Origin: an uncultured Pseudomonadota bacterium
GTDB lineage: Bacteria > Pseudomonadota > Zetaproteobacteria > Mariprofundales > Mariprofundaceae
Length of the DNA stretch: 64,000 bases
Reading direction: 5' to 3'
Assembly: GCA_913055645.1 (NCBI GenBank)
Contig: CAJXLC010000010.1
Location: 1 to 64,000 of the forward strand
Shown here: positions 1 to 64,000 of the stretch, piece by piece
Position numbering within the stretch: position 1 is the first letter of the stretch
How the letters are laid out: each line of letters opens with the position of its first letter
The notes under the pieces: generated by a model
What the model saw: only the letters and a program-made list of their open reading frames with translations
What the model was told of the DNA's origin: nothing
Database searches by the model: none
Program-made: the position numbers and the translations under genes

Positions 1-18
1 GCAGCTTGCTCTTTCAAA

Positions 19-54
19 CTTTTATCAAAGTTGCACTTACGAGTTGAATGCAGG
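19..54. repeat. 36-bp repeat, copy 1 (possible insertion-sequence end)
   Basis: A 36-base block that recurs exactly, in the same orientation, at 51020-51055. Its core reads AGTTGCACTTACGAGTTGAA. Immediately after it the sequence contains AGGGTAATCATTACCCT, a short perfect inverted repeat. Two exact copies of 36 bases about 51 kb apart cannot be chance, so this is probably an end or remnant of a mobile element. No transposase is next to either copy, and I cannot assign a family. Confidence 0.75.
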
Positions 55-279
55 GTAATCATTACCCTGATAATTCCCTGTTAAGAAGACTGTGGTAAAT
101 GTGCCTATCCGCAGAAACTGATTGCTCATATTAATTTTAGGCTGGTGTAGTGAGAACTGTTGCGTTAAGTTTCGCAAAATTCCCAGTAAACATCGCTGTT
201 AGCAGATGTTTTTCAGGGAGACAGGTGCGCAGATGACTAGCTGCACCGCCATGTTGATGGTGCAAAGTTTTATTGGTTG
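55..279. other. Gene-free stretch, no recognised gene
   Basis: No coding region is convincing here on either strand. The only visible structures are a short inverted repeat just after the 36-bp repeat and a hairpin near 242-264 (TGCACC pairing with GGTGCA). The left side of the window is cut, so this may be the downstream flank of a gene outside the window. Confidence 0.5.
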
Positions 280-422
280 GTAACTATTCAGCTCACCACT
301 GATTTGCTCGCTAGCAGTGTTGAAAAAATACTCACCTACACGAGTAGGCTGCGTTTTTTCGCCTCACTAGCAAACAAAATAGCGGCAATCTGAACAGTTA
401 CTTTACCATGCTGAATAGTTAC
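280..422. mobile_element. IS66-type miniature inverted-repeat element (copy A)
   Basis: A 143-bp element with 12-bp perfect terminal inverted repeats, GTAACTATTCAG at 280-291 and CTGAATAGTTAC at 411-422. The 8 bases ATTGGTTG flank it directly on both sides (272-279 and 423-430), which is a target-site duplication. IS66-family elements are known to begin with GTAA and to make 8-bp duplications, so this is probably a non-autonomous derivative of one. The interior is too short for a protein and is rich in nested hairpins: CCTAC/GTAGG inside GAAAAAA/TTTTTTC around 319-361. A second, diverged end, CTGAACAGTTAC, lies inside at 390-401. Related copies are at 48669-48790 and 58086-58149. Confidence 0.85.
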
Positions 423-452
423 ATTGGTTGTAGAGAAGGTGAGAGCCTGAAA

Positions 453-541
453 AGAGGGTTTGATAAATCGGTAGGATAGCCGATTTAGATGAGCGAAAGC
501 TCACCGAAGGTAAGGGCAGGATACCCGTAGTCAACCTCTCT
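453..541 (+). ncRNA. Candidate structured RNA, three hairpins closed by an outer stem
   Basis: The sequence folds into a closed multibranch junction. The outer stem is 453-463 with 531-541 (AGAGGGTTTGA with TCAACCTCTCT, small bulges). Inside are three hairpins: AAATCGG/CCGATTT (465-471, 480-486) with an 8-base loop; TGAGC-GAAA-GCTCA (490-503) with a GNRA loop; and GGTA/TACC (509-512, 522-525) with a 9-base loop. The first and third loops share AGGATA. I do not recognise it as a known riboswitch or ribozyme. It lies just upstream of the SRP RNA gene and downstream of a miniature transposon. AGGA in hairpin loops is the kind of site bound by CsrA/RsmA, but that link is only a guess. The plus strand was chosen because it gives the GNRA loop and points toward ffs. 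Confidence 0.35.
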
Positions 542-601
542 CTGCTAGTGTTGGTTTATGAATATAAAGGTATGAGTTTACTCCCTTTATGTTCAACAGT
601 T

Positions 602-712
602 GCTGATCGGGTCGGGCTCCGCACGGTGGATGCTTGTGAACCCCGTCAGGTCCGGAAGGAAGCAGCGGCAGCAGGTTATGCGCGCGTTGCGGTTCTGTCT
701 GGCTCGGTCAGC
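602..712 (+). ncRNA. ffs: 4.5S signal recognition particle RNA
   Basis: RNA component of the signal recognition particle, which binds Ffh and targets nascent inner-membrane proteins to the Sec machinery. The apical domain is unmistakable: GTCAGGTCCGGAAGGAAGCA around 645-664 contains the conserved asymmetric loop and GGAA tetraloop. The ends 602-613 and 701-712 pair over about 12 bp, giving a 111-nt short bacterial type. A run of six T follows at once, so the closing stem can double as an intrinsic terminator. An open frame through this region on the plus strand is only a by-product of the RNA gene. Confidence 0.95.
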
Positions 713-720
713 TCTTTTTT
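701..720 (+). terminator. Likely intrinsic terminator formed by the ffs 3' end
   Basis: The 3' strand of the closing ffs stem (701-712) is followed by CTC-less spacing of two bases and a run of T at 715-720. This is a usual way for short SRP RNA genes to end. Confidence 0.5.
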
Positions 721-757
721 CTTGGCGATATGACTTCATAAGCTTTAGTTTTCCGAC

Positions 758-1891
758 ATGGTATTGGATAGGTATATTTTCAAACTCTGGTTTGGACCTT
801 TTATGGGTATGCTGCTGGTTGTAACGGGCGTGCTGTTGCTTGGGCGTATTTTGAAATTGCTGGGTATGTTTGCTGATAAAGGTGTGGAGTGGGGGATTAT
901 GCTCACCATGCTCATGGCAATTTTGCCATATTTTTTAGTGCTTACTGTTCCAATGGCTTTCTTCTTTGCCATGCAGTCGATGATTTTAAAGTTGTACGCA
1001 AATAGTGAAATGGATGCTTTGCGTGCGGCAGGTTTGTCGTATTTCCGAATTTTTCGCTCATTATTTGTTGTGGCTATGGTATTGTGGTTGGGGTTAACGT
1101 TTACAGCGATGCAGTGGATGCCACAGGGGCAAAAGGCATTTCAAGGCTTACTTGTAGCAGTTCAAAAAATGAAGCCTGCACCAGGCTTTGAACCATTGCG
1201 TTTTTCGCAGGATTTGGAAGATTTTACTGTATATGTTAGTGGTACGGATGATGATGGTGTTTTTCAAGGTTTTATGTTGGAAGATAGGCGCTCACAAGTA
1301 CCCGTAGTGTATATGGCAGAATCAGCAAAACTGGATCGTGTGGGCAGTGAGTTACGCTTTACATTGTTTCATGGCACACGTTTAGAGGGTGAGGCAGGCG
1401 ATTTACGCTCATTGTCTTTTGACCGCTATCAGATTGCCATGAACTTGAATGATTTGGGTTTGTTAAAAGTGCCAGAGTGGCGTAGCCGTGTGTTTGAAAT
1501 GCAGGTCGAAGAATTATGGAAGCTTGTTCAGAAAACACATCGCCCTGATGCCGTAGCAGAGTGGCACCGCCGTTTAATTATACCCACATCCATATTGATA
1601 TTTATGCTGTTTTGCTTGCCACTATCTCATACATCCAAACGTTCAGGTAAAACAGGCGCGTATATTGGCGGCGTTGGGCTGATATTATTTGTTTATAATT
1701 TTCAGATTATATTACATCAACAAGTGCTTAATCATGCATCTTCATGGTGGATGATGTGGTTTGGGCAGGGGATGCTTTTTGCCTTGGCAACATGGGAGTT
1801 TGTAAATATATCCAAAGGGAAGTCAATATGGTCATCCCAGTTGTTGATGGGATCTGTTTTTCGAAGGTTGGTGGCTAGGAAAACACCTTAA
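758..1891 (+). CDS. lptF: LPS export ABC transporter permease LptF
   Basis: Inner-membrane permease of the LptB2FG complex, which extracts LPS from the inner membrane and feeds it to the LptC-LptA bridge. The 377-residue protein has the YjgP/YjgQ family plan: three N-terminal membrane segments (about 12-34, 50-75, 101-120), a periplasmic beta-jellyroll domain (about 125-265), and three C-terminal segments (about 268-290, 297-315, 322-345). The start MVLDRYIF and the KLYANSEMDALRAAGLS coupling segment fit LptF better than LptG. The usual partner lptG is not adjacent. It converges with the LPS operon that ends at 1935, with 43 bases between and no clear terminator. Confidence 0.88.
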   Translation: MVLDRYIFKLWFGPFMGMLLVVTGVLLLGRILKLLGMFADKGVEWGIMLTMLMAILPYFLVLTVPMAFFFAMQSMILKLYANSEMDALRAAGLSYFRIFRSLFVVAMVLWLGLTFTAMQWMPQGQKAFQGLLVAVQKMKPAPGFEPLRFSQDLEDFTVYVSGTDDDGVFQGFMLEDRRSQVPVVYMAESAKLDRVGSELRFTLFHGTRLEGEAGDLRSLSFDRYQIAMNLNDLGLLKVPEWRSRVFEMQVEELWKLVQKTHRPDAVAEWHRRLIIPTSILIFMLFCLPLSHTSKRSGKTGAYIGGVGLILFVYNFQIILHQQVLNHASSWWMMWFGQGMLFALATWEFVNISKGKSIWSSQLLMGSVFRRLVARKTP

Positions 1892-1934
1892 TACTACCTT
1901 ATGAGGACGGTTCTTTTCACGGGTACAGGTGCGC

Positions 1935-3275
1935 CTAGGATGTTGTATTACGCTCATAAATACTTTGAAAGGCGATGCAAAAGGTTAGAAAACCAAATAA
2001 TAGGTTAGTTCCTGCTTGTGAGAATACAATCACGGTAATCCCTCCTAAAGCAAACATACCAATGAGTGTTATGCCGCTGATCCCCATGATTTTCTGGGCA
2101 TTACTATATTGACGCCGTGTCAGCGAGAAGCTATGCCAGGCAATAGTTGCATAAATGGTGAAGAGAATTAACAGACCAATGATACCAGTTTCTGCAATGG
2201 TTGCTGTGTATTGGCTATGGGGATCATAGGTTAAGGGGTGAGAGCCTGGACCATATGGATGGTTGAAATCAAAAGAATCAAAGCGTGGGTCATCGGTTGT
2301 GAAGCCGTACATGTACTTAGAGCTACTTTTAAAATGTTCACGTAAAAAATCACGCTCAGCATTTAAATCAACGAAGCCATGTATGCGAGGTCCAAGCCCA
2401 AAAGGGTGAGGTAGACTTAAGTGGCTTAAAACCTGAAAGATTTCCCAACGAATTTGGATGCTTGGAATTCCACCTTTGCCTTCTATTTGTTGCTCGGCAT
2501 GTGAGATGGATGAAAATTGAGATAGCCCATTTGGTGTTAGGGATAATGCGGCAATAAAAAATAGTCCTAGTGTTGAAATAGTGATCATTCCGCGCCACGA
2601 ACGGAGAATGATTAAAATGATGATAAGCAGAATAGCTGTTGCCAGCATGGTGGTTCGGCTTCCCAAGGGTAATTGTAAAATGGCAATGGGGACAATACCA
2701 GCAAGCATAATCCAAGACTTTTGACCTGATAAAAGAGTAAAAGCAGCGATCATAATAAGCATTGCAATACTACTAAAAACAGCGGAATAGTTAACGTGAC
2801 CAAATGAACCAACAATAACATCACTTGAAGGGCTTAAAGAAAAGTCATGGGTAAATAGGTGATAAAGTAATGCCCACCAAGCTAGGATCGTAAACCCTAT
2901 AAATGTCGCCCATGCGGCATCTTTAATATTATCTTTTGTTTGTAAAAATATCAGGGTTAAAAATGCAAAAGTAAAAGCCCGGAAATCATCAAAGATACCA
3001 ATCATGGCTTTGTCTGGGTATTCACATAACAGTGTGCTGATTAATCGAGTGATTTCATACAATAAAAAAGGGACTGTGAGCCATGGTAACACTTTAAGTC
3101 GTTGCATAGCGTGTGGCACGTAACGTACGGATAAAAGGATGCATAGAACCAGTGTGATGTGAAAAACTGCCATGCCTTGCATCCATGAAGTTAGCAACAG
3201 CAACCATGAAAAATATGCATATTTTGAAGTGTTTAAGGGGGGGTTGGATATGTGTGAAAGGTTGCTTGTATTCAT
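1935..3275 (-). CDS. O-antigen ligase (WaaL/RfaL, Wzy_C family)
   Basis: Polytopic inner-membrane enzyme that in this family joins O-antigen or other polysaccharide from an undecaprenyl carrier to lipid A-core, on the periplasmic side. About 446 residues with roughly ten or more hydrophobic segments. It has a large periplasmic loop carrying FNHPYGPGSHPL and then DPHSQY, where the conserved Wzy_C histidine lies (about residue 353), and LGSRTTMLA, with the conserved arginine, earlier. The ATG at 3275 is preferred; a TTG at 3293 would add six residues and overlap the previous gene. Last gene of the LPS operon. Wzy polymerases share this fold, so polymerase cannot be excluded. Confidence 0.8.
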   Translation of the reverse strand: MNTSNLSHISNPPLNTSKYAYFSWLLLLTSWMQGMAVFHITLVLCILLSVRYVPHAMQRLKVLPWLTVPFLLYEITRLISTLLCEYPDKAMIGIFDDFRAFTFAFLTLIFLQTKDNIKDAAWATFIGFTILAWWALLYHLFTHDFSLSPSSDVIVGSFGHVNYSAVFSSIAMLIMIAAFTLLSGQKSWIMLAGIVPIAILQLPLGSRTTMLATAILLIIILIILRSWRGMITISTLGLFFIAALSLTPNGLSQFSSISHAEQQIEGKGGIPSIQIRWEIFQVLSHLSLPHPFGLGPRIHGFVDLNAERDFLREHFKSSSKYMYGFTTDDPRFDSFDFNHPYGPGSHPLTYDPHSQYTATIAETGIIGLLILFTIYATIAWHSFSLTRRQYSNAQKIMGISGITLIGMFALGGITVIVFSQAGTNLLFGFLTFCIAFQSIYERNTTS

Positions 3276-3280
3276 ACTTA

Positions 3281-3958
3281 CTACTCTTCCCAAAGGACGG
3301 ATTGCTTGATTACGCAGGCAGGACTCCCAGCAACAATCGTTTGAGTTTGTGAAAAGCTTTTTGTGATAAGTGAATAGCTGGCAATAATAGAGTTTTTTGC
3401 AATACGACAGCCCTTAAGTATAGTGCTGTGGCATCCTAGCCATGAGTGGGAACCTATGTATATGGGGGCGGGCTGGTTAATCACATCGCCCTCCAAGGTT
3501 TTAATTTTATGCCCATCGCTATCCATAATGCTGACATTCCAAGATATGAGAATATTTTCTTCAAAGTAGATATTATGATGGGCAGATAGAAGGAAGTTGT
3601 AGCCAGCATTAAAATTATCTTTAAATGTAAGCTTCCCAGTTATAAATAGCTTTGGATTCCCTGAAATTCTAACTTTACTATGAAAGTGAATATCTCCTGT
3701 GGAGTTCCACCAGCCTTCACCGCGACTGGTTACAATACCCGATCCACTAAAACCAATTTGAACGCTTGCGGTCTTGCACTGATAGACATGAACAGAGCCT
3801 TTCATTTGAAGCAACTGTACATTATATGCGATAAAGATTGGTAGATGAATAGCCTCTTTTAAAGGAAGATAGTGAAAATTAAAATAAATTGTTTTGGGCA
3901 AACAGCGTATCAGGGTGATTGCTTTTTTTATTTCACGCCAAATAGAAAACATAGTCAA
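3281..3958 (-). CDS. Hexapeptide-repeat acyltransferase (left-handed beta-helix)
   Basis: A 225-residue protein of the trimeric left-handed beta-helix acyltransferase superfamily, probably an O-acetyltransferase decorating a core or O-antigen sugar. Signs are the repeating hydrophobic-x-G turns in the middle, the segment YIGSHSWLGCHSTILKGCRI near residues 170-190, and the near C-terminal VAGSPACVIKQ, matching the usual V.AGNPAKVI signature. Clearly paralogous to the protein at 4769-5440: both have NLLxSxHxxI-type turns, an SWNVSxMDxDGH segment and the same C-terminal signature. It overlaps the glycosyltransferase upstream by four bases (ATGA). The donor and acceptor cannot be read from sequence. 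Confidence 0.75.
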   Translation of the reverse strand: MTMFSIWREIKKAITLIRCLPKTIYFNFHYLPLKEAIHLPIFIAYNVQLLQMKGSVHVYQCKTASVQIGFSGSGIVTSRGEGWWNSTGDIHFHSKVRISGNPKLFITGKLTFKDNFNAGYNFLLSAHHNIYFEENILISWNVSIMDSDGHKIKTLEGDVINQPAPIYIGSHSWLGCHSTILKGCRIAKNSIIASYSLITKSFSQTQTIVAGSPACVIKQSVLWEE

Positions 3959-4728
3959 GGTTGTTTATTGGGCTGCTTTGGAAAGTGAATAGTTTTTGCA
4001 TAACGGTAAAATGTACCTTCAAAATTACTTAATGCTAATACAAAGCCAGCCCAACCATCGAGAAAACCGAGTTTGATAATATAAATACGAATAAATGCCC
4101 ATAGACCGTGGAGAAAGGCTTGTGTCATGGAAGGATATTTTTGTTGGCGTTGAAGTTTTTTTGCACCGAGGCTTGAATAGCGTTGCATCTTATGAATAAC
4201 CTGTTCGATATTCATAAATGGTATTTGCCAAATATCTTGCGTTAGATAGCCAATTTTTCCATGAATAGTGTGAGTTTCATGTACTTCTGATGCGGAATCA
4301 AAGGTCAATGCGCCCTTTTTGAATAGTTGTGGCTGTCGATAATCAGGGTACCAGCCACAATGCTTAATCCAACGGCCCATAAACCAGTTTCGGCGTGGTA
4401 CATAATAGGCATCAGCCTGCGCATTTTCGACAGTGGCTTTTAATTCCTGTTCAGCTTCAGGTGTGCAGCGTTCATCCGCATCAAGGCTGAAAATCCATTC
4501 GTGTGAACAGGCTGCAATGGCATCGTTGCGAATTTGTCCGAATGTCTGAAATGGTATTTGTACAACAGTTGCACCCATTTCTTCTGCAATTTCAATGGTA
4601 CCATCGATACTGTTTGAGTCGGCAACAATGATTTCATCAGCCCACAAGACGCTTTTAATAGCATCTTCAATTTTATCAGCTTCATTATAAGTCATGATAT
4701 ATGCTGATATTTTTTTATATTTACTCAT
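3955..4728 (-). CDS. LPS core glycosyltransferase, GT2 (WaaE/KdtX/LgtF type)
   Basis: Cytoplasmic family 2 glycosyltransferase of 257 residues. It opens with the GT-A strand SAYIMTYNEADKIEDAI and has the metal-binding motif SLDADE at about 81-86. HCGWYPDYRQPQLFKKG follows, characteristic of the WaaE/LgtF group that adds glucose to inner-core heptose. That activity is inferred from the family. It sits between two paralogous acyltransferase genes. The start has only a weak ribosome-binding site (AGGT). A 40-base spacer separates it from the upstream acyltransferase. Confidence 0.82.
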   Translation of the reverse strand: MSKYKKISAYIMTYNEADKIEDAIKSVLWADEIIVADSNSIDGTIEIAEEMGATVVQIPFQTFGQIRNDAIAACSHEWIFSLDADERCTPEAEQELKATVENAQADAYYVPRRNWFMGRWIKHCGWYPDYRQPQLFKKGALTFDSASEVHETHTIHGKIGYLTQDIWQIPFMNIEQVIHKMQRYSSLGAKKLQRQQKYPSMTQAFLHGLWAFIRIYIIKLGFLDGWAGFVLALSNFEGTFYRYAKTIHFPKQPNKQP

Positions 4729-4768
4729 GTTTTATACCTATACAATTTAAGCTCACATGTTCATGGAG

Positions 4769-5440
4769 CTATAGCCATCGTTGGTTTGTTTTGATAACCC
4801 TGCCTGGATTTCCGGCAATGATACAGTGTTTGTGTGTAAATGACTTGGTTATTAGTGCATGTGATGCGACAATGCTTTCTTCAGGTAAGCAGCTGCCCTT
4901 AAGAATGGTCGTGTGGCAGCCGACCCAAGTGTGTCGCCCAATCTGAATAGGACGAGGCGGGTTGCTTTCATGGTCGTTCTCATCATAAATGCGATGCCCA
5001 TCTGCATCCATAACGCTGACATTCCATGATAATAACACGTCTTGTTTGAAAGAGATGTCTTTGTGGCAAATGATTAACAAATCATGTCCAGCTTCGAAGT
5101 TATCACCAAAGCTGATAGTTCCAGACAATCGAAATTTGGGGTTGCAGCCAATGCGAGCTTTGCCTTCAAAGCGTATGTCTGCTGTTGAACTCCATAGTGC
5201 TTCGCCGTGACCAACGATAAAACCAAAACTATTAAAACCGATTTGAATGATGCCTGTTTTACATTGTCCAATGGTTATTGTACCTCTCATATCGCGCAAT
5301 TTAAGGCGATATGATATAAAAATAGGCAACTTAATAGCTTGCTTGAAGGGTAAATAATAAAAATTGAATATGAGTGTTTTGGGAAGACTAAGTATAAATA
5401 CACAGACTTTTGATATTTCTTGAATAATATTTGAAATCAT
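4769..5440 (-). CDS. Hexapeptide-repeat acyltransferase (left-handed beta-helix), paralog of 3281-3958
   Basis: A 223-residue beta-helix acyltransferase, same architecture and length as its neighbour two genes downstream. Shared landmarks are YLPFKQAIKLPIFISY near residue 30-45 (YLPLKEAIHLPIFIAY in the other), SWNVSVMDADGH near 137, HTWVGCHTTILKGS near 170 and AGNPGRVIK near the end. A glycosyltransferase gene lies between the two copies, so they look like an old duplication split by, or built around, waaE. Likely O-acetylation of LPS sugars; substrate unknown. Four bases separate it from the GT4 gene upstream. Confidence 0.75.
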   Translation of the reverse strand: MISNIIQEISKVCVFILSLPKTLIFNFYYLPFKQAIKLPIFISYRLKLRDMRGTITIGQCKTGIIQIGFNSFGFIVGHGEALWSSTADIRFEGKARIGCNPKFRLSGTISFGDNFEAGHDLLIICHKDISFKQDVLLSWNVSVMDADGHRIYDENDHESNPPRPIQIGRHTWVGCHTTILKGSCLPEESIVASHALITKSFTHKHCIIAGNPGRVIKTNQRWL

Positions 5441-5444
5441 GATG

Positions 5445-6584
5445 TTAGGATATATCTTCTTTTAAAGGTTGCTGTACGACACCACATAACCATTTGGTGC
5501 TGATTAAATGCTGCGATTGGAAGTTTACAAGATGTTGGTGTCGAGATTGCATGGATTGGGCATCAATGGCTGTATTTTCTAGCGTATTTTGCATTGCGTG
5601 GGCTAGGGAAATATGATCATTTTTTCCTGTACGGTTAAATACTTCGCCATGCTCTTGAGATTGAATAACCTCGCTTGATGGTGTTTGTTTGGATGTTACA
5701 ACAGGTATGCCCAACGCAAGGGATTCGGTAATAATATTACCCCAAGATTCATAAGCCGATGGCGCGATAACCAAGCGAGCTTTGTTGTAATATTCACGAG
5801 GGTCGTCAATCAGTGGTGATGCAATTACCCGTGGTAGTTTGGCGCGTTTGATATATGCCGCAGATTTAAAGCCTCTAAACACCATGCGTAGCGATAGTTC
5901 AGGATATTGTTGATGCAGTTTTTCCCATGCTTGTAAGGCAATATCGATACCTTTTAACTTTGGATTCGTACCAATAATTAGGATTTCATTTCGTTCAGTC
6001 AATGGCGTTTCTAGTGCTGGTGAAAAATAATTAGTATTGACTGGAATAATAATACGGTCGATTTGTTCTTCGGGTATGCCATGCCTTATGAAATCTTGGC
6101 GGGCAGCTTTACTGTAAATTGCCAGTTTTTTTGCGTTTTTTAGGCATATCCGTTCAGCACGTGTATTCCACCATTCCCAAAGGGGACGAAAGTTGGCTTT
6201 CATGCCGAACTTTTTGCGTGCTTGATGCCATAAGCGACGTGAGTTGCAACCAACCACAATGGATGCAATAGGGTGATTCTCAAAGGTAACGGCATGCATG
6301 TTTGGATATTTGATGCGTAGCTGGTTTAAAACTTTTTGGGCTTGATGAATGAAAATCATTTGTCCAATGGATGGCGGACGTTTTAGGGTGGTAATTTTGT
6401 GCCAAGTCACAGGTAAGTGGGATAACAACGCGGGCATATCAGGGTGAGGAAATGATACGAGCAAATGAATATGCCAACCATCAGCAGCCAATGCTTCAAT
6501 ACATTTGGTTGCATCGCGCTCAATGCCACCTGTGGGCGATAAGCTATTGAGCAGTATGGCGATGTGTTGCCCTGCAGCACTCAT
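5445..6584 (-). CDS. Glycosyltransferase family 4
   Basis: A 379-residue GT-B fold enzyme of the retaining GT4 family. The N-terminal half has the acceptor-side glycine motif LSPTGGIERDATK (about 15-27). The C-terminal half has the donor-binding EX7E motif ESWGNIITE (E279 and E287) followed by LALGIPVVTS. Probably adds a hexose or heptose to the LPS outer core or O-unit from a nucleotide-sugar donor at the cytoplasmic face of the membrane. It overlaps the preceding GT4 gene by four bases. Specific sugar unknown. Confidence 0.83.
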   Translation of the reverse strand: MSAAGQHIAILLNSLSPTGGIERDATKCIEALAADGWHIHLLVSFPHPDMPALLSHLPVTWHKITTLKRPPSIGQMIFIHQAQKVLNQLRIKYPNMHAVTFENHPIASIVVGCNSRRLWHQARKKFGMKANFRPLWEWWNTRAERICLKNAKKLAIYSKAARQDFIRHGIPEEQIDRIIIPVNTNYFSPALETPLTERNEILIIGTNPKLKGIDIALQAWEKLHQQYPELSLRMVFRGFKSAAYIKRAKLPRVIASPLIDDPREYYNKARLVIAPSAYESWGNIITESLALGIPVVTSKQTPSSEVIQSQEHGEVFNRTGKNDHISLAHAMQNTLENTAIDAQSMQSRHQHLVNFQSQHLISTKWLCGVVQQPLKEDIS

Positions 6585-7645
6585 TGAAGCTTTACCTTTT
6601 GATATAATTGCACATAAGCCATTGCCATATCATGCCAGCTTCGTTGATAATGAATATGATAATCTGTGTGGTTTAACCAAGAGTCAACGGTTTCACACCA
6701 TGAATCAACAGGCTCTGTTAGTGGTAAGATATTGCCAAGCTCAGGTGTGACCTCGCTTGCTGCTCCGCATACATCTGAAATGACTACAGGAACACCGCAG
6801 CTTAATGCTTCAGTAATCACCATGCCATACGGCTCATTGCTGGCAGGATGCAACAAAACATCCAATTGAGAGTAAAAGTCGTTCGTGCTCACTTCACCCA
6901 CAAGTGTGAACTTAAAGCGAGCTGATTGAAACAATGACTGAATACTCTTTGCTACGGGACCAGCAACCATGAAATGGAGGTTTGGTCGTTTTTTTACAAG
7001 TTCATTCATGATGCTAATAGCCATCATAAGCCCTTTGCGTTTCCACTCTTTGCCAACAAAACCAATCACGCCAGTATCATGCTCAATGGTTCGTTGCGGG
7101 CGTTCATTTCCTGCTGTTACACCAGGGACAATGGGGGCAATGATGCGTTTTGTAACGGCTGGGTAATAGTGTTGTAAATCATTGGCAATATGCTTGGAAT
7201 TGGGAACAATCATTTGTACTTGTTGCCCACATAACTCTCGCTCTTCCAGCCATAAATTCATTTTGATACGTAATGAAAAACGTTTCCAAAGTGGTAGGTC
7301 GCGAACTTTGGCAAATGGCGGGCCGTGAAAGGTGGTGATATGGTGCTCTGCTGTACGCTCATGGCTATGAATCACCATTTCAGGCGAGCGATGTTTTTCT
7401 AGCCATTGATGCACATGTTTTGAAAAACGAATATGCGCTAACCAACGTGGTTTGGGACGAACTTCACCTAATTCATGAATATGCACGTTTGGTACAGTCT
7501 CGTTGGACAGGTTTATTTCACATAAGATGTGAACATTATGACCCATAGAGGCTAATTCACAGCTAAGCTCCCAAACATAGCGCTCCATACCGCCGACAGG
7601 CCCGAAACGACGACAAATTTGTACGATGGTCAGTGGTGTTGTCAT
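6581..7645 (-). CDS. Glycosyltransferase family 4
   Basis: A 354-residue GT-B enzyme related to the next gene. It has the N-terminal FGPVGGMERYVWELS (about 14-28), a clear donor-site GKEWKRKGL (198-206) and the EX7E motif EPYGMVITE (E271 and E279) followed by ALSCGVPVVIS. The RFGPVGGMERYVWEL opening resembles WaaG-type core glucosyltransferases, but I would not give a specific name. ATGA overlap with the GT2 gene upstream and with the GT4 gene downstream, so translation of the three is coupled. Confidence 0.83.
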   Translation of the reverse strand: MTTPLTIVQICRRFGPVGGMERYVWELSCELASMGHNVHILCEINLSNETVPNVHIHELGEVRPKPRWLAHIRFSKHVHQWLEKHRSPEMVIHSHERTAEHHITTFHGPPFAKVRDLPLWKRFSLRIKMNLWLEERELCGQQVQMIVPNSKHIANDLQHYYPAVTKRIIAPIVPGVTAGNERPQRTIEHDTGVIGFVGKEWKRKGLMMAISIMNELVKKRPNLHFMVAGPVAKSIQSLFQSARFKFTLVGEVSTNDFYSQLDVLLHPASNEPYGMVITEALSCGVPVVISDVCGAASEVTPELGNILPLTEPVDSWCETVDSWLNHTDYHIHYQRSWHDMAMAYVQLYQKVKLQ

Positions 7646-8457
7646 GTTTCGCTGTGGTTTCCCAACTCGCGAATACCAAGCAAGGATTGTTGCCGCTTTT
7701 CATCTAAACAGGCTTGTAATAAAGCATTATTATTTTCGAGTTGATTGCGATTGTTTTCTTGATGCCATAAGTGAAGAACTGGTGTGCCACGTAAGTTTTT
7801 GCGTTGCACTCCACTGTGTAATAAGCGAGCTACCAAATCAGAATCTTCACGTCCCCAGCCTTCAAAGCTTTCATCAAAACCATTGATATGTAATAGGTGT
7901 TTTGTATGGCAAGAAATATGACAACCATGAATACCTGATATTTTTTTATTGGCTGCGGATAGGTGGGCAGGTAAAAATAAAGGAAAGATTCGGTTGATAT
8001 GTCCTTGCAAACGTTTTTTGATGCAGTGTAGAGGCGTAAAAGATGGGGAGCTTCCTGATTTGCATACATGCTCTGTGTATGCACGGGATAACAAGATTCG
8101 ACTGCCGCATATAAGGATGTTTTTTTGGGCAAGACGACGGTGTGTCTCAATTAAATATGGGTGAGGAATACAATCGCCATCGGTGAGGATGACATAATCT
8201 TCTTTTACCTGCTGTAATGCGAGGTTGTGTACCCTTGCTTTGCGAAAGCCTTGATCCTCATGCCAAATATGTTGAATAGGTACAGGAAATGATTGGCTTA
8301 TATGCTCAATAAGCTCGCGGGTGTCTTCGTTTGAACCATCATCGGCAATGTAAATACTAAAGTGTTGGTAAGATTGTTTGGCATAACCATCAAGTACCAG
8401 ACGCAAAAAGTCAGGGTTGTTATATGTTGAAATAATAACTGCGGTGGAATGAACCAT
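7642..8457 (-). CDS. Glycosyltransferase family 2 with galactosyltransferase-type C-terminus
   Basis: A 271-residue GT-A enzyme. It begins MVHSTAVIISTYNNPDF, has GSNEDTREL for nucleotide binding, the DXD motif LTDGDCIPHP (D93 and D95) and the later GWGREDSDL (200-207) found in the glycosyltransferase 2 / N-terminal galactosyltransferase family. The open frame continues upstream of this ATG to 8736, but those 93 residues have no family match and overlap the preceding gene, so the internal start at 8457 is chosen. It is 19 bases downstream of the methyltransferase-like gene. The sugar added is unknown. Confidence 0.82.
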   Translation of the reverse strand: MVHSTAVIISTYNNPDFLRLVLDGYAKQSYQHFSIYIADDGSNEDTRELIEHISQSFPVPIQHIWHEDQGFRKARVHNLALQQVKEDYVILTDGDCIPHPYLIETHRRLAQKNILICGSRILLSRAYTEHVCKSGSSPSFTPLHCIKKRLQGHINRIFPLFLPAHLSAANKKISGIHGCHISCHTKHLLHINGFDESFEGWGREDSDLVARLLHSGVQRKNLRGTPVLHLWHQENNRNQLENNNALLQACLDEKRQQSLLGIRELGNHSET

Positions 8458-8476
8458 AGGCTTTATGCAGGAGCTG

Positions 8477-9037
8477 TCATGTGGCAGTTTTGAAATAATG
8501 AATGCCAATAAATAGGATAATGCCAGCCAACATAGCCAAAGCATTTTTCTGTTCGCGATGTTTTGCCACCAAAGCCCATGAAAATTGACCTTGCGCGGGA
8601 TAGTTTGTCCACTTTGGCCAGAACATAGGCACAACAGCAGTCCACTTATCAAATTCTTCGCCAAAGATGGGAGCGATAAACTCAGCCTCACTGCGCATGG
8701 TGGCGCGGTAAATGATGGTGAATGATATGATTCCAAAGATTACAGCCCAAGGGTTAGATGCCATCACACAAAAGCCAACAAAAATCATTGCATTGAAAAA
8801 ATAGAGTGGGTTTCGAGTAAAGCGATAAGGCCCTGCCGTTGCCAGCTTGGCATTTTTATCAATGTAACCCGATGACCAAGTTCGGCCCATTTCACCCAAA
8901 CAAACTACGATTGCGCCAATGATTAAGGACATCATGCTTGGTTTGGCTAATAACAATAAAAGGATAAAGGCTGGGGCTGTTGCCAGTTTTCGGTTTGCAA
9001 GACACCATGTTTCAAGTTTTGTATACGTTGTATTCAC
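8477..9037 (-). CDS. Membrane methyltransferase of the isoprenylcysteine/phospholipid methyltransferase family
   Basis: A 186-residue protein with about four or five membrane segments and the ICMT/PEMT signature TAGPYRFTRNPLYFF (about 67-81), where the RNPLY block forms part of the AdoMet site. An acidic-rich EAEFIAPIFGEEFDKW follows, as in the family. Bacterial members methylate lipids or small hydrophobic substrates; which one here is not visible. Its place inside an LPS core operon suggests a lipid-linked or LPS substrate. Start overlaps the stop of the DUF3108 gene (ATGA). Confidence 0.75.
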   Translation of the reverse strand: MNTTYTKLETWCLANRKLATAPAFILLLLLAKPSMMSLIIGAIVVCLGEMGRTWSSGYIDKNAKLATAGPYRFTRNPLYFFNAMIFVGFCVMASNPWAVIFGIISFTIIYRATMRSEAEFIAPIFGEEFDKWTAVVPMFWPKWTNYPAQGQFSWALVAKHREQKNALAMLAGIILFIGIHYFKTAT

Positions 9038-9771
9038 TTAGGTTCCTTGTAATCGACGAGCGTTCCGACGATATGCCCAATTTTTATTTTTGCGATCAAC
9101 TTGATAGGAATATGCCTGCTATCATTGGTCACCCATATTTTCAGTTTACCTTTACTGGAAAAAATACCTGCTGTTTTAAGCATAGGTTCAAGACTAATGC
9201 ATTTAACATATCCGCCCCAAGGTGCGTGCAGCATTTTTGTTTTTTTCCCGACGGTTACAACAACATTATATGTTTTTCGCGAATCAAAAACAGGAATGCT
9301 TAATGTTTGACCTGCAACCAACTTCGCGTTGCGTACCCTAAAGAATGCATCAATGACATTCAAATGTCCCGCGGGGACATCATAGTGATCGGTTTTTTTA
9401 TTTTGTGTGTAAAGCACCTTGTTATGCTGCCAGTCAAAGACAGTTTGTTTTTTTGCATGGTAGGAGCGCTCGTGTTGCTCCAAAGCAAAACGTGTACTTT
9501 GCATCTTGCCATCGACACACACACCTTCTGAGGTAATGGTATCACGGACTTTTTTGAATATATCAAGAAATTTATTGGTGCGGGCAAAGGTATGGATGTT
9601 GTATTGTTTATCGGATGGGGTGCTGACAGTCATCGTGGCAGAGCCAGCATTGATAAATTCCCAGCCAACATGAAACGTGAGTTGTTCTCCCGCATAAGGC
9701 AAGCATGCAGACTTTGCATATACCGCAGAAATATTCAGGCATAGGGCAATCAATAGAATGAGTGTTTTCAT
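9034..9771 (-). CDS. DUF3108 family periplasmic/outer-membrane protein
   Basis: A 245-residue exported protein of the DUF3108 family, function not established. An N-terminal signal peptide MKTLILLIALCLNISAVYA is followed by a beta-rich body with YAGEQLTFHVGWEFINAGSA, typical of the family. The start at 9771 is chosen because its ATG overlaps the stop of waaC and it gives a clean signal peptide; a start six codons upstream is less likely. Members are often found beside LPS genes, and placement directly after waaC here fits an envelope role. Confidence 0.75.
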   Translation of the reverse strand: MKTLILLIALCLNISAVYAKSACLPYAGEQLTFHVGWEFINAGSATMTVSTPSDKQYNIHTFARTNKFLDIFKKVRDTITSEGVCVDGKMQSTRFALEQHERSYHAKKQTVFDWQHNKVLYTQNKKTDHYDVPAGHLNVIDAFFRVRNAKLVAGQTLSIPVFDSRKTYNVVVTVGKKTKMLHAPWGGYVKCISLEPMLKTAGIFSSKGKLKIWVTNDSRHIPIKLIAKIKIGHIVGTLVDYKEPK

Positions 9772-10784
9772 CGATACGTCTCCTGCCAAGCATGGTAAAT
9801 ATGCTCGATATTAAGTGATGGCATACAGATAAAGTTATCGCATTGACGATTAAAACAAGGTGAACAATTTGCTTGTGGAATGATATGTCGATGCAATGCA
9901 CCCAATGCACCCATGCGCCAAGGTGCGGTTGCACCCCATAGTGTGATGGTTGGGCAATCACAAGCCGCAGCTAGGTGTGTGACACCAGTATCTTGCCCTA
10001 TATAGGCAGAGGCTTGTTGTAGTATGCCAGCAAGGGTTAGCAGAGAAAAACACTGAGGAGCAACGATGATATGTTTTCCTTGTTTGGCAATGGCTTGCGC
10101 ACGTTGCTTCTCCTCTTTATTGCCCCATAAGATGAGTAATGTTTGCTCTTTTTGTATATGTTTAGCTAATTGTTGCCACTGTGCATCAGGCAGGCGTTTG
10201 GTGATATAACTTCCACCAACATGTAAAACCGAAAAAGGAGCTTGAATCCCCATATCATGCAAGGCTTGCACCCCTTGTTTTTGCATCTCTGAGGTAATTT
10301 GAATATGTGGGGCATGATATGACTGTTCTTCATCTTTAGTGCCCAATGCAGCAGCAATGATATGCCGATAAAGTGGCACAACATGTTTTTCATTGGGATG
10401 AAATTTTACAGGGTGAACAAACCAGCGATTTGGCCATTCAGGGCTTTGCTCTCGATCAAAACCAAAGACTTTACACCCTGATTTGGCAGAAGCCCACGCC
10501 ATAAAACCTGATTTAATTAACCCTTGTAGATCAAAAATCATGTCAAAGTGTTCGTTACGTAATGCTTGAATCATTTGCCAAGCATGGCGTATACGATTAT
10601 CCCCTTTCAAGGCAACTTTATGCACCTTGACTTGAGAAGGGAATATATCAGTGACAAAGGCAAAGCGTTGGTCAACCAACCAATGAACTTCGTTTATTTC
10701 AGGGCGAGCAAGTAAATCATCAAGTGCTGGAAGCGCATGGATAATATCACCGAATGCCGATAGTTTTACAATCAGAACTTTCAA
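9768..10784 (-). CDS. waaC: LPS heptosyltransferase I
   Basis: Adds the first L-glycero-D-manno-heptose to Kdo2-lipid A from ADP-heptose at the cytoplasmic face of the inner membrane. The 338-residue GT9 protein opens MKVLIVKLSAFGDIIHALPA; D13 aligns with the catalytic aspartate of the family. The middle has DLQGLIKSG, typical of WaaC, and the donor half has GQDTGVTHLAAA and TLWGAT. It overlaps waaF upstream and the DUF3108 gene downstream by four bases each. Confidence 0.9.
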   Translation of the reverse strand: MKVLIVKLSAFGDIIHALPALDDLLARPEINEVHWLVDQRFAFVTDIFPSQVKVHKVALKGDNRIRHAWQMIQALRNEHFDMIFDLQGLIKSGFMAWASAKSGCKVFGFDREQSPEWPNRWFVHPVKFHPNEKHVVPLYRHIIAAALGTKDEEQSYHAPHIQITSEMQKQGVQALHDMGIQAPFSVLHVGGSYITKRLPDAQWQQLAKHIQKEQTLLILWGNKEEKQRAQAIAKQGKHIIVAPQCFSLLTLAGILQQASAYIGQDTGVTHLAAACDCPTITLWGATAPWRMGALGALHRHIIPQANCSPCFNRQCDNFICMPSLNIEHIYHAWQETYR

Positions 10785-11743
10785 GCTGTCAGTTGCTCCA
10801 AGCAGGCATCACGAACCATTTCTGGCAACACATTGACCATGCAAGGATGCCCTGAAACAGAGCATTCGCGTTTGAGACATGGGCTACATGGCGCAGGTTT
10901 GTATAATAAAGAAACATGTTTGCCCGATGGAGCTGTACGGCTTGGATCAGTCGCGCCAAAGATTCCTACTGTGGGTTTACCAAGACCTGCCGAGACATGC
11001 ATTAAACCAGAATCATTGCATAAGGTAAGCCTACTGCATGCGACCAGTTGCAATGCTTGGCGCAGACTTGTTGTGCCTGATGCATTCCATGCTTTACCCG
11101 TGTTTTTTGCTAAGCATAAATTACCAATTTCACGTTCTTCCTGCGTGCCTAGAATTACTACTTGCCAGCCAGCTCCTGACAGCCATTTTAAAATATAGGC
11201 ATAGGCTTGGGAAGGATAACGTTTAGCTCCACCGAATTGCGCGCCAGGGGCAACGCAGATAGCGCGTTCTGAGTCAATGTTATGCTCTTTAAGTAAGGCA
11301 ATGCCCGCATCCACATCAGATTGTTTCGCGGACAAGGAAACATGTCGCTGCTCAACGGGAATATGCGCCTGTTCGACCAAATCGAGAAAATAATCGCGAT
11401 GATGTTCATGTTGCATATTCAACTTGGGTCGATAGGCATGAGTCAGTAACAATGAGCGGCACTCATGCTTAAAACCATGACGTTCCTCGCTACCCGAGCG
11501 AAAAGCCTGCCATGCGGCGTGGAAGCTGTTGCGAAATAAAAAGCTTTTTTGATGTGATGTAAGTTTGGCTTGGTAGGTGGTTTGTTCTAAGTTGAGAAAG
11601 GGCAGTAAATCATTTAACCACGGACGACCAAAGACATGAATATCGCTGTCAGGAGAATGCTGTACAATGGCACGCATAGCAGGTTGCGCCATAATGACAT
11701 CCCCCAGCCAGTTGGGTGGAAATATACTGATGCTTTGTGTCAT
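10781..11743 (-). CDS. waaF: LPS heptosyltransferase II
   Basis: Adds the second heptose of the inner core. From the ATG at 11743 the protein is about 320 residues and starts MTQSISIFPPNWLGDVIMAQ, with D15 in the catalytic position. The donor-site half contains CVAPGAQFGGAKRYP and LCNDSGLMHVSAGLGKP, then GIFGATDPSRTAP, all WaaF features. The frame is open a further 11 codons upstream, but the ATG overlaps the stop of the preceding methyltransferase gene (ATGA), which decides the start. C-terminal cysteines CSPCLKRECSVSGHPC are common in this family. Confidence 0.9.
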   Translation of the reverse strand: MTQSISIFPPNWLGDVIMAQPAMRAIVQHSPDSDIHVFGRPWLNDLLPFLNLEQTTYQAKLTSHQKSFLFRNSFHAAWQAFRSGSEERHGFKHECRSLLLTHAYRPKLNMQHEHHRDYFLDLVEQAHIPVEQRHVSLSAKQSDVDAGIALLKEHNIDSERAICVAPGAQFGGAKRYPSQAYAYILKWLSGAGWQVVILGTQEEREIGNLCLAKNTGKAWNASGTTSLRQALQLVACSRLTLCNDSGLMHVSAGLGKPTVGIFGATDPSRTAPSGKHVSLLYKPAPCSPCLKRECSVSGHPCMVNVLPEMVRDACLEQLTA

Positions 11744-12432
11744 GAGTCTTTTAAAGGAGTGCAAACATAGAAACATTCATATTGAAGGTTAAAAACTTTC
11801 ATGGATGGAAAGCGATGCGTTGATTGGATGTTGAAATGGCGCAGTAAGGTGTTTTCTATGCCATTCTTTGTATAGCAATATAAACGATTTTTAAGTGTAC
11901 GCTGTGGGAAGAACTGCGCTATAAAATAATGTAATTTAGCAAAAAACGTTGGCCATAATTTAACACTTATTAGAAAAGTTCCATCAGGTTTTAATAAACG
12001 CTCAACTTCATGTAAAACCAATTCAGGATTTTGTACATGACTCATTGTTTTTAAACATAGAACACAATCGAAAGATGCATCTGGGGCATCAATATTTTCC
12101 GCCATATCTGCGATAAAGGTGCCTTTGGGTAGGCTACCAGGCCATGCGCGGCGGAAATCATCCAGTAAAGGATCAAGGAATGTCTTTTCCCCCATCTTGA
12201 TGAATTGAGAAACACATGTGGGACCACAGCCTAATTCGAGAATTTGACTGTCTTCTTGAAGGTCAGATACATGCGGTTCAATGAGTGGCATATAACGTTT
12301 TCTTATTTGTTTTTTCAAAGAATCAATGTCGACATTACCCTGTTGAAGCTGATTCACTAAAGATAGTTCAGCTTTCAGAGCAGTGCTCCAGCGTTGTTTG
12401 CTGGATGCCTTATGGTGCGCCTGTGTCATCAT
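11740..12432 (-). CDS. Class I SAM-dependent methyltransferase
   Basis: A 230-residue soluble methyltransferase with the Rossmann motif I ILELGCGP (64-71), a motif II acid in FLDPLLDDF, and CVLCLKTMSHVQNPELVLHE leading to LLKPDGTFLIS, as in Methyltransf_11/25 proteins. It sits between waaF and a Trm112-like zinc-finger gene inside the LPS operon, so a sugar or lipid intermediate is a reasonable substrate, but nothing in the sequence fixes it. Met1 and Met2 are adjacent; either could be the start. Confidence 0.75.
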   Translation of the reverse strand: MMTQAHHKASSKQRWSTALKAELSLVNQLQQGNVDIDSLKKQIRKRYMPLIEPHVSDLQEDSQILELGCGPTCVSQFIKMGEKTFLDPLLDDFRRAWPGSLPKGTFIADMAENIDAPDASFDCVLCLKTMSHVQNPELVLHEVERLLKPDGTFLISVKLWPTFFAKLHYFIAQFFPQRTLKNRLYCYTKNGIENTLLRHFNIQSTHRFPSMKVFNLQYECFYVCTPLKDS

Positions 12433-12443
12433 ATCGTATTGGC

Positions 12444-12617
12444 TTAACTGTCAGCTAAGGATTTCGCCTCATCAATCAACATAACAGGAATATCATCCCG
12501 AATAGGGTATGCCAATTGGCATTTTTCGCACAATAAAGCAGTTTTATCCTTATTGTATTGCACACTTTTTTTGCACTTTGGGCATGCAAGGATATCGAGT
12601 AAGGCTTGATCAATCAT
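12444..12617 (-). CDS. Trm112-like / YcaR family small zinc-binding protein
   Basis: A 57-residue protein, MIDQALLDILACPKCKKSV at the start, then LLCEKCQLAYPIRDDIPVML. The CPKC and CEKC pairs form a zinc knuckle, and AYPIRDDIPVML is the signature of the YcaR/Trm112 (UPF0434) family. In enterobacteria ycaR lies next to lpxK, as here. Eukaryotic and archaeal Trm112 proteins activate methyltransferases; a methyltransferase gene is the next gene downstream. Spacing to that gene is 11 bases. Confidence 0.85.
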   Translation of the reverse strand: MIDQALLDILACPKCKKSVQYNKDKTALLCEKCQLAYPIRDDIPVMLIDEAKSLADS

Positions 12618-12686
12618 AGTATCTCCAGCGTTATGAATGGGGCAAGCCTAACACTGCTGCTTGCTGGCACCAATATCTAGAGTTAT

Positions 12687-13676
12687 TTAGGATTTCTCTA
12701 AAGATTCTAAAACAGCTTCTATGAGTCCATCTTCCCCTTCAAAGCCTTGTTCAAGTACCCATAAAGCTCTATTTTTTGGCCATATAGGCAATAATTTTAC
12801 CGCATCTTTGGCGGTCACTGCAATCGCAGTATGCTGTTGCCAAATATCGTGCATATCCTGTTTTGTAAAAGCATGATGGTCTGGGAAAAAATATGAATCT
12901 TCAATATGAATATCAAGCTCTTGCAAGCTTTGATTGAAACGTTGAGGGCGCGCAATGGCAGTAATGGCAACTACAGATTTTGGCGTTGCTTCAGCGCATT
13001 GATTCCAATCATTCAAGGGCTGAGGTTTGCTATGCCAATACCATTCTTTGTTCGTTGTTAGAGGTTGGTTTGAAGTCGTGCCTGTACGAACAATGATATC
13101 AGCACGATTGAGTGCTTTTGAAGGCTCTCTTAACGGGCCCGCAGGCAATATATAACCATTACCAAAACCTTCATTTGGAATCAATACAATATCACACTGA
13201 CGCTGTAGTTGGCGATATTGAAAGCCATCATCCAACAAGATAATGTCCCCATATTCAGCAGCCATGCGACTTGCTACGACACGGTCTTGGGCTGAAATGA
13301 CAGGACGGCGGCTTATGCGGTGTAATAAAACAGCTTCATCACCAACATCTTTTGCGAGGCTATTTTGGTTGAGCAATGTTGGGGAAGCCTGCTTTCCGCC
13401 ATCACCACGACATAAAATAACGGGATTGAATTGGTGTTTTCTTAACTCTTGTGCAAGCCAAATTGTAAACGGTGTTTTGCCGCTTCCACCAACACTGAGA
13501 TTACCAATGGAAATAAGTGGTAACGGTGCTTTCACAGCATGCTTGTAGCGCTTCTTTTGATCATATTTACTAGCGATATGGTATAATTTACTAAGTCCGC
13601 GTAGTAATAAATTAGGTTTTTTTTGTTGCCACCAAATATCCTCAATGGATTGGTGAATTTTATGGCTTAAGCGCAT
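12687..13676 (-). CDS. lpxK: Tetraacyldisaccharide 4'-kinase
   Basis: Phosphorylates the 4' position of the lipid A disaccharide precursor, the step before Kdo addition, at the inner leaflet of the inner membrane. The 329-residue protein has the LpxK P-loop SVGGSGKTP (61-69; K67 and T68), the DDGFQYRQL segment (149-157) and CRGDGGK between. The N-terminus LLLRGLSKLYHIASKY can act as the membrane-associated helix. It overlaps the Kdo transferase gene by ten bases, so the lipid A and Kdo steps are coupled in one operon. Confidence 0.92.
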   Translation of the reverse strand: MRLSHKIHQSIEDIWWQQKKPNLLLRGLSKLYHIASKYDQKKRYKHAVKAPLPLISIGNLSVGGSGKTPFTIWLAQELRKHQFNPVILCRGDGGKQASPTLLNQNSLAKDVGDEAVLLHRISRRPVISAQDRVVASRMAAEYGDIILLDDGFQYRQLQRQCDIVLIPNEGFGNGYILPAGPLREPSKALNRADIIVRTGTTSNQPLTTNKEWYWHSKPQPLNDWNQCAEATPKSVVAITAIARPQRFNQSLQELDIHIEDSYFFPDHHAFTKQDMHDIWQQHTAIAVTAKDAVKLLPIWPKNRALWVLEQGFEGEDGLIEAVLESLEKS

Positions 13677-14899
13677 GGTTTTGGCAGAAATGGCGCGATA
13701 GCATCAAGAACGTTTGCTAACACTTGCGATTTATTTTGCATAAATAATGCGGCTTGTCCGTTAAGTTGACGTAATTCATGGGGGTGCTGAAGCAGTCTTG
13801 CTACGGCTGTTTCCAGCTCATCATCACTATTGGCAATAATCGCTGCACCTGCTGTTTGCATATCGCTCATCATATCACGAAAATTCTGAACATGAGGGCC
13901 GGTGATCACACCGCGCCCACATATTGCTGCCTCAATAGGATTATGACCGCCAATGGGGGATAAACTTCCCGCAATCACAGCTATATCCGCGATGCAGTAG
14001 AGTGATTGTAATATACCCATGCCATCAATAAGAATTACTTGGCGATGGTCACTGTTCTGCTCATCAGTCCAGCGAGTGTATTGCAAACCTTGGTTGGCGA
14101 TAAGTTCGGCAACATGGTCAAAGCGTTCAGGGTGACGGGGTACGATAACGGTTAATACATCAGCCTGTAAACGATGCCATGCGGGCAGCATAGCGAGGAG
14201 TCGTTTTTCTTCATCATCGTGGGTGCTGGCAAGCAAAATAATAGGGCGCTTTAAACTTGGATCGAGTTTTTGTCGTAAGGCATTGCTATCAACATCAGGA
14301 GCTTGAACAGCATATTTTAAATTACCTGCTACACGAACTTTTTTTGCATCAACACCCATAGCGATAAGGCGCTCTGCATCCAATGGGCTTTGTGGTAGAA
14401 AGAGATTGATGGGTGCAAGCCAGCGTTTCCAGAAATAACGAGAAGCATGGTATTTGGGAAATGAACGGTCCGAAATGCGCGTATTAATACCAACCATAGG
14501 GATATTATTTTTTTTACAAGCCTTGAACATACCTGGCCAAAACTCTGTTTCGGTGAGCAGTAGTAATGCGGGCTTGAGAGTGTTAACAAACCGCTGCATC
14601 AAGAAGGGTAAATCCCACGGTAAATAGGAAATAGAAGCGATATGTCCCAACTGACGATGGGCATGTTGCATGCCTGTCCGTGTAATGACGGTTACATGCA
14701 GTGCGTATCCCAATACATGCAGTTGTTGAAGCAAAGGAATCATGGATGCAACCTCACCCACCGAGCAAGCATGCAACCAAATACAATTAGGCTTTGCTTC
14801 TGGCATATCCAATAAGAAGTGTTGTCGCCATTTATGAGGCAATTGATGGGAAGAGTGGCTGGCATGCATATTGCCAATTTCAACAAAATGTAACGGCAC
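13667..14899 (-). CDS. waaA: 3-deoxy-D-manno-octulosonic acid transferase, no obvious membrane anchor
   Basis: Transfers Kdo from CMP-Kdo to lipid IVA. The GT30 core is complete: WLHACSVGE (E49 aligns with the catalytic base), LLTETEFWPGMF, VGINTRISDRS, STHDDEEK, VPRHPERFDHV and GGHNPIEAA. Members normally start with a hydrophobic membrane anchor of about 25 residues; here the first 35 residues are polar (MHASHSSHQLPHKWRQHF). The frame is closed by TAG two codons upstream of the GTG start, and the upstream stretch in the next frame is not hydrophobic either. An ATG ten codons inside is an alternative start. First gene of the LPS operon. Confidence 0.9.
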   Translation of the reverse strand: MPLHFVEIGNMHASHSSHQLPHKWRQHFLLDMPEAKPNCIWLHACSVGEVASMIPLLQQLHVLGYALHVTVITRTGMQHAHRQLGHIASISYLPWDLPFLMQRFVNTLKPALLLLTETEFWPGMFKACKKNNIPMVGINTRISDRSFPKYHASRYFWKRWLAPINLFLPQSPLDAERLIAMGVDAKKVRVAGNLKYAVQAPDVDSNALRQKLDPSLKRPIILLASTHDDEEKRLLAMLPAWHRLQADVLTVIVPRHPERFDHVAELIANQGLQYTRWTDEQNSDHRQVILIDGMGILQSLYCIADIAVIAGSLSPIGGHNPIEAAICGRGVITGPHVQNFRDMMSDMQTAGAAIIANSDDELETAVARLLQHPHELRQLNGQAALFMQNKSQVLANVLDAIAPFLPKPCA

Positions 14900-15015
14900 C
14901 GTCTATGTTATTTCTTATATAGTTGCTCAGTAGAGTATTGTTTAGCATTTCCTGAGCTTGCAAGAAGCGCCTAGATACGCTTGAATCTGCCCTTTATAGG
15001 GAAAGGAGCTGCTTT

Positions 15016-15486
15016 ATGGCAATGGATGTGAAATGGTTGGAGGAAAAGGTTCTTTTGCGCAAGTTGGATGCAGAGGAAGTTGCGTTGCTTAAAGAGTTGG
15101 TGAAGGTAACTGAATATGCATCTGGTGAGCAGATTATGGAGCAGGGTAAATCGGGCGGTGTATTATACATGTTGTATTCAGGAGTAGCTGATATTACATG
15201 CCATGCCAATGGTCATGATATGCGTGTAGCGACAGCACGTGAAGCATCGTTGTTTGGTGAAATGTCTTTTTTAACGGGCGCTGAGGCTAGTGCTTCGGTA
15301 ACTGCACAAAAAACATGTGTGGTGTACAGCCTGACGCGTGCGGCGTATTCAGAATTAATGCAGAAAAATCAGGATTTGGTATTTGCATTGTTTACACATC
15401 TTTTGGCACATGCAGCGGGTGTTATTCGTCATATGAATGAAGAACATTTGGCATTTCAGCAGTATCTCATGGGTCGCCGAGTCTAA
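15016..15486 (+). CDS. Single cyclic-nucleotide-binding-domain protein
   Basis: A 156-residue protein consisting of one CRP-type beta-barrel domain (about 10-130) and a short C-terminal helix; there is no DNA-binding domain. SGGVLYMLYSGVADI and LFGEMSFLTG are the conserved parts of the fold. In the phosphate-binding cassette the arginine that usually contacts the cyclic phosphate is missing (GAEASASVTA where families have R-A-A/S), so it may bind another ligand or none. Strong ribosome-binding site AAAGGAG nine bases upstream. It is divergent from the LPS operon. Confidence 0.78.
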   Translation: MAMDVKWLEEKVLLRKLDAEEVALLKELVKVTEYASGEQIMEQGKSGGVLYMLYSGVADITCHANGHDMRVATAREASLFGEMSFLTGAEASASVTAQKTCVVYSLTRAAYSELMQKNQDLVFALFTHLLAHAAGVIRHMNEEHLAFQQYLMGRRV

Positions 15487-15544
15487 TATAAGAGAGGCGA
15501 TTTAACGGTCTCTTTCTTGTTGTTTTAATCCGTTAGGAGACTGC

Positions 15545-15655
15545 GTGGAAACCAATTGGTTATATTTTTTGCAAGCTAGTATTCGTTTGAATGGGCGTAT
15601 GCTGCTTTGTAATGGGTTCCTATACGTGATATTTATTGTTTATCCTATCATATGA
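15545..15655 (+). CDS. Possible 36-residue small membrane peptide
   Basis: A GTG-initiated frame of 36 codons preceded by TTAGGAG with good spacing. The peptide begins METNWLYFLQASIRLNG and ends with the hydrophobic stretch FLYVIFIVYPII. It lies alone in the 259-base gap between the cNMP-domain gene and the antiporter. Short and without a recognised family, so it may be chance. Confidence 0.2.
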   Translation: METNWLYFLQASIRLNGRMLLCNGFLYVIFIVYPII

Positions 15656-15745
15656 TACATTGGCAGGTTTTTTGCTATAGATTATCTAATTTGGTTTAAT
15701 AATTTGATATAGCGAGCTGTGCAAGCCTTATCTATGGAGGGTAAG

Positions 15746-17119
15746 ATGGTTATAACGTTACTGGCAATTGCGAGTGTGCTTTATCTTGCATTACAATTGG
15801 AAGATAAATTTAAAGTGCCATCACCGTTGGGTTTGATTGTGCTATCATTTATTTTCCACGCCTTGATGGGCGATGTTTTTATGCTGACAGGTGATGCTGA
15901 GCACTTTGCGGAGTTGGTGATATTACTGCTTCCCATTCTGCTTATTGCCGATTCACTTGAATTAAGTGTTGCTGATTTAAAAGAGCATGGGCTTAGTTTA
16001 TTTTTTCTAGCTGTTGTGGCAGTGGCTTTGTCAGTATTGGCGGCATTACTAATCGGTCAGACTTTGTTTAGTGACTATAATCTATCTACGGCAGCGATTA
16101 TTGTTTTATTCGCAATGGTTTTGGCAACTGATCCGGTCTCGGTGGTGAGTATCTTTTCCAACTTTAATCTGCCGCATAAGCTAAAGATTTTATGTGAAGG
16201 TGAGAGTCTATTTAATGATGCTACGGCATTGATTGTATTCGTCTTTATTGGTTTGTATGCCCTGAATGGTGGCGAAATTACAGTCTCGTATGTGACAGAG
16301 ATAAGTGCGCTTGTGGTATTAGGTTCTTCCGCTTTAGGTGTAGCTTTTGGGTATGTCGGGTTTGCAATGTTGAAAACTACCACCAATCGCACTGCCGAAA
16401 TGATGGTTTTGATTTTGATGGGGTATGGCGGTTTTGAGCTGGCCGAGCATTTTTATACGCTTTTGCATATGCTTGGTATGCACTCGCATATACACTTTTC
16501 GGGTATTTTAACATGTATTTTTGCTACGATTACGGTGAATCATGTGATGATGCGGGAAGTTGATCAAGAAAATGCCATGATTGATCATGAAGAGGATGTG
16601 TTGCAAGGCAAGCCGATTACTGGCGGTGTGATTCGTACGGCAGTCAATAAAATCAAAGCGACCGTGGAAGAGCGTGAGCGCCATTTACGCACCAAAGAAG
16701 ATATGCAGTTATTGGCGCTGGTTGCCAATACTATGTTATTTGTTGCTATGGCAGAGTTAATCAATATGTCATTGTTATGGCAGTATAAAACAGAGATTAT
16801 TATTATGTTTTTGGCGACTACAGTGATTCGTGCTGTGATGATGGCAAAATTTGCGATTATTACCAATCAAACGGATAAAATGACCAATGTTAACTTTCGC
16901 TGGTGGGGAGTGCTCACCTTTGCAGGTATTAAAGGCGGTTTATCCATCGTGATGTTGATGATGATTCCAGCATCTTTTGAGCATTTGGAAATGTTTAAAG
17001 CTGTGGTTATTGGCGTTGTTTTACTTTCTACCTTTATTTATTCAGGAATTTTAATTGTGTTAATTGGCAAAAATCAGGCAGCCTTTTCCAAGGAAAAAGA
17101 GGCGGAAGGGGCACACTGA
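15746..17119 (+). CDS. Monovalent cation/proton antiporter, CPA1 (NhaP type)
   Basis: Inner-membrane Na+ or K+/H+ exchanger. About 457 residues with some twelve membrane segments. ATDPVSVVSIF, with the transport-site aspartate, and GESLFNDATALIVF are the CPA1 hallmarks. A cytoplasmic linker rich in charge (about 280-320) and AGIKGGLSIVM follow. The ATG at 15746 is chosen because GGAGG lies seven bases before it; the frame is open nine codons further to a GTG. No linked cation-sensing domain, so ion preference is unknown. Confidence 0.85.
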   Translation: MVITLLAIASVLYLALQLEDKFKVPSPLGLIVLSFIFHALMGDVFMLTGDAEHFAELVILLLPILLIADSLELSVADLKEHGLSLFFLAVVAVALSVLAALLIGQTLFSDYNLSTAAIIVLFAMVLATDPVSVVSIFSNFNLPHKLKILCEGESLFNDATALIVFVFIGLYALNGGEITVSYVTEISALVVLGSSALGVAFGYVGFAMLKTTTNRTAEMMVLILMGYGGFELAEHFYTLLHMLGMHSHIHFSGILTCIFATITVNHVMMREVDQENAMIDHEEDVLQGKPITGGVIRTAVNKIKATVEERERHLRTKEDMQLLALVANTMLFVAMAELINMSLLWQYKTEIIIMFLATTVIRAVMMAKFAIITNQTDKMTNVNFRWWGVLTFAGIKGGLSIVMLMMIPASFEHLEMFKAVVIGVVLLSTFIYSGILIVLIGKNQAAFSKEKEAEGAH

Positions 17120-17223
17120 TGGTGTGTGGATTTGGCGGAACTGCTTAATTTCTAAACAATATACGTTCTGATATGCTACCCTTGTATTTGATAGTATTGA
17201 ATTTGAGGGTGTAGGAGTCTTTT

Positions 17224-18489
17224 TTGCAAAAGATTAGTGTACTGATTGTCGCTGTATTGTTGTTGTTTTGTACATGGATGCTTTTGCATGAAGAGCCATT
17301 GCCACCCATCAAGGTGGGTGTGTTGCATTCGCTTTCGGGCACGATGGCAATTAGTGAAACACCTGTGATGCAAGCGACGCTATTAGCAATTGAAGAAATC
17401 AATGCTGCGGGTGGTTTGCTAGGGCGTAAAGTTGAGCCCGTGGTTGTCGATGGTAAATCGGATCCATCGGTATTTGCGCAGCAAGCTGAGCATTTGATTG
17501 TCGATGAAAAAGTCAGTGCTGTATTTGGTGTCTGGACTTCAGCCAGCCGTAAAACAGTGAAGCCCATTTTTGAAAAATATAACAATTTACTCTTTTATCC
17601 CGTGCAGTATGAAGGCTTGGAGCAGTCCCCCAATATCGTTTATACAGGTGCGGTTCCCAATCAACAAATTTTCCCTGCGGTGTTTTGGTCATTAAAACAT
17701 TTCGGCCCGCGCGTTTACTTGGTTGGTTCTGACTATATTTTTCCACGTGTGGCAAATTGGCTAATTCACAAGCAGTTGCCAAGTTTAAGTGGTGAGGTAG
17801 TGGGTGAGCGTTATGTGCCATTGGCTGGCAAGGATATGGCGGCGGTTGTCGCAGATATTCAAAGCCTTAAACCCGATGTAATATTGAATACGATTAATGG
17901 TGATTCCAACATTGCTTTTTTTCGTGCTTTAAGAGATTCAGACATAGAAGCGAAAGATACGCCTGTGATGTCATTTAGTATCGGTGAAGCTGAGCTTTCA
18001 CAGCTTGCTGATGATGCGGTTGGGGATTATGCGGCTTGGAGTTATTTTCAAAGTATTGATAATACAATCAATAAGCATTTTATCGAGCGTTATCAAGCAC
18101 GATTTGGCAAAAATAAACCCGTGAGCGATCCTATGGAAGCAGCTTGGTTGGGCGTGCATTTGTGGGCAAAGGCGGTTCGTGCAGCACAAACTGATGATGT
18201 TGCGATTGTTCGACAAGCTATCAAACATCAAAGTATGCGTGCAGCAGAAGACATTGTTAGTGTTGATCATGCTACGCAACACCTATGGAAAACGAGTCGA
18301 ATTGGAAAAATTCGATCAAATCATCAGTTTGATATTCTTTGGACGTCAGATAGTCCCATTCGCCCATCGCCATATCCGGCAACGGTATCTAGGTCTGAAG
18401 CACGCGTATTCTTGAATCGTCTATATAAAGATTGGAATGGTCATTGGGAAGCGCCATTGAGCATGGAAAGTGGTGATATGAATGAGTAA
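17224..18489 (+). CDS. UrtA-like periplasmic substrate-binding protein (likely sensor partner)
   Basis: A 421-residue exported type I periplasmic binding protein. A hydrophobic N-terminal segment (about 5-22) is followed by GVLHSLSGTMAISETPVMQA, FGVWTSASRKTVKPIFEKYN, LFYPVQYEGLEQSPNI, VGSDYIFPR and NTINGDSNIAFF, all in register with urea-binding UrtA. The start is TTG, supported by TAGGAG and by the signal segment it gives. No urtBCDE permease or ATPase genes are present; its stop overlaps the start of a hybrid histidine kinase. It therefore probably presents urea or a short amide to that kinase rather than to a transporter. Ligand inferred from family only. Confidence 0.8.
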   Translation: MQKISVLIVAVLLLFCTWMLLHEEPLPPIKVGVLHSLSGTMAISETPVMQATLLAIEEINAAGGLLGRKVEPVVVDGKSDPSVFAQQAEHLIVDEKVSAVFGVWTSASRKTVKPIFEKYNNLLFYPVQYEGLEQSPNIVYTGAVPNQQIFPAVFWSLKHFGPRVYLVGSDYIFPRVANWLIHKQLPSLSGEVVGERYVPLAGKDMAAVVADIQSLKPDVILNTINGDSNIAFFRALRDSDIEAKDTPVMSFSIGEAELSQLADDAVGDYAAWSYFQSIDNTINKHFIERYQARFGKNKPVSDPMEAAWLGVHLWAKAVRAAQTDDVAIVRQAIKHQSMRAAEDIVSVDHATQHLWKTSRIGKIRSNHQFDILWTSDSPIRPSPYPATVSRSEARVFLNRLYKDWNGHWEAPLSMESGDMNE

Positions 18490-21400
18490 GCCAATGCAAT
18501 CAAAAGGCTCATTCGTCCATTCGATTTTTGGCGAATTTATCATACTGGTAACGATTGTTTTGATTCCTGTTGGGTTGATGATTGGTTATTATGTATTTGA
18601 GCATGTGAATGAAACAATCGAAAAGCAATATTTGCAATCATTGGAAAGCCTTGCAGATGAAAAAGCTTCTACCATTAATGAATATATTGATCAGCACGTA
18701 AAACATGTGGAAGCATTAAGTAAGGATCGATTCTCGCGAGAGGCAGTGGAAGCATTTTCCAAAGCATTTCATGGTGATGGCGTGGATTCAAGTGCATATC
18801 AGCAGGTTGAGAAAATTTACGGAGAATACTTTAAAGAATCTTTTGATGATGGTGACGATTACGACCTCTTTTTGATTGATGTGGAAGGCAATATTGTTTA
18901 TACAATTCAGCATGAAGCTGATTTTGCAACCTCGTTGTTAACTGGCGCGTACCGAGAGTCAGGTTTAGCGGAAGTTTTCAATCAGTCTTTAAATCATTTA
19001 CAAGTGGGTAACAGTACATTCTCATATTATGCGCCATCCAAAGAGGCTGCTGCCTTTATTGCAGCACCAATGATGTATCAAGATAAAGTGGTGGGTGTGG
19101 TTGCACTCCAGTTTGATACACAGCGTTTTTATGAAGTGCTCAACAACTATACAGGGCTGGGTGAAACAGGTGAAGTGGTTGTTGGAAAAAGAATGGGTGA
19201 TCATGTGCTTATTACTGCTCCTTTACGCCATGATGCTAACGCGGCATTTCAGCGTACTGTTGCATTGGATGCGGTTGATGCACTTCCTATTCGAGAGGGA
19301 AGTCAGGGTGAAACAGGTGCCGACAAGCTTGTTGATTGGCGAGGCAAAGAAGTCTTGGCAGTATGGCAATATATACCAGCTCTAGAATGGGGGATGGTGA
19401 TTAAAATAGACACTCAGGAAGCGTTCGCTTACTGGTATAGCCTTAGAAAATCATTGATTGTGTATAGTATATTGGCGTTGTTGTTGATGTACATAGTTCT
19501 GTTTATTGTCACTCGGCGCGTTACGCGTCCACTAAGGAGATTGACGAAGGCCAGTGTTGATATTGCAGCAGGGAAAGATGATGTTCAGTTTCTTAAGTCA
19601 GGAGGAAATGAAGTCGGCATATTAAGTGATGCCTTTAAGGAGATGTTTGAGCAGCTTCAATCTTCCAAAGAAGAAATGCAGCGTATGCTTGAATCATTGG
19701 CTGAGAATAATCGTTTGCTAGATCAAAGGGTGAATGAACAGACTTCGCACATACGTGCAGTGTTAGATTTTACAACAGATGGCATCATCACGATAGATTC
19801 GTATGGGATTATTGAACGTGCCAATCCAGCCGTCTGTAACATGTTTTCTTATACAGAAAATGAGCTGCTTGGTGTGTCATTTATAACCCTTATGCCTGAA
19901 AAAAATCGTGCTGAATATAATCAAATTTTGAAATGTGATGAGAATACTGAAGGGGATATGAATGTTATCCGTGAATTAAGTGGTTTGAAAAAAACAGGGG
20001 GCTTATTTCCGATTGAATTGCGTATCAATGATATGCCGGTAGGGAATCAGCATTTGTTTTTGGCAACCATTCGAGATATCACCGAACGTACAGAATTAGA
20101 GCATCAGCAAGCACGTTTGATGGAGGCGATAAATCAAACGCAAGATGCCATATTGATTACGGATGCCGATGCTGTGATTGAGTATGTAAACCCCGCATAT
20201 CTGATGCTATCTGGTTATTCGGAGAATGAGCTGCTTGGAGAAACGCCAAGAATAGTTCAGAGCGGAGAAATGTCAGTCTCATTTTATAAGAAAATGTGGG
20301 AGAAGTTGTTAAGTGGTCAGGTTTGGTCTGGCGAATTTATAAATAAGAATAAAAATGGCGAGTTGTATGAGGTTGAACAATCCATTTCACCTATTTTTGA
20401 TATTAGCGAAAACATTATGGGTTTCACATCCGTTCAGCGTGATATTACGGGTGAAAAGAAAGAACGTGAAAAACTTGAACATATCCAACGCTTAGAATCC
20501 CTAGGTGTATTGGCTGGTGGTATTGCGCATGATTTTAATAATTTATTAACCGCGATATTGGGCAATACAGCCTTGGCAAAACAAAAATTGGAGCACTTGT
20601 CACCAGCGACACCATTATTAACCAATGTGGAGCAGGCAAGTGAACGTGCAGCGGCACTTTGTAAACAGATGTTGGCGTATTCGGGTAAAGGGAAATTTAT
20701 TGTTGAGCCTATTAATTTAAGCCATTTGGTACATGAAATGGTGAACCTTTTGGAAGTGTCCATTGATAAGAATGTGGTGATGCGTTTGGATCTTTCCGAG
20801 CAGTTGTTACCGATTGAAGCTGATGTGGCGCAAATGCAGCAGGTCATCATGAATTTGGTGATTAATGCTTCGGAGGCGATTGATAAACATAGTGGCACGT
20901 TGACCATTTACACAGGAGTTGTTGATATTGATGAGCAATATATTGCAACAACATATGTTGACAGTGATTTAAAGGTGGGGCGTTATGTTTCTCTTGAGGT
21001 CTCAGATACAGGTTGCGGCATGAGTAAGGAAACTCAGAAGCATTTGTTTGATCCGTTTTTCACCACAAAATTTACAGGGCGCGGTTTGGGCATGAGTGCG
21101 ATTCTTGGAATCATTCGCGGTCACCATGGTGGTATTAAAGTTTATTCAGAGCTTGGTAAAGGCACAACGTTTAAAATATTATTCCCATGTACCGATGTAT
21201 TGAATGTGGAGAGCCTTGATAAGGAGAACGCTATTTATCAGGAACAGCGGCAAGGTACGATATTGGTGATTGATGACGAAGAAACGATTCGGGCAACGGC
21301 TTCCATGATGCTTGAAAGTTTTGGCTTTACGACATTAACAGCGCAAGACGGGCAGATGGGTGTACAGGTGTTTCGTGAGCAACAAGACGAAATTTGTGCG

Positions 21401-21616
21401 GTCTTACTGGATATGACGATGCCAAATATGAATGGTGAAGAGTGTTTTCGAGCTTTGCGTGCGATTGATTCTGATGTCGTCGTGATTCTTTCATCAGGTT
21501 ACAATCAGCAAGACGCAACCAACCGATTTGCAGGTAAAGGTTTGGCAGGGTTTATTCAAAAACCTTACCTTCCAGATGACCTACGAGATATTGTTTTCAA
21601 AGCATTGGATCAATGA
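18482..21616 (+). CDS. Hybrid sensor histidine kinase (dCache-HAMP-PAS-PAS-HisKA-HATPase-REC)
   Basis: A 1044-residue membrane sensor. Order of parts: membrane segment (about 20-39), periplasmic dCache-like domain (about 40-320), second membrane segment (about 323-344), HAMP (345-400), two PAS domains (about 422-535 and 543-655), HisKA with phospho-accepting H683 in GGIAHDFNNLLT, HATPase with N795, DTGCGM (842-847) and GRGLGMSA, and a receiver domain with D931/D932, phospho-accepting D977 (LLDMTMPN) and K1027. No DNA-binding output. It overlaps the UrtA-like gene by eight bases, so the two are translationally coupled and likely form one sensory unit. The cognate phosphotransfer partner is not in the window. 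Confidence 0.9.
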   Translation: MSKPMQSKGSFVHSIFGEFIILVTIVLIPVGLMIGYYVFEHVNETIEKQYLQSLESLADEKASTINEYIDQHVKHVEALSKDRFSREAVEAFSKAFHGDGVDSSAYQQVEKIYGEYFKESFDDGDDYDLFLIDVEGNIVYTIQHEADFATSLLTGAYRESGLAEVFNQSLNHLQVGNSTFSYYAPSKEAAAFIAAPMMYQDKVVGVVALQFDTQRFYEVLNNYTGLGETGEVVVGKRMGDHVLITAPLRHDANAAFQRTVALDAVDALPIREGSQGETGADKLVDWRGKEVLAVWQYIPALEWGMVIKIDTQEAFAYWYSLRKSLIVYSILALLLMYIVLFIVTRRVTRPLRRLTKASVDIAAGKDDVQFLKSGGNEVGILSDAFKEMFEQLQSSKEEMQRMLESLAENNRLLDQRVNEQTSHIRAVLDFTTDGIITIDSYGIIERANPAVCNMFSYTENELLGVSFITLMPEKNRAEYNQILKCDENTEGDMNVIRELSGLKKTGGLFPIELRINDMPVGNQHLFLATIRDITERTELEHQQARLMEAINQTQDAILITDADAVIEYVNPAYLMLSGYSENELLGETPRIVQSGEMSVSFYKKMWEKLLSGQVWSGEFINKNKNGELYEVEQSISPIFDISENIMGFTSVQRDITGEKKEREKLEHIQRLESLGVLAGGIAHDFNNLLTAILGNTALAKQKLEHLSPATPLLTNVEQASERAAALCKQMLAYSGKGKFIVEPINLSHLVHEMVNLLEVSIDKNVVMRLDLSEQLLPIEADVAQMQQVIMNLVINASEAIDKHSGTLTIYTGVVDIDEQYIATTYVDSDLKVGRYVSLEVSDTGCGMSKETQKHLFDPFFTTKFTGRGLGMSAILGIIRGHHGGIKVYSELGKGTTFKILFPCTDVLNVESLDKENAIYQEQRQGTILVIDDEETIRATASMMLESFGFTTLTAQDGQMGVQVFREQQDEICAVLLDMTMPNMNGEECFRALRAIDSDVVVILSSGYNQQDATNRFAGKGLAGFIQKPYLPDDLRDIVFKALDQ

Positions 21617-21627
21617 TGTTATCCGTA

Positions 21628-23223
21628 TTATTTTAAAATTTGAGCCGCAACCTTCAGCCCGTCTACAGCCGCCGAGGCAATGCCGCCAGCATAACCGGCA
21701 CCTTCACCAATAGGATATAAATTGGATAAAGATGTAGATTGCATACCTTGATCGCGAAGCATGCGAATGGGTGAGCTGGTGCGTGATTCAACTGCCAATA
21801 AATTAGCATCATTGCTTACATAACCTTTCATTTTTCTATCAAATGCAATCAAGCCTTCACGTAATGGCTCGGACAACCATGTGGGAAATAAGTCATCCAA
21901 GTCAGCGGCTTCAACAGAAGGTTTAAAACGGGTTTGTGCCAACTTTCCTGTAGCCTTTTTGCTAACAAAATCAGAAATACGCATGGCTGGTGCGGCATAG
22001 GGTGTTTGGGTCATCTCAAAACAATCGCGTTCCAATTCGCGTTGTAAACGAATACCACACAAAGCATCATTACCTAGACCATGTCGTTCAATATCATCAG
22101 GGGTGACTTGTACCACGATGCCAGAATTTGCCAGTGGACTGCGACGATGAGCATTACTCATGCCATTGACTGCCATCATGCCAGCTTCGGTAGGTGAAGG
22201 TACAATCAGACCACCAGGGCACATGCAGAAGCTATAGATGCCACGTTTGCCAATATCTTGATCGCTGACCTGATGTGTTAGTTTATATTCTGCTGCGCCT
22301 AAAGATGGGTGTTCGGAAAATTGACTGAATTGACACGTATTGACCCATGTCTGGTTGTGTTCAGCACGTACACCGACAGCAAAATCTTTGGCTTCAATCT
22401 CGATGCCTTGGGTGTGTAAATGTTCAATCGTATCACGTGCGGAATGGCCAATGGCTAGGATGATATGATCACCCATCATTTCTTCACCATCAGCCAATCG
22501 CACACCCGTAGCTGTTTGTTTATTTTGAAGAACCTCATCAACGCGGGCATTAAAACGATAATCCACTCCAAGCTTTAATAGATGCTCGCGCATACGACGA
22601 ATAACACGAACCAGTTTATCGGTGCCTAAATGCGGGTGAGCATCGACAAGAATATTTTTATCGGCACCAAAACGTACAAATTCTGCCAGCACCCAGCGCA
22701 CAAAAGGGTGTTTGATACGGGTATAAAGTTTACCATCGGTATATGTGCCAGCCCCACCTTCACCAAAACAAACATTGCTTTCAGGGTTTAACTCGCCACG
22801 GCTGCGCAAGCGTCCAATATCACGCATACGATTTTCAACGGGTTGTCCACGCTCTAATAATGTTACACGTATACCTGCTTCAGATAAGGCAAGGGCAGCA
22901 AACAAACCCGCAGGACCTGCACCAACAATAATAGCATGCTGATTGGTTTTACTGCCGTTCAATGCTTCAGGTTTATGTATATCAACACTGGACGTTTCGA
23001 TAATCTTGGCTTGTGGAGGAAGTGTGGGTGTTTCGCTGACACGACATTCAATGCTACATACAAAATGAACAGCACTACGTTTGCGTGCATCAATTGCGCG
23101 GCGTATAATTTTCATATCCGTAATGGCATGGCTTGATAACTGCAATAGTTTGGCAATGCGTAAGCGTAAGTATGTGTCGGATTCATCAAGTTCGATGGTG
23201 ATGTTGGTGAGGCGAATAAGCAT
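21628..23223 (-). CDS. FAD-dependent oxidoreductase (COG2509-type)
   Basis: About 531 residues. An N-terminal ferredoxin-like domain of about 90 residues (MLIRLTNITIELDES) precedes the FAD-binding Rossmann fold IIVGAGPAGLFAALALSEAG. The family blocks GRLRSRGELNPESN, CFGEGGAGTYTDGKLYTR and FCMCPGGLIVPSP follow, and the C-terminus has GEGAGYAGGIASAAVDG, the second FAD contact. Members are annotated as uncharacterised FAD-dependent dehydrogenases; no physiological substrate is established. The ATG at 23223 is preferred to an upstream TTG at 23262. It converges with the kinase gene and diverges from the thiolase gene. Confidence 0.82.
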   Translation of the reverse strand: MLIRLTNITIELDESDTYLRLRIAKLLQLSSHAITDMKIIRRAIDARKRSAVHFVCSIECRVSETPTLPPQAKIIETSSVDIHKPEALNGSKTNQHAIIVGAGPAGLFAALALSEAGIRVTLLERGQPVENRMRDIGRLRSRGELNPESNVCFGEGGAGTYTDGKLYTRIKHPFVRWVLAEFVRFGADKNILVDAHPHLGTDKLVRVIRRMREHLLKLGVDYRFNARVDEVLQNKQTATGVRLADGEEMMGDHIILAIGHSARDTIEHLHTQGIEIEAKDFAVGVRAEHNQTWVNTCQFSQFSEHPSLGAAEYKLTHQVSDQDIGKRGIYSFCMCPGGLIVPSPTEAGMMAVNGMSNAHRRSPLANSGIVVQVTPDDIERHGLGNDALCGIRLQRELERDCFEMTQTPYAAPAMRISDFVSKKATGKLAQTRFKPSVEAADLDDLFPTWLSEPLREGLIAFDRKMKGYVSNDANLLAVESRTSSPIRMLRDQGMQSTSLSNLYPIGEGAGYAGGIASAAVDGLKVAAQILK

Positions 23224-23328
23224 GGGCAAGAGCCTACCTTTGAAAGGTTTGAACAGGAACAACGACGCACTTGTGCATGCTTGTTATATATTTGCTACAA
23301 TGAAGATGCGTTGATATTGGGAGCTTTC

Positions 23329-24636
23329 ATGAAAGAGAATAAACGTGAAATAGTGGTGGTAGCTGGCATTCGAACCCCATTGGGGAAGATGGGTGGCGCA
23401 TTGGCTGATTTGTCGGCTGTTGATTTAGGTATGGCGACCATGCGAGAGCTTTTGGTACGCTCGCGATTAACACGCGATGATGTGGATGCAGTTATTGTTG
23501 GTAATGTTATTCAACCGGTAGAAGCGACCAATATTGCCCGCGTGATTGCTTTGCAAGCGGGCGTACCACGCGCTGTTCCTGCTCATACGGTGCATCGCAA
23601 TTGTGCATCGGGTATGCAAGCGATTACTGATGCAGCGGAAAAAATTCAGCTTGGGCGTGCCGATGTGGTGTTGGCTGGTGGTGTTGAGTCTATGACACAT
23701 GCCCCCTTATTGTTTCATGATCAATTTCGTAAAAAAATGGCAATCCTGCAACGTGCTAGAGATATTCCATCGCGTTTAAAGGCTGCGTGGGGTGTGGCAC
23801 AAGCACCTTGGAAACCACGTATTTCGTTGATGGAAGGGTTGACGGATCCTGTGGTTAATATGGGTATGGGGCAGACGGCGGAAGTATTGGCACGTGAATT
23901 TGCTATTTCACGCAAAGAGCAAGATGAATGGTCATTGCAGAGTCATCAACGGGCAGCGGAATCTTGGGATAGTGGCTGGTATGATGAGGAAGTGATGCAT
24001 GTATTTGCGGGTTCCTCTTTTGCACCGGTGCATATGGATGAAGGGGTGCGTGCAGAGCAGAGTATGAAAGCATTAAAACGCTTGCGCCCAGCATTTGAAA
24101 AACCATTGGGCACAGTCACGGCAGGAAACAGTTCCCAAATTACCGATGGTGCAGCTATGTTGCTGATTTCACATCGAGAAAAAGCTGAGGCTGAAGGCTG
24201 GCCCATGTTGGGTTATATTCATGACTGGGCATATTCAGGTTGCGATCCTGAACGTATGGGCATGGGTCCCGTGCATGCCTGTCATCATGTTTTGTCTACG
24301 TCGGGCTTACAGATGAAGGATATAGCGAGATTGGAAATTAATGAGGCATTTGCAGCGCAAGTGTTGTCGAACTTAAAAGCTATGGGTTCCAAACAATTTG
24401 CCAAGAAGGCTTGGGGCGAAGATGAAGCGATAGGTGCGCCAGATAGTGATAAACTGAATGTGCATGGTGGCGCGATTGCGATGGGGCACCCTGTGGGTAT
24501 GACTGGGGCACGATTGATTTTAACATTGTTGCGCCAATTAAAACGAGAAACTGGTGGCGGTTTGGGCCTAGCAAGCCTGTGCATTGGTGGCGGACAAGGT
24601 GGTGCAACCCTTGTGGGGAGTGAGCCATGGCAGTGA
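23329..24636 (+). CDS. fadI: Acetyl-CoA C-acyltransferase (3-ketoacyl-CoA thiolase)
   Basis: Catalyses the thiolytic last step of fatty acid beta-oxidation. About 435 residues; active-site cysteine near C92 in VHRNCASGMQAI, the substrate-pocket histidine in GGAIAMGHPVGMTGAR, and the second cysteine in SLCIGGGQGG. Length and the pairing with an FadJ-type protein suggest FadI rather than FadA. The ATG at 23329 follows GGGAG with good spacing. Overlaps fadJ by ten bases: the two subunits of the beta-oxidation complex are co-translated. Confidence 0.87.
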   Translation: MKENKREIVVVAGIRTPLGKMGGALADLSAVDLGMATMRELLVRSRLTRDDVDAVIVGNVIQPVEATNIARVIALQAGVPRAVPAHTVHRNCASGMQAITDAAEKIQLGRADVVLAGGVESMTHAPLLFHDQFRKKMAILQRARDIPSRLKAAWGVAQAPWKPRISLMEGLTDPVVNMGMGQTAEVLAREFAISRKEQDEWSLQSHQRAAESWDSGWYDEEVMHVFAGSSFAPVHMDEGVRAEQSMKALKRLRPAFEKPLGTVTAGNSSQITDGAAMLLISHREKAEAEGWPMLGYIHDWAYSGCDPERMGMGPVHACHHVLSTSGLQMKDIARLEINEAFAAQVLSNLKAMGSKQFAKKAWGEDEAIGAPDSDKLNVHGGAIAMGHPVGMTGARLILTLLRQLKRETGGGLGLASLCIGGGQGGATLVGSEPWQ

Positions 24637-26756
24637 AATCGGTGCTTCAATTAAAACGTAAAAAAGACCGTGCGATTTTATCATTTTCTCGCAGTGATAA
24701 ACCTGTGAATGTACTCGATGAAGAATGTATGTTGGCATTGGAAGGTTACTTGGATGAATTGGAAGCGAGTCCACCCGATGTATTGGTATTACAAAGTGAG
24801 TTAGCAGGAAGCTTTATCGCGGGGGCAGATATTCATGCCATTGCTGCTGTAGAAGGTGCTGAAAAAGGCGCACAATTAGCGCAGCGAGGTCAAGCTGTTT
24901 GCCTGCGTATTGAGCGATTATCCAGCGTCTCGATAGCAGTGGTGCAAGGTGTATGTTTGGGCGGTGGCTTGGAGTTGGCAATGGCATGCGATTATATCAT
25001 TGCCGTTGCTGCTGATAAGACTCGTATGGGCTTGCCAGAAATAAAAATTGGTATTCACCCTGGTTTTGGCGGTTGTGTGCGCTTGCCACAGAAAGTGGGG
25101 TGGGTGGTTGCTACGCAAATGATTTTAAGTGGCAGCACTGTGGATGCAAAACGAGCCAAACGCATCGGTTTGGCGGATATGTTATGTCATGAAGAGCAAC
25201 TAGAACAAGCTATTGAACAGCTTATTACAAAAGGTAAGAAGGTTATTTCTATCAAACCAAAATGGTTTGCTTTATGGCCGGCTAGACAGATATTTTTTAT
25301 GTTGGCAGAGCGAAAGTTACGGGCGCGATTCAAAGATTTGGATATGGAGCAAACTTATCCTGCATTGATGGGAGCGCTCAATGCCTTGCGTACTATTTCT
25401 GGGTTGTCTAGTGATGCGGCTTATGCTTGGGAAGCTGAGTCGATTGGGCGTTTGGCTGTTACGCCAACATGCAAACACTTGATTCGGGTGTTCTTTTTGG
25501 GTGAAGCATTAAAACATCAAGATGCAGTGAAAAAAGGCAAAGCATCTGCTGCCAAATTACAGCATACATCGGTGTATGGTGCGGGTGTGATGGGCAGTGG
25601 CATTGCTTGGGTTGCCGCTAAAGATGGCACGGTAGATTTACATGATGTGTCAGCAGGTGCGTTGAGTCACGGGCTTCAATCTGCATCCAAATTTGCCAAA
25701 CGTGACAGACAGCGCGGAGGCAAGCGTTTGCAACGCATTCGCCCAAGTCTGGATAGCAGTGGTTTATCGTCTTCTGATGTTGTGATTGAAGCAATCGTGG
25801 AAGAAATAGAGGTGAAAAAATCGCTTTGGGTGGATGCTGAGGCGCAAGTGAGTCGTCAGGCATTGTTATTGAGCAATACCTCATCGTTATCATTAAGTGA
25901 ACAGCAGTCCGATTTAAAGTACCCAGGGCGTTTGGCTGGGTTACATTTTTTTAATCCTGCTCCGAAGATGCCCTTGGTTGAAATTATTGCAGGCAAAAAA
26001 ACAACCAAAAAAACATTACAAACGGTGGCGGCACTTGCCGTGCGTTGGGGTAAATTTCCTGTGATTGTGGCAGATCGCCCAGGCTTTTTGGTGAATCGTT
26101 GCTTGATGCCATTTATGACCGCCGCTTTAGGGTTGTTAGAGAAAGGGCAATCGGCGCAGCATATTGATGGGATATTAAAGAATTTCGGTATGCCTATGGG
26201 TGCGATTGAATTGGCAGATCGGGTGGGACTAGATATTTGTCTGCATGTGGGTGAGCATTTAAGTGGTGCGTTGACTGGCAATGAACAATTCGCCATGCCT
26301 AACTGGTTTGCCAAGATGGTGTCAGATGGGCTGCTTGGTGAGAAAAGTGGTTCCGGTTTTTATATATATAACAAAGGCAAATGCCAAGGCGCGAATGAAG
26401 CCTTGGATGCTTACTTGTCATCAGATGCATCGTCAGTAGGACATGGCAATGCCGTACAAGAAAAAGAATTTGATGCGAATATGAAAGAAGATGCTTTTGT
26501 CATGGGTGGGCAGGAAGTGATTGATGTGTGTCTAATTCCAATGTTACTTGAATCTTTGCGTTGTCTTGAAGAAGGTGTGTTGGATAGTGCGGAATATCTG
26601 GATGCTGCCTTGGTTTATGGTATTGGATTTCCGCCATTCCGTGGTGGTTTATTGTGTTATTTTGCTTCGCGCGAACGCTCCGAATTACGTCAGAGCATTG
26701 CCGACTTGGGCTTTGATTTACCTGTGAATTTAGAGGTGTTGGATGCATTCGCCTAA
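24627..26756 (+). CDS. fadJ: Fatty oxidation complex alpha subunit (enoyl-CoA hydratase / 3-hydroxyacyl-CoA dehydrogenase)
   Basis: A 709-residue multifunctional protein. The N-terminal crotonase domain (about 1-190) keeps both catalytic glutamates, in GGGLELAMACD and GLPEIKIGIHPGFGG. The dehydrogenase domain starts with the NAD-binding SVYGAGVMGSGIA (about 310-322), followed by LAGLHFFNPAPKMPLVEI with the catalytic histidine. The C-terminal domain has GMPMGAIELADRVGLDI and FPPFRGGLL. Length matches FadJ. Overlaps the acyl-CoA synthetase gene by 14 bases, so activation and oxidation of fatty acids are in one transcript. Confidence 0.88.
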   Translation: MAVKSVLQLKRKKDRAILSFSRSDKPVNVLDEECMLALEGYLDELEASPPDVLVLQSELAGSFIAGADIHAIAAVEGAEKGAQLAQRGQAVCLRIERLSSVSIAVVQGVCLGGGLELAMACDYIIAVAADKTRMGLPEIKIGIHPGFGGCVRLPQKVGWVVATQMILSGSTVDAKRAKRIGLADMLCHEEQLEQAIEQLITKGKKVISIKPKWFALWPARQIFFMLAERKLRARFKDLDMEQTYPALMGALNALRTISGLSSDAAYAWEAESIGRLAVTPTCKHLIRVFFLGEALKHQDAVKKGKASAAKLQHTSVYGAGVMGSGIAWVAAKDGTVDLHDVSAGALSHGLQSASKFAKRDRQRGGKRLQRIRPSLDSSGLSSSDVVIEAIVEEIEVKKSLWVDAEAQVSRQALLLSNTSSLSLSEQQSDLKYPGRLAGLHFFNPAPKMPLVEIIAGKKTTKKTLQTVAALAVRWGKFPVIVADRPGFLVNRCLMPFMTAALGLLEKGQSAQHIDGILKNFGMPMGAIELADRVGLDICLHVGEHLSGALTGNEQFAMPNWFAKMVSDGLLGEKSGSGFYIYNKGKCQGANEALDAYLSSDASSVGHGNAVQEKEFDANMKEDAFVMGGQEVIDVCLIPMLLESLRCLEEGVLDSAEYLDAALVYGIGFPPFRGGLLCYFASRERSELRQSIADLGFDLPVNLEVLDAFA

Positions 26757-28524
26757 AGTGTGTAAAGGCTTGGATCGGGCTGAACAAGTTTCATGCCTAG
26801 CTGATTTGTTACTGGAATCACCTTCACAGTGGTTGGATAAACCTTTGTTGCGCTTTCGCAAAGCTGATGGCGAATGGAAACAATGGTCGCGTATTAAAGT
26901 GCAGCAAGCGGTCTTGCGTGTGGCGGCATGGTTAGAAAAACAAGGCATTAAGTCAGGTGATCGTGTGGGTATATTGGGGCACAATTGCCCTGAATGGCTG
27001 ATTGCGGATTATGCTATTTTGCGCATTGGTGCAGTGACCGTGCCTGCTTATTTTACAGATAGTGCCGAAGCTGTGCAGTATGTTTTTGATGATGCAGGTT
27101 GTTCGTTGTTATTGGTGGAGGAGGGCGCGCAGCAGGCAAAGCTAGATGGTTATGATAAACCGATGCTGGTGTTTCATGGAGACAGCGATTCATTGGCTGC
27201 GATTGCTGGTGATGATGCATGGGATGGGCAATTACAAATGCCATGTCCCACACGTGATGATTTGGCGACACTGATTTATACATCGGGCACAACTGGGTAC
27301 CCCAAAGGCGTGATGTTGACCCATGGCAATCTATTATCGGATGTTTGGGCGGGCTTGGGAGGCGTGCCTGTATTCTCTGATGATGTATTTTTATCCTTTT
27401 TACCTGTATCGCATGCTTTTGAACGCACTGTTGGGCACTTCTTACCCATGGCATGCGGTTCTGAAATCGCCTACGCCGAAGATGTCACTACCTTGATGCG
27501 GGATATGCCTGAGGTGCAACCCACTGTAATGATTTCTGTGCCACGTTTGTATGAAAAGATTTATGCAGGCGTGCATGCCAAGATGGAGGCTTCAGCAATC
27601 AAGCGTTTCCTGTTTGAGCAAGCGCAGTCACTGGGCATGCAACGTTTCGAATTACGCAACAAAGGTGAAGATTTGCGTGGCCTGAAAGCGAAGTTGTGGA
27701 AACTTCTGGATGGTATTGTGAATGCCAAGTTGCGGGCCAAAATGGGTGGACATTTACGCTTATTTGTTTCGGGCGGTGCAGCTTTAAGCCCGCGCATTGC
27801 GAACTTCCTTTTAGCGGCAGATATTATTGTATTGCCAGGTTATGGATTGAGTGAAGCATCACCTGTATTAACGGTGAATGTCGAGAAGAATATCAAGCCA
27901 GCAAGTGTTGGTCCTGCGTTGCCAGGGGTAGCATTAAAACTTGCTGATGATGGCGAGCTTTTGGCAAAAGGCGATATGGTGATGCAGGGTTATTGGCAAA
28001 AAGACGCTGAAACCAAAGAAGTGCTGGATGAAGGTGGCTGGCTGCATACGGGTGATATGGTTGAGATAGATGATGATGGGTATGTGTTTATTGTGGATCG
28101 AAAAAAAGAAATTATGGTGCTTTCTAGTGGTGAAAATGTTTCACCAGCATTGGTTGAGCAGCATGTAACTCATGACCCATGTATTGAACAAGCCATGGTA
28201 ATTGGTGAAGGTCAGGCGTGGTTATCGGCGTTATTGATGATCAATGAAGAGCAGTTGCGTTTGCGCTGGCGTGGCAAGAAACGTGTATTGCCTGAAAATT
28301 GGCGTGAAGATGAGTCATTAAAACGTTGGCTCTTGAAGCGTATTAAGCGTGAGTCACAGGATTTAGCGAGTTATATGCAGATACGGAAGTTGCTTTTGGT
28401 ATCCGAAGAGTGGACGCAGTTAAATGGCTGTTTAACACCAACATTAAAGCTTAAACGTCGGCATATTCGAGCCTTGCATCAAGATGAAATAGATGAGCTT
28501 TATGCGTCGTCGGAATCCAAATGA
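26743..28524 (+). CDS. Long-chain fatty acid--CoA ligase (AMP-forming)
   Basis: Activates fatty acids to acyl-CoA via an acyl-adenylate. The 593-residue ANL-superfamily protein has the AMP-binding loop LIYTSGTTGYPKGVMLTH, LPVSHAFERT, the adenine-site LPGYGLSEASPV and GWLHTGDMVEID with VDRKKEIMVLSSGENV near the C-terminal subdomain. It belongs to the FAA1/FadD15 branch (VEQHV instead of VE..L). Third gene of the beta-oxidation operon. Its end overlaps the convergent dedA gene by 25 bases. Confidence 0.87.
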   Translation: MHSPKVCKGLDRAEQVSCLADLLLESPSQWLDKPLLRFRKADGEWKQWSRIKVQQAVLRVAAWLEKQGIKSGDRVGILGHNCPEWLIADYAILRIGAVTVPAYFTDSAEAVQYVFDDAGCSLLLVEEGAQQAKLDGYDKPMLVFHGDSDSLAAIAGDDAWDGQLQMPCPTRDDLATLIYTSGTTGYPKGVMLTHGNLLSDVWAGLGGVPVFSDDVFLSFLPVSHAFERTVGHFLPMACGSEIAYAEDVTTLMRDMPEVQPTVMISVPRLYEKIYAGVHAKMEASAIKRFLFEQAQSLGMQRFELRNKGEDLRGLKAKLWKLLDGIVNAKLRAKMGGHLRLFVSGGAALSPRIANFLLAADIIVLPGYGLSEASPVLTVNVEKNIKPASVGPALPGVALKLADDGELLAKGDMVMQGYWQKDAETKEVLDEGGWLHTGDMVEIDDDGYVFIVDRKKEIMVLSSGENVSPALVEQHVTHDPCIEQAMVIGEGQAWLSALLMINEEQLRLRWRGKKRVLPENWREDESLKRWLLKRIKRESQDLASYMQIRKLLLVSEEWTQLNGCLTPTLKLKRRHIRALHQDEIDELYASSESK

Positions 28525-29084
28525 CGTTTAACATGATGATGTCCATAACGCCAATAAACCACTGCTGCAATGATAGCCGCGATACTGAGTGCAGTAATCA
28601 AGCCCCAAATACCAAATTGATGCAGGATGCTCATAGCTGTCAAACCTAAAAAGTGGCCGATGGTGTAGATAACAATAGCCCAAGTGATGCAGTTAATGAT
28701 TTGAAGAAAGAAAAAACGCCAAAACTCAATGGAAGAACAACCAAAAAGAATCGCAGCAGCTAGGCGAGTGCCATATAAGTATTGAAAAATAAAAATAGAC
28801 CAATGGGCATATTTATTAAGAATAATATTGGCTTTTGGGACATGTCTTCTAAGCGTAGGGATAGCATGGATGATTCTTTTTCCTCGCCAGCGACCTAGTG
28901 CAAAAAAGAACAAGTGCCCAGCAAATGCTCCGCATGCAGCGACAATAACCACTTTCCATGGTTCCAATACGCCAGCCGCCGCTAATGCTGCGGCAACGAT
29001 AAACACCGTTTCACCTTCAATGAACGTCCAGATAAATACTGCCCAGTAGCTATATTGCTCGACAAATTGTTGTGCCCATTCCAT
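28500..29084 (-). CDS. DedA family membrane protein
   Basis: A 194-residue inner-membrane protein with four to five hydrophobic segments. Family marks are FIEGETVFIVAAALAAAG near residue 21-38, the GAFAGHLFFFALGRWRGKR block and FQYLYGTRLAAAILFG. DedA/SNARE-associated proteins take part in lipid carrier recycling and envelope homeostasis in bacteria where tested. It overlaps the convergent acyl-CoA ligase gene. Divergent from thrB with 83 bases between. Confidence 0.82.
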   Translation of the reverse strand: MEWAQQFVEQYSYWAVFIWTFIEGETVFIVAAALAAAGVLEPWKVVIVAACGAFAGHLFFFALGRWRGKRIIHAIPTLRRHVPKANIILNKYAHWSIFIFQYLYGTRLAAAILFGCSSIEFWRFFFLQIINCITWAIVIYTIGHFLGLTAMSILHQFGIWGLITALSIAAIIAAVVYWRYGHHHVKRHLDSDDA

Positions 29085-29167
29085 GCGGGCACTATAACGC
29101 GCGATGATGAAAATGATATGTAGATTGCAAGCTGGAAGCGGTTAGTCGAAGGGGCTAGTCTTGCGGC

Positions 29168-30112
29168 ATGTCTGTTTACACTGAACTTACCCACGAAAAT
29201 ATTTCTAATATTTTGCAAGATTATAATCTTGGTATCTTATTATCCTTTGAAGGTATTGCTGCAGGCATTGAAAATAGCAATTTCTTCATTGATACTGAAC
29301 AAGGGCGCTTTGTGCTCACCGTTTTTGAGCGTATGAATGAGCAAGAACTGCCTTATTTCATGCGTTTGATGCGTCACTTAGCTGCCAAAGGTTTGCCATG
29401 TCCTGATGTTATGCAACGGCGAGATGGTTCTCTTTTGTTTGAAGTTCAGGATGGTGATGAGAGGAAGTGGGGGTGTGTTGTATCCTGTTTGTCGGGTAAA
29501 ACATTGGATGTTTTGAATACACGGCAATTGCATGCTTCTGGACAAGCTTTGGCGCAGTTACATTTGGCAGGGGAATCATTTGCGGAACAACGAGCCAATC
29601 CTACGGGTACGATCTGGTTGCAAGAGCATGTGGATAAAGTGTTGCAAGGCACAGCGAAAGCCTATGGCGATGTGGCGGCGAACTTGTTGCGGAATGAGTT
29701 GGAAAACCATAGAGAGCAATCATGGGGTGATTTGCCACAGGGCGTGATTCATGGGGATTTATTTGTTGATAATATTTTATTTGATGGTGATGAAGTATCG
29801 GGAATAATTGATTTTTATTATGCGCATACAGCCCCGTGGGTGATGGATATTGCAATCTCACTTAATGCACAAGCTGTGATGCTTAACCATGATGACGATA
29901 GGCGAATTCAGGCTTTCTTGTCAGGCTATGAATCAGTCAGAGAATTACAGGAAGATGAATTTCAAGCGTTACCAACTCTGTTGCGCTTGGCTGCTTTGCG
30001 TTTCTGGGTATCGCGTTTGTATGATGCGTTGTTTCCGCGTGGTGGTGCGATGACACAGACCAAAGACCCTGAAGAATATCGCTTAAAATTGTTATTTCAT
30101 CGCGGAGAATAG
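29168..30112 (+). CDS. thrB: Homoserine kinase (aminoglycoside phosphotransferase-fold type)
   Basis: Phosphorylates homoserine in threonine biosynthesis. A 314-residue protein of the ThrB type with the protein-kinase-like fold, not the GHMP type. It has AAGIENSNFFIDTEQGRFVL, the catalytic loop VIHGDLFVDNILF and the metal-binding GIIDFYYA. The segment RFWVSRLYDALFPRGG near the end is characteristic of this homoserine kinase subgroup. No other threonine genes are adjacent. Confidence 0.87.
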   Translation: MSVYTELTHENISNILQDYNLGILLSFEGIAAGIENSNFFIDTEQGRFVLTVFERMNEQELPYFMRLMRHLAAKGLPCPDVMQRRDGSLLFEVQDGDERKWGCVVSCLSGKTLDVLNTRQLHASGQALAQLHLAGESFAEQRANPTGTIWLQEHVDKVLQGTAKAYGDVAANLLRNELENHREQSWGDLPQGVIHGDLFVDNILFDGDEVSGIIDFYYAHTAPWVMDIAISLNAQAVMLNHDDDRRIQAFLSGYESVRELQEDEFQALPTLLRLAALRFWVSRLYDALFPRGGAMTQTKDPEEYRLKLLFHRGE

Positions 30113-30253
30113 TGCAAGAATGATGTTGGAAAGCGTGGTAAAAAAATAGATATTGATAGATTGAACTTATATTTTATTGCGGATGTATTAGACAATCTGC
30201 TAAATAAATCTAGGCTTCACATTTTTTAGAATATAGAGCTTTAAGGAGTGGTT

Positions 30254-30766
30254 ATGATTTTTCGTTTTTTGAGTGCTGGAATCTTGATGTTCGGTTTGTT
30301 GGCTTCTAGTAATGTTTCTGCGGGAGAGTTAAAAATTGCATTTGTAGATGTAAAAAGTGCCATTGAAAATACGACGCAATATGGGAAAGGTCTTAAGCAG
30401 CTTGAAAATATGAAACAAACCAAGCAAAAAGAATTGGCAGCACTGCGTGATAAAATAAATCAGATGGATAAAGATTTATTGAATCAATCGATGGCCATGT
30501 CTCCAGATAGGCTTGCTGGAAAGCAACAAGAAATTAACAATATGAAAAAAGACTTTAAGCGTAAACTTCAGGATGCTCAAGATGCTATGACAGCGGAGAG
30601 AAATCGCTTATTGCAGGGTATTAATACCAAATTCGGCGCAAAGATTCGTGAGTTAGGTAAGCAGAAAGGTTATGATTATATCTTAACAAAACCTGCTGTT
30701 TTGTATGTGAAAGAGGCAAACAATATTACTGCTGAAGTAACAAAACTATTAAACGAAGCTAAATAA
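30254..30766 (+). CDS. OmpH/Skp-type periplasmic chaperone
   Basis: A 170-residue exported protein with signal peptide ending in NVSA and a mature start GELKIAFVDVKSAI, then a long charged coiled-coil (about 55-115), the Skp/OmpH plan. Skp binds unfolded outer-membrane proteins in the periplasm. The ATG at 30254 is chosen since AAGGAG lies five bases before it; a GTG two codons upstream sits on top of that site. It stands alone, not next to bamA or lpxD as is common. Confidence 0.78.
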   Translation: MIFRFLSAGILMFGLLASSNVSAGELKIAFVDVKSAIENTTQYGKGLKQLENMKQTKQKELAALRDKINQMDKDLLNQSMAMSPDRLAGKQQEINNMKKDFKRKLQDAQDAMTAERNRLLQGINTKFGAKIRELGKQKGYDYILTKPAVLYVKEANNITAEVTKLLNEAK

Positions 30767-30784
30767 AGAGCGTTATTTTTCATC

Positions 30785-31000
30785 TCAAGCCGTTAATTTT
30801 AACTCAGCTGTGGTGATGATGTTTTCACAGTGCTGGGCATGTGAGATGTAAAATAAAAAACGCCATAATGCTGGTTCATCTTCAAAATAGCTTCGAACAC
30901 CACGAAAATGAACATCAACACCGTAAATTTTACGTTTCACTGTGAATATGCCGACTGCTGCAAAGTGGTCGGCGATTTTCTTTGCTCGAAAAGGGTTCAT
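30785..31000 (-). CDS. Hypothetical 71-residue protein
   Basis: Not a family I recognise. The frame begins MNPFRAKKIADHFAAVGIFT and has VDVHFRGVRSYFEDEPALWR in the middle; it is basic and has no membrane segment. A good ribosome-binding site (AGGAG, then seven bases) precedes the ATG, which is the main reason to accept it. It converges with the ompH-like gene, 18 bases apart. Confidence 0.55.
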   Translation of the reverse strand: MNPFRAKKIADHFAAVGIFTVKRKIYGVDVHFRGVRSYFEDEPALWRFLFYISHAQHCENIITTAELKLTA

Positions 31001-31285
31001 GGCGCTCTCCTATGTACACCTTCTGCTATACATTTATCGGAAGAATGTATTTTTTCTTTAATGTGCGATATGCAAGGTGCAGTGGGTTCATAATTGGATG
31101 AACGACAAGTTTAAAACGGTTTGTGATGTACAATACACTGGTAAAACGGCTCTTTTATTGCGAAGTGAGGACAATGCGTTGATTTTGCTAGTAGGCATAG
31201 GCATAGTTCGCGCCGCGTTGCTTGGCACAGATTTTTTTAACCAAAAGTGTGCTGAGTAATGGTTGTTCTTTGATTTTTATCTCAT

Positions 31286-31369
<84 letters not shown>

Positions 31370-31377
31370 TATTTATA

Positions 31378-31400
31378 AAGCCACTTTAGTGGCTTTTTTA
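31378..31400 (+). terminator. Intrinsic terminator after tRNA-Leu
   Basis: A 7-bp stem AAGCCAC/GTGGCTT with loop TTTA, followed by a T run. It lies nine bases after the tRNA. Confidence 0.85.
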
Positions 31401-31441
31401 GTTTTGAGACAATACTTATTTTTTTGTGATGGAGACCATCA

Positions 31442-32773
31442 ATGATTCAAACAAATGTAAAACAACTAAGTGATACTGAGCATCAAGTTCATGTAACTTT
31501 ACCACAATCTGAGTATGATCGCGTTTATGCGGAGCATGCGAGTAAACTTGGTGGGCAAGCAAAATTACCAGGATTTCGCCCAGGAAAGACACCTGCGCAT
31601 GTGATTCAAAAGCAATTTGGTCCTAAACTGCACGAAGACACTGTTTCTGAATTGTTGCAAGCCCACTATATTGGTGCGATTGAGTCTTCAGGTTTGGTGC
31701 CTGCAATTCAACCTGAATTGAACATGCCGGCAGTGCAGCCAGATGGCGAGTTTACGTTTACTTTAAATGTTGTGACATGGCCTAAGGTGGAATTGGCAAC
31801 ACTGTCTAAGTTGAAGTTTGATGAAACTACGGTGAATGTTGAAGATGCTGATGTAGATGCTGTGGTTGAGCGTTTGCAAAAATCACAGGTGAAATATGAT
31901 ATTGAAGATGGTCGTGTAGCCGAAAAAGGCGATCAAGTAACAATTGATTTTGTTGGTTTTGTTGATGATGAAGCTTTTGAAGGTGGTGATGGTGAAGATC
32001 ACGCGCTGGTATTGGGATCGGGACAATTTATTCCAGGTTTTGAAGATCAGTTGATTGGTAGCAAAGCCGGTGATCATGTTGTTGTGAATGTAAGCTTTCC
32101 TGAAGTATACCAAGCGGCACATTTGGCAGGTAAAGAAGCACGTTTTGAAACAGATGTAAAATCAGTAGCTAAACCAGCAACTGCTGAAGATGATGACGCG
32201 TTGGCGAAGATGTTGGGCTTTGATGATGCAGCAGCATTACGCGCAGATGCGCAAGAGCGCTTGGATAATGAAGCCAAAGAAGCATCGTTTCAAGTAACAC
32301 GCGATGCAGCCTTGGATGCATTGTTAGCTGCCAATGAGATGACCATTCCTGGACGTTTATTGGAAGAAGAAGTGAAGAATACAAAGCAACGTGTGATGCA
32401 GAATATGCAGCAGCAAGGTATGGAAGCAAACGATGAGATGTTTGCTGATGAAGCGTTTAAAAAAGAAGTTCGTGAACGTGCTGAGCGCAGCTTGAAATTG
32501 TCCGTATTGATTCAGGCTGTGCGTGAAATGGCTGATATTGAATTGGATGAAGATGCTGTGGAAGCAGAGCTTGAATTAATGTCTGGCCAGTACCCTGCTG
32601 AACAACACGATCAATTTATTGCTTGGATGAAAGGCCAACAAGAGCAGATGGGTGCTATTCGAGATCGTCTTGTTGAGAAGTTTTGCGTGGAGTATGTTAT
32701 TGCTGAAGCAAAAACCAAAGCTGTGTCTAAGGCGCTATCTGAATGGCAGCAGGAGCGAGATGCTCAGGCGTAG
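31442..32773 (+). CDS. tig: Trigger factor
   Basis: Ribosome-bound chaperone and peptidyl-prolyl isomerase that meets nascent chains at the exit tunnel. The 443-residue protein has the ribosome-binding domain with the signature FRPGKTPAHVIQKQFG (about 44-59), the FKBP-type domain around 150-240 (GDQVTIDFVGFVDDEAFEGG) and a helical C-terminal chaperone domain. First of the conserved order tig-clpP-clpX-lon-hup. Start at ATG 31442 after GATGGAGA. Confidence 0.95.
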   Translation: MIQTNVKQLSDTEHQVHVTLPQSEYDRVYAEHASKLGGQAKLPGFRPGKTPAHVIQKQFGPKLHEDTVSELLQAHYIGAIESSGLVPAIQPELNMPAVQPDGEFTFTLNVVTWPKVELATLSKLKFDETTVNVEDADVDAVVERLQKSQVKYDIEDGRVAEKGDQVTIDFVGFVDDEAFEGGDGEDHALVLGSGQFIPGFEDQLIGSKAGDHVVVNVSFPEVYQAAHLAGKEARFETDVKSVAKPATAEDDDALAKMLGFDDAAALRADAQERLDNEAKEASFQVTRDAALDALLAANEMTIPGRLLEEEVKNTKQRVMQNMQQQGMEANDEMFADEAFKKEVRERAERSLKLSVLIQAVREMADIELDEDAVEAELELMSGQYPAEQHDQFIAWMKGQQEQMGAIRDRLVEKFCVEYVIAEAKTKAVSKALSEWQQERDAQA

Positions 32774-32843
32774 TCAGCACTTGAATTCTGCTCTTGCAGT
32801 CCTTACAAGCAGATAGCTGGCAAATGATTTGCAAGGAGTTTCT

Positions 32844-33449
32844 ATGAATTTGGTTCCAATGGTAGTGGAGCGTACCTCTCGTGGTGAGCGTTCTTATGAT
32901 ATTTTTTCACGCTTGTTGAAAGAACGTATTGTCTTCTTGAGTGGTCAGGTTGATGATAATATGGCAAATCTTATTACGGCGCAGTTGTTGTTTTTAGAAG
33001 CTGAAGGCCCCGATAAAGATATTTATATGTATATCAATAGTCCCGGCGGCGTGGTAACTGCGGGCATGGCGATATATGACACCATGCAATATATTCGTTG
33101 TGATGTTTCGACACTTTGTGTTGGGCAAGCAGCTAGCATGGGAGCACATTTATTGGCTTCTGGTGCAAAAGGTAAACGTTTTGCATTGCCCAATGCACGT
33201 GTGATGATTCATCAGCCTTTGGGTGGATTTCAAGGGCAAGCAACGGATATTGAAATCCATGCGCGTGAAATTCTTAAATTAAAAGATCATATGAATGCCA
33301 TGATGGCAGAGCATACAGGTCAACCTTTGGAAAAAATTACTGAAGATGTTGAGCGTGACTATTTTTTAAGTGCGCAAGAAGCCTGTGATTATGGTTTGGT
33401 GGATAAGGTTCTAGCGTCTCGATCTGAGATGGAAAGCAGCGATTCATAA
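32844..33449 (+). CDS. clpP: ATP-dependent Clp protease proteolytic subunit
   Basis: Serine peptidase forming the double heptameric chamber used with ClpX. From the ATG at 32844, which follows AAGGAG, the protein is 201 residues. The catalytic triad is S98 ([11 protein letters not shown]), H123 (MIHQPLGG) and D172 (VERDYFLS). A short propeptide region [16 protein letters not shown] precedes the mature part. Confidence 0.95.
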
Positions 33450-33598
33450 CAATTAAATTAATGGTTGATAATTCCGTAGCAGTGCAGTTTTTTGCTAAAA
33501 TTGCGCATGATGTGGTTTTTGTAGTAGTATGAATTTGGTTCCGGCAAAAGTAATGCTATTATTAATGGTTGAATGGTAGAGCGTGATGGAGGTTTGAC

Positions 33599-34855
33599 AT
33601 GAGTAAACAAAGTGATGGTGATGCAACATTGTTCTGCTCCTTTTGTGGGAAAAGCCAGCATGATGTTAAGAAATTAATTGCTGGACCAACCGTTTTTATT
33701 TGCGATGAATGTATCGATTTGTGCAATGAAATTATGGTGGAAGAGTTGGCTGGATCGACAGCACTAAAAGCTGATGCGGATGTTTCATCGACACCAAAAC
33801 CAGCTGAAATTAAATCCTTCCTAGATGATTATGTTATTGGCCAAGATGATGCCAAACGTATGCTTTCTGTGGCTGTTTATAATCATTACAAGCGCATTGA
33901 ACACAACCAACAGAGTGATGTTGAAATCTCCAAGAGTAATGTGCTTCTTTTAGGGCCAACGGGCTGTGGTAAAACCCTTTTAGCACAAAGTCTTGCGCGT
34001 GTTTTTGATGTGCCATTTGTGATGGCAGATGCCACAACATTGACCGAAGCTGGTTATGTGGGCGATGATGTTGAAAATATTATTTCAAAATTATTGCAAG
34101 CTGCCGATCATGATGTTGAGCGCGCTCAACGTGGTATTATTTATATTGATGAAGTTGACAAGCTTTCACGCAAAGCAGATTCACCTTCGATTACCCGTGA
34201 TGTGTCGGGTGAAGGTGTACAGCAAGCGTTGTTAAAACTCATTGAAGGCACAGTTGCCAATGTTCCGCCACAGGGTGGGCGTAAAAATCCTCAGCAAGAA
34301 TTCATCCAAGTGGATACGGCTAATGTATTGTTTATTTTGGGTGGGGCATTTGCAGGCTTGGAAAAACTCATTGAATCGCGTGGTAAAAGCCGCTCGATTG
34401 GTTTTGGTGCGAATGTTGTTTCTGAAGATGAGCAGGATATTAGTGTGCTGCTAAAACAGGTCGAGCCAGAAGACTTGATTCAATACGGTTTGATTCCTGA
34501 ACTCGTTGGCAGGCTTCCTGCTGTAGCAACGTTGACGGAACTGGATAAAGAAGCCTTGTTAGAGATTTTGACAGCACCTAAAAATGCACTGGTGAAACAG
34601 TATCAGGCATTATTATCGTATGATGATGTTGAAGTTTCATTTACAGATAATGCTTTATCAGCCATTGCCGATAAAGCGATTAAACGAAAAACAGGGGCGC
34701 GCGGTTTACGGGCTATTATGGAAGGCGTGATGTTGGATGTGATGTATGACATTCCAACCATGGGCAACGTGGAAAAGTGCGTGATTAATCGCAAGGTTGT
34801 AGAAGGTGATGCGGAGCCTGTCTTAGTATTTCATGCGGATGATGAAGCTGCGTAG
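33599..34855 (+). CDS. clpX: ATP-dependent Clp protease ATPase subunit ClpX
   Basis: AAA+ unfoldase that feeds substrates to ClpP. The 418-residue protein has the N-terminal four-cysteine zinc-binding domain (C13, C16, C35, C38), Walker [14 protein letters not shown], Walker [11 protein letters not shown] and the sensor and pore segments GYVGDDVEN and IPELVGRLP. Ribosome-binding site GGAGG before the ATG. 149 bases separate it from clpP, enough for its own promoter. Confidence 0.96.
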
Positions 34856-34920
34856 TTGAAGTCAGACAACGCTGAAATCAGCGTGTTTTGATGTTTATAG
34901 GTAAAGGTAAGGAGAGTAAT

Positions 34921-37356
34921 GTGGCAGAATGGGAAAGTGATAGTGAACAGGTTGATGATGTAGGTAAAGAAGGTGTTTTACCAGTCTTGCCACTGCGCGA
35001 TATTGTTGTTTTTCCTCATATGATTGTACCTTTATTTGTAGGACGTGAGAAAAGCGTAAGCGCTTTGGATGAGGTAATGCAGTCGGGTAAAAAGATTGTT
35101 CTTTTGGCGCAAAAAGATGCGGATAAGGATGATCCAGATGCAGAAGATCTTTATCAAGTTGGTACATTGGGAAATATCCTGCAAATGCTTAAATTGCCAG
35201 ATGGCACGATTAAAGTGCTAGTTGAAGGTGGCGCGCGTGTGCGTGTGGCAAAGATTGAAAATGATGGCAATGTTTTACGTGCGAGCTATCAGATTATGCC
35301 AGAATCAGATGATGATTTGCGCGAGCGTGAAGCCGTTGCTAAGACTGTCGAGCAGCAATTTGAAACCTATGTCAAATTAAATAAGAAGACACCGCCTGAA
35401 GTATTGGTGTCGGTCGCAGCAGTGGAAGAAGTGGATAAGCTGGCAGATACCATTGCTTCGCATCTCAGCTTGAAACTAGAAGATAAACAAGCGCTATTGG
35501 AAATTCCCAGCGTGATTGAGCGGTTAGAGCGTTTATATGGCCATATGGAAGATGAGATGGAAGTCTTGCAAGTGGATAAGCGTATTCGCACACGTGTAAA
35601 ACGCCAAATGGAGAAATCGCAGCGCGAATATTATTTATCTGAGCAAATGAAGGCAATTCAAAAAGAATTGGGCGATGATGATGCGCAGGGTGATATGGAA
35701 ACCTTGGTAAAACAAATTGAAACATGTGGTTTGAGCAAAGAAGCGCGGGAAAAAGCGAATACTGAACTCAAACGCCTAAAAATGATGCCGCCGATGAGTG
35801 CTGAAGCGACCGTTGTACGTAACTATTTGGATTGGTTACTTGATTTGCCATGGAAAAAACGTACTCGTGTGCGTCGTGATTTAAGTGTTGCAGAGGCAAT
35901 CTTAGATGAAGATCACTTTGGCTTAGAAAAGGTTAAAGAGCGTATTCTCGAACATCTAGCTGTATTACAGTTGGTGCGTAAGATGAAAGGTCCGATTCTT
36001 TGTTTTGTGGGCCCTCCAGGGGTGGGGAAGACATCACTTGGTCGCTCAATTGCACGTGCTACAAGCCGTAAATTTGTACGTATGAGTTTGGGTGGTATGC
36101 GTGATGAAGCAGAGATTCGTGGGCATAGACGTACATATATTGGCTCGATGCCAGGTAAAGTCATTCAATCGATGAAAAAAGCAGGCGTGAAGAACCCACT
36201 TATTTTGTTGGATGAGATTGATAAATTGGGCGCTGATTTTAGAGGTGATCCTTCATCTGCATTGTTAGAAGTGCTTGACCCAGAACAAAATAACACCTTT
36301 AACGATCACTATATGGAAGTGGACTATGACTTGTCCGAGGTGATGTTTATTACGACTGCAAATAGCTTGAATATTCCAGGTCCATTGCTGGATAGGATGG
36401 AAGTGATTCGCTTGTCGGGTTATACCGAAGCTGAAAAACTGGCGATTGCTAAGCGTTATTTGCTTTCCAAACAGCTAAAGAATCATGGTCTGAGTGAAGA
36501 TGAAGGTTTTGATGTGGATGATAAGGCTTTGCTTGATGTGATTCGTTATTATACGCGTGAGGCTGGTGTGCGTGGTTTGGACCGTGTGCTGGCGAAATTA
36601 TGCCGTAAAATGGCGCGTAAGTGGGTGCAGAATAGTCCTAAAGTTGCTTTGAAAGTCGGTCGTGATGATTTGGAGACATACTTGGGTGTACGTCAGTACA
36701 GTTTTGGTATGATGGAAGAAGAACATCAGGTTGGCGTGGTTACTGGGCTTGCTTGGACTGAAGTGGGTGGCGAACTGTTGCAAATTGAAACGGCATTGAT
36801 GCCAGGTAAGGGTAAGTTAACCGTCACGGGGCAGTTGGGCGATGTGATGCAGGAGTCTATTCAGGCTGCGCTGACGTATGTGCGTTCGCGTGCGGCAAGT
36901 TTGGGTTTAAAATCTGATTTTCATCAGAATGTGGATATTCATGTGCATGTTCCTGAAGGCGCAATTCCAAAAGATGGTCCTTCCGCGGGTCTTGGCATGG
37001 CGACATCTATTATTTCTGCTTTGACGGGCATTACGGTGAAAAAAGAAGTGTGTATGACAGGTGAAATCACCTTGCGTGGTAAAGCATTGCCTATTGGTGG
37101 GTTAAAAGAGAAGTTGTTGGCTGCGCATCGCGGCGGCTTGACTGAAGTGATTATTCCTGAGGAAAATGTCAAAGATCTCAAGGAGATACCTGATAATATA
37201 CTGAAGGGTTTAAAGGTACACAGTGTTTCGCATATGGATGAAGTCTTAAAGTACGTCTTGACGCGTGTTCCAGAGGGCATGAGTATGCCCGAAGATTTTG
37301 TGCAAAATTCTTTGATGGATATTTATTTAGATAAAGGTCCCATTTCAAGGCATTAA
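34921..37356 (+). CDS. lon: ATP-dependent protease La (Lon)
   Basis: AAA+ serine protease for misfolded and regulatory proteins. About 811 residues: N-terminal substrate-binding domain with [15 protein letters not shown], Walker [23 protein letters not shown], and the C-terminal protease domain with the catalytic serine in [12 protein letters not shown] and lysine in [17 protein letters not shown]. The GTG at 34921 is chosen because AAGGAGAG lies four bases upstream; a longer frame to 34888 would place that site inside the gene. Confidence 0.95.
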
Positions 37357-37377
37357 TTGTTGAATTGTTAAAAAAAA

Positions 37378-37408
37378 TTGACAGGTAGTAGGGTAAGCAA
37401 TCTATAGT
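37378..37408 (+). promoter_or_regulatory. Candidate sigma-70 promoter for hup
   Basis: A consensus -35 box TTGACA lies at 37378-37383. A -10 box could be TCTATA at 37401-37406 (17-base spacing) or TATAGT at 37403-37408 (19-base spacing). It lies 33 bases before the hup start codon in the gap after lon. Confidence 0.5.
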
Positions 37409-37440
37409 GCGCCTATACCTTTATTTCTGGGAGGAAAAAG

Positions 37441-37713
37441 ATGAATAAAGCAGAATTGATTAACCATGTAGCAGCAAGTGCTGACTTAAGCAAAACGGCG
37501 GCAACAGCAGCAGTTGAAGCTGTGTTAGGCGGCGTTACAGGCGCATTAAAGAGTGGTGATAGCGTTAGCTTGGTAGGCTTTGGCACATTTTCAGTAGCTG
37601 AACGTGCTGCACGTACTGCACGTAACCCACGTACTGGCGAAGCTATTCAAGTAGGTCCTTCAAAAGCGCCAAAATTCAAGGCTGGTAAAGGCTTGAAAGA
37701 CGCCGTAAAATAA
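37441..37713 (+). CDS. hup: HU family DNA-binding protein
   Basis: A 90-residue nucleoid-associated protein. It begins MNKAELINHVAASADLSK and has the HU signature GFGTFSVAERAARTARNPRT with the DNA-intercalating proline in RNPRTGEAI. Ribosome-binding site GGGAGG. Position after lon is the usual place for hupB in Proteobacteria. An inverted repeat GGCGGACA/TGTTCGCC about 12 bases after the stop lacks a T run. Confidence 0.95.
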   Translation: MNKAELINHVAASADLSKTAATAAVEAVLGGVTGALKSGDSVSLVGFGTFSVAERAARTARNPRTGEAIQVGPSKAPKFKAGKGLKDAVK

Positions 37714-37777
37714 GCTTGCATGTTGGCGGACAGACGTTAATGTTCGCCGCGCTGAAGAGGGATTAATCCTGAATCAG

Positions 37778-37853
37778 GGGCGCTTAGCTCAGTTGGTAGA
37801 GCACCGCCCTTACAAGGCGGTGGCCGCAGGTTCGAGTCCTGCAGCGCCCACCA
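37778..37853 (+). tRNA. tRNA-Val (anticodon UAC)
   Basis: A 76-nt tRNA. Acceptor GGGCGCT pairs with AGCGCCC, the anticodon arm is CCGCC-CTTACAA-GGCGG, and the T arm GCAGG-TTCGAGT-CCTGC is regular. CCA is encoded. Confidence 0.97.
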
Positions 37854-37912
37854 TCTCCCGTATGGGAAAGTTTTGAAAAGTTTATTATTTAAGATAATTT
37901 TCGTTTCAAATT

Positions 37913-37989
37913 GGAGTGGTAGTTCAGTTGGTTAGAATGCCGGCCTGTCACGCCGGAGGTCGCGAGTTCGAGTCTCGTCCGCTCCGCCA
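37913..37989 (+). tRNA. tRNA-Asp (anticodon GUC)
   Basis: A 77-nt tRNA. Acceptor GGAGTGG pairs with CCGCTCC, the anticodon arm is CCGGC-CTGTCAC-GCCGG, and CCA is encoded. Likely one transcript with tRNA-Val 59 bases upstream. Confidence 0.97.
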
Positions 37990-37993
37990 CTTT

Positions 37994-38029
37994 AAAGGCT
38001 GTATATCTTCGGATATGCAGCCTTTTTTT
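37994..38029 (+). terminator. Intrinsic terminator after tRNA-Asp
   Basis: A long perfect stem (37994-38007 with 38012-38025, one G-T pair) capped by a TTCG loop and followed by seven T. It ends the tRNA-Val/tRNA-Asp transcript. Confidence 0.93.
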
Positions 38030-38211
38030 GTATCTATTCTTAAACTTTGTTAGGGTGCACCGCAAGTGATTATCCAGCTTGCTCATATGCTATTTTGTAT
38101 GTCTTTAGAAGATTTTCTTAGATGTTTTATTGGGTATAAATGAAAACTGAGAATGAATCGTTTCAAATAGTAAAAAAATAGCTGGGCTTAATGAACGGAC
38201 GGGAGGGCTAT

Positions 38212-39162
38212 ATGCCACTGACATTGAATAATATTGCTAAACAGGGCGAACATGGATCAACGATGATGCCTGTAATTCAGGGTGTGGGACGTGCTGCTAT
38301 TGAGATTGCCGCAGTTTTGCGCGGAGCTGTGTTTCGAGGTGCATTGGGCGAAGCTGGCGGTGAAAATGTTCAGGGTGAACAACAGCAGCTTTTGGATGTG
38401 TTGTCGGATGAAATTTTCCTTGATGAAATGCGTTCGACAGGTTTTGTTTGTGCAGTAGGTTCGGAAGAGCAAGAAGAATTATTGGTGATTGAAGAATATA
38501 GCCATGCAGACTATTTGGTATTGGTAGATCCATTGGATGGTTCTTCAAACCTTGATGTGGATGGTCCTGTCGGAACAATTTTCTCTATTGTAAAACGTAA
38601 AACTGCCAATACAGAACGTCCAAATGTTTCCGATACATTGCAATGTGGTCGTGATGTGATTGCTGCTGGTTATGTATTGTATGGTCCATCAACGATGTTG
38701 GTTTGCTCTGTTGGTGCGGGTGTGGATGGTTATACATTTAACCCTTCAACAGCACGTTTTGAATTAAGCCACGGCAATATGCGTATTCCTGAAACAGGTG
38801 GTTATTATTCAGTGAATGAATCCAATGCAGATCAATGGTTGGATGGCATGGGTGCTAAGCTGGATAATTTGAAAGCTGAAACTGGTTTGGGTATGCGCTA
38901 TGTGGGTGCGATGGTTGCAGATATGCATAGGACAATTTTGAAAGGTGGTGTATTTTTATATCCGGCCGATCATAAGAATAAAACAGGTAAATTGCGTTTG
39001 TTGTATGAAGCAATTCCTATGGGCTTTATTATGGAGCAGGCAGGTGGTAAATCTATGTCCAGTGATGGTGTGGCGGTGTTAGACTTGCAGCCTGAAGCAT
39101 TGCATCAACGTGTGCCTGTATATTTGGGTTCAACAACCAAAGTGGATACTTTGTTGGGCTGA
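38212..39162 (+). CDS. fbp: Fructose-1,6-bisphosphatase class I
   Basis: Dephosphorylates fructose 1,6-bisphosphate in gluconeogenesis and, in autotrophs, the Calvin cycle. About 316 residues; the metal site is intact (VGSEEQEE, then LVDPLDGSSNLDVDGPVG) and GGVFLYPADHKNKTGKLRLL provides the substrate-site tyrosine and lysine. GEAGGENVQGEQQQLLDV near the start is the class I N-terminal region. The ATG at 38212 follows GGGAGGG, so the longer frame from 38191 is not used. Confidence 0.93.
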   Translation: MPLTLNNIAKQGEHGSTMMPVIQGVGRAAIEIAAVLRGAVFRGALGEAGGENVQGEQQQLLDVLSDEIFLDEMRSTGFVCAVGSEEQEELLVIEEYSHADYLVLVDPLDGSSNLDVDGPVGTIFSIVKRKTANTERPNVSDTLQCGRDVIAAGYVLYGPSTMLVCSVGAGVDGYTFNPSTARFELSHGNMRIPETGGYYSVNESNADQWLDGMGAKLDNLKAETGLGMRYVGAMVADMHRTILKGGVFLYPADHKNKTGKLRLLYEAIPMGFIMEQAGGKSMSSDGVAVLDLQPEALHQRVPVYLGSTTKVDTLLG

Positions 39163-39179
39163 TTGTTACTGGGGCGGAT

Positions 39180-39908
39180 ATGTCCGAAGTTGATTTTGTA
39201 GATACGTATTTAAGGGAAATTGGTGTGCGAACACCAGTTTCCCTTGTTCGTTCAGGACATAAGGCAAGCAAAGTTGAGAAGCCTGTCACTCAGGTTTTAA
39301 CGGATGTTCCCGTACTTGATGAACCACAGGTGGGTTCGAAAGCTATTGATGTGAATACAGCAGATTTACATAGCATGACTGTAGAGGCAATGCAGTGTCG
39401 GCGTTGCGTACTTGCGGAGTCTCGCCAGCATGTTGTGTTTGGTCAGGGAAATACTACTGCTGATTTATTATTTATTGGTGAAGCTCCCAATAGCGCAGAA
39501 GATGAACTTGGGAAAGGTTTTGCAGGGCAGGCTGGAAACATATTTGATAGCATGTTGGTGGCGATAGGTTTGGATCGGGAACAAGTTTATAGTTTGAATA
39601 TTTTACAGTGTGCTCCACCCAATCACCGTGATCCTAAACAAGAAGAATTAGATGCATGCCGTGTCTGGTTGGATGGGCAGTTGGATTACGTATCACCAAA
39701 AGTGATATGTGTGTTGGGACGTGTTGCTGCACAGGCATTATTGGGCACAGATGCTGTATTGCATGATTTGCGAGGTGTATGGCATAGCTATCGAGGGGTT
39801 CCTGTATGGGTGTCTTATCACCCTGCGTATTTATTTCGCTCTCCCAAAGCAAAAAAGAAAGCTTGGGATGATTTACTCATGATTCAGAAGCAACTGGCTT
39901 TGCTTTGA
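39180..39908 (+). CDS. Family 4 (type-4) uracil-DNA glycosylase
   Basis: Iron-sulfur uracil-DNA glycosylase, removing uracil from DNA in base excision repair. About 242 residues. After a long, poorly conserved N-terminal tail of about 70 residues come CRRC (first cluster cysteines), LFIGEAPNSAEDELGKGFAG (motif 1), LNILQCAPPNHRDPK with the third cysteine, LDACRVWL with the fourth, and SYHPAYLFRSP (motif 2 histidine). Motif 1 has N and GFAG where many members have G and PFVG, a modest departure. 17 bases after fbp, probably co-transcribed. Confidence 0.85.
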   Translation: MSEVDFVDTYLREIGVRTPVSLVRSGHKASKVEKPVTQVLTDVPVLDEPQVGSKAIDVNTADLHSMTVEAMQCRRCVLAESRQHVVFGQGNTTADLLFIGEAPNSAEDELGKGFAGQAGNIFDSMLVAIGLDREQVYSLNILQCAPPNHRDPKQEELDACRVWLDGQLDYVSPKVICVLGRVAAQALLGTDAVLHDLRGVWHSYRGVPVWVSYHPAYLFRSPKAKKKAWDDLLMIQKQLALL

Positions 39909-41154
39909 TGATGCGAACGCGTTGAATCCATTCGTCTTCGATACTTAGTACTTCCAGTTGTAAATCATTGATGGGTAGGCTTACTCTGCTTTCGGGTTGA
40001 TCGCCAAGTATCTGTACAATAAGACCACCAATGGTGATAGCACCATCTTCGGGAAGATCACTATCGAGCACTTGGTTAATATCATGAACATTAGCCGTTG
40101 AAGTAACGACCAGTGAGCCATCAGGCTGTTGCCATACTTCAGATGACGCTGGGATATCGGACTCATCAACAATATCGCCGACAATTTCTTCGATAATGTC
40201 TTCGAGTGTAATTAACCCTTCAATATCTCCGAATTCATCGACCACAATTGCCATATGTTGGTGTTTACTTTGAAAATCAAACAATTGACTTAAAGCATGG
40301 CGATTATTGGGCGTATAGAGTGGACTTTGCCAGATAATAGCATGTGCCAGAGGTTGTTCTGAATCATCCAGTTTAATGAGTTCTCGTAGGTGAATAATAC
40401 CGAGAATATTATCGCCCTGTGATAGAAAAACGGGGTAACGGGAATGAGGCTGATTTAAGGCATGTTCCTTACATACTTGAACACTCTGGCTGGCATCCAG
40501 CATAATCATATCTTTGCGAGGTGCCATGAGTTGTTTTACGGGAATTTCATGCAGGCTAAGGCTGCTTGCCAGCATTTGTTCGCGTGCATCATCCAGCATG
40601 CCTGATTCAGCACTAATATCGACCATGGTAGCCAACTCCTGATGGCTAAAGCCTACTTCTTGATGTTCTGGAATACGTAGTATGCGCTTGAGTGCATTTA
40701 CAATTGCCATCAGGCCTACAATGATGGGGTGAAAGATGCGCATAACCCATTGCAAAGGCTTTGAAACTTTGCAGGCAATCGGCTCGGCATAGGCCACGGC
40801 AATGGTTTTCGGTAAGACTTCAGCAAAAATAACCACAATCACGGTCATGCCAATCGTGGCATATATAATACCGGCATCACCAAACGCGATCACGCATATA
40901 GCAGCAGTAAGACTTGATGCTGCGAAATTAACAAAATTATTACCCAGTAAAATAGCAGATAAGATATTTTCAGGCGTTTTTAATAAATGTTCAGCACACC
41001 GAGCTCCAGCGTTACCTTTTTCGCTAAGTATGCGTAATCGTACACGTCTTGCCCTTGTTAAAGCAGTTTCAGAGCTTGAAAAAAAAGCGGACAGAAGCAA
41101 TAGAATCAGTAAAATAATACTGGCTACAGAAAGGGGAATATCCAGTTCAGTCAT
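39877..41154 (-). CDS. CorC/HlyC (CNNM-type) membrane protein with CBS domains
   Basis: A 425-residue protein with an N-terminal DUF21 membrane domain (about 1-190; FFSSSETALTRARRVRL), a pair of CBS domains (about 200-330; PVKQLMAPRKDMIML and VDEFGDIEGLITLEDIIEE) and a C-terminal CorC_HlyC transporter-associated domain. The family includes E. coli CorB/YfjD and eukaryotic CNNM proteins linked to magnesium and cobalt transport. Its 3' end overlaps the convergent glycosylase gene by 32 bases. The next gene upstream encodes a YpjD-type protein, as in many Proteobacteria. Confidence 0.85.
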   Translation of the reverse strand: MTELDIPLSVASIILLILLLLSAFFSSSETALTRARRVRLRILSEKGNAGARCAEHLLKTPENILSAILLGNNFVNFAASSLTAAICVIAFGDAGIIYATIGMTVIVVIFAEVLPKTIAVAYAEPIACKVSKPLQWVMRIFHPIIVGLMAIVNALKRILRIPEHQEVGFSHQELATMVDISAESGMLDDAREQMLASSLSLHEIPVKQLMAPRKDMIMLDASQSVQVCKEHALNQPHSRYPVFLSQGDNILGIIHLRELIKLDDSEQPLAHAIIWQSPLYTPNNRHALSQLFDFQSKHQHMAIVVDEFGDIEGLITLEDIIEEIVGDIVDESDIPASSEVWQQPDGSLVVTSTANVHDINQVLDSDLPEDGAITIGGLIVQILGDQPESRVSLPINDLQLEVLSIEDEWIQRVRIIKAKPVASES

Positions 41155-41179
41155 AGCGTTTATAGATGCGAAACTTTTT

Positions 41180-42001
41180 TTAATGCAACCACGCTTTAAT
41201 CAGATGTACACCGAAATAAGCTAATATCATCAGACAATACGCAACGAGAATCCATTGACTGGTTCGACGACCGTGCCAAGCGGCTTTCCTCTGATGATGC
41301 AATAACCATGATAATACGGCGAATGAAATTAGTGCCAATAAAATTTTATGCGTAAATAGTGCAAACTGTGAAAAATCAACCCACTGCCATACCAAGCCTG
41401 TTAAAATAGCCAAGGCGATTAACCAGACTGACCAATGCAATAATGTCAGCATCAGCTTTTCTAATTTAACCAATGGAGGCATGGCCTGAATCACGGGATG
41501 AATACGCTTTTGTTTAAGTGCTTGATCAAGCAAAAGGTGCATAATAGCGTGAAACGCAGTCATGGTAAGTACCGCATAAGCCAGCATAGAGGTGAGTAAA
41601 TGGCTGCTGTGTAATATAGAAGTGGTTTCGATGCTGCTGCTACTCCCACCCTCAGGCAGCACGGGGATAACAAGCAATAAGATGGCAATGACTGGCAATA
41701 AAAATAGCCCAAGCCCTTGAATGCCATGGCGTAATAGTCCGAATAAATACATGACTTGAACAAAGAGTGTTGCGGTTGCGGCAGCAGTTACCAGTGTAAA
41801 GTGGATGTCATGACTGGTGATTGGTTGTAATAAAACAATGCCACTTAGTGTAAATAATGTTGCCAAGCTTTGCAGCGTCATGAGTAAGGATTCAAAACGC
41901 GTGTCATGCGAGGTTTCGCCTTTTAAAACGCTGCTCCAGATGAGATACGCACTAAAAAGTGTAATAAGCCCGGCAATGGGGAAAAACAATGATACGTCCA
42001 T
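41180..42001 (-). CDS. CcsA/YpjD-family cytochrome c assembly-like membrane protein
   Basis: A 273-residue protein with about eight membrane segments, of the CcmC/CcsA/YpjD fold. HSSHLLTSMLAYAVLTM and HWSVWLIALAILTGLVW contain the conserved histidine and aromatic residues of the heme-handling family; the full WGxWWxWD loop of true CcmF/CcmC is not present, as expected for YpjD. Role unproven. Immediately upstream of the corB-like gene and divergent from leuS. Confidence 0.75.
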   Translation of the reverse strand: MDVSLFFPIAGLITLFSAYLIWSSVLKGETSHDTRFESLLMTLQSLATLFTLSGIVLLQPITSHDIHFTLVTAAATATLFVQVMYLFGLLRHGIQGLGLFLLPVIAILLLVIPVLPEGGSSSSIETTSILHSSHLLTSMLAYAVLTMTAFHAIMHLLLDQALKQKRIHPVIQAMPPLVKLEKLMLTLLHWSVWLIALAILTGLVWQWVDFSQFALFTHKILLALISFAVLSWLLHHQRKAAWHGRRTSQWILVAYCLMILAYFGVHLIKAWLH

Positions 42002-42125
42002 GGTTCGGGTTCTATCGAATCTTCATGACTTAATCAATATGCGGATAGTGCTTTTCTTTCTTGATGTTCGTCAGCAGCATTGCCCCTGAATCGAGTAAGA
42101 GATTGTGTTGTTAGGAGAGTTACGG

Positions 42126-44609
42126 GTGAGTCATTCGGAAAATTGTGAACATAAATATTATGATGCTCAAAATATTGAGATAAAATGGCAAAAGAAATGG
42201 GCTGAATCGGGCATTGATGTTCCTTCCGACGATGCCAGTAATCAGCGTGCAAATTATTATTGTTTGGAAATGTTTCCTTACCCATCAGGTAACCTACATA
42301 TGGGCCATGTTCGCAACTATTGTTTGGGTGATGCCGTGGCGCGTTATAAGCGTATGCAGGGCTTTAATGTGCTGCATCCCGTTGGTTGGGATGCCTTTGG
42401 TTTACCTGCCGAAAATGCAGCGATTGGGCGTCAACGCCCACCTGCTGAATGGACGTATGCCAACATTGATCAAATGCGTGGGCAATTGAAACGTTTGGGG
42501 CTTTCCTATGATTGGTCGCGTGAAATTGCTACATGCAAACCTGAATATTATCGCTGGGAACAATGGATGTTTACCAAGTTGATGGAAAAAGGCTTGGCAT
42601 ATCAGAAAGAAGCTGAGGTGAATTGGTGTGACTCTTGCCATACTGTGCTTGCCAATGAGCAGGTGGAAGAGGGCGTATGTTGGCGTTGTGATACACCGGT
42701 GGTGAAGAAGAATTTGAAACAGTGGTTTATTAAAATTACGGATTATGCTGAAGAATTGTTGGATGATTTGGATCAATTATCTGGTTGGCCTGAAAAAGTG
42801 GTGGGCATGCAACGCAACTGGATTGGTAAATCGTCTGGTGCAGAGGTCTCGTTCAAGGTAGAAAATTCTGATGATGTGTTGGATATTTTCACTACCCGTC
42901 CTGATACCTTGATGGGTGTGACTTATATGGCTGTGGCAGCAGCACATCCATTGGCAGTGAAAGCGGCTGGAAACAATCCCGAATTAGCAGCCTTTCTTAA
43001 AGAATGTGCCGCGATTTCAACCAAAGAAGCTGATGTCGCAACCATGGAAAAGAAAGGGATGGCATTGGGTGTGAACGCGATTCACCCAGTGACTGGCGAG
43101 AGTATCCCTGTTTGGGTGGCGAACTTTGTATTGATGGGATACGGCACGGGCGCTGTGATGAGTGTGCCTGCGCATGATGAACGCGATTATGATTTTGCAA
43201 AGAAATATCATTTGAATATCAAGCAGGTCATCACCAATGTAGCAGGTCATGCCGATGTGAGTGAAGCTGCATATACCGATGCAGGCGTGTTGATAAACTC
43301 AGGTGAGTTTGATGGTTTAAAATCAGGTAAAGCTAAAAAGACCATCACGCATTGGTTGGATGCGCATGATAAAGGTGAAGAACGTATTCAATATCGTTTG
43401 CGTGATTGGCTGGTCTCGCGCCAGCGTTATTGGGGTTCGCCAATTCCAGTGATTCATTGTGATGATTGTGGTGCAGTAGCTGTACCTGAAAAAGATTTGC
43501 CCGTGGTATTGCCTGAAGATTTGCAGCCAACAGGTGGTTCTTCGCCCTTGGCTGAATGTGAAGCATTTTTAAATGTTGATTGCCCGCAATGCGGTAAAGC
43601 AGCGCAACGTGAAGCTGACACCTTTGATACCTTTATGGAATCATCGTGGTATATGAATCGTTATATTTCAGCACGCAGTGAAACAGCGATGGTGGATGCA
43701 GAAGATATGCAGCGTTGGGCACCTGTGGATCAATATATTGGCGGTGTGGAGCATGCTGTGCTGCATTTATTGTATGCACGTTTTTATCATAAAATTATGC
43801 GTGATATAGGCTTGTTTGATGGTGAGAAGGTGGGTGCGGAACCATTTAAGAATCTTCTGACACAAGGCATGGTGTTACTTGATGGCACAAAAATGTCCAA
43901 GTCCAAGGGTAATACGGTTGACCCAAATGCCATTGTTGAGCGTTATGGTTGTGATACAGCACGTTTGTTTACCTTGTTTGCAGCACCTCCAGAAAAAGAC
44001 TTGGAATGGGAAGATTCAGGCGTGGAAGGGGCGCATCGTTTTTTAAATCGCGTGTGGCGTTTGTTTGAAAAATTACATGTCGATATTGCTGGTGAAGGGG
44101 ATGATAAATCAGTCAAAGATTTGCGCCGTACGATTCATGTCACGATTGAAAAGGTAACGCGTGCTTTTGAGCATGGTTTTGCCTTTAATGTTGCTATTGC
44201 AGCACAAATGGAATTGGCAAATGCATTGCAGTCCTTTGACATACAAGGTGAGTCAAGCAAAGCTACTTTTATTGAAGGTTTGCAAGCCTTGGTGAAAATG
44301 TTGAGTCCATTTGTGCCACACTTTGCCTGCGAATGTGGCGAGCAACTAGGCTTTGAGAAAAATGCTGTCATCATGGCTTGGCCAGAGGTGGATGCAGAAG
44401 CTTTGATTCAGGATGAGGTTGCCTTAGTGGTACAAATTCAAGGCAAGAAACGCGCAGAAATTATGGTGCCTACAGGTGTGGATCAGGATACAGCTCTGGC
44501 TTTGGCACAAGCCGATAGTGCTGTTGCGAAATGGTTGGAGGGCATGGCTATTGTGAAAGTAATTTTGGTGAAAGGTCGTTTACTCAATATTGTGGTGCGT
44601 CCAGCATGA
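42126..44609 (+). CDS. leuS: Leucyl-tRNA synthetase
   Basis: Class I synthetase charging tRNA-Leu. About 827 residues: the HIGH-like motif PYPSGNLHMGHVRNY, a zinc-type cysteine cluster CDSCHTVLANEQVEEGVCWRC split over about 20 residues, the CP1 editing domain with TTRPDTLMGVTY and VPAHDERDYDFA, and KMSKSKGNTVDP. The GTG at 42126 is chosen since TAGGAGAG lies six bases upstream; the frame is open seven codons more. Its stop overlaps lptE (ATGA). Confidence 0.96.
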   Translation: MSHSENCEHKYYDAQNIEIKWQKKWAESGIDVPSDDASNQRANYYCLEMFPYPSGNLHMGHVRNYCLGDAVARYKRMQGFNVLHPVGWDAFGLPAENAAIGRQRPPAEWTYANIDQMRGQLKRLGLSYDWSREIATCKPEYYRWEQWMFTKLMEKGLAYQKEAEVNWCDSCHTVLANEQVEEGVCWRCDTPVVKKNLKQWFIKITDYAEELLDDLDQLSGWPEKVVGMQRNWIGKSSGAEVSFKVENSDDVLDIFTTRPDTLMGVTYMAVAAAHPLAVKAAGNNPELAAFLKECAAISTKEADVATMEKKGMALGVNAIHPVTGESIPVWVANFVLMGYGTGAVMSVPAHDERDYDFAKKYHLNIKQVITNVAGHADVSEAAYTDAGVLINSGEFDGLKSGKAKKTITHWLDAHDKGEERIQYRLRDWLVSRQRYWGSPIPVIHCDDCGAVAVPEKDLPVVLPEDLQPTGGSSPLAECEAFLNVDCPQCGKAAQREADTFDTFMESSWYMNRYISARSETAMVDAEDMQRWAPVDQYIGGVEHAVLHLLYARFYHKIMRDIGLFDGEKVGAEPFKNLLTQGMVLLDGTKMSKSKGNTVDPNAIVERYGCDTARLFTLFAAPPEKDLEWEDSGVEGAHRFLNRVWRLFEKLHVDIAGEGDDKSVKDLRRTIHVTIEKVTRAFEHGFAFNVAIAAQMELANALQSFDIQGESSKATFIEGLQALVKMLSPFVPHFACECGEQLGFEKNAVIMAWPEVDAEALIQDEVALVVQIQGKKRAEIMVPTGVDQDTALALAQADSAVAKWLEGMAIVKVILVKGRLLNIVVRPA

Positions 44610-45100
44610 GGGGGCTATTAACAACACTGATGCTTGCGCTGGCTTTAAGTGCTTGTGGTTATCATTTGGTAGGGCAAGGAGATGGTACGGGTGCAATTCC
44701 TGTTGATGCCTCGCAGATCGTGGTTGTAGGAAATACTGGGAAGTTATTGACTTTATTTCGTCAGAAGTTGAAACAATCGAGTGATGTACCCGTGGTGAAT
44801 ATGAAAGAAGCGATGGATAATGCTGTTCAGATACGTATGGAACATGCTTCTGAAAACATGACTGTATCAGCCTTTAATGCTTCGGGCATTGCCAATCAGT
44901 ACAAAGTGACTGTTTCGGCATCATTGCGTATGTTGCAATCGGGTAAAGAGCTATGGAAGTCCGAGGTTATTAGCACTTCTGGCGGTGTGTTTGCGACGGG
45001 TGGTGCCGTTGCCATTGAAGCGCAAAAGGAACGTGTATTACAAGATTTACGTGATGAATGGGCACAAAAAGCTTTGGGTCGTTTGCGTTCGGGATTTTGA
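44606..45100 (+). CDS. lptE: LPS-assembly lipoprotein LptE
   Basis: Outer-membrane lipoprotein that plugs LptD. The 164-residue protein begins MRGLLTTLMLALALSACGYH: the lipobox cysteine is C17 and CGYHL is the LptE hallmark. The ATG at 44606 overlaps the leuS stop, and the order leuS-lptE-holA is standard in Proteobacteria. Sequence after the first 25 residues is poorly conserved, as usual. Confidence 0.88.
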   Translation: MRGLLTTLMLALALSACGYHLVGQGDGTGAIPVDASQIVVVGNTGKLLTLFRQKLKQSSDVPVVNMKEAMDNAVQIRMEHASENMTVSAFNASGIANQYKVTVSASLRMLQSGKELWKSEVISTSGGVFATGGAVAIEAQKERVLQDLRDEWAQKALGRLRSGF

Positions 45101-45106
45101 TGTAAT

Positions 45107-46096
45107 ATGAAAATATCACCATCACAGCTATCAAAGCCTGAGCATAGGTGTTATTACCTAAGCGGTGAAGATAGGGATGCTCTTAATGAAGCTGCCAATG
45201 TCTTATTGGCAGCGGGTGATGGTGGGGCAGTGCGTTTGCGCTTGGATGTGTCTGAACTTGCACGTTTTGAAGAAGAAAGCCGCAATCAAGGTCTGTTTGG
45301 AAGCACGGTATGTTATGGCTTGGTGCGCAATGCCGAATCGGCGACCCCCAAACAAACAGAGTATTTGTTAAAACTAGCATCTTCTGTTGAAAGCTCGAAC
45401 AGACTGATTATCTGTGCACCTGAAATATCATGGAAAAAGGCTCTGCACAAAAAAATGCAGGCGTTATCGGATGTGGCGCATTGCGAATTTAATCAGCCCA
45501 ATGTGCAGGCATTTCAGCAATGGTTGTACGCGGAAATTCAGAAATCAGGTTTAATCATTGATGAAAATGCTTTGACCATGGTTGCTGAGCAGCTTTGTGG
45601 CATGCGACTGGCTGCAAGGCAATGGATTGAACGATTGCATTTGTATGATGGTGGAAAAGGCGATGTGTTAAGTCAGGAAGTCATGACTGCACTTTTGGGT
45701 GAACGCGCCCCTGATGATTTGGATGTGTGGGTGCATGCTGTCGCGATGAAAGATAAAGCTGCAGTGCGCTTGGTATTGCGCTTATTGCGTGATCAAAAGG
45801 TGAATGAAGTGCAGCTTCATTCATGGTTAAGTACCCGCTTTCAACAATTGCTGATGTATCGCTGGTATCAAGCCAAAGGGCATAGAAACCCGTTGCAGGC
45901 TGCTAAGGTGTTTGGTGATGCACGTAGTAAAATCCCGCAGGAAGCACGACTTTGGCAAGGTGCTGATTTAACCAAAGCGGTAGCCGCACTACAGGATGCA
46001 GAAAAGCTGCTTAAAGGCGCATCGGTGGAAGATAAAGCTGTAGTGGTGGAACGATTAACCTTGCATTTGATTGGAGAAAATCTTGCAGAGCTCTGA
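45107..46096 (+). CDS. holA: DNA polymerase III delta subunit
   Basis: Clamp-loader subunit that opens the beta clamp. A 329-residue protein with low sequence conservation but the right plan: YYLSGEDRDALNEAAN at the start, a TPKQTEYLLKLASS region, and the C-terminal helical domain with ARLWQGADLTKAVAALQDAE (about 286-305). Follows lptE as expected. Its end overlaps bioA. Confidence 0.85.
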   Translation: MKISPSQLSKPEHRCYYLSGEDRDALNEAANVLLAAGDGGAVRLRLDVSELARFEEESRNQGLFGSTVCYGLVRNAESATPKQTEYLLKLASSVESSNRLIICAPEISWKKALHKKMQALSDVAHCEFNQPNVQAFQQWLYAEIQKSGLIIDENALTMVAEQLCGMRLAARQWIERLHLYDGGKGDVLSQEVMTALLGERAPDDLDVWVHAVAMKDKAAVRLVLRLLRDQKVNEVQLHSWLSTRFQQLLMYRWYQAKGHRNPLQAAKVFGDARSKIPQEARLWQGADLTKAVAALQDAEKLLKGASVEDKAVVVERLTLHLIGENLAEL

Positions 46097-47324
46097 TTGG
46101 AATATGTTTGAGCGTGAGCATATCTGGCATCCTTATGCCTCCATGCAGAACCCTTCAGCTGTTTATCCTGTAAAATCAGCCTCAGGTGTTCGTTTAACAT
46201 TTGAAGATGGGCGTGAAGTCATTGATGGCATGGCATCATGGTGGTGTGCGATTCATGGTTATCATGTGCCTGAATTGAATGCTGCTGTTGAAGCGCAACT
46301 CAAAGATATGGCGCATGTAATGTTTGGCGGTTTGACACATCAACCTGCTGTCGAATTGGCGCAGTTGCTTTTATCTATTGTCCCAAATCAGATGGAGAAA
46401 GTTTTTTTTGCTGATTCGGGTTCGGTATCGGTGGAAGTGGCAATGAAAATGGCATTGCAATATTGGCAGGCACAGGGCGTCAGTGAAAAAAGTAAGTTCT
46501 TGGCGCTCAAGCATGCTTATCATGGCGATACCTTTGGTGCGATGTCGGTATGCGACCCTATTTCGGGCATGCATCATGTGTTTGCCGATGTGTTACCCAA
46601 ACATCATTTTGCTGATGTTAATATCGAAGCTTTTACCGCGCAAATCAAAGAACATCATGAAGAGTTAGCCGCGATAATTATTGAGCCGATTGTACAGGGC
46701 GCAGGAGGTATGCGCTTTTATTCATCTGAATTATTAAAAGAAATTCGCAAGCTTTGTGATGTGTATGATGTGTTGCTGATTGTTGATGAAATTGCCACAG
46801 GCTTTGGGCGTACAGGCAAGCTATTTGCATGCGAACATGGCGATATTCAACCTGATATCATGTGTGTGGGTAAGGCGTTGACGGGTGGATACATGACACT
46901 TGCAGCAACCCTATGCTCAAACAAGGTGTGCAATGGTATTCATGCTGATAAGCATGGTGTATTGATGCATGGACCGACCTTTATGGCGAATCCTTTGGCA
47001 TGTTCCGTGGCGATAGCCTCCATTCGTTTACTGCTGGATTCGCCTTGGCAACAGCGTGTGCAAGCTATTGAACAGCAATTATTAGATGGGCTTGAGCCAT
47101 GTCGAAATCATCAAGCTGTTGCTGATGTGCGTGTGTTGGGTGCGATTGGTGTGATTGAGATGAAAGAGCCTGTGGATGTGCAGAAGGTTCAATCCTATCT
47201 TATTGAGCAGGGTGTATGGTTGCGGCCATTTGGGAAATTACTTTATACCATGCCGCCTTTTGTGATGAATAGGGATGATGTAAGCACGCTCACATCGGCG
47301 ATGTGTGGGGCAAGCAGACTATGA
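46083..47324 (+). CDS. bioA: Adenosylmethionine-8-amino-7-oxononanoate aminotransferase
   Basis: PLP enzyme of biotin synthesis using S-adenosylmethionine as amino donor. About 413 residues with HIWHPYASM near the start, DGMASWWCAIHGY, HVMFGGLTHQPA, ADSGSVSVEVAMKMALQYW, and the PLP lysine in CVGKALTGGYMTL, all matching BioA closely. The TTG at 46083 (GGAG six bases before) gives the N-terminal length of known BioA; an ATG at 46104 is the alternative. It overlaps holA by 14 bases. No other biotin genes are in the window. Confidence 0.9.
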   Translation: MQSSDWNMFEREHIWHPYASMQNPSAVYPVKSASGVRLTFEDGREVIDGMASWWCAIHGYHVPELNAAVEAQLKDMAHVMFGGLTHQPAVELAQLLLSIVPNQMEKVFFADSGSVSVEVAMKMALQYWQAQGVSEKSKFLALKHAYHGDTFGAMSVCDPISGMHHVFADVLPKHHFADVNIEAFTAQIKEHHEELAAIIIEPIVQGAGGMRFYSSELLKEIRKLCDVYDVLLIVDEIATGFGRTGKLFACEHGDIQPDIMCVGKALTGGYMTLAATLCSNKVCNGIHADKHGVLMHGPTFMANPLACSVAIASIRLLLDSPWQQRVQAIEQQLLDGLEPCRNHQAVADVRVLGAIGVIEMKEPVDVQKVQSYLIEQGVWLRPFGKLLYTMPPFVMNRDDVSTLTSAMCGASRL

Positions 47325-48172
47325 CAACGGTGTTGAATACGAAGAACCATGACCGTGATGCGGCGGGCATGACGTATGTTTACCCTGTTGTATCACGTCG
47401 AGCTGGTGGTGTGTCGGTAGGGATTAACTTGAATCCGAACAATGCTTGCAATTGGCATTGTGTGTATTGCCAAGTTCCGAATTTAACGCGAGGTATTGCG
47501 CCAGAGATTGATTTGGATGTTTTACGGTCTGAATTAACAACGATGCTGGATGATGTGATGCATGGTAATTTTATGCAGCAGTGTGTGCCAGAGGGGTGTC
47601 AGCAGTTATGTGACATCGCTATATCAGGTAATGGTGAGCCGACCAGCTGTCGAGAGTTTGATAAGGTCGTGGATGTTATTTTGCAGGTGATGGGTTCATT
47701 TGCATTACTTGGCGTGATTCCTATTCGTTTGATTAGCAATGGTTCTTATATACATAAAACGCATGTGCAACGCGGCCTGCATGTGATGGCGGCGAATAAG
47801 GGTGAGGTATGGATCAAAGTTGATGCCGTAACGGATGAAGCGATTTTACGAATCAATGGTGTAGAGGCTTCTGCGGAATTATTATTTAAGCAGGTAAAGT
47901 GTGTTGCAGCGGTTTGCTCAAGCTGGATTCAGACATGCATGTTGGCTTGGCACGAAAAAGAGCCGAGTGAAGGTGAAATCAATGCATATTTAGCCTTTTT
48001 AGAACGCCTGAAAGAAGAAAAGGTGCCTGTGAAAGGGGTGCTGTTGTATGGTTTGGCACGCCCATCTTTGCAGCCTGAGGCAGTGCATGTATCGGCATTA
48101 AGTGCTGAATGGATGGAGGCACTGCGCGATAAAATAGAAACTATAGGTTTTCCAGTAAAGTTAGCGCTTTGA
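47321..48172 (+). CDS. Radical SAM protein
   Basis: A 283-residue radical SAM enzyme with cluster motif CNWHCVYC (C43, C47, C50) followed by QVPNLTRG, an AISGNGEPTSCREFD glycine motif and LISNGSYI. It resembles the COG0731 wyosine-type/Fe-S oxidoreductase group. There is no extra C-terminal cysteine cluster. The ATG overlaps the bioA stop (ATGA), so it is co-translated with biotin synthesis, though it is not BioB. Substrate unknown. Confidence 0.8.
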   Translation: MTTVLNTKNHDRDAAGMTYVYPVVSRRAGGVSVGINLNPNNACNWHCVYCQVPNLTRGIAPEIDLDVLRSELTTMLDDVMHGNFMQQCVPEGCQQLCDIAISGNGEPTSCREFDKVVDVILQVMGSFALLGVIPIRLISNGSYIHKTHVQRGLHVMAANKGEVWIKVDAVTDEAILRINGVEASAELLFKQVKCVAAVCSSWIQTCMLAWHEKEPSEGEINAYLAFLERLKEEKVPVKGVLLYGLARPSLQPEAVHVSALSAEWMEALRDKIETIGFPVKLAL

Positions 48173-48296
48173 TTTTGAGGCTTATATTTTGACTTGTTAT
48201 ATTGATATAGTTAGGGTGCGCCTTCAATTCTGGGGTTCTATGTGTTCCGCATGTCCGTCTGGGTTGAAAGTTATTAAATGAAAACGAGGAATAAAC

Positions 48297-48566
48297 ATGT
48301 CTCTAGCTGTGGAAAAGAAAAACGAAATTATTGCTGAATTTGCTACCAAGGAAGGTGATACTGGTTCACCTGAAGTACAGGTGGCATTACTTACTGCACG
48401 TATCAACGGTTTAAGCTCTCACTTTGAGAGCAATCATAAAGATCATCACTCACGTCGCGGACTTTTGAAAATGGTTGGTCGCCGCCGTTACCTTTTGAAA
48501 TATCTTAAAGGTAAAGACTTCGGTCGTTATCGTACGTTGATTGAAAAGCTTGGCTTACGTCGCTAA
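48297..48566 (+). CDS. rpsO: 30S ribosomal protein S15
   Basis: Primary 16S rRNA-binding protein of the small-subunit platform. The 89-residue sequence is canonical: [33 protein letters not shown] and the end [21 protein letters not shown]. Upstream, TTGACT with TAGGGT at 17-base spacing is a weak promoter candidate. rpsO-pnp is the standard order. Confidence 0.97.
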
Positions 48567-48585
48567 GCATAGCATACATTCATAG

Positions 48586-48620
48586 CGGCTCCTGTTTTTC
48601 ACTAAGCAGGAGCCGTTTTT
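48586..48620 (+). terminator. Intrinsic terminator after rpsO
   Basis: A 9-bp stem CGGCTCCTG/CAGGAGCCG, 12-base loop, then five T. It separates rpsO from pnp. Confidence 0.92.
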
Positions 48621-48668
48621 CTTTCGATTTCCTTTTCCCCAGTTATGAGCATGCATATTTAAAAGAAT

Positions 48669-48790
48669 ATAACTATTCAGATCGCTGATAATTTGTGTGA
48701 TAGCAAGAAACAAAAGCGGAGCTTACTCATTGCAAATGAGTATTGTGTGACGCAGCTACCGGTCAAATGATAAGTGAACTGAATCGTTAC
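48669..48790. mobile_element. IS66-type miniature inverted-repeat element (copy B)
   Basis: A 122-bp element between the rpsO terminator and pnp. Ends are ATAACTATTCAG (48669-48680) and CTGAATCGTTAC (48779-48790), 10 of 12 complementary. The sequence just inside the left end (CAGATCGCTGATAATTTGTG) resembles the inner ends of copies A and C when these are read in the matching orientation. Flanking 8-mers (AAAAGAAT and AAATAAAA) are no longer a clear duplication, suggesting an older insertion. It contains no coding region and a further hairpin TACTCATT/AATGAGTA near 48724-48742. Confidence 0.7.
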
Positions 48791-48837
48791 AAATAAAATA
48801 AGCATATGAGAAGGCTTGTATGCTAGAAAGGAAAGTT

Positions 48838-50940
48838 ATGTTTAATATTAAAACAAGCAAAGCGACTATTGGTAGTCGCGAAATTAGCTTTGAAACAGGG
48901 CGTGTTGCCCGTCAAGCGGGTGGATCAGTTTTAGCGCAGGTGGGCGATGTGGTTGTTCATGTTGCTGCAACAGCGGCTAAGACACCGTTGCAAGGCGTAG
49001 ACTTCATGCCTTTGACTGTTCATTACCAAGAAAAAACTTACGCGGCAGGCCGCTTTTTGGGTGGTTTTATCAAGCGTGAAGGTCGTCCATCTGAGAAAGA
49101 AACGCTGACATCGCGTTTGATTGACCGTCCAATTCGCCCATTGTTTCCAAAGGGCTATTTCCATGAAACACAAGTGATTGCGACTGTTATCTCTGCGGAT
49201 GAAGATACCAATCCAGACATCGTGGCAATCAATGGCGTGTCTGCGGCATTGGCGATTTCAGACATCCCATTTGCAGAGCCAATCGCAGCATCGCGTGTTG
49301 GTTTGATTGATGGCGAATTTGTTTTGAACCCAACGTACGCTCAAATGGAAGAATCTGAGCTTGATTTGGTTGTTGCAGGTACGCGTGACGCGGTATTGAT
49401 GATTGAATCTGAAGCAAAAGAATTATCTGAAGAGCAAATGATTGATGCGATTATTTTTGGTCAAGAAGGTTATGCACCAGTGATTGATGCGATTGCAGCA
49501 TTGGCAAAAGACGCAGGTAAAGAAAAATTGCTTGTTGAACTTGCTGGTAATGCAGATGTTCAGGATGCAGTGAACGCAGCATTTGAAGCAGATGTTCGTG
49601 ATGCTTATGCAACAGTGGACAAATCTGCACGTGCGGCAAAAGTCGAAGCACTTCGTAGTGCAGCACAAGAGAAATTTGCAGGCACAGAAGAAAATCCAGG
49701 TGAGTTCTCAAGCAATGATGTGACTTCTGCTGTGAAAAACTTGGAAAAGAATGTAGTGCGCCGTTCCATCATTGATGGCAATCCGCGTATTGATGGTCGT
49801 TCAACTTCGGATGTTCGTAATATTGATTGTCAGGTTGGCATCTTGCCTCGCACACATGGTTCTGCGTTGTTTACCCGTGGTGAAACACAGGCTTTGGTTA
49901 CCATTACTTTGGGAACTGAATCAGACATGCAGACCACTGAAAGCTTGGAAGGTGTAGCCAAACAACGTTTTATGTTGCATTACAACTTCCCACCATATTC
50001 TGTGGGTGAAGCACGTCGTTTCGGCCCTCCAGGTCGTCGTGAAATTGGTCATGGCCGTTTGGCGCGTCGTGGTGTGGAATATAGCTTACCTACGATGGAT
50101 GATTTTGGTTACGCGATTCGTGCCGTGTCTGAAATTACCGAATCCAATGGTTCATCTTCCATGGCATCTGTGTGTGGTACGTCTCTAGCATTGATGGATG
50201 CTGGTGTTCCTGTGAAAGCACCTGTTGCTGGTATTGCGATGGGTCTTATCTTAGAAAAAGACGGTTATGCAGTATTGTCAGACATCTTGGGTGATGAAGA
50301 TCATCTTGGCGATATGGACTTTAAAGTAGCGGGTACTGCTGATGGCGTAACAACCTTGCAGTTGGACATCAAAATTGGTGGCCTAACACGCGAAATTATG
50401 AAAGAAGCTTTGGCTCAATCCCATGCTGGTCGTATGCATATCTTGGGTGAAATGGCGAAGTGTATCACTGAAGCGCGTGGTTCTGTTGCTGATCACGCAC
50501 CACGTATGTTCACGATGAAAGTCAAAGCCGATAAGATTCGCGAAGTGATTGGTGCCGGTGGTAAAGTCATTCGTGGTATTGTTGAAGAAACAGGTGCCAA
50601 GGTTGATATTGCTGATGATGGTACAATCACAATCTTTGCGGTGACTGGCGATGCTGGTGAAGCGGCGAAGAAAATGATTGAAGACATTGTGGCTGAAGTT
50701 GAAGTCGGCGCAACTTACGAAGGTAAAGTTGTGAAGATTATGGATTTCGGAGCATTCGTTCGCATCATGGGCAATACCGATGGTTTGGTGCACATTTCTC
50801 AAATCGCACACAAGCGTGTTGAGAAAGTTGCTGATGAACTTGAAGAAGGTCAAATTGTGAAAGTGAAAGTTTTGGAAGTGGATCGTAGTGGTAAGATTCG
50901 TCTTTCTATGAAAGCGTTGATTGAGCAAGCTGACGCATAA
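48838..50940 (+). CDS. pnp: Polyribonucleotide nucleotidyltransferase
   Basis: 3'-5' phosphorolytic RNase of the degradosome. About 700 residues: two RNase PH domains (first with AAGRFLGGFIKREGRPSE; second, catalytic, with LPRTHGSALFTRGETQAL and DFKVAGTADGVTTLQLDIK), a helical linker, KH domain (IREVIGAGGKVIRGIVEETG) and S1 domain (GKVVKIMDFGAFVRI). The ATG at 48838 follows AAAGGAAAG. Confidence 0.97.
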   Translation: MFNIKTSKATIGSREISFETGRVARQAGGSVLAQVGDVVVHVAATAAKTPLQGVDFMPLTVHYQEKTYAAGRFLGGFIKREGRPSEKETLTSRLIDRPIRPLFPKGYFHETQVIATVISADEDTNPDIVAINGVSAALAISDIPFAEPIAASRVGLIDGEFVLNPTYAQMEESELDLVVAGTRDAVLMIESEAKELSEEQMIDAIIFGQEGYAPVIDAIAALAKDAGKEKLLVELAGNADVQDAVNAAFEADVRDAYATVDKSARAAKVEALRSAAQEKFAGTEENPGEFSSNDVTSAVKNLEKNVVRRSIIDGNPRIDGRSTSDVRNIDCQVGILPRTHGSALFTRGETQALVTITLGTESDMQTTESLEGVAKQRFMLHYNFPPYSVGEARRFGPPGRREIGHGRLARRGVEYSLPTMDDFGYAIRAVSEITESNGSSSMASVCGTSLALMDAGVPVKAPVAGIAMGLILEKDGYAVLSDILGDEDHLGDMDFKVAGTADGVTTLQLDIKIGGLTREIMKEALAQSHAGRMHILGEMAKCITEARGSVADHAPRMFTMKVKADKIREVIGAGGKVIRGIVEETGAKVDIADDGTITIFAVTGDAGEAAKKMIEDIVAEVEVGATYEGKVVKIMDFGAFVRIMGNTDGLVHISQIAHKRVEKVADELEEGQIVKVKVLEVDRSGKIRLSMKALIEQADA

Positions 50941-50960
50941 CTCAATTTTCAATGAAGGTT

Positions 50961-50993
50961 AAAAGGCGGGGCTTCGGCTCCGCCTTTTTTTAT
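50961..50993 (+). terminator. Intrinsic terminator after pnp
   Basis: Stem GGCGGGGC/GCTCCGCC with TTCG loop, flanked by A on the left and seven T on the right, 20 bases after the stop codon. The A and T runs make it usable from both directions. Confidence 0.93.
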
Positions 50994-51019
50994 GTCTAAA
51001 AATAAATATTTCAACTTAT

Positions 51020-51055
51020 CTTTTATCAAAGTTGCACTTACGAGTTGAATGCAGG
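51020..51055. repeat. 36-bp repeat, copy 2
   Basis: Exact copy of 19-54 in the same orientation, starting CTTTTATCAAAGTTGCACTT. It lies directly after the pnp terminator. No transposase or matching opposite end is visible beside it. Confidence 0.75.
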
Positions 51056-51063
51056 AAATTTGA

Positions 51064-51183
51064 ATGTCTGGGTTTGGTCGAACTACGACGGTCGTGATCG
51101 GCAAGGTGCGGCTAGATAGCTTTGCTTTTTTAACCATTGCTTTTGTGATGGTCTTCACATTATTGCCATATTTTCTCCAGTAG
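51064..51183 (+). CDS. Possible 39-residue small membrane protein
   Basis: A 39-codon frame MSGFGRTTTVVIGKVRLD followed by the hydrophobic segment FAFLTIAFVMVFTLLPYFLQ, a plausible single membrane helix. AGGA lies seven bases before the ATG and is supplied by the end of the 36-bp repeat. It could be a real small protein or a chance frame next to a mobile-element remnant. Confidence 0.3.
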   Translation: MSGFGRTTTVVIGKVRLDSFAFLTIAFVMVFTLLPYFLQ

Positions 51184-51235
51184 TATCTCCGAGATAACAT
51201 TGGTATGCGATTATTCCAATGATCAGGAGGCGAGC

Positions 51236-51385
51236 ATGAAACATTTATTCTGGGTTATGATTGTTGCTTTTGGTGTAAGCGGATGTGCAACGATGGAAAG
51301 TGCTTGGGATTCAACGAAAGAGGCATCCAGTGATGCTTATCATTGGGTTGCTGGTGATGGCGATAAAGATTCTAAAAAGGAATAA
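51236..51385 (+). CDS. Small lipoprotein, 49 residues
   Basis: A tiny exported lipoprotein. MKHLFWVMIVAFGVSGCATM carries a lipobox (VSGC, C17); the mature part of about 33 residues is highly charged and ends DGDKDSKKE. AGGAGG lies five bases before the ATG and a strong terminator follows. Small entericidin-like lipoproteins look similar, but no function can be assigned. Confidence 0.7.
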   Translation: MKHLFWVMIVAFGVSGCATMESAWDSTKEASSDAYHWVAGDGDKDSKKE

Positions 51386-51404
51386 TATCTAAATATTTTG
51401 GATT

Positions 51405-51429
51405 AGGGCCGCATCGCGGCCCTTTTTTA
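51405..51429 (+). terminator. Intrinsic terminator after the small lipoprotein gene
   Basis: A perfect 8-bp stem AGGGCCGC/GCGGCCCT with a three-base loop and a T run. It ends the lipoprotein transcript a few bases before the stop codon of the convergent zinc-finger-like gene. Confidence 0.92.
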
Positions 51430-51432
51430 TGC

Positions 51433-51597
51433 TTAGCTGACGAGGTGTACCCCACAAAGCATATAGTCTGAATATGTTTTTTCTTCAGGTTTTCTTTTGC
51501 GTTTCATTTTTTTTACGAGATTAATTTCGCATTTGTGTGTTGCTAGGAAGTTTCTACGTGTTGATTTGTGTCCGCATTTTTCACACTGAATAACCAT
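51433..51597 (-). CDS. Small zinc-finger-like protein, 54 residues
   Basis: Not recognised as a named family. The 54-residue frame MVIQCEKCGHKSTRRNFLAT has C5, C8, H21 and C23 in a zinc-finger-like spacing, then a basic stretch KKMKRKRKPEEK and a second pair C48/H51 near the end. That layout fits a nucleic-acid-binding or metal-binding peptide. In place of a normal ribosome-binding site there is a run of 11 G (51604-51614 read on this strand) ending six bases before the ATG. Confidence 0.5.
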   Translation of the reverse strand: MVIQCEKCGHKSTRRNFLATHKCEINLVKKMKRKRKPEEKTYSDYMLCGVHLVS

Positions 51598-51603
51598 GTC
51601 ATG

Positions 51604-51614
51604 CCCCCCCCCCC
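51604..51614. repeat. Poly-C/poly-G homopolymer tract (11 bases)
   Basis: Eleven consecutive C on the plus strand, read as poly-G just upstream of the start codon of the 54-residue zinc-finger-like gene. Such tracts are prone to slippage during replication. No other homopolymer of G or C this long was seen in the window. Confidence 0.9.
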
Positions 51615-51714
51615 GAGTTTAGCTGATGATTGATTTAAAATATCATGCACCATGCGAGTGAGACTGTAACAGTTGAATATTTCTTGCGTGTGACATTGTA
51701 AAATAACGTTAGGT

Positions 51715-52002
51715 TTATAGCGGCCACAATTGTATACCGAGGTATATGAAACGTAGGGTTAACACAGCGCAGCCTGCCACGATAAATGTATATGGCGTGC
51801 TCCAACCAATGTTTTGCATATGTTTGATACCTATATAGGTCGCACTTGCAGCCATAAAAAATGCAAACTCATTCATAATAAGCAGGCTTAAGATAGGTAT
51901 GCGGGTGATATGTTCGGCATTTATTTCACTGCCTATATGAATAATGAACATAAATATGAGTCCCAAAGCGAGTGCTAAATAGGGAAAATGAATTTTTTGC
52001 AT
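51715..52002 (-). CDS. Hypothetical small membrane protein, 95 residues
   Basis: A 95-residue protein with three hydrophobic segments (about 8-26, 36-57, 68-90), beginning MQKIHFPYLALALGLIF. No family recognised. The frame is uninterrupted and its hydrophobic pattern is regular, which supports it as a real inner-membrane protein. Divergent from dbpA with 113 bases between. Confidence 0.6.
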   Translation of the reverse strand: MQKIHFPYLALALGLIFMFIIHIGSEINAEHITRIPILSLLIMNEFAFFMAASATYIGIKHMQNIGWSTPYTFIVAGCAVLTLRFIYLGIQLWPL

Positions 52003-52115
52003 GGTTGAAACTCTTAAGAATATTGTATCACTTATTCAAATCATGTGATTTGATAGCTAGTAGTGGCTACTCTATGGCGTATATCCATTTTATATACGAA
52101 TGACAGGAATCCATT

Positions 52116-53501
52116 TTGAGCCAGTTACCTTTTTCAGAACTTAAATTACATACAAATGTATTGGAAAATTTATCATCATTGAATTATGATATGATGACCC
52201 CAATTCAGGCGAAAAGTTTGCCGCATATTTTGGCAGGCAAGGATGTGATTGCACAAAGTCAGACAGGCTCGGGAAAGACAGCGGCTTTTGGGCTTGGGTT
52301 GCTAGAAAAATTAGATGTTAAAAAGATGCATGTGCAATCATTGGTGCTTTGCCCGACACGGGAATTGGCAGATCAGGTAGCGAAAGAATTGCGTAAATTA
52401 GCGCGTACCGTGCCGAATGTGAAAATACTGACCCTATGCGGCGGTATGCCAATGCGCGCGCAGTTAGGCTCTCTGGAATATGGCGCACATATGATTGTGG
52501 GTACACCAGGGCGCATTGAAGACCATTTGAATCGCGGCTCGTTGCAATTGAAAGCTTTGCAGATATTGGTAATGGATGAAGCCGATAGAATGCTTGAAAT
52601 GGGCTTTCAGTCTGCCTTGGATGCGATTGTAAAACATACGCCTGAACAGCGTCAAACCCTGCTTTTTAGCGCGACATTTCAGGGGCAAACAAAATCCATT
52701 GCCAAACGTATGATGCAACAACCGGTCATAGTGCAAGTGGCATCTACACATGATGATAAAAGCATTGAGCAGCATTTTTATCAGGTCGGTGATGACGATG
52801 AATCACGTTTGCAGGCAATACGTTTGTTGTTGTTGCAATACAAACCTGAATCGGCGGTTGTTTTTTGTAATACCAAACGTGAGACAGAGGATGTTGCCAA
52901 TGCGTTGATTTATGAAGGCTTTAGTGCGCTGGCTTTAAATGGTGATTTGGAACAGCGCGACCGTGATCAGGTGATGGTGCGGTTTGCCAATAAGAGTGTA
53001 TCAATTCTTGTGGCAACGGATGTTGCTGCACGAGGCTTGGATATTGATGGCTTGGATGCTGTGATAAACTATGAGCTTGCCCATGATTCAGAGATTCATG
53101 TGCATAGGATTGGACGCACAGGTCGAGCTGGTAAACAGGGTGTAGCATGTACGTTATTTACGCTTCGAGATGACTACAAAATGACTGTGCTGGGTGATTA
53201 TCTTGAACGTGATATAAACGCAGAGGCACTACCCTCAAAAAATCTTTTGAAGGAGTCGGCTTTTAAAGCTGTGATGACAACCTTGCAGATTGGTGGTGGA
53301 AAAAAACAGAAGTTGCGCCCAGGGGATATTTTAGGCGCTTTGACAGCAGGTAATGATATTGCGGGCAAGCAAGTTGGTAAAATTCATGTGATGGATCAGT
53401 GGGCATATGTGGCTGTAAGCCGTGATGTGAGCAAGCTTGCTTTGAAAAAACTGGGTGATGGGAAATTGAAAGGTCGCTCATTTCGCGTTCGTGTTATTTA
53501 A
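52116..53501 (+). CDS. dbpA: ATP-dependent RNA helicase DbpA
   Basis: DEAD-box helicase acting on 23S rRNA hairpin 92 during 50S assembly. The 461-residue protein has AQSQTGSGKTAAF (K54), PTRELADQV, LVMDEADRMLEMGF, SATF, HRIGRTGRAG, and a C-terminal RNA-binding domain (about 385-461) with KQKLRPGDILGALTAG, KIHVMDQWAYVAV and RSFRVRVI, which identifies DbpA. The start is TTG, with AGGA seven bases before; no better start lies nearby. Confidence 0.93.
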   Translation: MSQLPFSELKLHTNVLENLSSLNYDMMTPIQAKSLPHILAGKDVIAQSQTGSGKTAAFGLGLLEKLDVKKMHVQSLVLCPTRELADQVAKELRKLARTVPNVKILTLCGGMPMRAQLGSLEYGAHMIVGTPGRIEDHLNRGSLQLKALQILVMDEADRMLEMGFQSALDAIVKHTPEQRQTLLFSATFQGQTKSIAKRMMQQPVIVQVASTHDDKSIEQHFYQVGDDDESRLQAIRLLLLQYKPESAVVFCNTKRETEDVANALIYEGFSALALNGDLEQRDRDQVMVRFANKSVSILVATDVAARGLDIDGLDAVINYELAHDSEIHVHRIGRTGRAGKQGVACTLFTLRDDYKMTVLGDYLERDINAEALPSKNLLKESAFKAVMTTLQIGGGKKQKLRPGDILGALTAGNDIAGKQVGKIHVMDQWAYVAVSRDVSKLALKKLGDGKLKGRSFRVRVI

Positions 53502-53521
53502 TAATAGTTTATACTTGCCAT

Positions 53522-54415
53522 ATGTTAGTTGAGGAAGGTTTTGAACGGGTGGAAGGTTTGTTGCAACGTTTGGCGATGCTGCGTAACTGGTCGCGTCAGA
53601 CGCTTGCTGCTTATCGTAGTGATTTAATGGATGTGCATACGTTTTTACAAACATCAAAAACCACGTTGTTTGATGCGCAAACAGAGGTGCTGGCATTGTA
53701 TTTAGGCACATTGATGAAACGCGGTTTGCGTGCCAGCAGCATTCAACGCAAGCGTAGTGCCTTATCGACTTGGTATAGTTTTTTGCAGCAAGAAGATTTT
53801 CGAGAGGATCACCCTGTACGTAACCTACCCAAACAGCGGCGCGGGCGTTCATTACCTAAAAACATGTCCGAAGATGATGTAAACCACCTTTTGAAGGCTC
53901 CTGATATAGATAGCATGCATGGCTTGCGGGACCGTTGTATGTTGGAATTGATGTATGCCACAGGTATGCGTGTTTCTGAATTGGTAGGCTTGCAATTGGG
54001 ATGTTTGGATATGCAAGCTGGTGTCTTGCGCGTGGTGGGGAAGGGCGATAAAGAACGTTTGATTCCTTTTGGAGAAGAGGCTGAAGTTTGGCTATCTCGG
54101 TGGCTGCATCAACGACCGCAGACTGCCAATGCTTTTGTGTTTCCCGGGCGTGCTGGAAAAGCTATGAGTCGCCAGAATTTTTGGTTGCGAATGCGAAAGT
54201 ATGCGGAGGAAATTGGCTTGAAACCGCTGCCATCCCCGCATGTTTTGAGGCATGCATTTGCGACACATTTATTGAATCATGGCGCTGATTTGCGTAGCGT
54301 GCAAATGATGTTAGGGCATGCGAATATCACCACAACAGAAATTTACACGCATGTTAGCCGTGTGCGTTTACATCAATGGGTTGATGCTGTGCACCCACTG
54401 GGAGGTGATGCTTGA
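53522..54415 (+). CDS. xerD: Tyrosine recombinase XerD
   Basis: Site-specific recombinase resolving chromosome dimers at dif with XerC. The 297-residue protein has the catalytic set R150 (ATGMRVSEL), K174 (GKGDKER), H240 and R243 (HVLRHAFATHLL), H266 (LGHANITTTEIYTH) and nucleophile Y275. The N-terminal SAM-like core-binding domain spans about 8-95. Full length and chromosomal context argue for a housekeeping XerD, though XerC cannot be fully excluded. Its stop overlaps the TTG start of the next gene. Confidence 0.88.
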   Translation: MLVEEGFERVEGLLQRLAMLRNWSRQTLAAYRSDLMDVHTFLQTSKTTLFDAQTEVLALYLGTLMKRGLRASSIQRKRSALSTWYSFLQQEDFREDHPVRNLPKQRRGRSLPKNMSEDDVNHLLKAPDIDSMHGLRDRCMLELMYATGMRVSELVGLQLGCLDMQAGVLRVVGKGDKERLIPFGEEAEVWLSRWLHQRPQTANAFVFPGRAGKAMSRQNFWLRMRKYAEEIGLKPLPSPHVLRHAFATHLLNHGADLRSVQMMLGHANITTTEIYTHVSRVRLHQWVDAVHPLGGDA

Positions 54416-55590
54416 ACGTGCATGTGATGATGCGCCAAGCCCGTAAGGCTGCCAATAAAGAGCAGTACAAAGAAGCGTGTGATTTGTATCAACAGGTGCT
54501 TGATAGTGATGCGATGAAAGATGATTTGGATGTCCAATTGCGCTTGGCTTGGTGTCATGAGAATTTGGGGCATGTGGATGAGGCGTGTGGTCTTTATCAA
54601 AGTGTGATTAAAAAATATACAGATGAAGGTGAGTTGGGGGCGGCGGAGGCCTTGCAGAAGTCTGTGGATGCACTGCTTGAGTCTGCGGTGGTAGTGCAAG
54701 AAGATGTTGAGGTTAAGGAAGAAGTTGTAGCTTTGAGTAAAGAACAGCTCATGGAAGCATTGCAGGATATGGGTGAAGATATTGAGTTGTCAGATGGTGA
54801 TATGTTGTGTGATGCGGGTGATTTACCTGACACTTTATGGTTATTAAAGCTGGGTACATTAACCGTGCATATGCCCGACTATACGGAAGATGAGCCTGAT
54901 AAACTGCGTGCCAAAGAGGGCGAATTTATATTGGTGGGTGAGTTGGGGGTATTTACGGATCAGCGACGTTCTGCCGCCGTATATGCGGAGGGTCTATGTC
55001 GTTTATGCGCGATTCCTGCCAAGTGTATTCGTGACTGTGATGATGTGGCATTTCAATGTGCGATGGAAAGGCTTCTGCGCAAACATTGGGTAGATCCTGT
55101 GCTCTCCCAACATACTATTTTTGAACGTGTAAATGAGGTAGATCGTTTGAACTTAAGCCGTTCTTTGGACGTTGTTGAGTTGGAGCCAGGGCAGTGTTTG
55201 ATTGAGGCTGATGAGGAGCACAATGGAGCCTATTTACTACAAATGGGATGTTTGTTTTTTTTGCACAAGGCTGATAGTCCAGCTGATGATGAACTCGATG
55301 ATGAAAGTGGTAATTTACTAACCAGTGTTGTGCCGGGTGATATGATACATATGGGTGGTTTATTGCATGGTTATAAAAGCCCATACCGTGTTGTTGCAGC
55401 GACCCCTGTGCGATTATTACATTTATCACGAGAAGCATTTGAACTTTTCGCATTGCGGCGACCATGGATTATTAAGGCTGTATTGAGCTATAGTCATCGA
55501 CCCGTGCATTTGCAGGTGATGCGTCCCAACGATGATTATTTATGGAAAAGTGATAGGTATATCGAATTGCGTAAAAATGTCCTAGACTAA
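54412..55590 (+). CDS. TPR protein with two cyclic-nucleotide-binding-type domains
   Basis: A 392-residue protein. An N-terminal TPR-like helical region (about 5-90) is followed by two CRP-type beta-barrels (about 110-225 and 235-345) and a short tail. The first barrel keeps a standard phosphate cassette (VGELGVFTDQRRSAAV, E177 and R186); the second is degenerate (HMGGLLHGYKSPYR, no glutamate). There is no DNA-binding domain. The tail VMRPNDDYLWKSDRYIEL recurs in the next gene. Start TTG with GGGAGG upstream, overlapping the xerD stop, so it is co-translated with xerD. Function unknown. Confidence 0.75.
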   Translation: MNVHVMMRQARKAANKEQYKEACDLYQQVLDSDAMKDDLDVQLRLAWCHENLGHVDEACGLYQSVIKKYTDEGELGAAEALQKSVDALLESAVVVQEDVEVKEEVVALSKEQLMEALQDMGEDIELSDGDMLCDAGDLPDTLWLLKLGTLTVHMPDYTEDEPDKLRAKEGEFILVGELGVFTDQRRSAAVYAEGLCRLCAIPAKCIRDCDDVAFQCAMERLLRKHWVDPVLSQHTIFERVNEVDRLNLSRSLDVVELEPGQCLIEADEEHNGAYLLQMGCLFFLHKADSPADDELDDESGNLLTSVVPGDMIHMGGLLHGYKSPYRVVAATPVRLLHLSREAFELFALRRPWIIKAVLSYSHRPVHLQVMRPNDDYLWKSDRYIELRKNVLD

Positions 55591-55616
55591 GGAGTGATGA
55601 CTCTTCGGAGGGTAGT

Positions 55617-56762
55617 ATGCAGGATTTTCAAAAAACATTTCAACGCGCACGAGATGCTGCAGCTAAAGGCGATTTTCAGATGGCACGTAAGTTGTATGCG
55701 GAGTTATGGCAATCTCCAACATGGAAACATGATACAGATGTACAGTTGAGTTATGCGTATTCCTGTGAGCGAACGGGTGATTATACCGAAGCATTACAAG
55801 CTTATAAGACATTGATGGGAAGCAGTGTTCATAGATCGAGTTTGGCAGGCGAACAAGATTTAGCCGAAGAGAGTATGACCCGCCTACGTGAGTTGATGGC
55901 AGATGTAGGGGAATCAGAAAATGACCCTGTTATTGATGAGGATCGCGATGCAGCGGAAGCTAAATTTGTAACGCGTTTGTTTGAGCATGGTTATAGCCGT
56001 TCATTATTGCCCGGTGATGTTTTGTGTCATCTAGGTGAGATGGCTGGACATATGTGGCTATTGAAGAAAGGAACCATTGATGCGGTCTTGCCTCATCAGA
56101 TCACTTCAAAATTAGAGGGAGCGCCGAGTCGTCCATGTTTGATGGGCGAGTTAGCATACTTTACAGGCATGCGCAGGGCTGCGACATTGTGTTGTGCAAC
56201 GCATGTTGAAGTGATTGAATTGTCTTACGAAACGATTCGGGTACTATTACAGGAAGATAAATCATTGTATGAAATGATGGATTATTTATTTCGGCATAGA
56301 CTTATTGCACATGTATTATCACGACATCAAGTATTTAAATTGTTTAACGAACCAGATCGTAAACGATTAACATCTGTTTTTGAAAATACCATCACAAGGT
56401 CTGGTCAAACATTGATGGAGCAGGGCGAAGATCATCCGCATGCTTATATGGTTCAGAGTGGCGTGTTGTTGTTATTAGACTGTAGCCAAGAAGAGGAACG
56501 TCTGCTTGGTAGCGTGCAGCCAGGCGACTTTTTTCACCTTGGTGGTTTATTGCGTGGTCATCATGCGGCTTATAAAGTGTTATCGGGCACGTCTTGCCAT
56601 TTGTTGCGTTTACCACGTCATGATTTTGAACCTTTTATGCTTCAACGCCCATGGTTGATAGGAGCTATTTTAAAACACGCTCGTTTATCTTCAGGCGAGC
56701 AGATTATGCGTCCAGAGGCAGGAAATGTGTGGGGTGCTGATAATTATATTGATATGAAGTGA
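55617..56762 (+). CDS. TPR protein with two cyclic-nucleotide-binding-type domains, paralog of 54412-55590
   Basis: A 381-residue protein with the same plan as the gene before: TPR-like region (about 5-95), first cNMP-type barrel with an intact cassette (MGELAYFTGMRRAATL, E178 and R187), second barrel degenerate (HLGGLLRGHHAAYK), and tail IMRPEAGNVWGADNYIDMK. The key residues fall one position apart in the two proteins, so they are clear tandem duplicates. AGGG lies before the ATG, and only 26 bases separate the genes. They may sense a nucleotide and act by protein contacts; the partner is unknown. Confidence 0.75.
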   Translation: MQDFQKTFQRARDAAAKGDFQMARKLYAELWQSPTWKHDTDVQLSYAYSCERTGDYTEALQAYKTLMGSSVHRSSLAGEQDLAEESMTRLRELMADVGESENDPVIDEDRDAAEAKFVTRLFEHGYSRSLLPGDVLCHLGEMAGHMWLLKKGTIDAVLPHQITSKLEGAPSRPCLMGELAYFTGMRRAATLCCATHVEVIELSYETIRVLLQEDKSLYEMMDYLFRHRLIAHVLSRHQVFKLFNEPDRKRLTSVFENTITRSGQTLMEQGEDHPHAYMVQSGVLLLLDCSQEEERLLGSVQPGDFFHLGGLLRGHHAAYKVLSGTSCHLLRLPRHDFEPFMLQRPWLIGAILKHARLSSGEQIMRPEAGNVWGADNYIDMK

Positions 56763-56918
56763 GTTTGGAATGCCGTGAATCAATGATACGGCGTAATAAA
56801 TCAGATACTATATCTGTCTAACATGAGCGATACTGCATGAATAAAATAGGCGCACGGCAGTATTTTATGTTAAAATGCGCCGAGTTATATTGGTTTATAT
56901 CTTAGGAGATTGAAAATC

Positions 56919-58079
56919 ATGGCGGAAAATCAGGAAATTGCGTGTTATTCACCCGGTTTGGCAGGTATTCCTGTGACAGAATCGGCGATTTCATCGGTGG
57001 ATGGAAGTATTGGGCATTTGGAGTATCGCGGTATTGATATTGAGCAACTGGCTGAGAAATCTTCCTTTGAAGAAACGTCATTCTTATTAATTTACGGACA
57101 CCTTCCAAGCGAAGCTGAATTAGCTGAATTTACCAATGCGTTGCATCATCATAGGCGTATTAAATTCCGCATACGGGATATTATGAAGTGTTTCCCTGAA
57201 TCGGCACATCCTATGGATTCTTTGCAAACAACAGTCGCTGTGATGGGTATGTTTTATCCCTTGCCGCACAATTTAGATGGGCACTTGAATGATGAACATG
57301 TGCGCACAGTATGCTTAAATTTGGTGGGTAAATTGCCGACTTTGGTAGCAGCGCATGCACGCATGCGTAAAGGCGATGATCCAATCCCGCCGCGTGATGA
57401 TTTATCTCATGCGGGCAATTTTTTATACATGTTAACGGGTAATGAGCCCACACCTTTGATGGAACGTATTATGGATGTGGCAATGATTGTGCATGCTGAA
57501 CATACGCTAAATGCCAGTACATTTTCAACCATTGTGACGGCCTCAACTTTGGCTGACCCTTATACCTGTATCAGTGCTGCGATTGGCTCACTTTCTGGTC
57601 CTTTGCATGGCGGAGCCAATGAAGATGTGTTACATATGCTCGATGAAATTGGACATGTGGATCGTGCTGAAGCCTACTTGCATGACAAGTTAGAGAAAAA
57701 AGAAAAAATTGCAGGTTTGGGACATAGGGTTTACAAAACAAAAGACCCACGAGCTACACTTTTGCAAGAGCTTTATGTCGAGCTAACCAAAGAAATGGGT
57801 GAAGACCCAACTTATGAAATTGCCAGTCGTATTGAGGAGCTTTCACGCAGTACATTGGGAGCCAAAGGTATTTGCCCGAATGTTGATTTTTATTCAGGTA
57901 TTGTGTATCGGAAGTTAGGTATTTCAACGGATTTATTTACCCCTATCTTTGCTGTTGCGCGTGTGTCTGGTTGGTTGGCGCATTGGCGAGAGCAGTTGGG
58001 TGTGAGCCGTATTTTCCGCCCTATGCAGATTTATACTGGTGAAAACGGACAGGATTATATCCCTATGGAGAAGCGTTAA
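56919..58079 (+). CDS. gltA: Citrate synthase
   Basis: Condenses acetyl-CoA and oxaloacetate. About 386 residues, the short type common outside the NADH-regulated hexameric branch. Active-site histidines lie in HAEHTLNAST and GPLHGGANEDVL, and the aspartate in GICPNVDFYSG. LEYRGIDIEQLAEKSSFEE near the start is typical. The ATG at 56919 is placed ten bases after AGGAG. TAAAAT near 56872 may be part of its promoter. A miniature element lies seven bases after the stop. Confidence 0.94.
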   Translation: MAENQEIACYSPGLAGIPVTESAISSVDGSIGHLEYRGIDIEQLAEKSSFEETSFLLIYGHLPSEAELAEFTNALHHHRRIKFRIRDIMKCFPESAHPMDSLQTTVAVMGMFYPLPHNLDGHLNDEHVRTVCLNLVGKLPTLVAAHARMRKGDDPIPPRDDLSHAGNFLYMLTGNEPTPLMERIMDVAMIVHAEHTLNASTFSTIVTASTLADPYTCISAAIGSLSGPLHGGANEDVLHMLDEIGHVDRAEAYLHDKLEKKEKIAGLGHRVYKTKDPRATLLQELYVELTKEMGEDPTYEIASRIEELSRSTLGAKGICPNVDFYSGIVYRKLGISTDLFTPIFAVARVSGWLAHWREQLGVSRIFRPMQIYTGENGQDYIPMEKR

Positions 58080-58085
58080 TTCCAA

Positions 58086-58149
58086 GTAACTATTCAGATC
58101 TATTTTGCAACGTTGCTGAGTACAAATCAGCAGCAATCTGAATAGCTAC
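58086..58149. mobile_element. IS66-type miniature inverted-repeat element (copy C)
   Basis: A 64-bp element with ends GTAACTATTCAG (58086-58097) and CTGAATAGCTAC (58138-58149), 11 of 12 complementary. The centre holds nested inverted repeats, GCAACGTTGC and TGCTGA/TCAGCA. It begins six bases after the gltA stop codon, so in RNA it would form a long hairpin at the 3' end of that transcript, and a T run follows at 58155-58159. No clear 8-bp duplication flanks it. Shares inner-end sequence with copies A and B. Confidence 0.75.
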
Positions 58150-58207
58150 GGGGTGTTTTTAGATATGCTGATCATTACAGTTTCAAAGAATCTGCTTTGT
58201 AGGTTTT

Positions 58208-58837
58208 ATGCCCATTGATCTGATGGTTGTCGATTTAGACAACACGCTTTATGCAGCAAATAATGGTGTTTTTGCACGCATGGATAAGCGCATGACAGCA
58301 TTTATTTGCAATACATTGGGTATGCAGCATGCAGAAGCAAATGCTTTGCGTGTGCGTTATTGGCGGCAATATGGAACGACATTGCGTGGTCTTATTTTAC
58401 ACCACGGCGTGGAGCCCGAAGCCTTTTTACACAATGTGCATGATGTGAATGCACATGAGTTACTTTGTGAAAATGCGCAGTTGAATGTAGCATTACACCA
58501 ACTTCCTGGTCGTAAGGTGATTCATACCAATGGTATTTCTGAACATGCAGAACGTGTTTTGGATGCGCTTGGGATACGCCATCATTTTGAAGTGATTTAT
58601 GATATTCGCTATAATGAATATTTGCCCAAACCATGTGCAACAACGTTGAAAATGTTATTGCATGATGAGGGTGTATTGCCCGTGCGCACATTGGTATTGG
58701 ATGATATGCAAGAGAATCTTGTTGTAGCCAAGGAACTTGGCACACAAACCTGTTGGGTCACACCAAAGCAGTCACAGCATGATTGGGGCTACCAGGTTGC
58801 TGCGGTTGAGGATTTAGTCATACACTTTAAGTCATAA
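58208..58837 (+). CDS. HAD-family hydrolase, pyrimidine 5'-nucleotidase type
   Basis: A 209-residue haloacid-dehalogenase phosphatase. Motif I is VVDLDNTLYAANNGVF with the nucleophile and acid aspartates, motif II is VIHTNG, the lysine of motif III lies in YLPKPCATT, and motif IV is LVLDDMQENL. The DNTLY start and PKP segment are those of the SDT1/pyrimidine 5'-nucleotidase group, acting on UMP/CMP in known members. Stands between a miniature element and the small Rho-N-like gene. Confidence 0.82.
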   Translation: MPIDLMVVDLDNTLYAANNGVFARMDKRMTAFICNTLGMQHAEANALRVRYWRQYGTTLRGLILHHGVEPEAFLHNVHDVNAHELLCENAQLNVALHQLPGRKVIHTNGISEHAERVLDALGIRHHFEVIYDIRYNEYLPKPCATTLKMLLHDEGVLPVRTLVLDDMQENLVVAKELGTQTCWVTPKQSQHDWGYQVAAVEDLVIHFKS

Positions 58838-58919
58838 GAGGTGCTTGGATCGCTTGAATATTTGCATTACAGCAAATAATACCTATGGTGGGCAAAAAAA
58901 CGTATAGGTGGAAAAAACA

Positions 58920-59117
58920 ATGTCTCAAAAGAAAATTACAAAAAAAGAATTATTGGTAAAAGCAACTGAGTTTGATCTTAAAGGTGTGCAGAAGTTGAAA
59001 AAAGAAAGTTTAATTCATGCTATTCAAATTGCTGAAGGCAATGATGATTGTTTTAAAAACATTCAAAACTGTGCGGTTAGTCCTTGTCTTTTTCGCGCTG
59101 AGTGCCAAGCTGCTTAA
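58920..59117 (+). CDS. Small Rho-N/SAP-like protein with four cysteines
   Basis: A 65-residue protein. Residues 6-40 (KKELLVKATEFDLKGVQKLK) match the Rho termination factor N-terminal helical motif, a nucleic-acid-binding SAP-like fold. The C-terminal 22 residues carry C44, C51, C56 and C62, enough to hold a zinc ion or a redox group. The ATG at 58920 follows AGGTGG; a GTG four codons earlier lacks a site. Function not known; nucleic acid binding is inferred. Confidence 0.65.
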   Translation: MSQKKITKKELLVKATEFDLKGVQKLKKESLIHAIQIAEGNDDCFKNIQNCAVSPCLFRAECQAA

Positions 59118-59138
59118 AGTGTTATAATTCAGTTGATT

Positions 59139-59199
59139 GTGGGTTTTCTAGTGGAGTATTAGCTAGTTGTGGATTGGCTTTTACTGCTAGAAAACTCAC
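59139..59199. repeat. 13-bp inverted repeat in the intergenic gap
   Basis: GTGGGTTTTCTAG at 59139-59151 pairs with CTAGAAAACTCAC at 59187-59199, with one G-T pair, around a 35-base spacer. It lies between the Rho-N-like gene and the rsmC-like gene. Might be a weak terminator, a transcript structure or a remnant of another short element; its ends do not match the IS66-type copies. Confidence 0.6.
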
Positions 59200-59241
59200 A
59201 AAAAATGGAATGATTACCGTATTTTTTAATAGGGAGTTTTG

Positions 59242-60243
59242 ATGCCGGCTGTTGAATTATTATATCAGGCTGGTTTGTCTTCTTTCCAAAGTGGCAGTCT
59301 TGCGGTGGTGAATGCCCAAGTTGAGCCGCGCTTGCGAGAGCTTTGTTCGAAATCAGAAATATATCAGTTGCAACAGTCTTTTAAGCCCATATGCGATGAC
59401 ATCGTAGGCATGGGGTTGAAATCTAAGTGTGAAATTGATGGTCAATTTGATGGTGTGCTTGTTTTGCCATCAAAAAACAAACGTTTAACCTTCTCAAACA
59501 TGGCAAAAGCCATACTTCTTCTGCGTGAAAATGGAAAAATTATCATGGCCTGTGCCAATGCGCATGGTGCCAAGTCGTATGATGCTGCTTTAAAGAAGCT
59601 GGCAGGTTATGTGTCTTCAACATCAAAATCCAAATGTAGGGTATTTTCAGCTCGGAGAGATGCTGGTTTTGATGAAGAAATGGCGAAAGAATGGATTAGT
59701 GCAGCAGATGTGCGCCGTGTTGAAGCACATGGTTTGTACTCCCAGCCAGGCTTGTTTAGTTGGGATAGGGCGGATATTGGCTCGGAATTATTATTACAGT
59801 ATTTACCTGAATTGACCGGTGATGGTATGGATTTATGCTGTGGTTACGGATTACTATCAGAACGTGTTTTGAAGCATTGTTCGGATATTACACAATGGCA
59901 TATGGTCGAAGCGGATCATATGGCTCTCAATTGTGCAAAGAAAAACGTTCAATCATGGCAGAATAAAGTACAGCTTTATTGGCAGGATGCGCAATTGGAT
60001 GATTTACCTAGGAAGTTGGATTATGTCATTTGCAATCCTCCCTTTCATACAGGGCAAGACCAAGATATTGCATTGGGGCAGGCTGTTATAGCGCAAGGCT
60101 GTCGTAGTTTAAAACGTGGTGGGCATTTTTACATGGTGGCAAATCGTAAGTTGCCTTATGAAGCAGTTTTGGCGAAATATTTGAGGCGTTTTGAAACTGT
60201 GATTGAGACGCAAGGTTTTAAAATTATGCATGGAGAACGATAA
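59242..60243 (+). CDS. RsmC/RlmG-type rRNA (guanine-N2) methyltransferase
   Basis: A 333-residue two-domain protein: an N-terminal degenerate methyltransferase-like half (about 1-160) and a C-terminal catalytic half with MDLCCGYGLLSER (motif I) and VICNPPFHTGQDQD (motif IV NPPF). That arrangement is that of RsmC (16S m2G1207) and RlmG. Which site it modifies cannot be told. Two bases separate it from the RsuA-like gene, so both RNA-modification genes are coupled. Confidence 0.82.
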   Translation: MPAVELLYQAGLSSFQSGSLAVVNAQVEPRLRELCSKSEIYQLQQSFKPICDDIVGMGLKSKCEIDGQFDGVLVLPSKNKRLTFSNMAKAILLLRENGKIIMACANAHGAKSYDAALKKLAGYVSSTSKSKCRVFSARRDAGFDEEMAKEWISAADVRRVEAHGLYSQPGLFSWDRADIGSELLLQYLPELTGDGMDLCCGYGLLSERVLKHCSDITQWHMVEADHMALNCAKKNVQSWQNKVQLYWQDAQLDDLPRKLDYVICNPPFHTGQDQDIALGQAVIAQGCRSLKRGGHFYMVANRKLPYEAVLAKYLRRFETVIETQGFKIMHGER

Positions 60244-60245
60244 AC

Positions 60246-60971
60246 GTGGCAGAGAAAAAGGAACGTTTGGAAAAAATACTATCGAATTTGGGCTATGGAG
60301 CGCGCAAAGATGTAGGCTATTGGGTTCGTTCTGGTTGGATAACTGTGGATGGAAAACCTGCGAAAGCAGCATCGCAAAAAGTTTTAGCATCGCAAGTGAT
60401 GTTGGAAGGAAAGCCGCTGGATCACCCCCATGGGTTGACATTGGTTTATCATAAGCCCTTGGGAGCCGTGTGTTCGCGCAAAGAAGATGGGCGGCTTATT
60501 TATGCTGATTTTCCAGAACGTTGGTTGGGACGAAAGCCAGCTTTATCCAGTGTAGGTCGTTTGGATAAGGAAACATCAGGTATGCTTGTTTTAACCGATG
60601 ATGGAGCCTTAAATCACCAATTGACTAGCCCCAAACATGATATTTCTAAGACCTATGCAATCACACTAGCAGAGCCTTTAAAAGGGCATGAAACGGAAAA
60701 ACTAGCCAGCGGCACATTGATGTTGGATGCAGATGATAGGCCGTGTAAAGCCGCAGAATTAGAAGTTACAGGTGAGAATACAGCGAATTTGGTGTTGCAT
60801 GAAGGGCGTTACCATCAGGTAAGGCGTATGTTTGCGGCACTGGGCAATCATGTGACTGCTCTGGAGCGTATTCAAATTGGCGTTTTATCATTGGATTCTT
60901 TGGGTTTGGAAGCGGGTGAATATCAGACGTTTGAATCAGATAAGTTGTTGCAGATGGTGGTGGGACTATGA
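60246..60971 (+). CDS. rRNA pseudouridine synthase, RsuA family
   Basis: A 241-residue enzyme. An S4-like RNA-binding domain (about 6-55; ERLEKILSNLGYGARKDV) precedes the catalytic domain with the aspartate in VGRLDKETSGMLVLTDDG (D105 region) and EGRYHQVRRMFAALGNHV. Comparable to RsuA/RluB/RluE/RluF; target uridine not determined. Start is GTG immediately after the rsmC-like stop. Confidence 0.87.
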   Translation: MAEKKERLEKILSNLGYGARKDVGYWVRSGWITVDGKPAKAASQKVLASQVMLEGKPLDHPHGLTLVYHKPLGAVCSRKEDGRLIYADFPERWLGRKPALSSVGRLDKETSGMLVLTDDGALNHQLTSPKHDISKTYAITLAEPLKGHETEKLASGTLMLDADDRPCKAAELEVTGENTANLVLHEGRYHQVRRMFAALGNHVTALERIQIGVLSLDSLGLEAGEYQTFESDKLLQMVVGL

Positions 60972-60998
60972 TTTTTGTAGTGATGGGGATGAGTTGAG

Positions 60999-61727
60999 AT
61001 GAGTATATTGGCAGGTATTCATGCCGTAAAACATGCCTTGGATAGTAAGGAAAAGCTGGATGAATTATTAATTGTAAAAGGCAAGAATCATCCGCGTTTG
61101 AATGAACTGGTGCATTTGTCTAAAAAGAACAAAGTGCGTGTGTCTTTTGTGCCACGTGAAGCATTGGAGCGTTTGGCTGAAGGTGTTCCGCATCAAGGTG
61201 TTATAGCGCGTGTTCAGCCCAAAGATTTGCTAGAGTTCAAACCTTGGCTGAAGGGCTTAAAGGATGTTGACGTAGCGTTGGTTCTTTTGCTTGATCAGGT
61301 TACCGACCCTCACAATCTTGGTGCATGTATTCGTACGGCAGAGGCAGCAGGTTGTGTCGGTATTGTTGTACCCAAAGATCACGCTGCAAGTTTGGATTCG
61401 CCTGTTGTTGCCAAGAGTGCATGCGGTGCTTTATCACGCTTGCCCGTTTTAAGGGTGACAAACTTGGCGCGTAGTATAAAAGATTTGCAAGATGCAGGTT
61501 TTTGGGTTTCAGGCTTGGCTGGTGAAGCAGAGCATACAGTTTATCAGACTAAATTCAGTGGTAAAAATGCCATTGTGATGGGTGCAGAAGGTAAAGGTAT
61601 GCGTCGTTTGGTGCGTGAGGGTTGCGATCAGTTGTTAAGTATTCCGATGCCTGGAAAAGTTGAATCATTGAATGTTTCTGTGGCGACGGGTGTGACTTTA
61701 TTTGAAGTGGTGCGCCAAATGCAATGA
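60999..61727 (+). CDS. rlmB: 23S rRNA (guanosine-2'-O-)-methyltransferase RlmB
   Basis: SpoU-family enzyme that methylates G2251 of 23S rRNA in E. coli. The 242-residue protein opens MSILAGIHAVKHALDSKEKL, has the substrate-binding domain first, then the knotted SPOUT domain with LLDQVTDPHNLGACIRTAEA (motif 1), GAEGKGMRRLV (motif 2) and IPMPGKVESLNVSVA (motif 3). Last of the RNA-modification trio. Confidence 0.92.
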   Translation: MSILAGIHAVKHALDSKEKLDELLIVKGKNHPRLNELVHLSKKNKVRVSFVPREALERLAEGVPHQGVIARVQPKDLLEFKPWLKGLKDVDVALVLLLDQVTDPHNLGACIRTAEAAGCVGIVVPKDHAASLDSPVVAKSACGALSRLPVLRVTNLARSIKDLQDAGFWVSGLAGEAEHTVYQTKFSGKNAIVMGAEGKGMRRLVREGCDQLLSIPMPGKVESLNVSVATGVTLFEVVRQMQ

Positions 61728-61765
61728 GCGTTTTAGCCTGCATCAATCATGCGGGCTAGCTTGCA

Positions 61766-61927
61766 TTAGTGTGCTTTGTTATGGCTTGTTTTGGCCAATT
61801 CAAATGACTGACCACAATACTGGCACTTTCCTTTGCCGTCTTTCAGGTTAATGTAAACCAATGGGTGCTGACCATTGTCCGAGCAGGAAACAATTTCATC
61901 AGTTGCTTTAATGGTATCGACAGTCAT
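61766..61927 (-). CDS. Zinc-finger CHCC-domain protein
   Basis: A 53-residue protein with C15, H21, C35 and C38 in the CHCC pattern (VSCSDNGQHPLVYI, then KCQYCGQ), as in the NDUFS6-like zinc-finger family found in many Proteobacteria. The ATG at 61927 follows GGGAGG; a longer frame to 61957 is open but does not improve the match. Its role in bacteria is unproven. Divergent from folB. Confidence 0.85.
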   Translation of the reverse strand: MTVDTIKATDEIVSCSDNGQHPLVYINLKDGKGKCQYCGQSFELAKTSHNKAH

Positions 61928-62017
61928 TTTAGGTTTCCTCCCAAGATGGCGGCGCATCCTGTTGTTTTATGGTTAAGAGTCAAGTTTAAATACGGAATAT
62001 TTTTAAGGGTATTAGCG

Positions 62018-62380
62018 ATGAAATATGATTTGGTATTGATTGAAGGTTTGGAAATTCGTACTGTGATTGGTATTTATGATTGGGAGAGAGAAATTCGTCA
62101 AACAGTACGTCTTGATATTAAAATGGCGTGGGATATTTCCAAAGCAGGGCAAAGCGATGATATTGCTGATACCTTGGATTACAAAGCGGTATCCAAGCGA
62201 CTGATTGAGTTTGTGGAAGGCTCTTCATTTGGGCTTATTGAAAAATTAGCAGAATCATGTGCTGCTATTTTATTACAAGAATTCCAGGTGCCTTGGATAC
62301 GTTTGAAAATGTCCAAGCCAGGTGCAGTACGTGGTTCTGAAAATGTAGCCGTGTTGATTGAACGAGGTGTGATGTCGTGA
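62018..62380 (+). CDS. folB: Dihydroneopterin aldolase
   Basis: Folate biosynthesis enzyme cleaving dihydroneopterin. 120 residues from the ATG at 62018: YDLVLIEGLEIRTVIGIYDW opens the family, LDYKAVSKRLIEFVE contains the substrate tyrosine and LIEKLAESCAAILL the conserved glutamate. The open frame extends 51 codons upstream, but that part overlaps the zinc-finger gene and has no match. Overlaps folK by four bases. Confidence 0.9.
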   Translation: MKYDLVLIEGLEIRTVIGIYDWEREIRQTVRLDIKMAWDISKAGQSDDIADTLDYKAVSKRLIEFVEGSSFGLIEKLAESCAAILLQEFQVPWIRLKMSKPGAVRGSENVAVLIERGVMS

Positions 62381-62799
62381 CAACAGCGCTTATTGGCATG
62401 GGCTCGAATATTAATCCTGAGAAGCACTTGCAATGTGCCAGTCAAGATATAAAACAATATTTCTCAGATGTTGCATATTCGAAGGTATATCAATCTGCTG
62501 CAGTCGGTATGGATGGTGATGACTTCCTTAATGCCTGCTGTTTGTTGAGCAATGTTCCTGAAAAAAAAGAGCTTCTTAAATGGTTGAAATGTTTGGAGGA
62601 TAAGTATGGTAGAGATCGTTCAAAAGGATCTTGGAAGCCTCGTACCTTAGATTTGGATTTACTGATGTATGGTGATGATATATTGGATGATGATTTGTTT
62701 CGTTATGCGCATGTGTTTGTGCCAGCATCTGAGCTGGTGGATTTAACATTGCCTGTTGGCAAAGATGGAATGTTGTTAGAGGTGTCCTTACGCTTGTAA
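62377..62799 (+). CDS. folK: Hydroxymethyldihydropterin pyrophosphokinase
   Basis: Transfers pyrophosphate to 6-hydroxymethyl-dihydropterin, the step after FolB. 140 residues: LIGMGSNINPEKHLQCA at the start, LKCLEDKYGRDRSKGSWKPR and the metal site TLDLDLLMYGD. Start is GTG, overlapping the folB stop. Slightly shorter than most (about 160), with a compact C-terminus. Confidence 0.9.
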   Translation: MTTALIGMGSNINPEKHLQCASQDIKQYFSDVAYSKVYQSAAVGMDGDDFLNACCLLSNVPEKKELLKWLKCLEDKYGRDRSKGSWKPRTLDLDLLMYGDDILDDDLFRYAHVFVPASELVDLTLPVGKDGMLLEVSLRL

Positions 62800-62855
62800 A
62801 TCAGTGTGGCGTGTTTAAGCTTCTGCTTTCTTTTATCCAGTGAGGGGGATCTCTG

Positions 62856-64000
62856 ATGCGCATTGCTGTTCCAACTGAAACTTTGGCTTATGAAACACGT
62901 GTTGCGGCAACGCCTGAAACGGTAAAAAAGTTTGTTGCTGCTGGTTGTGAAGTTGTTGTGCAGAAAGGTGCTGGTGAGCACGCTAATCTGACCGATGCTG
63001 TGTTTGCGGATGCTGGCGCAAGTTTGGCTGATTCGTTTGCTGATACTTGTAAAGATGCGAATCTTGTTGTGAAAGTTCGTGCGCCTTCGAAGGAAGAACT
63101 AGCACAATTATCATCAGGCACTGTGGTAGCTTCTTTATTTGCACCTTTTTCCAATCCTTTATTGAATGATTATGCCAAAGCTGGTTTGAGCTGCTTTTGT
63201 TTGGAGATGATTCCGCGTATCTCACGTGCGCAAAGCATGGATGTGCTTTCATCCCAAGCTAATATTGCAGGTTATAAAGCAATATTTTTGGCACTTGAAC
63301 ATTATAAAAGTTTTATGCCTATGTTGATGACTGCAGCGGGTACCGTTCAACCCGCTAAGGTTTTGGTGATGGGGGCGGGCGTTGCTGGTTTGCAAGCTAT
63401 TGCCACAGCGCGTCGCTTGGGTGCCATGGTTGAAGTCTTTGATGTGCGTGTCGCAGCCAAAGAGCAGGTGGAGAGCTTGGGTGCGAAGTTTATTGAAGTT
63501 CCAGCCGATGATGCGGATGGAGAAGATGCAGGTGGTTATGCCAAAGAAATGTCCGATGAATATAAAGAAAAACAAGCAGTATTGATTGCAGAGCATGCAG
63601 CTAAATCGGATATTATTATCACCACTGCATTGATTCCAGGTCGCCCTGCACCTGTGCTGGTAACCGAGGAAACACTTGCTAAGATGAAGGCAGGCAGTGT
63701 GATTGTGGATATGGCTGCTGAAGCAGGTGGAAATTGCCCACTTACAGAAAAAGATGCCGTATGGGTTAAAGATGGTGTGACATTGATTGGTACAAGCAAT
63801 ATCCCAGCATTGATGGCAACTGATGCCAGTCAGCTATTTGCACGCAATGTGTTTAATTTTATTTCACCAATGTTGGATTCAGAGTCAGAAGGTGAGCCTG
63901 TTGCATTACATATAAATATGGATGATGAAGTGATTGCCGCGTCATTAATTTGTAAAGATGGTGAGTTTTTAAAACCACAATTATTGGGTGAGAAGGAGTA
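62856..64000 (+). CDS. pntA: NAD(P) transhydrogenase subunit alpha, part 1 (cut at window end)
   Basis: Proton-translocating transhydrogenase, dI domain. The frame runs from the ATG at 62856 (GAGGGGGAT upstream) to the last base; it ends GEKE followed by TA, so the stop codon is probably completed by base 64001 and the protein is about 381 residues. It shows MRIAVPTETLAYETRVAATP, LSSQANIAGYKAI, the NAD fold VLVMGAGVAGLQAIATARRLG and VDMAAEAGGNCPLT. The split arrangement (dI alone) predicts a second short alpha piece and pntB downstream. Confidence 0.92.
   Translation, partial: MRIAVPTETLAYETRVAATPETVKKFVAAGCEVVVQKGAGEHANLTDAVFADAGASLADSFADTCKDANLVVKVRAPSKEELAQLSSGTVVASLFAPFSNPLLNDYAKAGLSCFCLEMIPRISRAQSMDVLSSQANIAGYKAIFLALEHYKSFMPMLMTAAGTVQPAKVLVMGAGVAGLQAIATARRLGAMVEVFDVRVAAKEQVESLGAKFIEVPADDADGEDAGGYAKEMSDEYKEKQAVLIAEHAAKSDIIITTALIPGRPAPVLVTEETLAKMKAGSVIVDMAAEAGGNCPLTEKDAVWVKDGVTLIGTSNIPALMATDASQLFARNVFNFISPMLDSESEGEPVALHINMDDEVIAASLICKDGEFLKPQLLGEKE

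Follow-up and report, generated by a model that had tools for sequence, protein, structure and literature searches.

Two genes for proteins with paired CNB barrels follow xerD directly in an uncultured Mariprofundaceae bacterium, and their position raises the question of whether they serve the recombinase or merely share its operon. The window analysed is a stretch of 64 000 nucleotides (positions 1 to 64 000 of contig CAJXLC010000010.1). A first-pass annotation of the letters alone had described xerD as followed by a paralog starting with TTG inside the xerD stop codon and by a second one 26 bases further on; the gene order, the 4-nt overlap with the xerD TGA and the 26-nt gap are all exact. 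The features of the locus, in window coordinates, are as follows.

52116-53501, + strand: DbpA-type DEAD-box RNA helicase gene (NF008744 above cut-off), ending 20 nt 5' of xerD
53522-54415, + strand: xerD, tyrosine recombinase of 297 residues (NF001399 above cut-off)
54412-55590, + strand: cnA, TPR-CNB-CNB protein of 392 residues, TTG start, 4-nt overlap with the xerD stop
54412-54690, + strand: cnA TPR-like front, residues 1-93, five helices (Pfam TPR_6, E 1.3e-9, and predicted model)
54739-55101, + strand: cnA CNB barrel 1, canonical phosphate-binding cassette with E177 and R186
55114-55506, + strand: cnA CNB barrel 2, without the Glu/Arg pair, conserved PGDxxHxGGLL
55507-55569, + strand: cnA conserved tail, residues 366-386, invariant W378
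55617-56762, + strand: cnB, paralog of cnA (33% identity), 381 residues, 26 nt past the cnA stop
55617-55901, + strand: cnB TPR-like front, residues 1-95, TPR matches sub-threshold, helices in the predicted model
55953-56318, + strand: cnB CNB barrel 1, canonical cassette with E178 and R187
56328-56690, + strand: cnB CNB barrel 2, non-canonical HLGGLL pocket, conserved
56691-56756, + strand: cnB conserved tail, by residue conservation in the family
56910-58079, + strand: citrate synthase gene (NF010639 above cut-off), adjoining xerD in some relatives that lack cn genes

The top equivalog for the recombinase is TIGR02225 (XerD), yet its score of 315.8 bits lies below the model's own cut-off of 329.6; a second Xer protein in the same genome scores highest as XerC, below the cut-off of the XerC model. 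A GGAGG some 6 nt ahead of the TTG start of cnA supports that start; it is also kept in a relative whose xerD is gone (G009). Terminator-like sites beyond chance were found neither in the region 51900-57200 nor between xerD, cnA and cnB. Because the helicase gene ends so close to xerD, the transcription unit may begin further upstream.

CnA and CnB each begin with about 2.5 TPR-like units, followed by two CNB barrels and then by a tail that is conserved. PF00027 was found twice per protein (Pfam; E 7e-19 and 2e-24). The TPR-like fronts proposed earlier were borne out by Pfam for CnA (TPR_6, 38.5 bits against a cut-off of 26.3); for CnB all TPR matches were sub-threshold, and the predicted models of both proteins have five N-terminal helices. 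The proteins were also said to have no output domain, and no further domain scored above cut-off in Pfam or NCBIfam. The same searches gave no helix-turn-helix, with the CRP model far below cut-off, and no dimerisation/docking domain, the N-terminal Pfam match being TPR. The matching C-terminal tail is real, with its tryptophan in 40/40 and its proline in 39/40 family proteins.

In barrel 1 the Glu is present in 40/40 family proteins and the Arg in all 39 that are readable at that position. Barrel 2 has lost both phosphate-binding residues, Glu and Arg, in all 40, and it has a near-invariant motif of its own, H-x-G-G-L-L. Positions conserved throughout the 40 proteins are the barrel 1 Glu, G316 and L317 of barrel 2, and W378 of the tail. 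The pairing of one intact with one degenerate barrel therefore holds for the first, which is canonical, but not for the second, which is non-canonical and conserved; decay of barrel 2 is ruled out by its near-invariant motif.

Structural comparison of the predicted models with Foldseek placed tandem-CNB kinase regulatory proteins at the top, led by Bcy1 and PKA RI-alpha. A profile search of PDB sequences, which is independent of the models, ranked PKA RI-alpha first, with an alignment spanning both barrels. The r.m.s.d. values of the Foldseek tandem-CNB matches are large (12-21 Å), so the inter-barrel orientation either differs or is mispredicted; the best rows of VIA-align cover single barrels. 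Like the PKA regulatory subunits (RI-alpha, Bcy1), CnA and CnB carry tandem CNB barrels behind a docking front, have no catalytic domain of their own and keep the canonical Glu/Arg pair in the first barrel. The tandem arrangement was recovered from the two PF00027 matches, the models and the profile alignment alike, whereas the Glu and Arg expected in both cassettes are found in barrel 2 of 0/40 proteins. An N-terminal dimerisation/docking domain is a defining feature of PKA regulatory subunits, and in CnA and CnB it is replaced by the TPR-like front; the conserved tail is an addition, no kinase partner is known, and the inter-barrel geometry appears to depart in the models.

Other CNB proteins differ more clearly. 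According to the available text of PMC10959531, the trypanosomatid PKA regulatory subunit has tandem CNB domains with pockets altered for other ligands, both having lost the Arg and gained a Glu; in CnA and CnB only the second pocket is altered, with hydrophobic residues and His/Gly. The CRP/FNR family shares the CNB fold, and by eye the barrel 2 cassette resembles the FNR consensus in the available part of PMC2246266 in length and pattern, but CnA and CnB have two barrels per chain and no helix-turn-helix output domain. The Bact_Pyrredox proteins of the same source are likewise bacterial and tandem in CNB, but contain a pyridine-nucleotide oxidoreductase domain, whereas CnA and CnB are non-enzymatic in plan; no TPR is named for the Bact_Pyrredox proteins, and 'TPR' and 'tetratricopeptide' are absent from the text of the paper. 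The earlier statement that no system with this plan had been described agrees with a limited literature search (Zetaproteobacteria with CNB, TPR or cAMP; xerD with CNB and TPR; tandem CNB with TPR), in which the cn family was not described, although the tandem-CNB core itself is PKA-R-like. A similarly limited search found no paper on PKA-R-like bacterial proteins, and PMC8250860 does not mention cyclic nucleotide, cNMP, tetratricopeptide or XerD.

The reading that we favour, with a probability of about 0.6, is that CnA and CnB are soluble, output-less, PKA-R-like adaptors that respond to cAMP and are operon-mates of xerD without acting through XerD. Barrel 1 is predicted to bind a cyclic nucleotide, most likely cAMP; the class III cyclase family PF00211 occurs in 77/78 genomes of the class, with eight matches in the window's genome (family matches counted). 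Binding would shift the relative positions of the barrels in the allosteric manner of a PKA regulatory subunit, and the TPR front and conserved tail would hold a putative partner protein. Barrel 2, conserved but re-purposed, would serve either as the pocket of a second, different ligand or as an element for allostery and docking. An old duplication would have given rise to the cnA/cnB pair, which lies between the genes for XerD and citrate synthase. Translation of the pair is probably coupled to that of xerD, so that the two proteins would be made in steady ratio to a housekeeping protein. If this is correct, relatives of PKA regulatory subunits that work without a kinase serve in some marine bacteria as general adaptors responding to cAMP; no description of tandem CNB domains in such a role was found in the literature searched.

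A sister family in the same genomes has a similar plan. A TPR-CNB-CNB protein encoded between lolC/E and a LolD-like gene (e.g. G000:C3:2400-3617, L169) shares with CnA and CnB the TPR front, the two barrels, the absence of an output domain and a place inside a housekeeping cluster, and forms a clade separate from the cn family with support of 100/100. It mirrors them in that barrel 2 is canonical, with Glu and Arg in 4/4 proteins, while barrel 1 is altered, with Arg replaced by His in 2/4; the MRP/W tail is absent. It is possible, if doubtful, that the common plan is a two-input sensor in which barrel 1 reads cAMP and the H-x-G-G-L-L barrel a second ligand, that the TPR adaptor answers only combined signals, and that the lol-linked sister follows this plan with the other barrel live. 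These bacteria would then have a set of kinase-free 'R-subunit' switches distributed over different housekeeping operons.

We consider it unlikely that barrel 1 binds cGMP, a nucleoside or another compound in place of cAMP, which would make the proteins metabolite sensors with the same adaptor logic. CNB pockets do switch ligand readily, the trypanosomatid subunit taking purine nucleosides with its Arg replaced (available text of PMC10959531), and non-canonical cassettes are common in prokaryotes (available part of PMC2246266), but the Glu and Arg in every readable barrel 1 are the pattern of a cyclic-nucleotide binder, unlike that of the nucleoside-binding PKA-R.

The cn family was found in 30/78 Zetaproteobacteria genomes searched, with no clear member outside the class in a 398-genome sample of the phylum and none among the genomes listed for the genera g9, g10 and g4. 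This patchy spread would suit passengers without a fixed partner, generic cAMP receptors that drift beside xerD while their barrels decay; that account is improbable in the face of dN/dS values of 0.05-0.18 in most computable pairs (0.30 in G008/G010) and of the residues kept in all 40 proteins. In the family tree some genomes have the A-type only and others the B-type only; an obligate A/B heterodimer is rejected as a rule, since many genomes hold a single type.

The suggestion of operon sharing is supported: the xerD-cn junction is kept in 21/30 cn-bearing genomes, and, leaving aside loci that open with a B-type cn gene, the codons overlap (by 1, 4 or 13 nt) in 16/16. Relatives with the paralogs elsewhere and xerD alone, the case that the first-pass annotation had set against its proposal, nevertheless exist. 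In G025 and G047 the contig that carries the cn genes is not the one that carries xerD; xerD occurs without any cn gene in G013, G016, G018 and G019, and citrate synthase adjoins it directly in G013, G018 and G019.

Six cnA-bearing genomes lack xerD, four of them (G005, G006, G009 and G042) with xerD remnants still in front of cnA, and the losses look like at least three independent events. Between G005 and G006 the dN/dS of cnA is 0.134, which indicates purifying selection (priA 0.113, bamB 0.24, yfgM 0.41). The higher cnA value of G008/G010 (0.30), together with the loss of the TPR front from G010 cnA, suggests that constraint in that branch may be relaxing. The cnA product of G008 is 44% identical to that of the window, compared with 50% for G012; most other G008 proteins compared are nearer to the window's than those of G012 are. 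Relaxed constraint after xerD loss is not supported as the cause of this faster evolution, which is not specific to xerD loss because the lol-linked paralog and LolD of G008 share the excess. The xerD remnant of G005 and G006 is a candidate for a selected leader ORF: a frame of 58-59 codons, overlapping cnA, is open in both, but its dN/dS is 0.51, a value resting on 20 differences.

That CnA and CnB regulate XerD, the TPR front binding the recombinase so that dimer resolution is tuned to the level of cyclic nucleotide, is highly improbable and already contradicted as a general rule, for all the adjacency and the precedent that XerD needs a protein activator, FtsK gamma (available text of PMC5052618): cn genes are not confined to genomes with XerD, cnA remains under purifying selection beside xerD rubble, either gene occurs apart from the other, and the activator domain already known, FtsK gamma, occurs in 63/78 class genomes whether cn is present or not. 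The nucleotide-responsive role in the cell cycle proposed at first thus finds no support as far as it runs through XerD, and the cn proteins probably have no part in chromosome resolution, since xerD-less relatives keep an intact copy. Linkage between cn and xerD is strong, and a weak tie in function may yet exist. Conserved gene order can mislead in this way: a junction kept in most carriers, mostly with overlapping codons, is no proof that the genes work together, since xerD has been deleted in nature with its neighbour left standing.

As a side observation, one subclade has lost both Xer recombinases, XerC and XerD, along with the FtsK gamma domain, and has kept RecA; at E<=1e-20 neither XerD nor XerC was found in G005, G006, G008, G009 or G010. 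As a replacement for XerCD, an integron integrase is no more than a possibility, since there are other tyrosine recombinases too. The combined loss, with RecA kept, makes chromosome-dimer resolution in such a bacterium testable.

The xerD gene and the two paralogous genes behind it, here called cnA and cnB (cn for either), lie exactly where the first-pass annotation had placed them:
53522-54415, xerD, ending at 54415
54412-55590, cnA, starting at 54412 with a TTG inside the xerD stop
55617-56762, cnB, starting at 55617, 26 bases past the cnA stop

A DbpA-type helicase gene lies upstream of xerD (its end 20 bases away) and a citrate synthase gene downstream of cnB. The top equivalog for XerD was the XerD model, slightly below its cut-off, with the general XerC/D subfamily cut-off passed; for a second Xer protein in this genome the best model was XerC, likewise below cut-off. 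The cnA and cnB proteins share 33% identity. The architecture proposed for each, a TPR-like front followed by two cyclic-nucleotide-binding (CNB) barrels and a tail, was confirmed, with no further domain over cut-off in Pfam or NCBIfam. The AlphaFold models were fair (mean pLDDT of 83.6 and 82.1 and pTM of 0.69 and 0.70 for cnA and cnB, respectively), and five front helices and two barrels are predicted in both.

The named relatives of the window are MAGs of the Mariprofundaceae, which places it in the class Zetaproteobacteria. A profile built from 26 family rows was used to search 78 genomes of the class at E ≤ 1e-30. Matches were obtained in 31, of which 30 were counted as members; G026 (4.8e-31) was set aside as a distant relative, being far weaker than the next genome, G062 (1.4e-110). 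A phylum sample of 398 genomes, class genomes included, yielded no additional member, and G026 was again the strongest match among family-free genomes. A maximum-likelihood tree of 40 family and four outgroup proteins placed 20 rows in an A group (support 100/99) and 17 in a B group (99/100), with three rows falling in neither (G011, G020 and one of G022). The tandem pair is present in ten of the 30 genomes (G000, the genome of the window, G001, G002, G004, G007, G012, G022, G056, G088 and G089), and most of the others carry a single type only. One cn protein of 509 aa, encoded away from xerD (L142, 10099-11628, G015:C32), has a doubled TPR front.

The phosphate-binding Glu and Arg of barrel 1 are conserved in 40/40 and 39/39 readable proteins, respectively, and those of barrel 2 in 0/40. 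Barrel 2 has residues of its own (cnA numbering): H313 (39/40), G316 and L317 (both 40/40) and L318 (38/40); W378 of the tail is invariant (40/40). In the four outgroup proteins the canonical barrel is barrel 2. Both canonical and non-canonical CNB cassettes are described by Kannan et al. (PMC2246266), and the terms TPR and tetratricopeptide are absent from that paper. In trypanosomatid PKA, altered pockets can take other ligands (PMC10959531).

PKA RI-alpha ranked first in a profile search of the PDB (E 9e-18), its GELALIYGTPRAATV pairing with the barrel 1 motif in the alignment. The top Foldseek matches of the predicted models were tandem-CNB kinase regulatory proteins with large r.m.s.d., so that the good match is to each barrel and not to their arrangement. 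The best VIA-align rows of the models were likewise single barrels for both cnA (against 1u12: Z 17.6, r.m.s.d. 2.0, 130 residues) and cnB. PKA-R has a canonical second cassette and a docking domain; cnA and cnB lack both and are therefore not members of that family, and their mode of action is probably like that of PKA-R. A cAMP signal is plausible, since the cyclase domain PF00211 occurs in 77 of the 78 class genomes (eight matches in G000). We favour, at a probability of about 0.6, a kinase-free, PKA-R-like, cyclic-nucleotide-responsive adaptor that would be co-expressed with xerD and act elsewhere; we infer its ligand, allostery, co-expression and partner.

Conservation of gene order was raised as a question by the first-pass annotation. 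In 21 of the 30 genomes xerD (whole or cut by a contig or piece end) lies immediately 5' of the first cn gene. Where that cn gene is not B-type (n = 16), a start codon overlapping the end of xerD is available, the overlap being 4 nt in 13 loci, 13 nt in two and 1 nt in one; where it is B-type (n = 5), a gap of 32-45 nt follows xerD. Citrate synthase then follows cn in 17 of the 30, some pieces ending too early to show it. Cases of the kind sought against the linkage were found in both forms. The surroundings of xerD were mapped in seven genomes that have no cn, and in three of them (G013, G018 and G019) xerD abuts citrate synthase, so the cn position lies between two genes that can adjoin in its absence; cn stands apart from xerD, which is on a separate contig, in G025 (C242) and G047 (C71). 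These two belong to the other nine of the 30, along with G005, G006, G009 and G042, with xerD remnants, G008 and G010, with no trace, and G062, where the contig ends.

No XerD or XerC was found at E ≤ 1e-20 in G005, G006, G008, G009 or G010, and the best recombinase of G042 is only 28% identical (4e-21). At a draft completeness of 81-96%, absence by itself would be weak evidence, but the xerD rubble is direct. In G005 and G006 both xerD ends are fused with ~230 codons gone, in G009 xerD is reduced to scraps and in G042 approximately the last 35 codons alone are recognizable. The shrunken xerD of G005 (L133, ~10530-10715) and G006 (L134, ~16250-16425) is still open over 58-59 codons, a frame that overlaps cnA and perhaps serves as a leader in cnA translation. 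The tree of family proteins places G009 with xerD-bearing genomes, G042 with xerD-bearing G023 and G041, and G005, G006, G008 and G010 in a separate clade; provided that it matches the species phylogeny, xerD was lost at least three times. An open cnA lies behind every deletion, the G010 copy without its TPR front. Glu, Arg, the barrel 2 GGLL and the tail W are all retained in these genomes, and H313 is replaced (by N) only in G009. The cnA dN/dS between G005 and G006 is 0.134, near that of priA (0.113) and lower than those of bamB (0.24) and yfgM (0.41); the value of 0.30 for G008/G010 counts against steady constraint. A XerD-dependent role, as the linkage had suggested, is thus not why the cn gene is kept.

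G005, G006, G008, G009 and G010 (L133, L134, L136, L137 and L138), all of the window's genus, lack the FtsK gamma domain in addition to XerC and XerD, and keep RecA. FtsK gamma occurs in 63 of the 78 class genomes, including xerD-deleted G042, and in five of the other six genomes of the window's genus; the exception, G003, has no RecA match either, and its draft is therefore perhaps just incomplete. In four of the five XerCD-less genomes an integron integrase, a possible replacement of XerCD, scores above the cut-off of TIGR02249:
L105, 1450-2484, integron integrase
L106, 261-1277, integron integrase
L107, 1141-2157, integron integrase
L108, 1450-2541, integron integrase

Replacement of a Xer system has a precedent in XerL of the Legionellales (PMC9765430).

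A second TPR-CNB-CNB family, the source of the outgroup, adjoins lolC/E in the same genomes (L169, 2400-3617, G000:C3; L174, L175, L176, L178 and L179), mostly with a LolD-like gene on the opposite side; relative to cnA and cnB its canonical and altered barrels are exchanged. Another protein of TPR-CNB-CNB type (L171, 6640-7854, G015:C77) lies beside another lipoprotein-processing gene, lspA (TIGR00077 over cut-off). Four proteins of 254-292 aa have a TPR front like that of cnA (37-44% identity) and then a charged, coiled-coil-like region without CNB; a Pfam scan of one gave no match:
L156, 7125-8003, TPR-front protein without CNB
L157, 5867-6736, TPR-front protein without CNB
L158, 2187-3053, TPR-front protein without CNB
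L159, 9207-9971, TPR-front protein without CNB

Elsewhere in the window, 15016-15486 (+ strand) encodes a 156-aa CNB protein with one barrel, followed by a gene with a sub-cut-off match to a Na+/H+ antiporter model.
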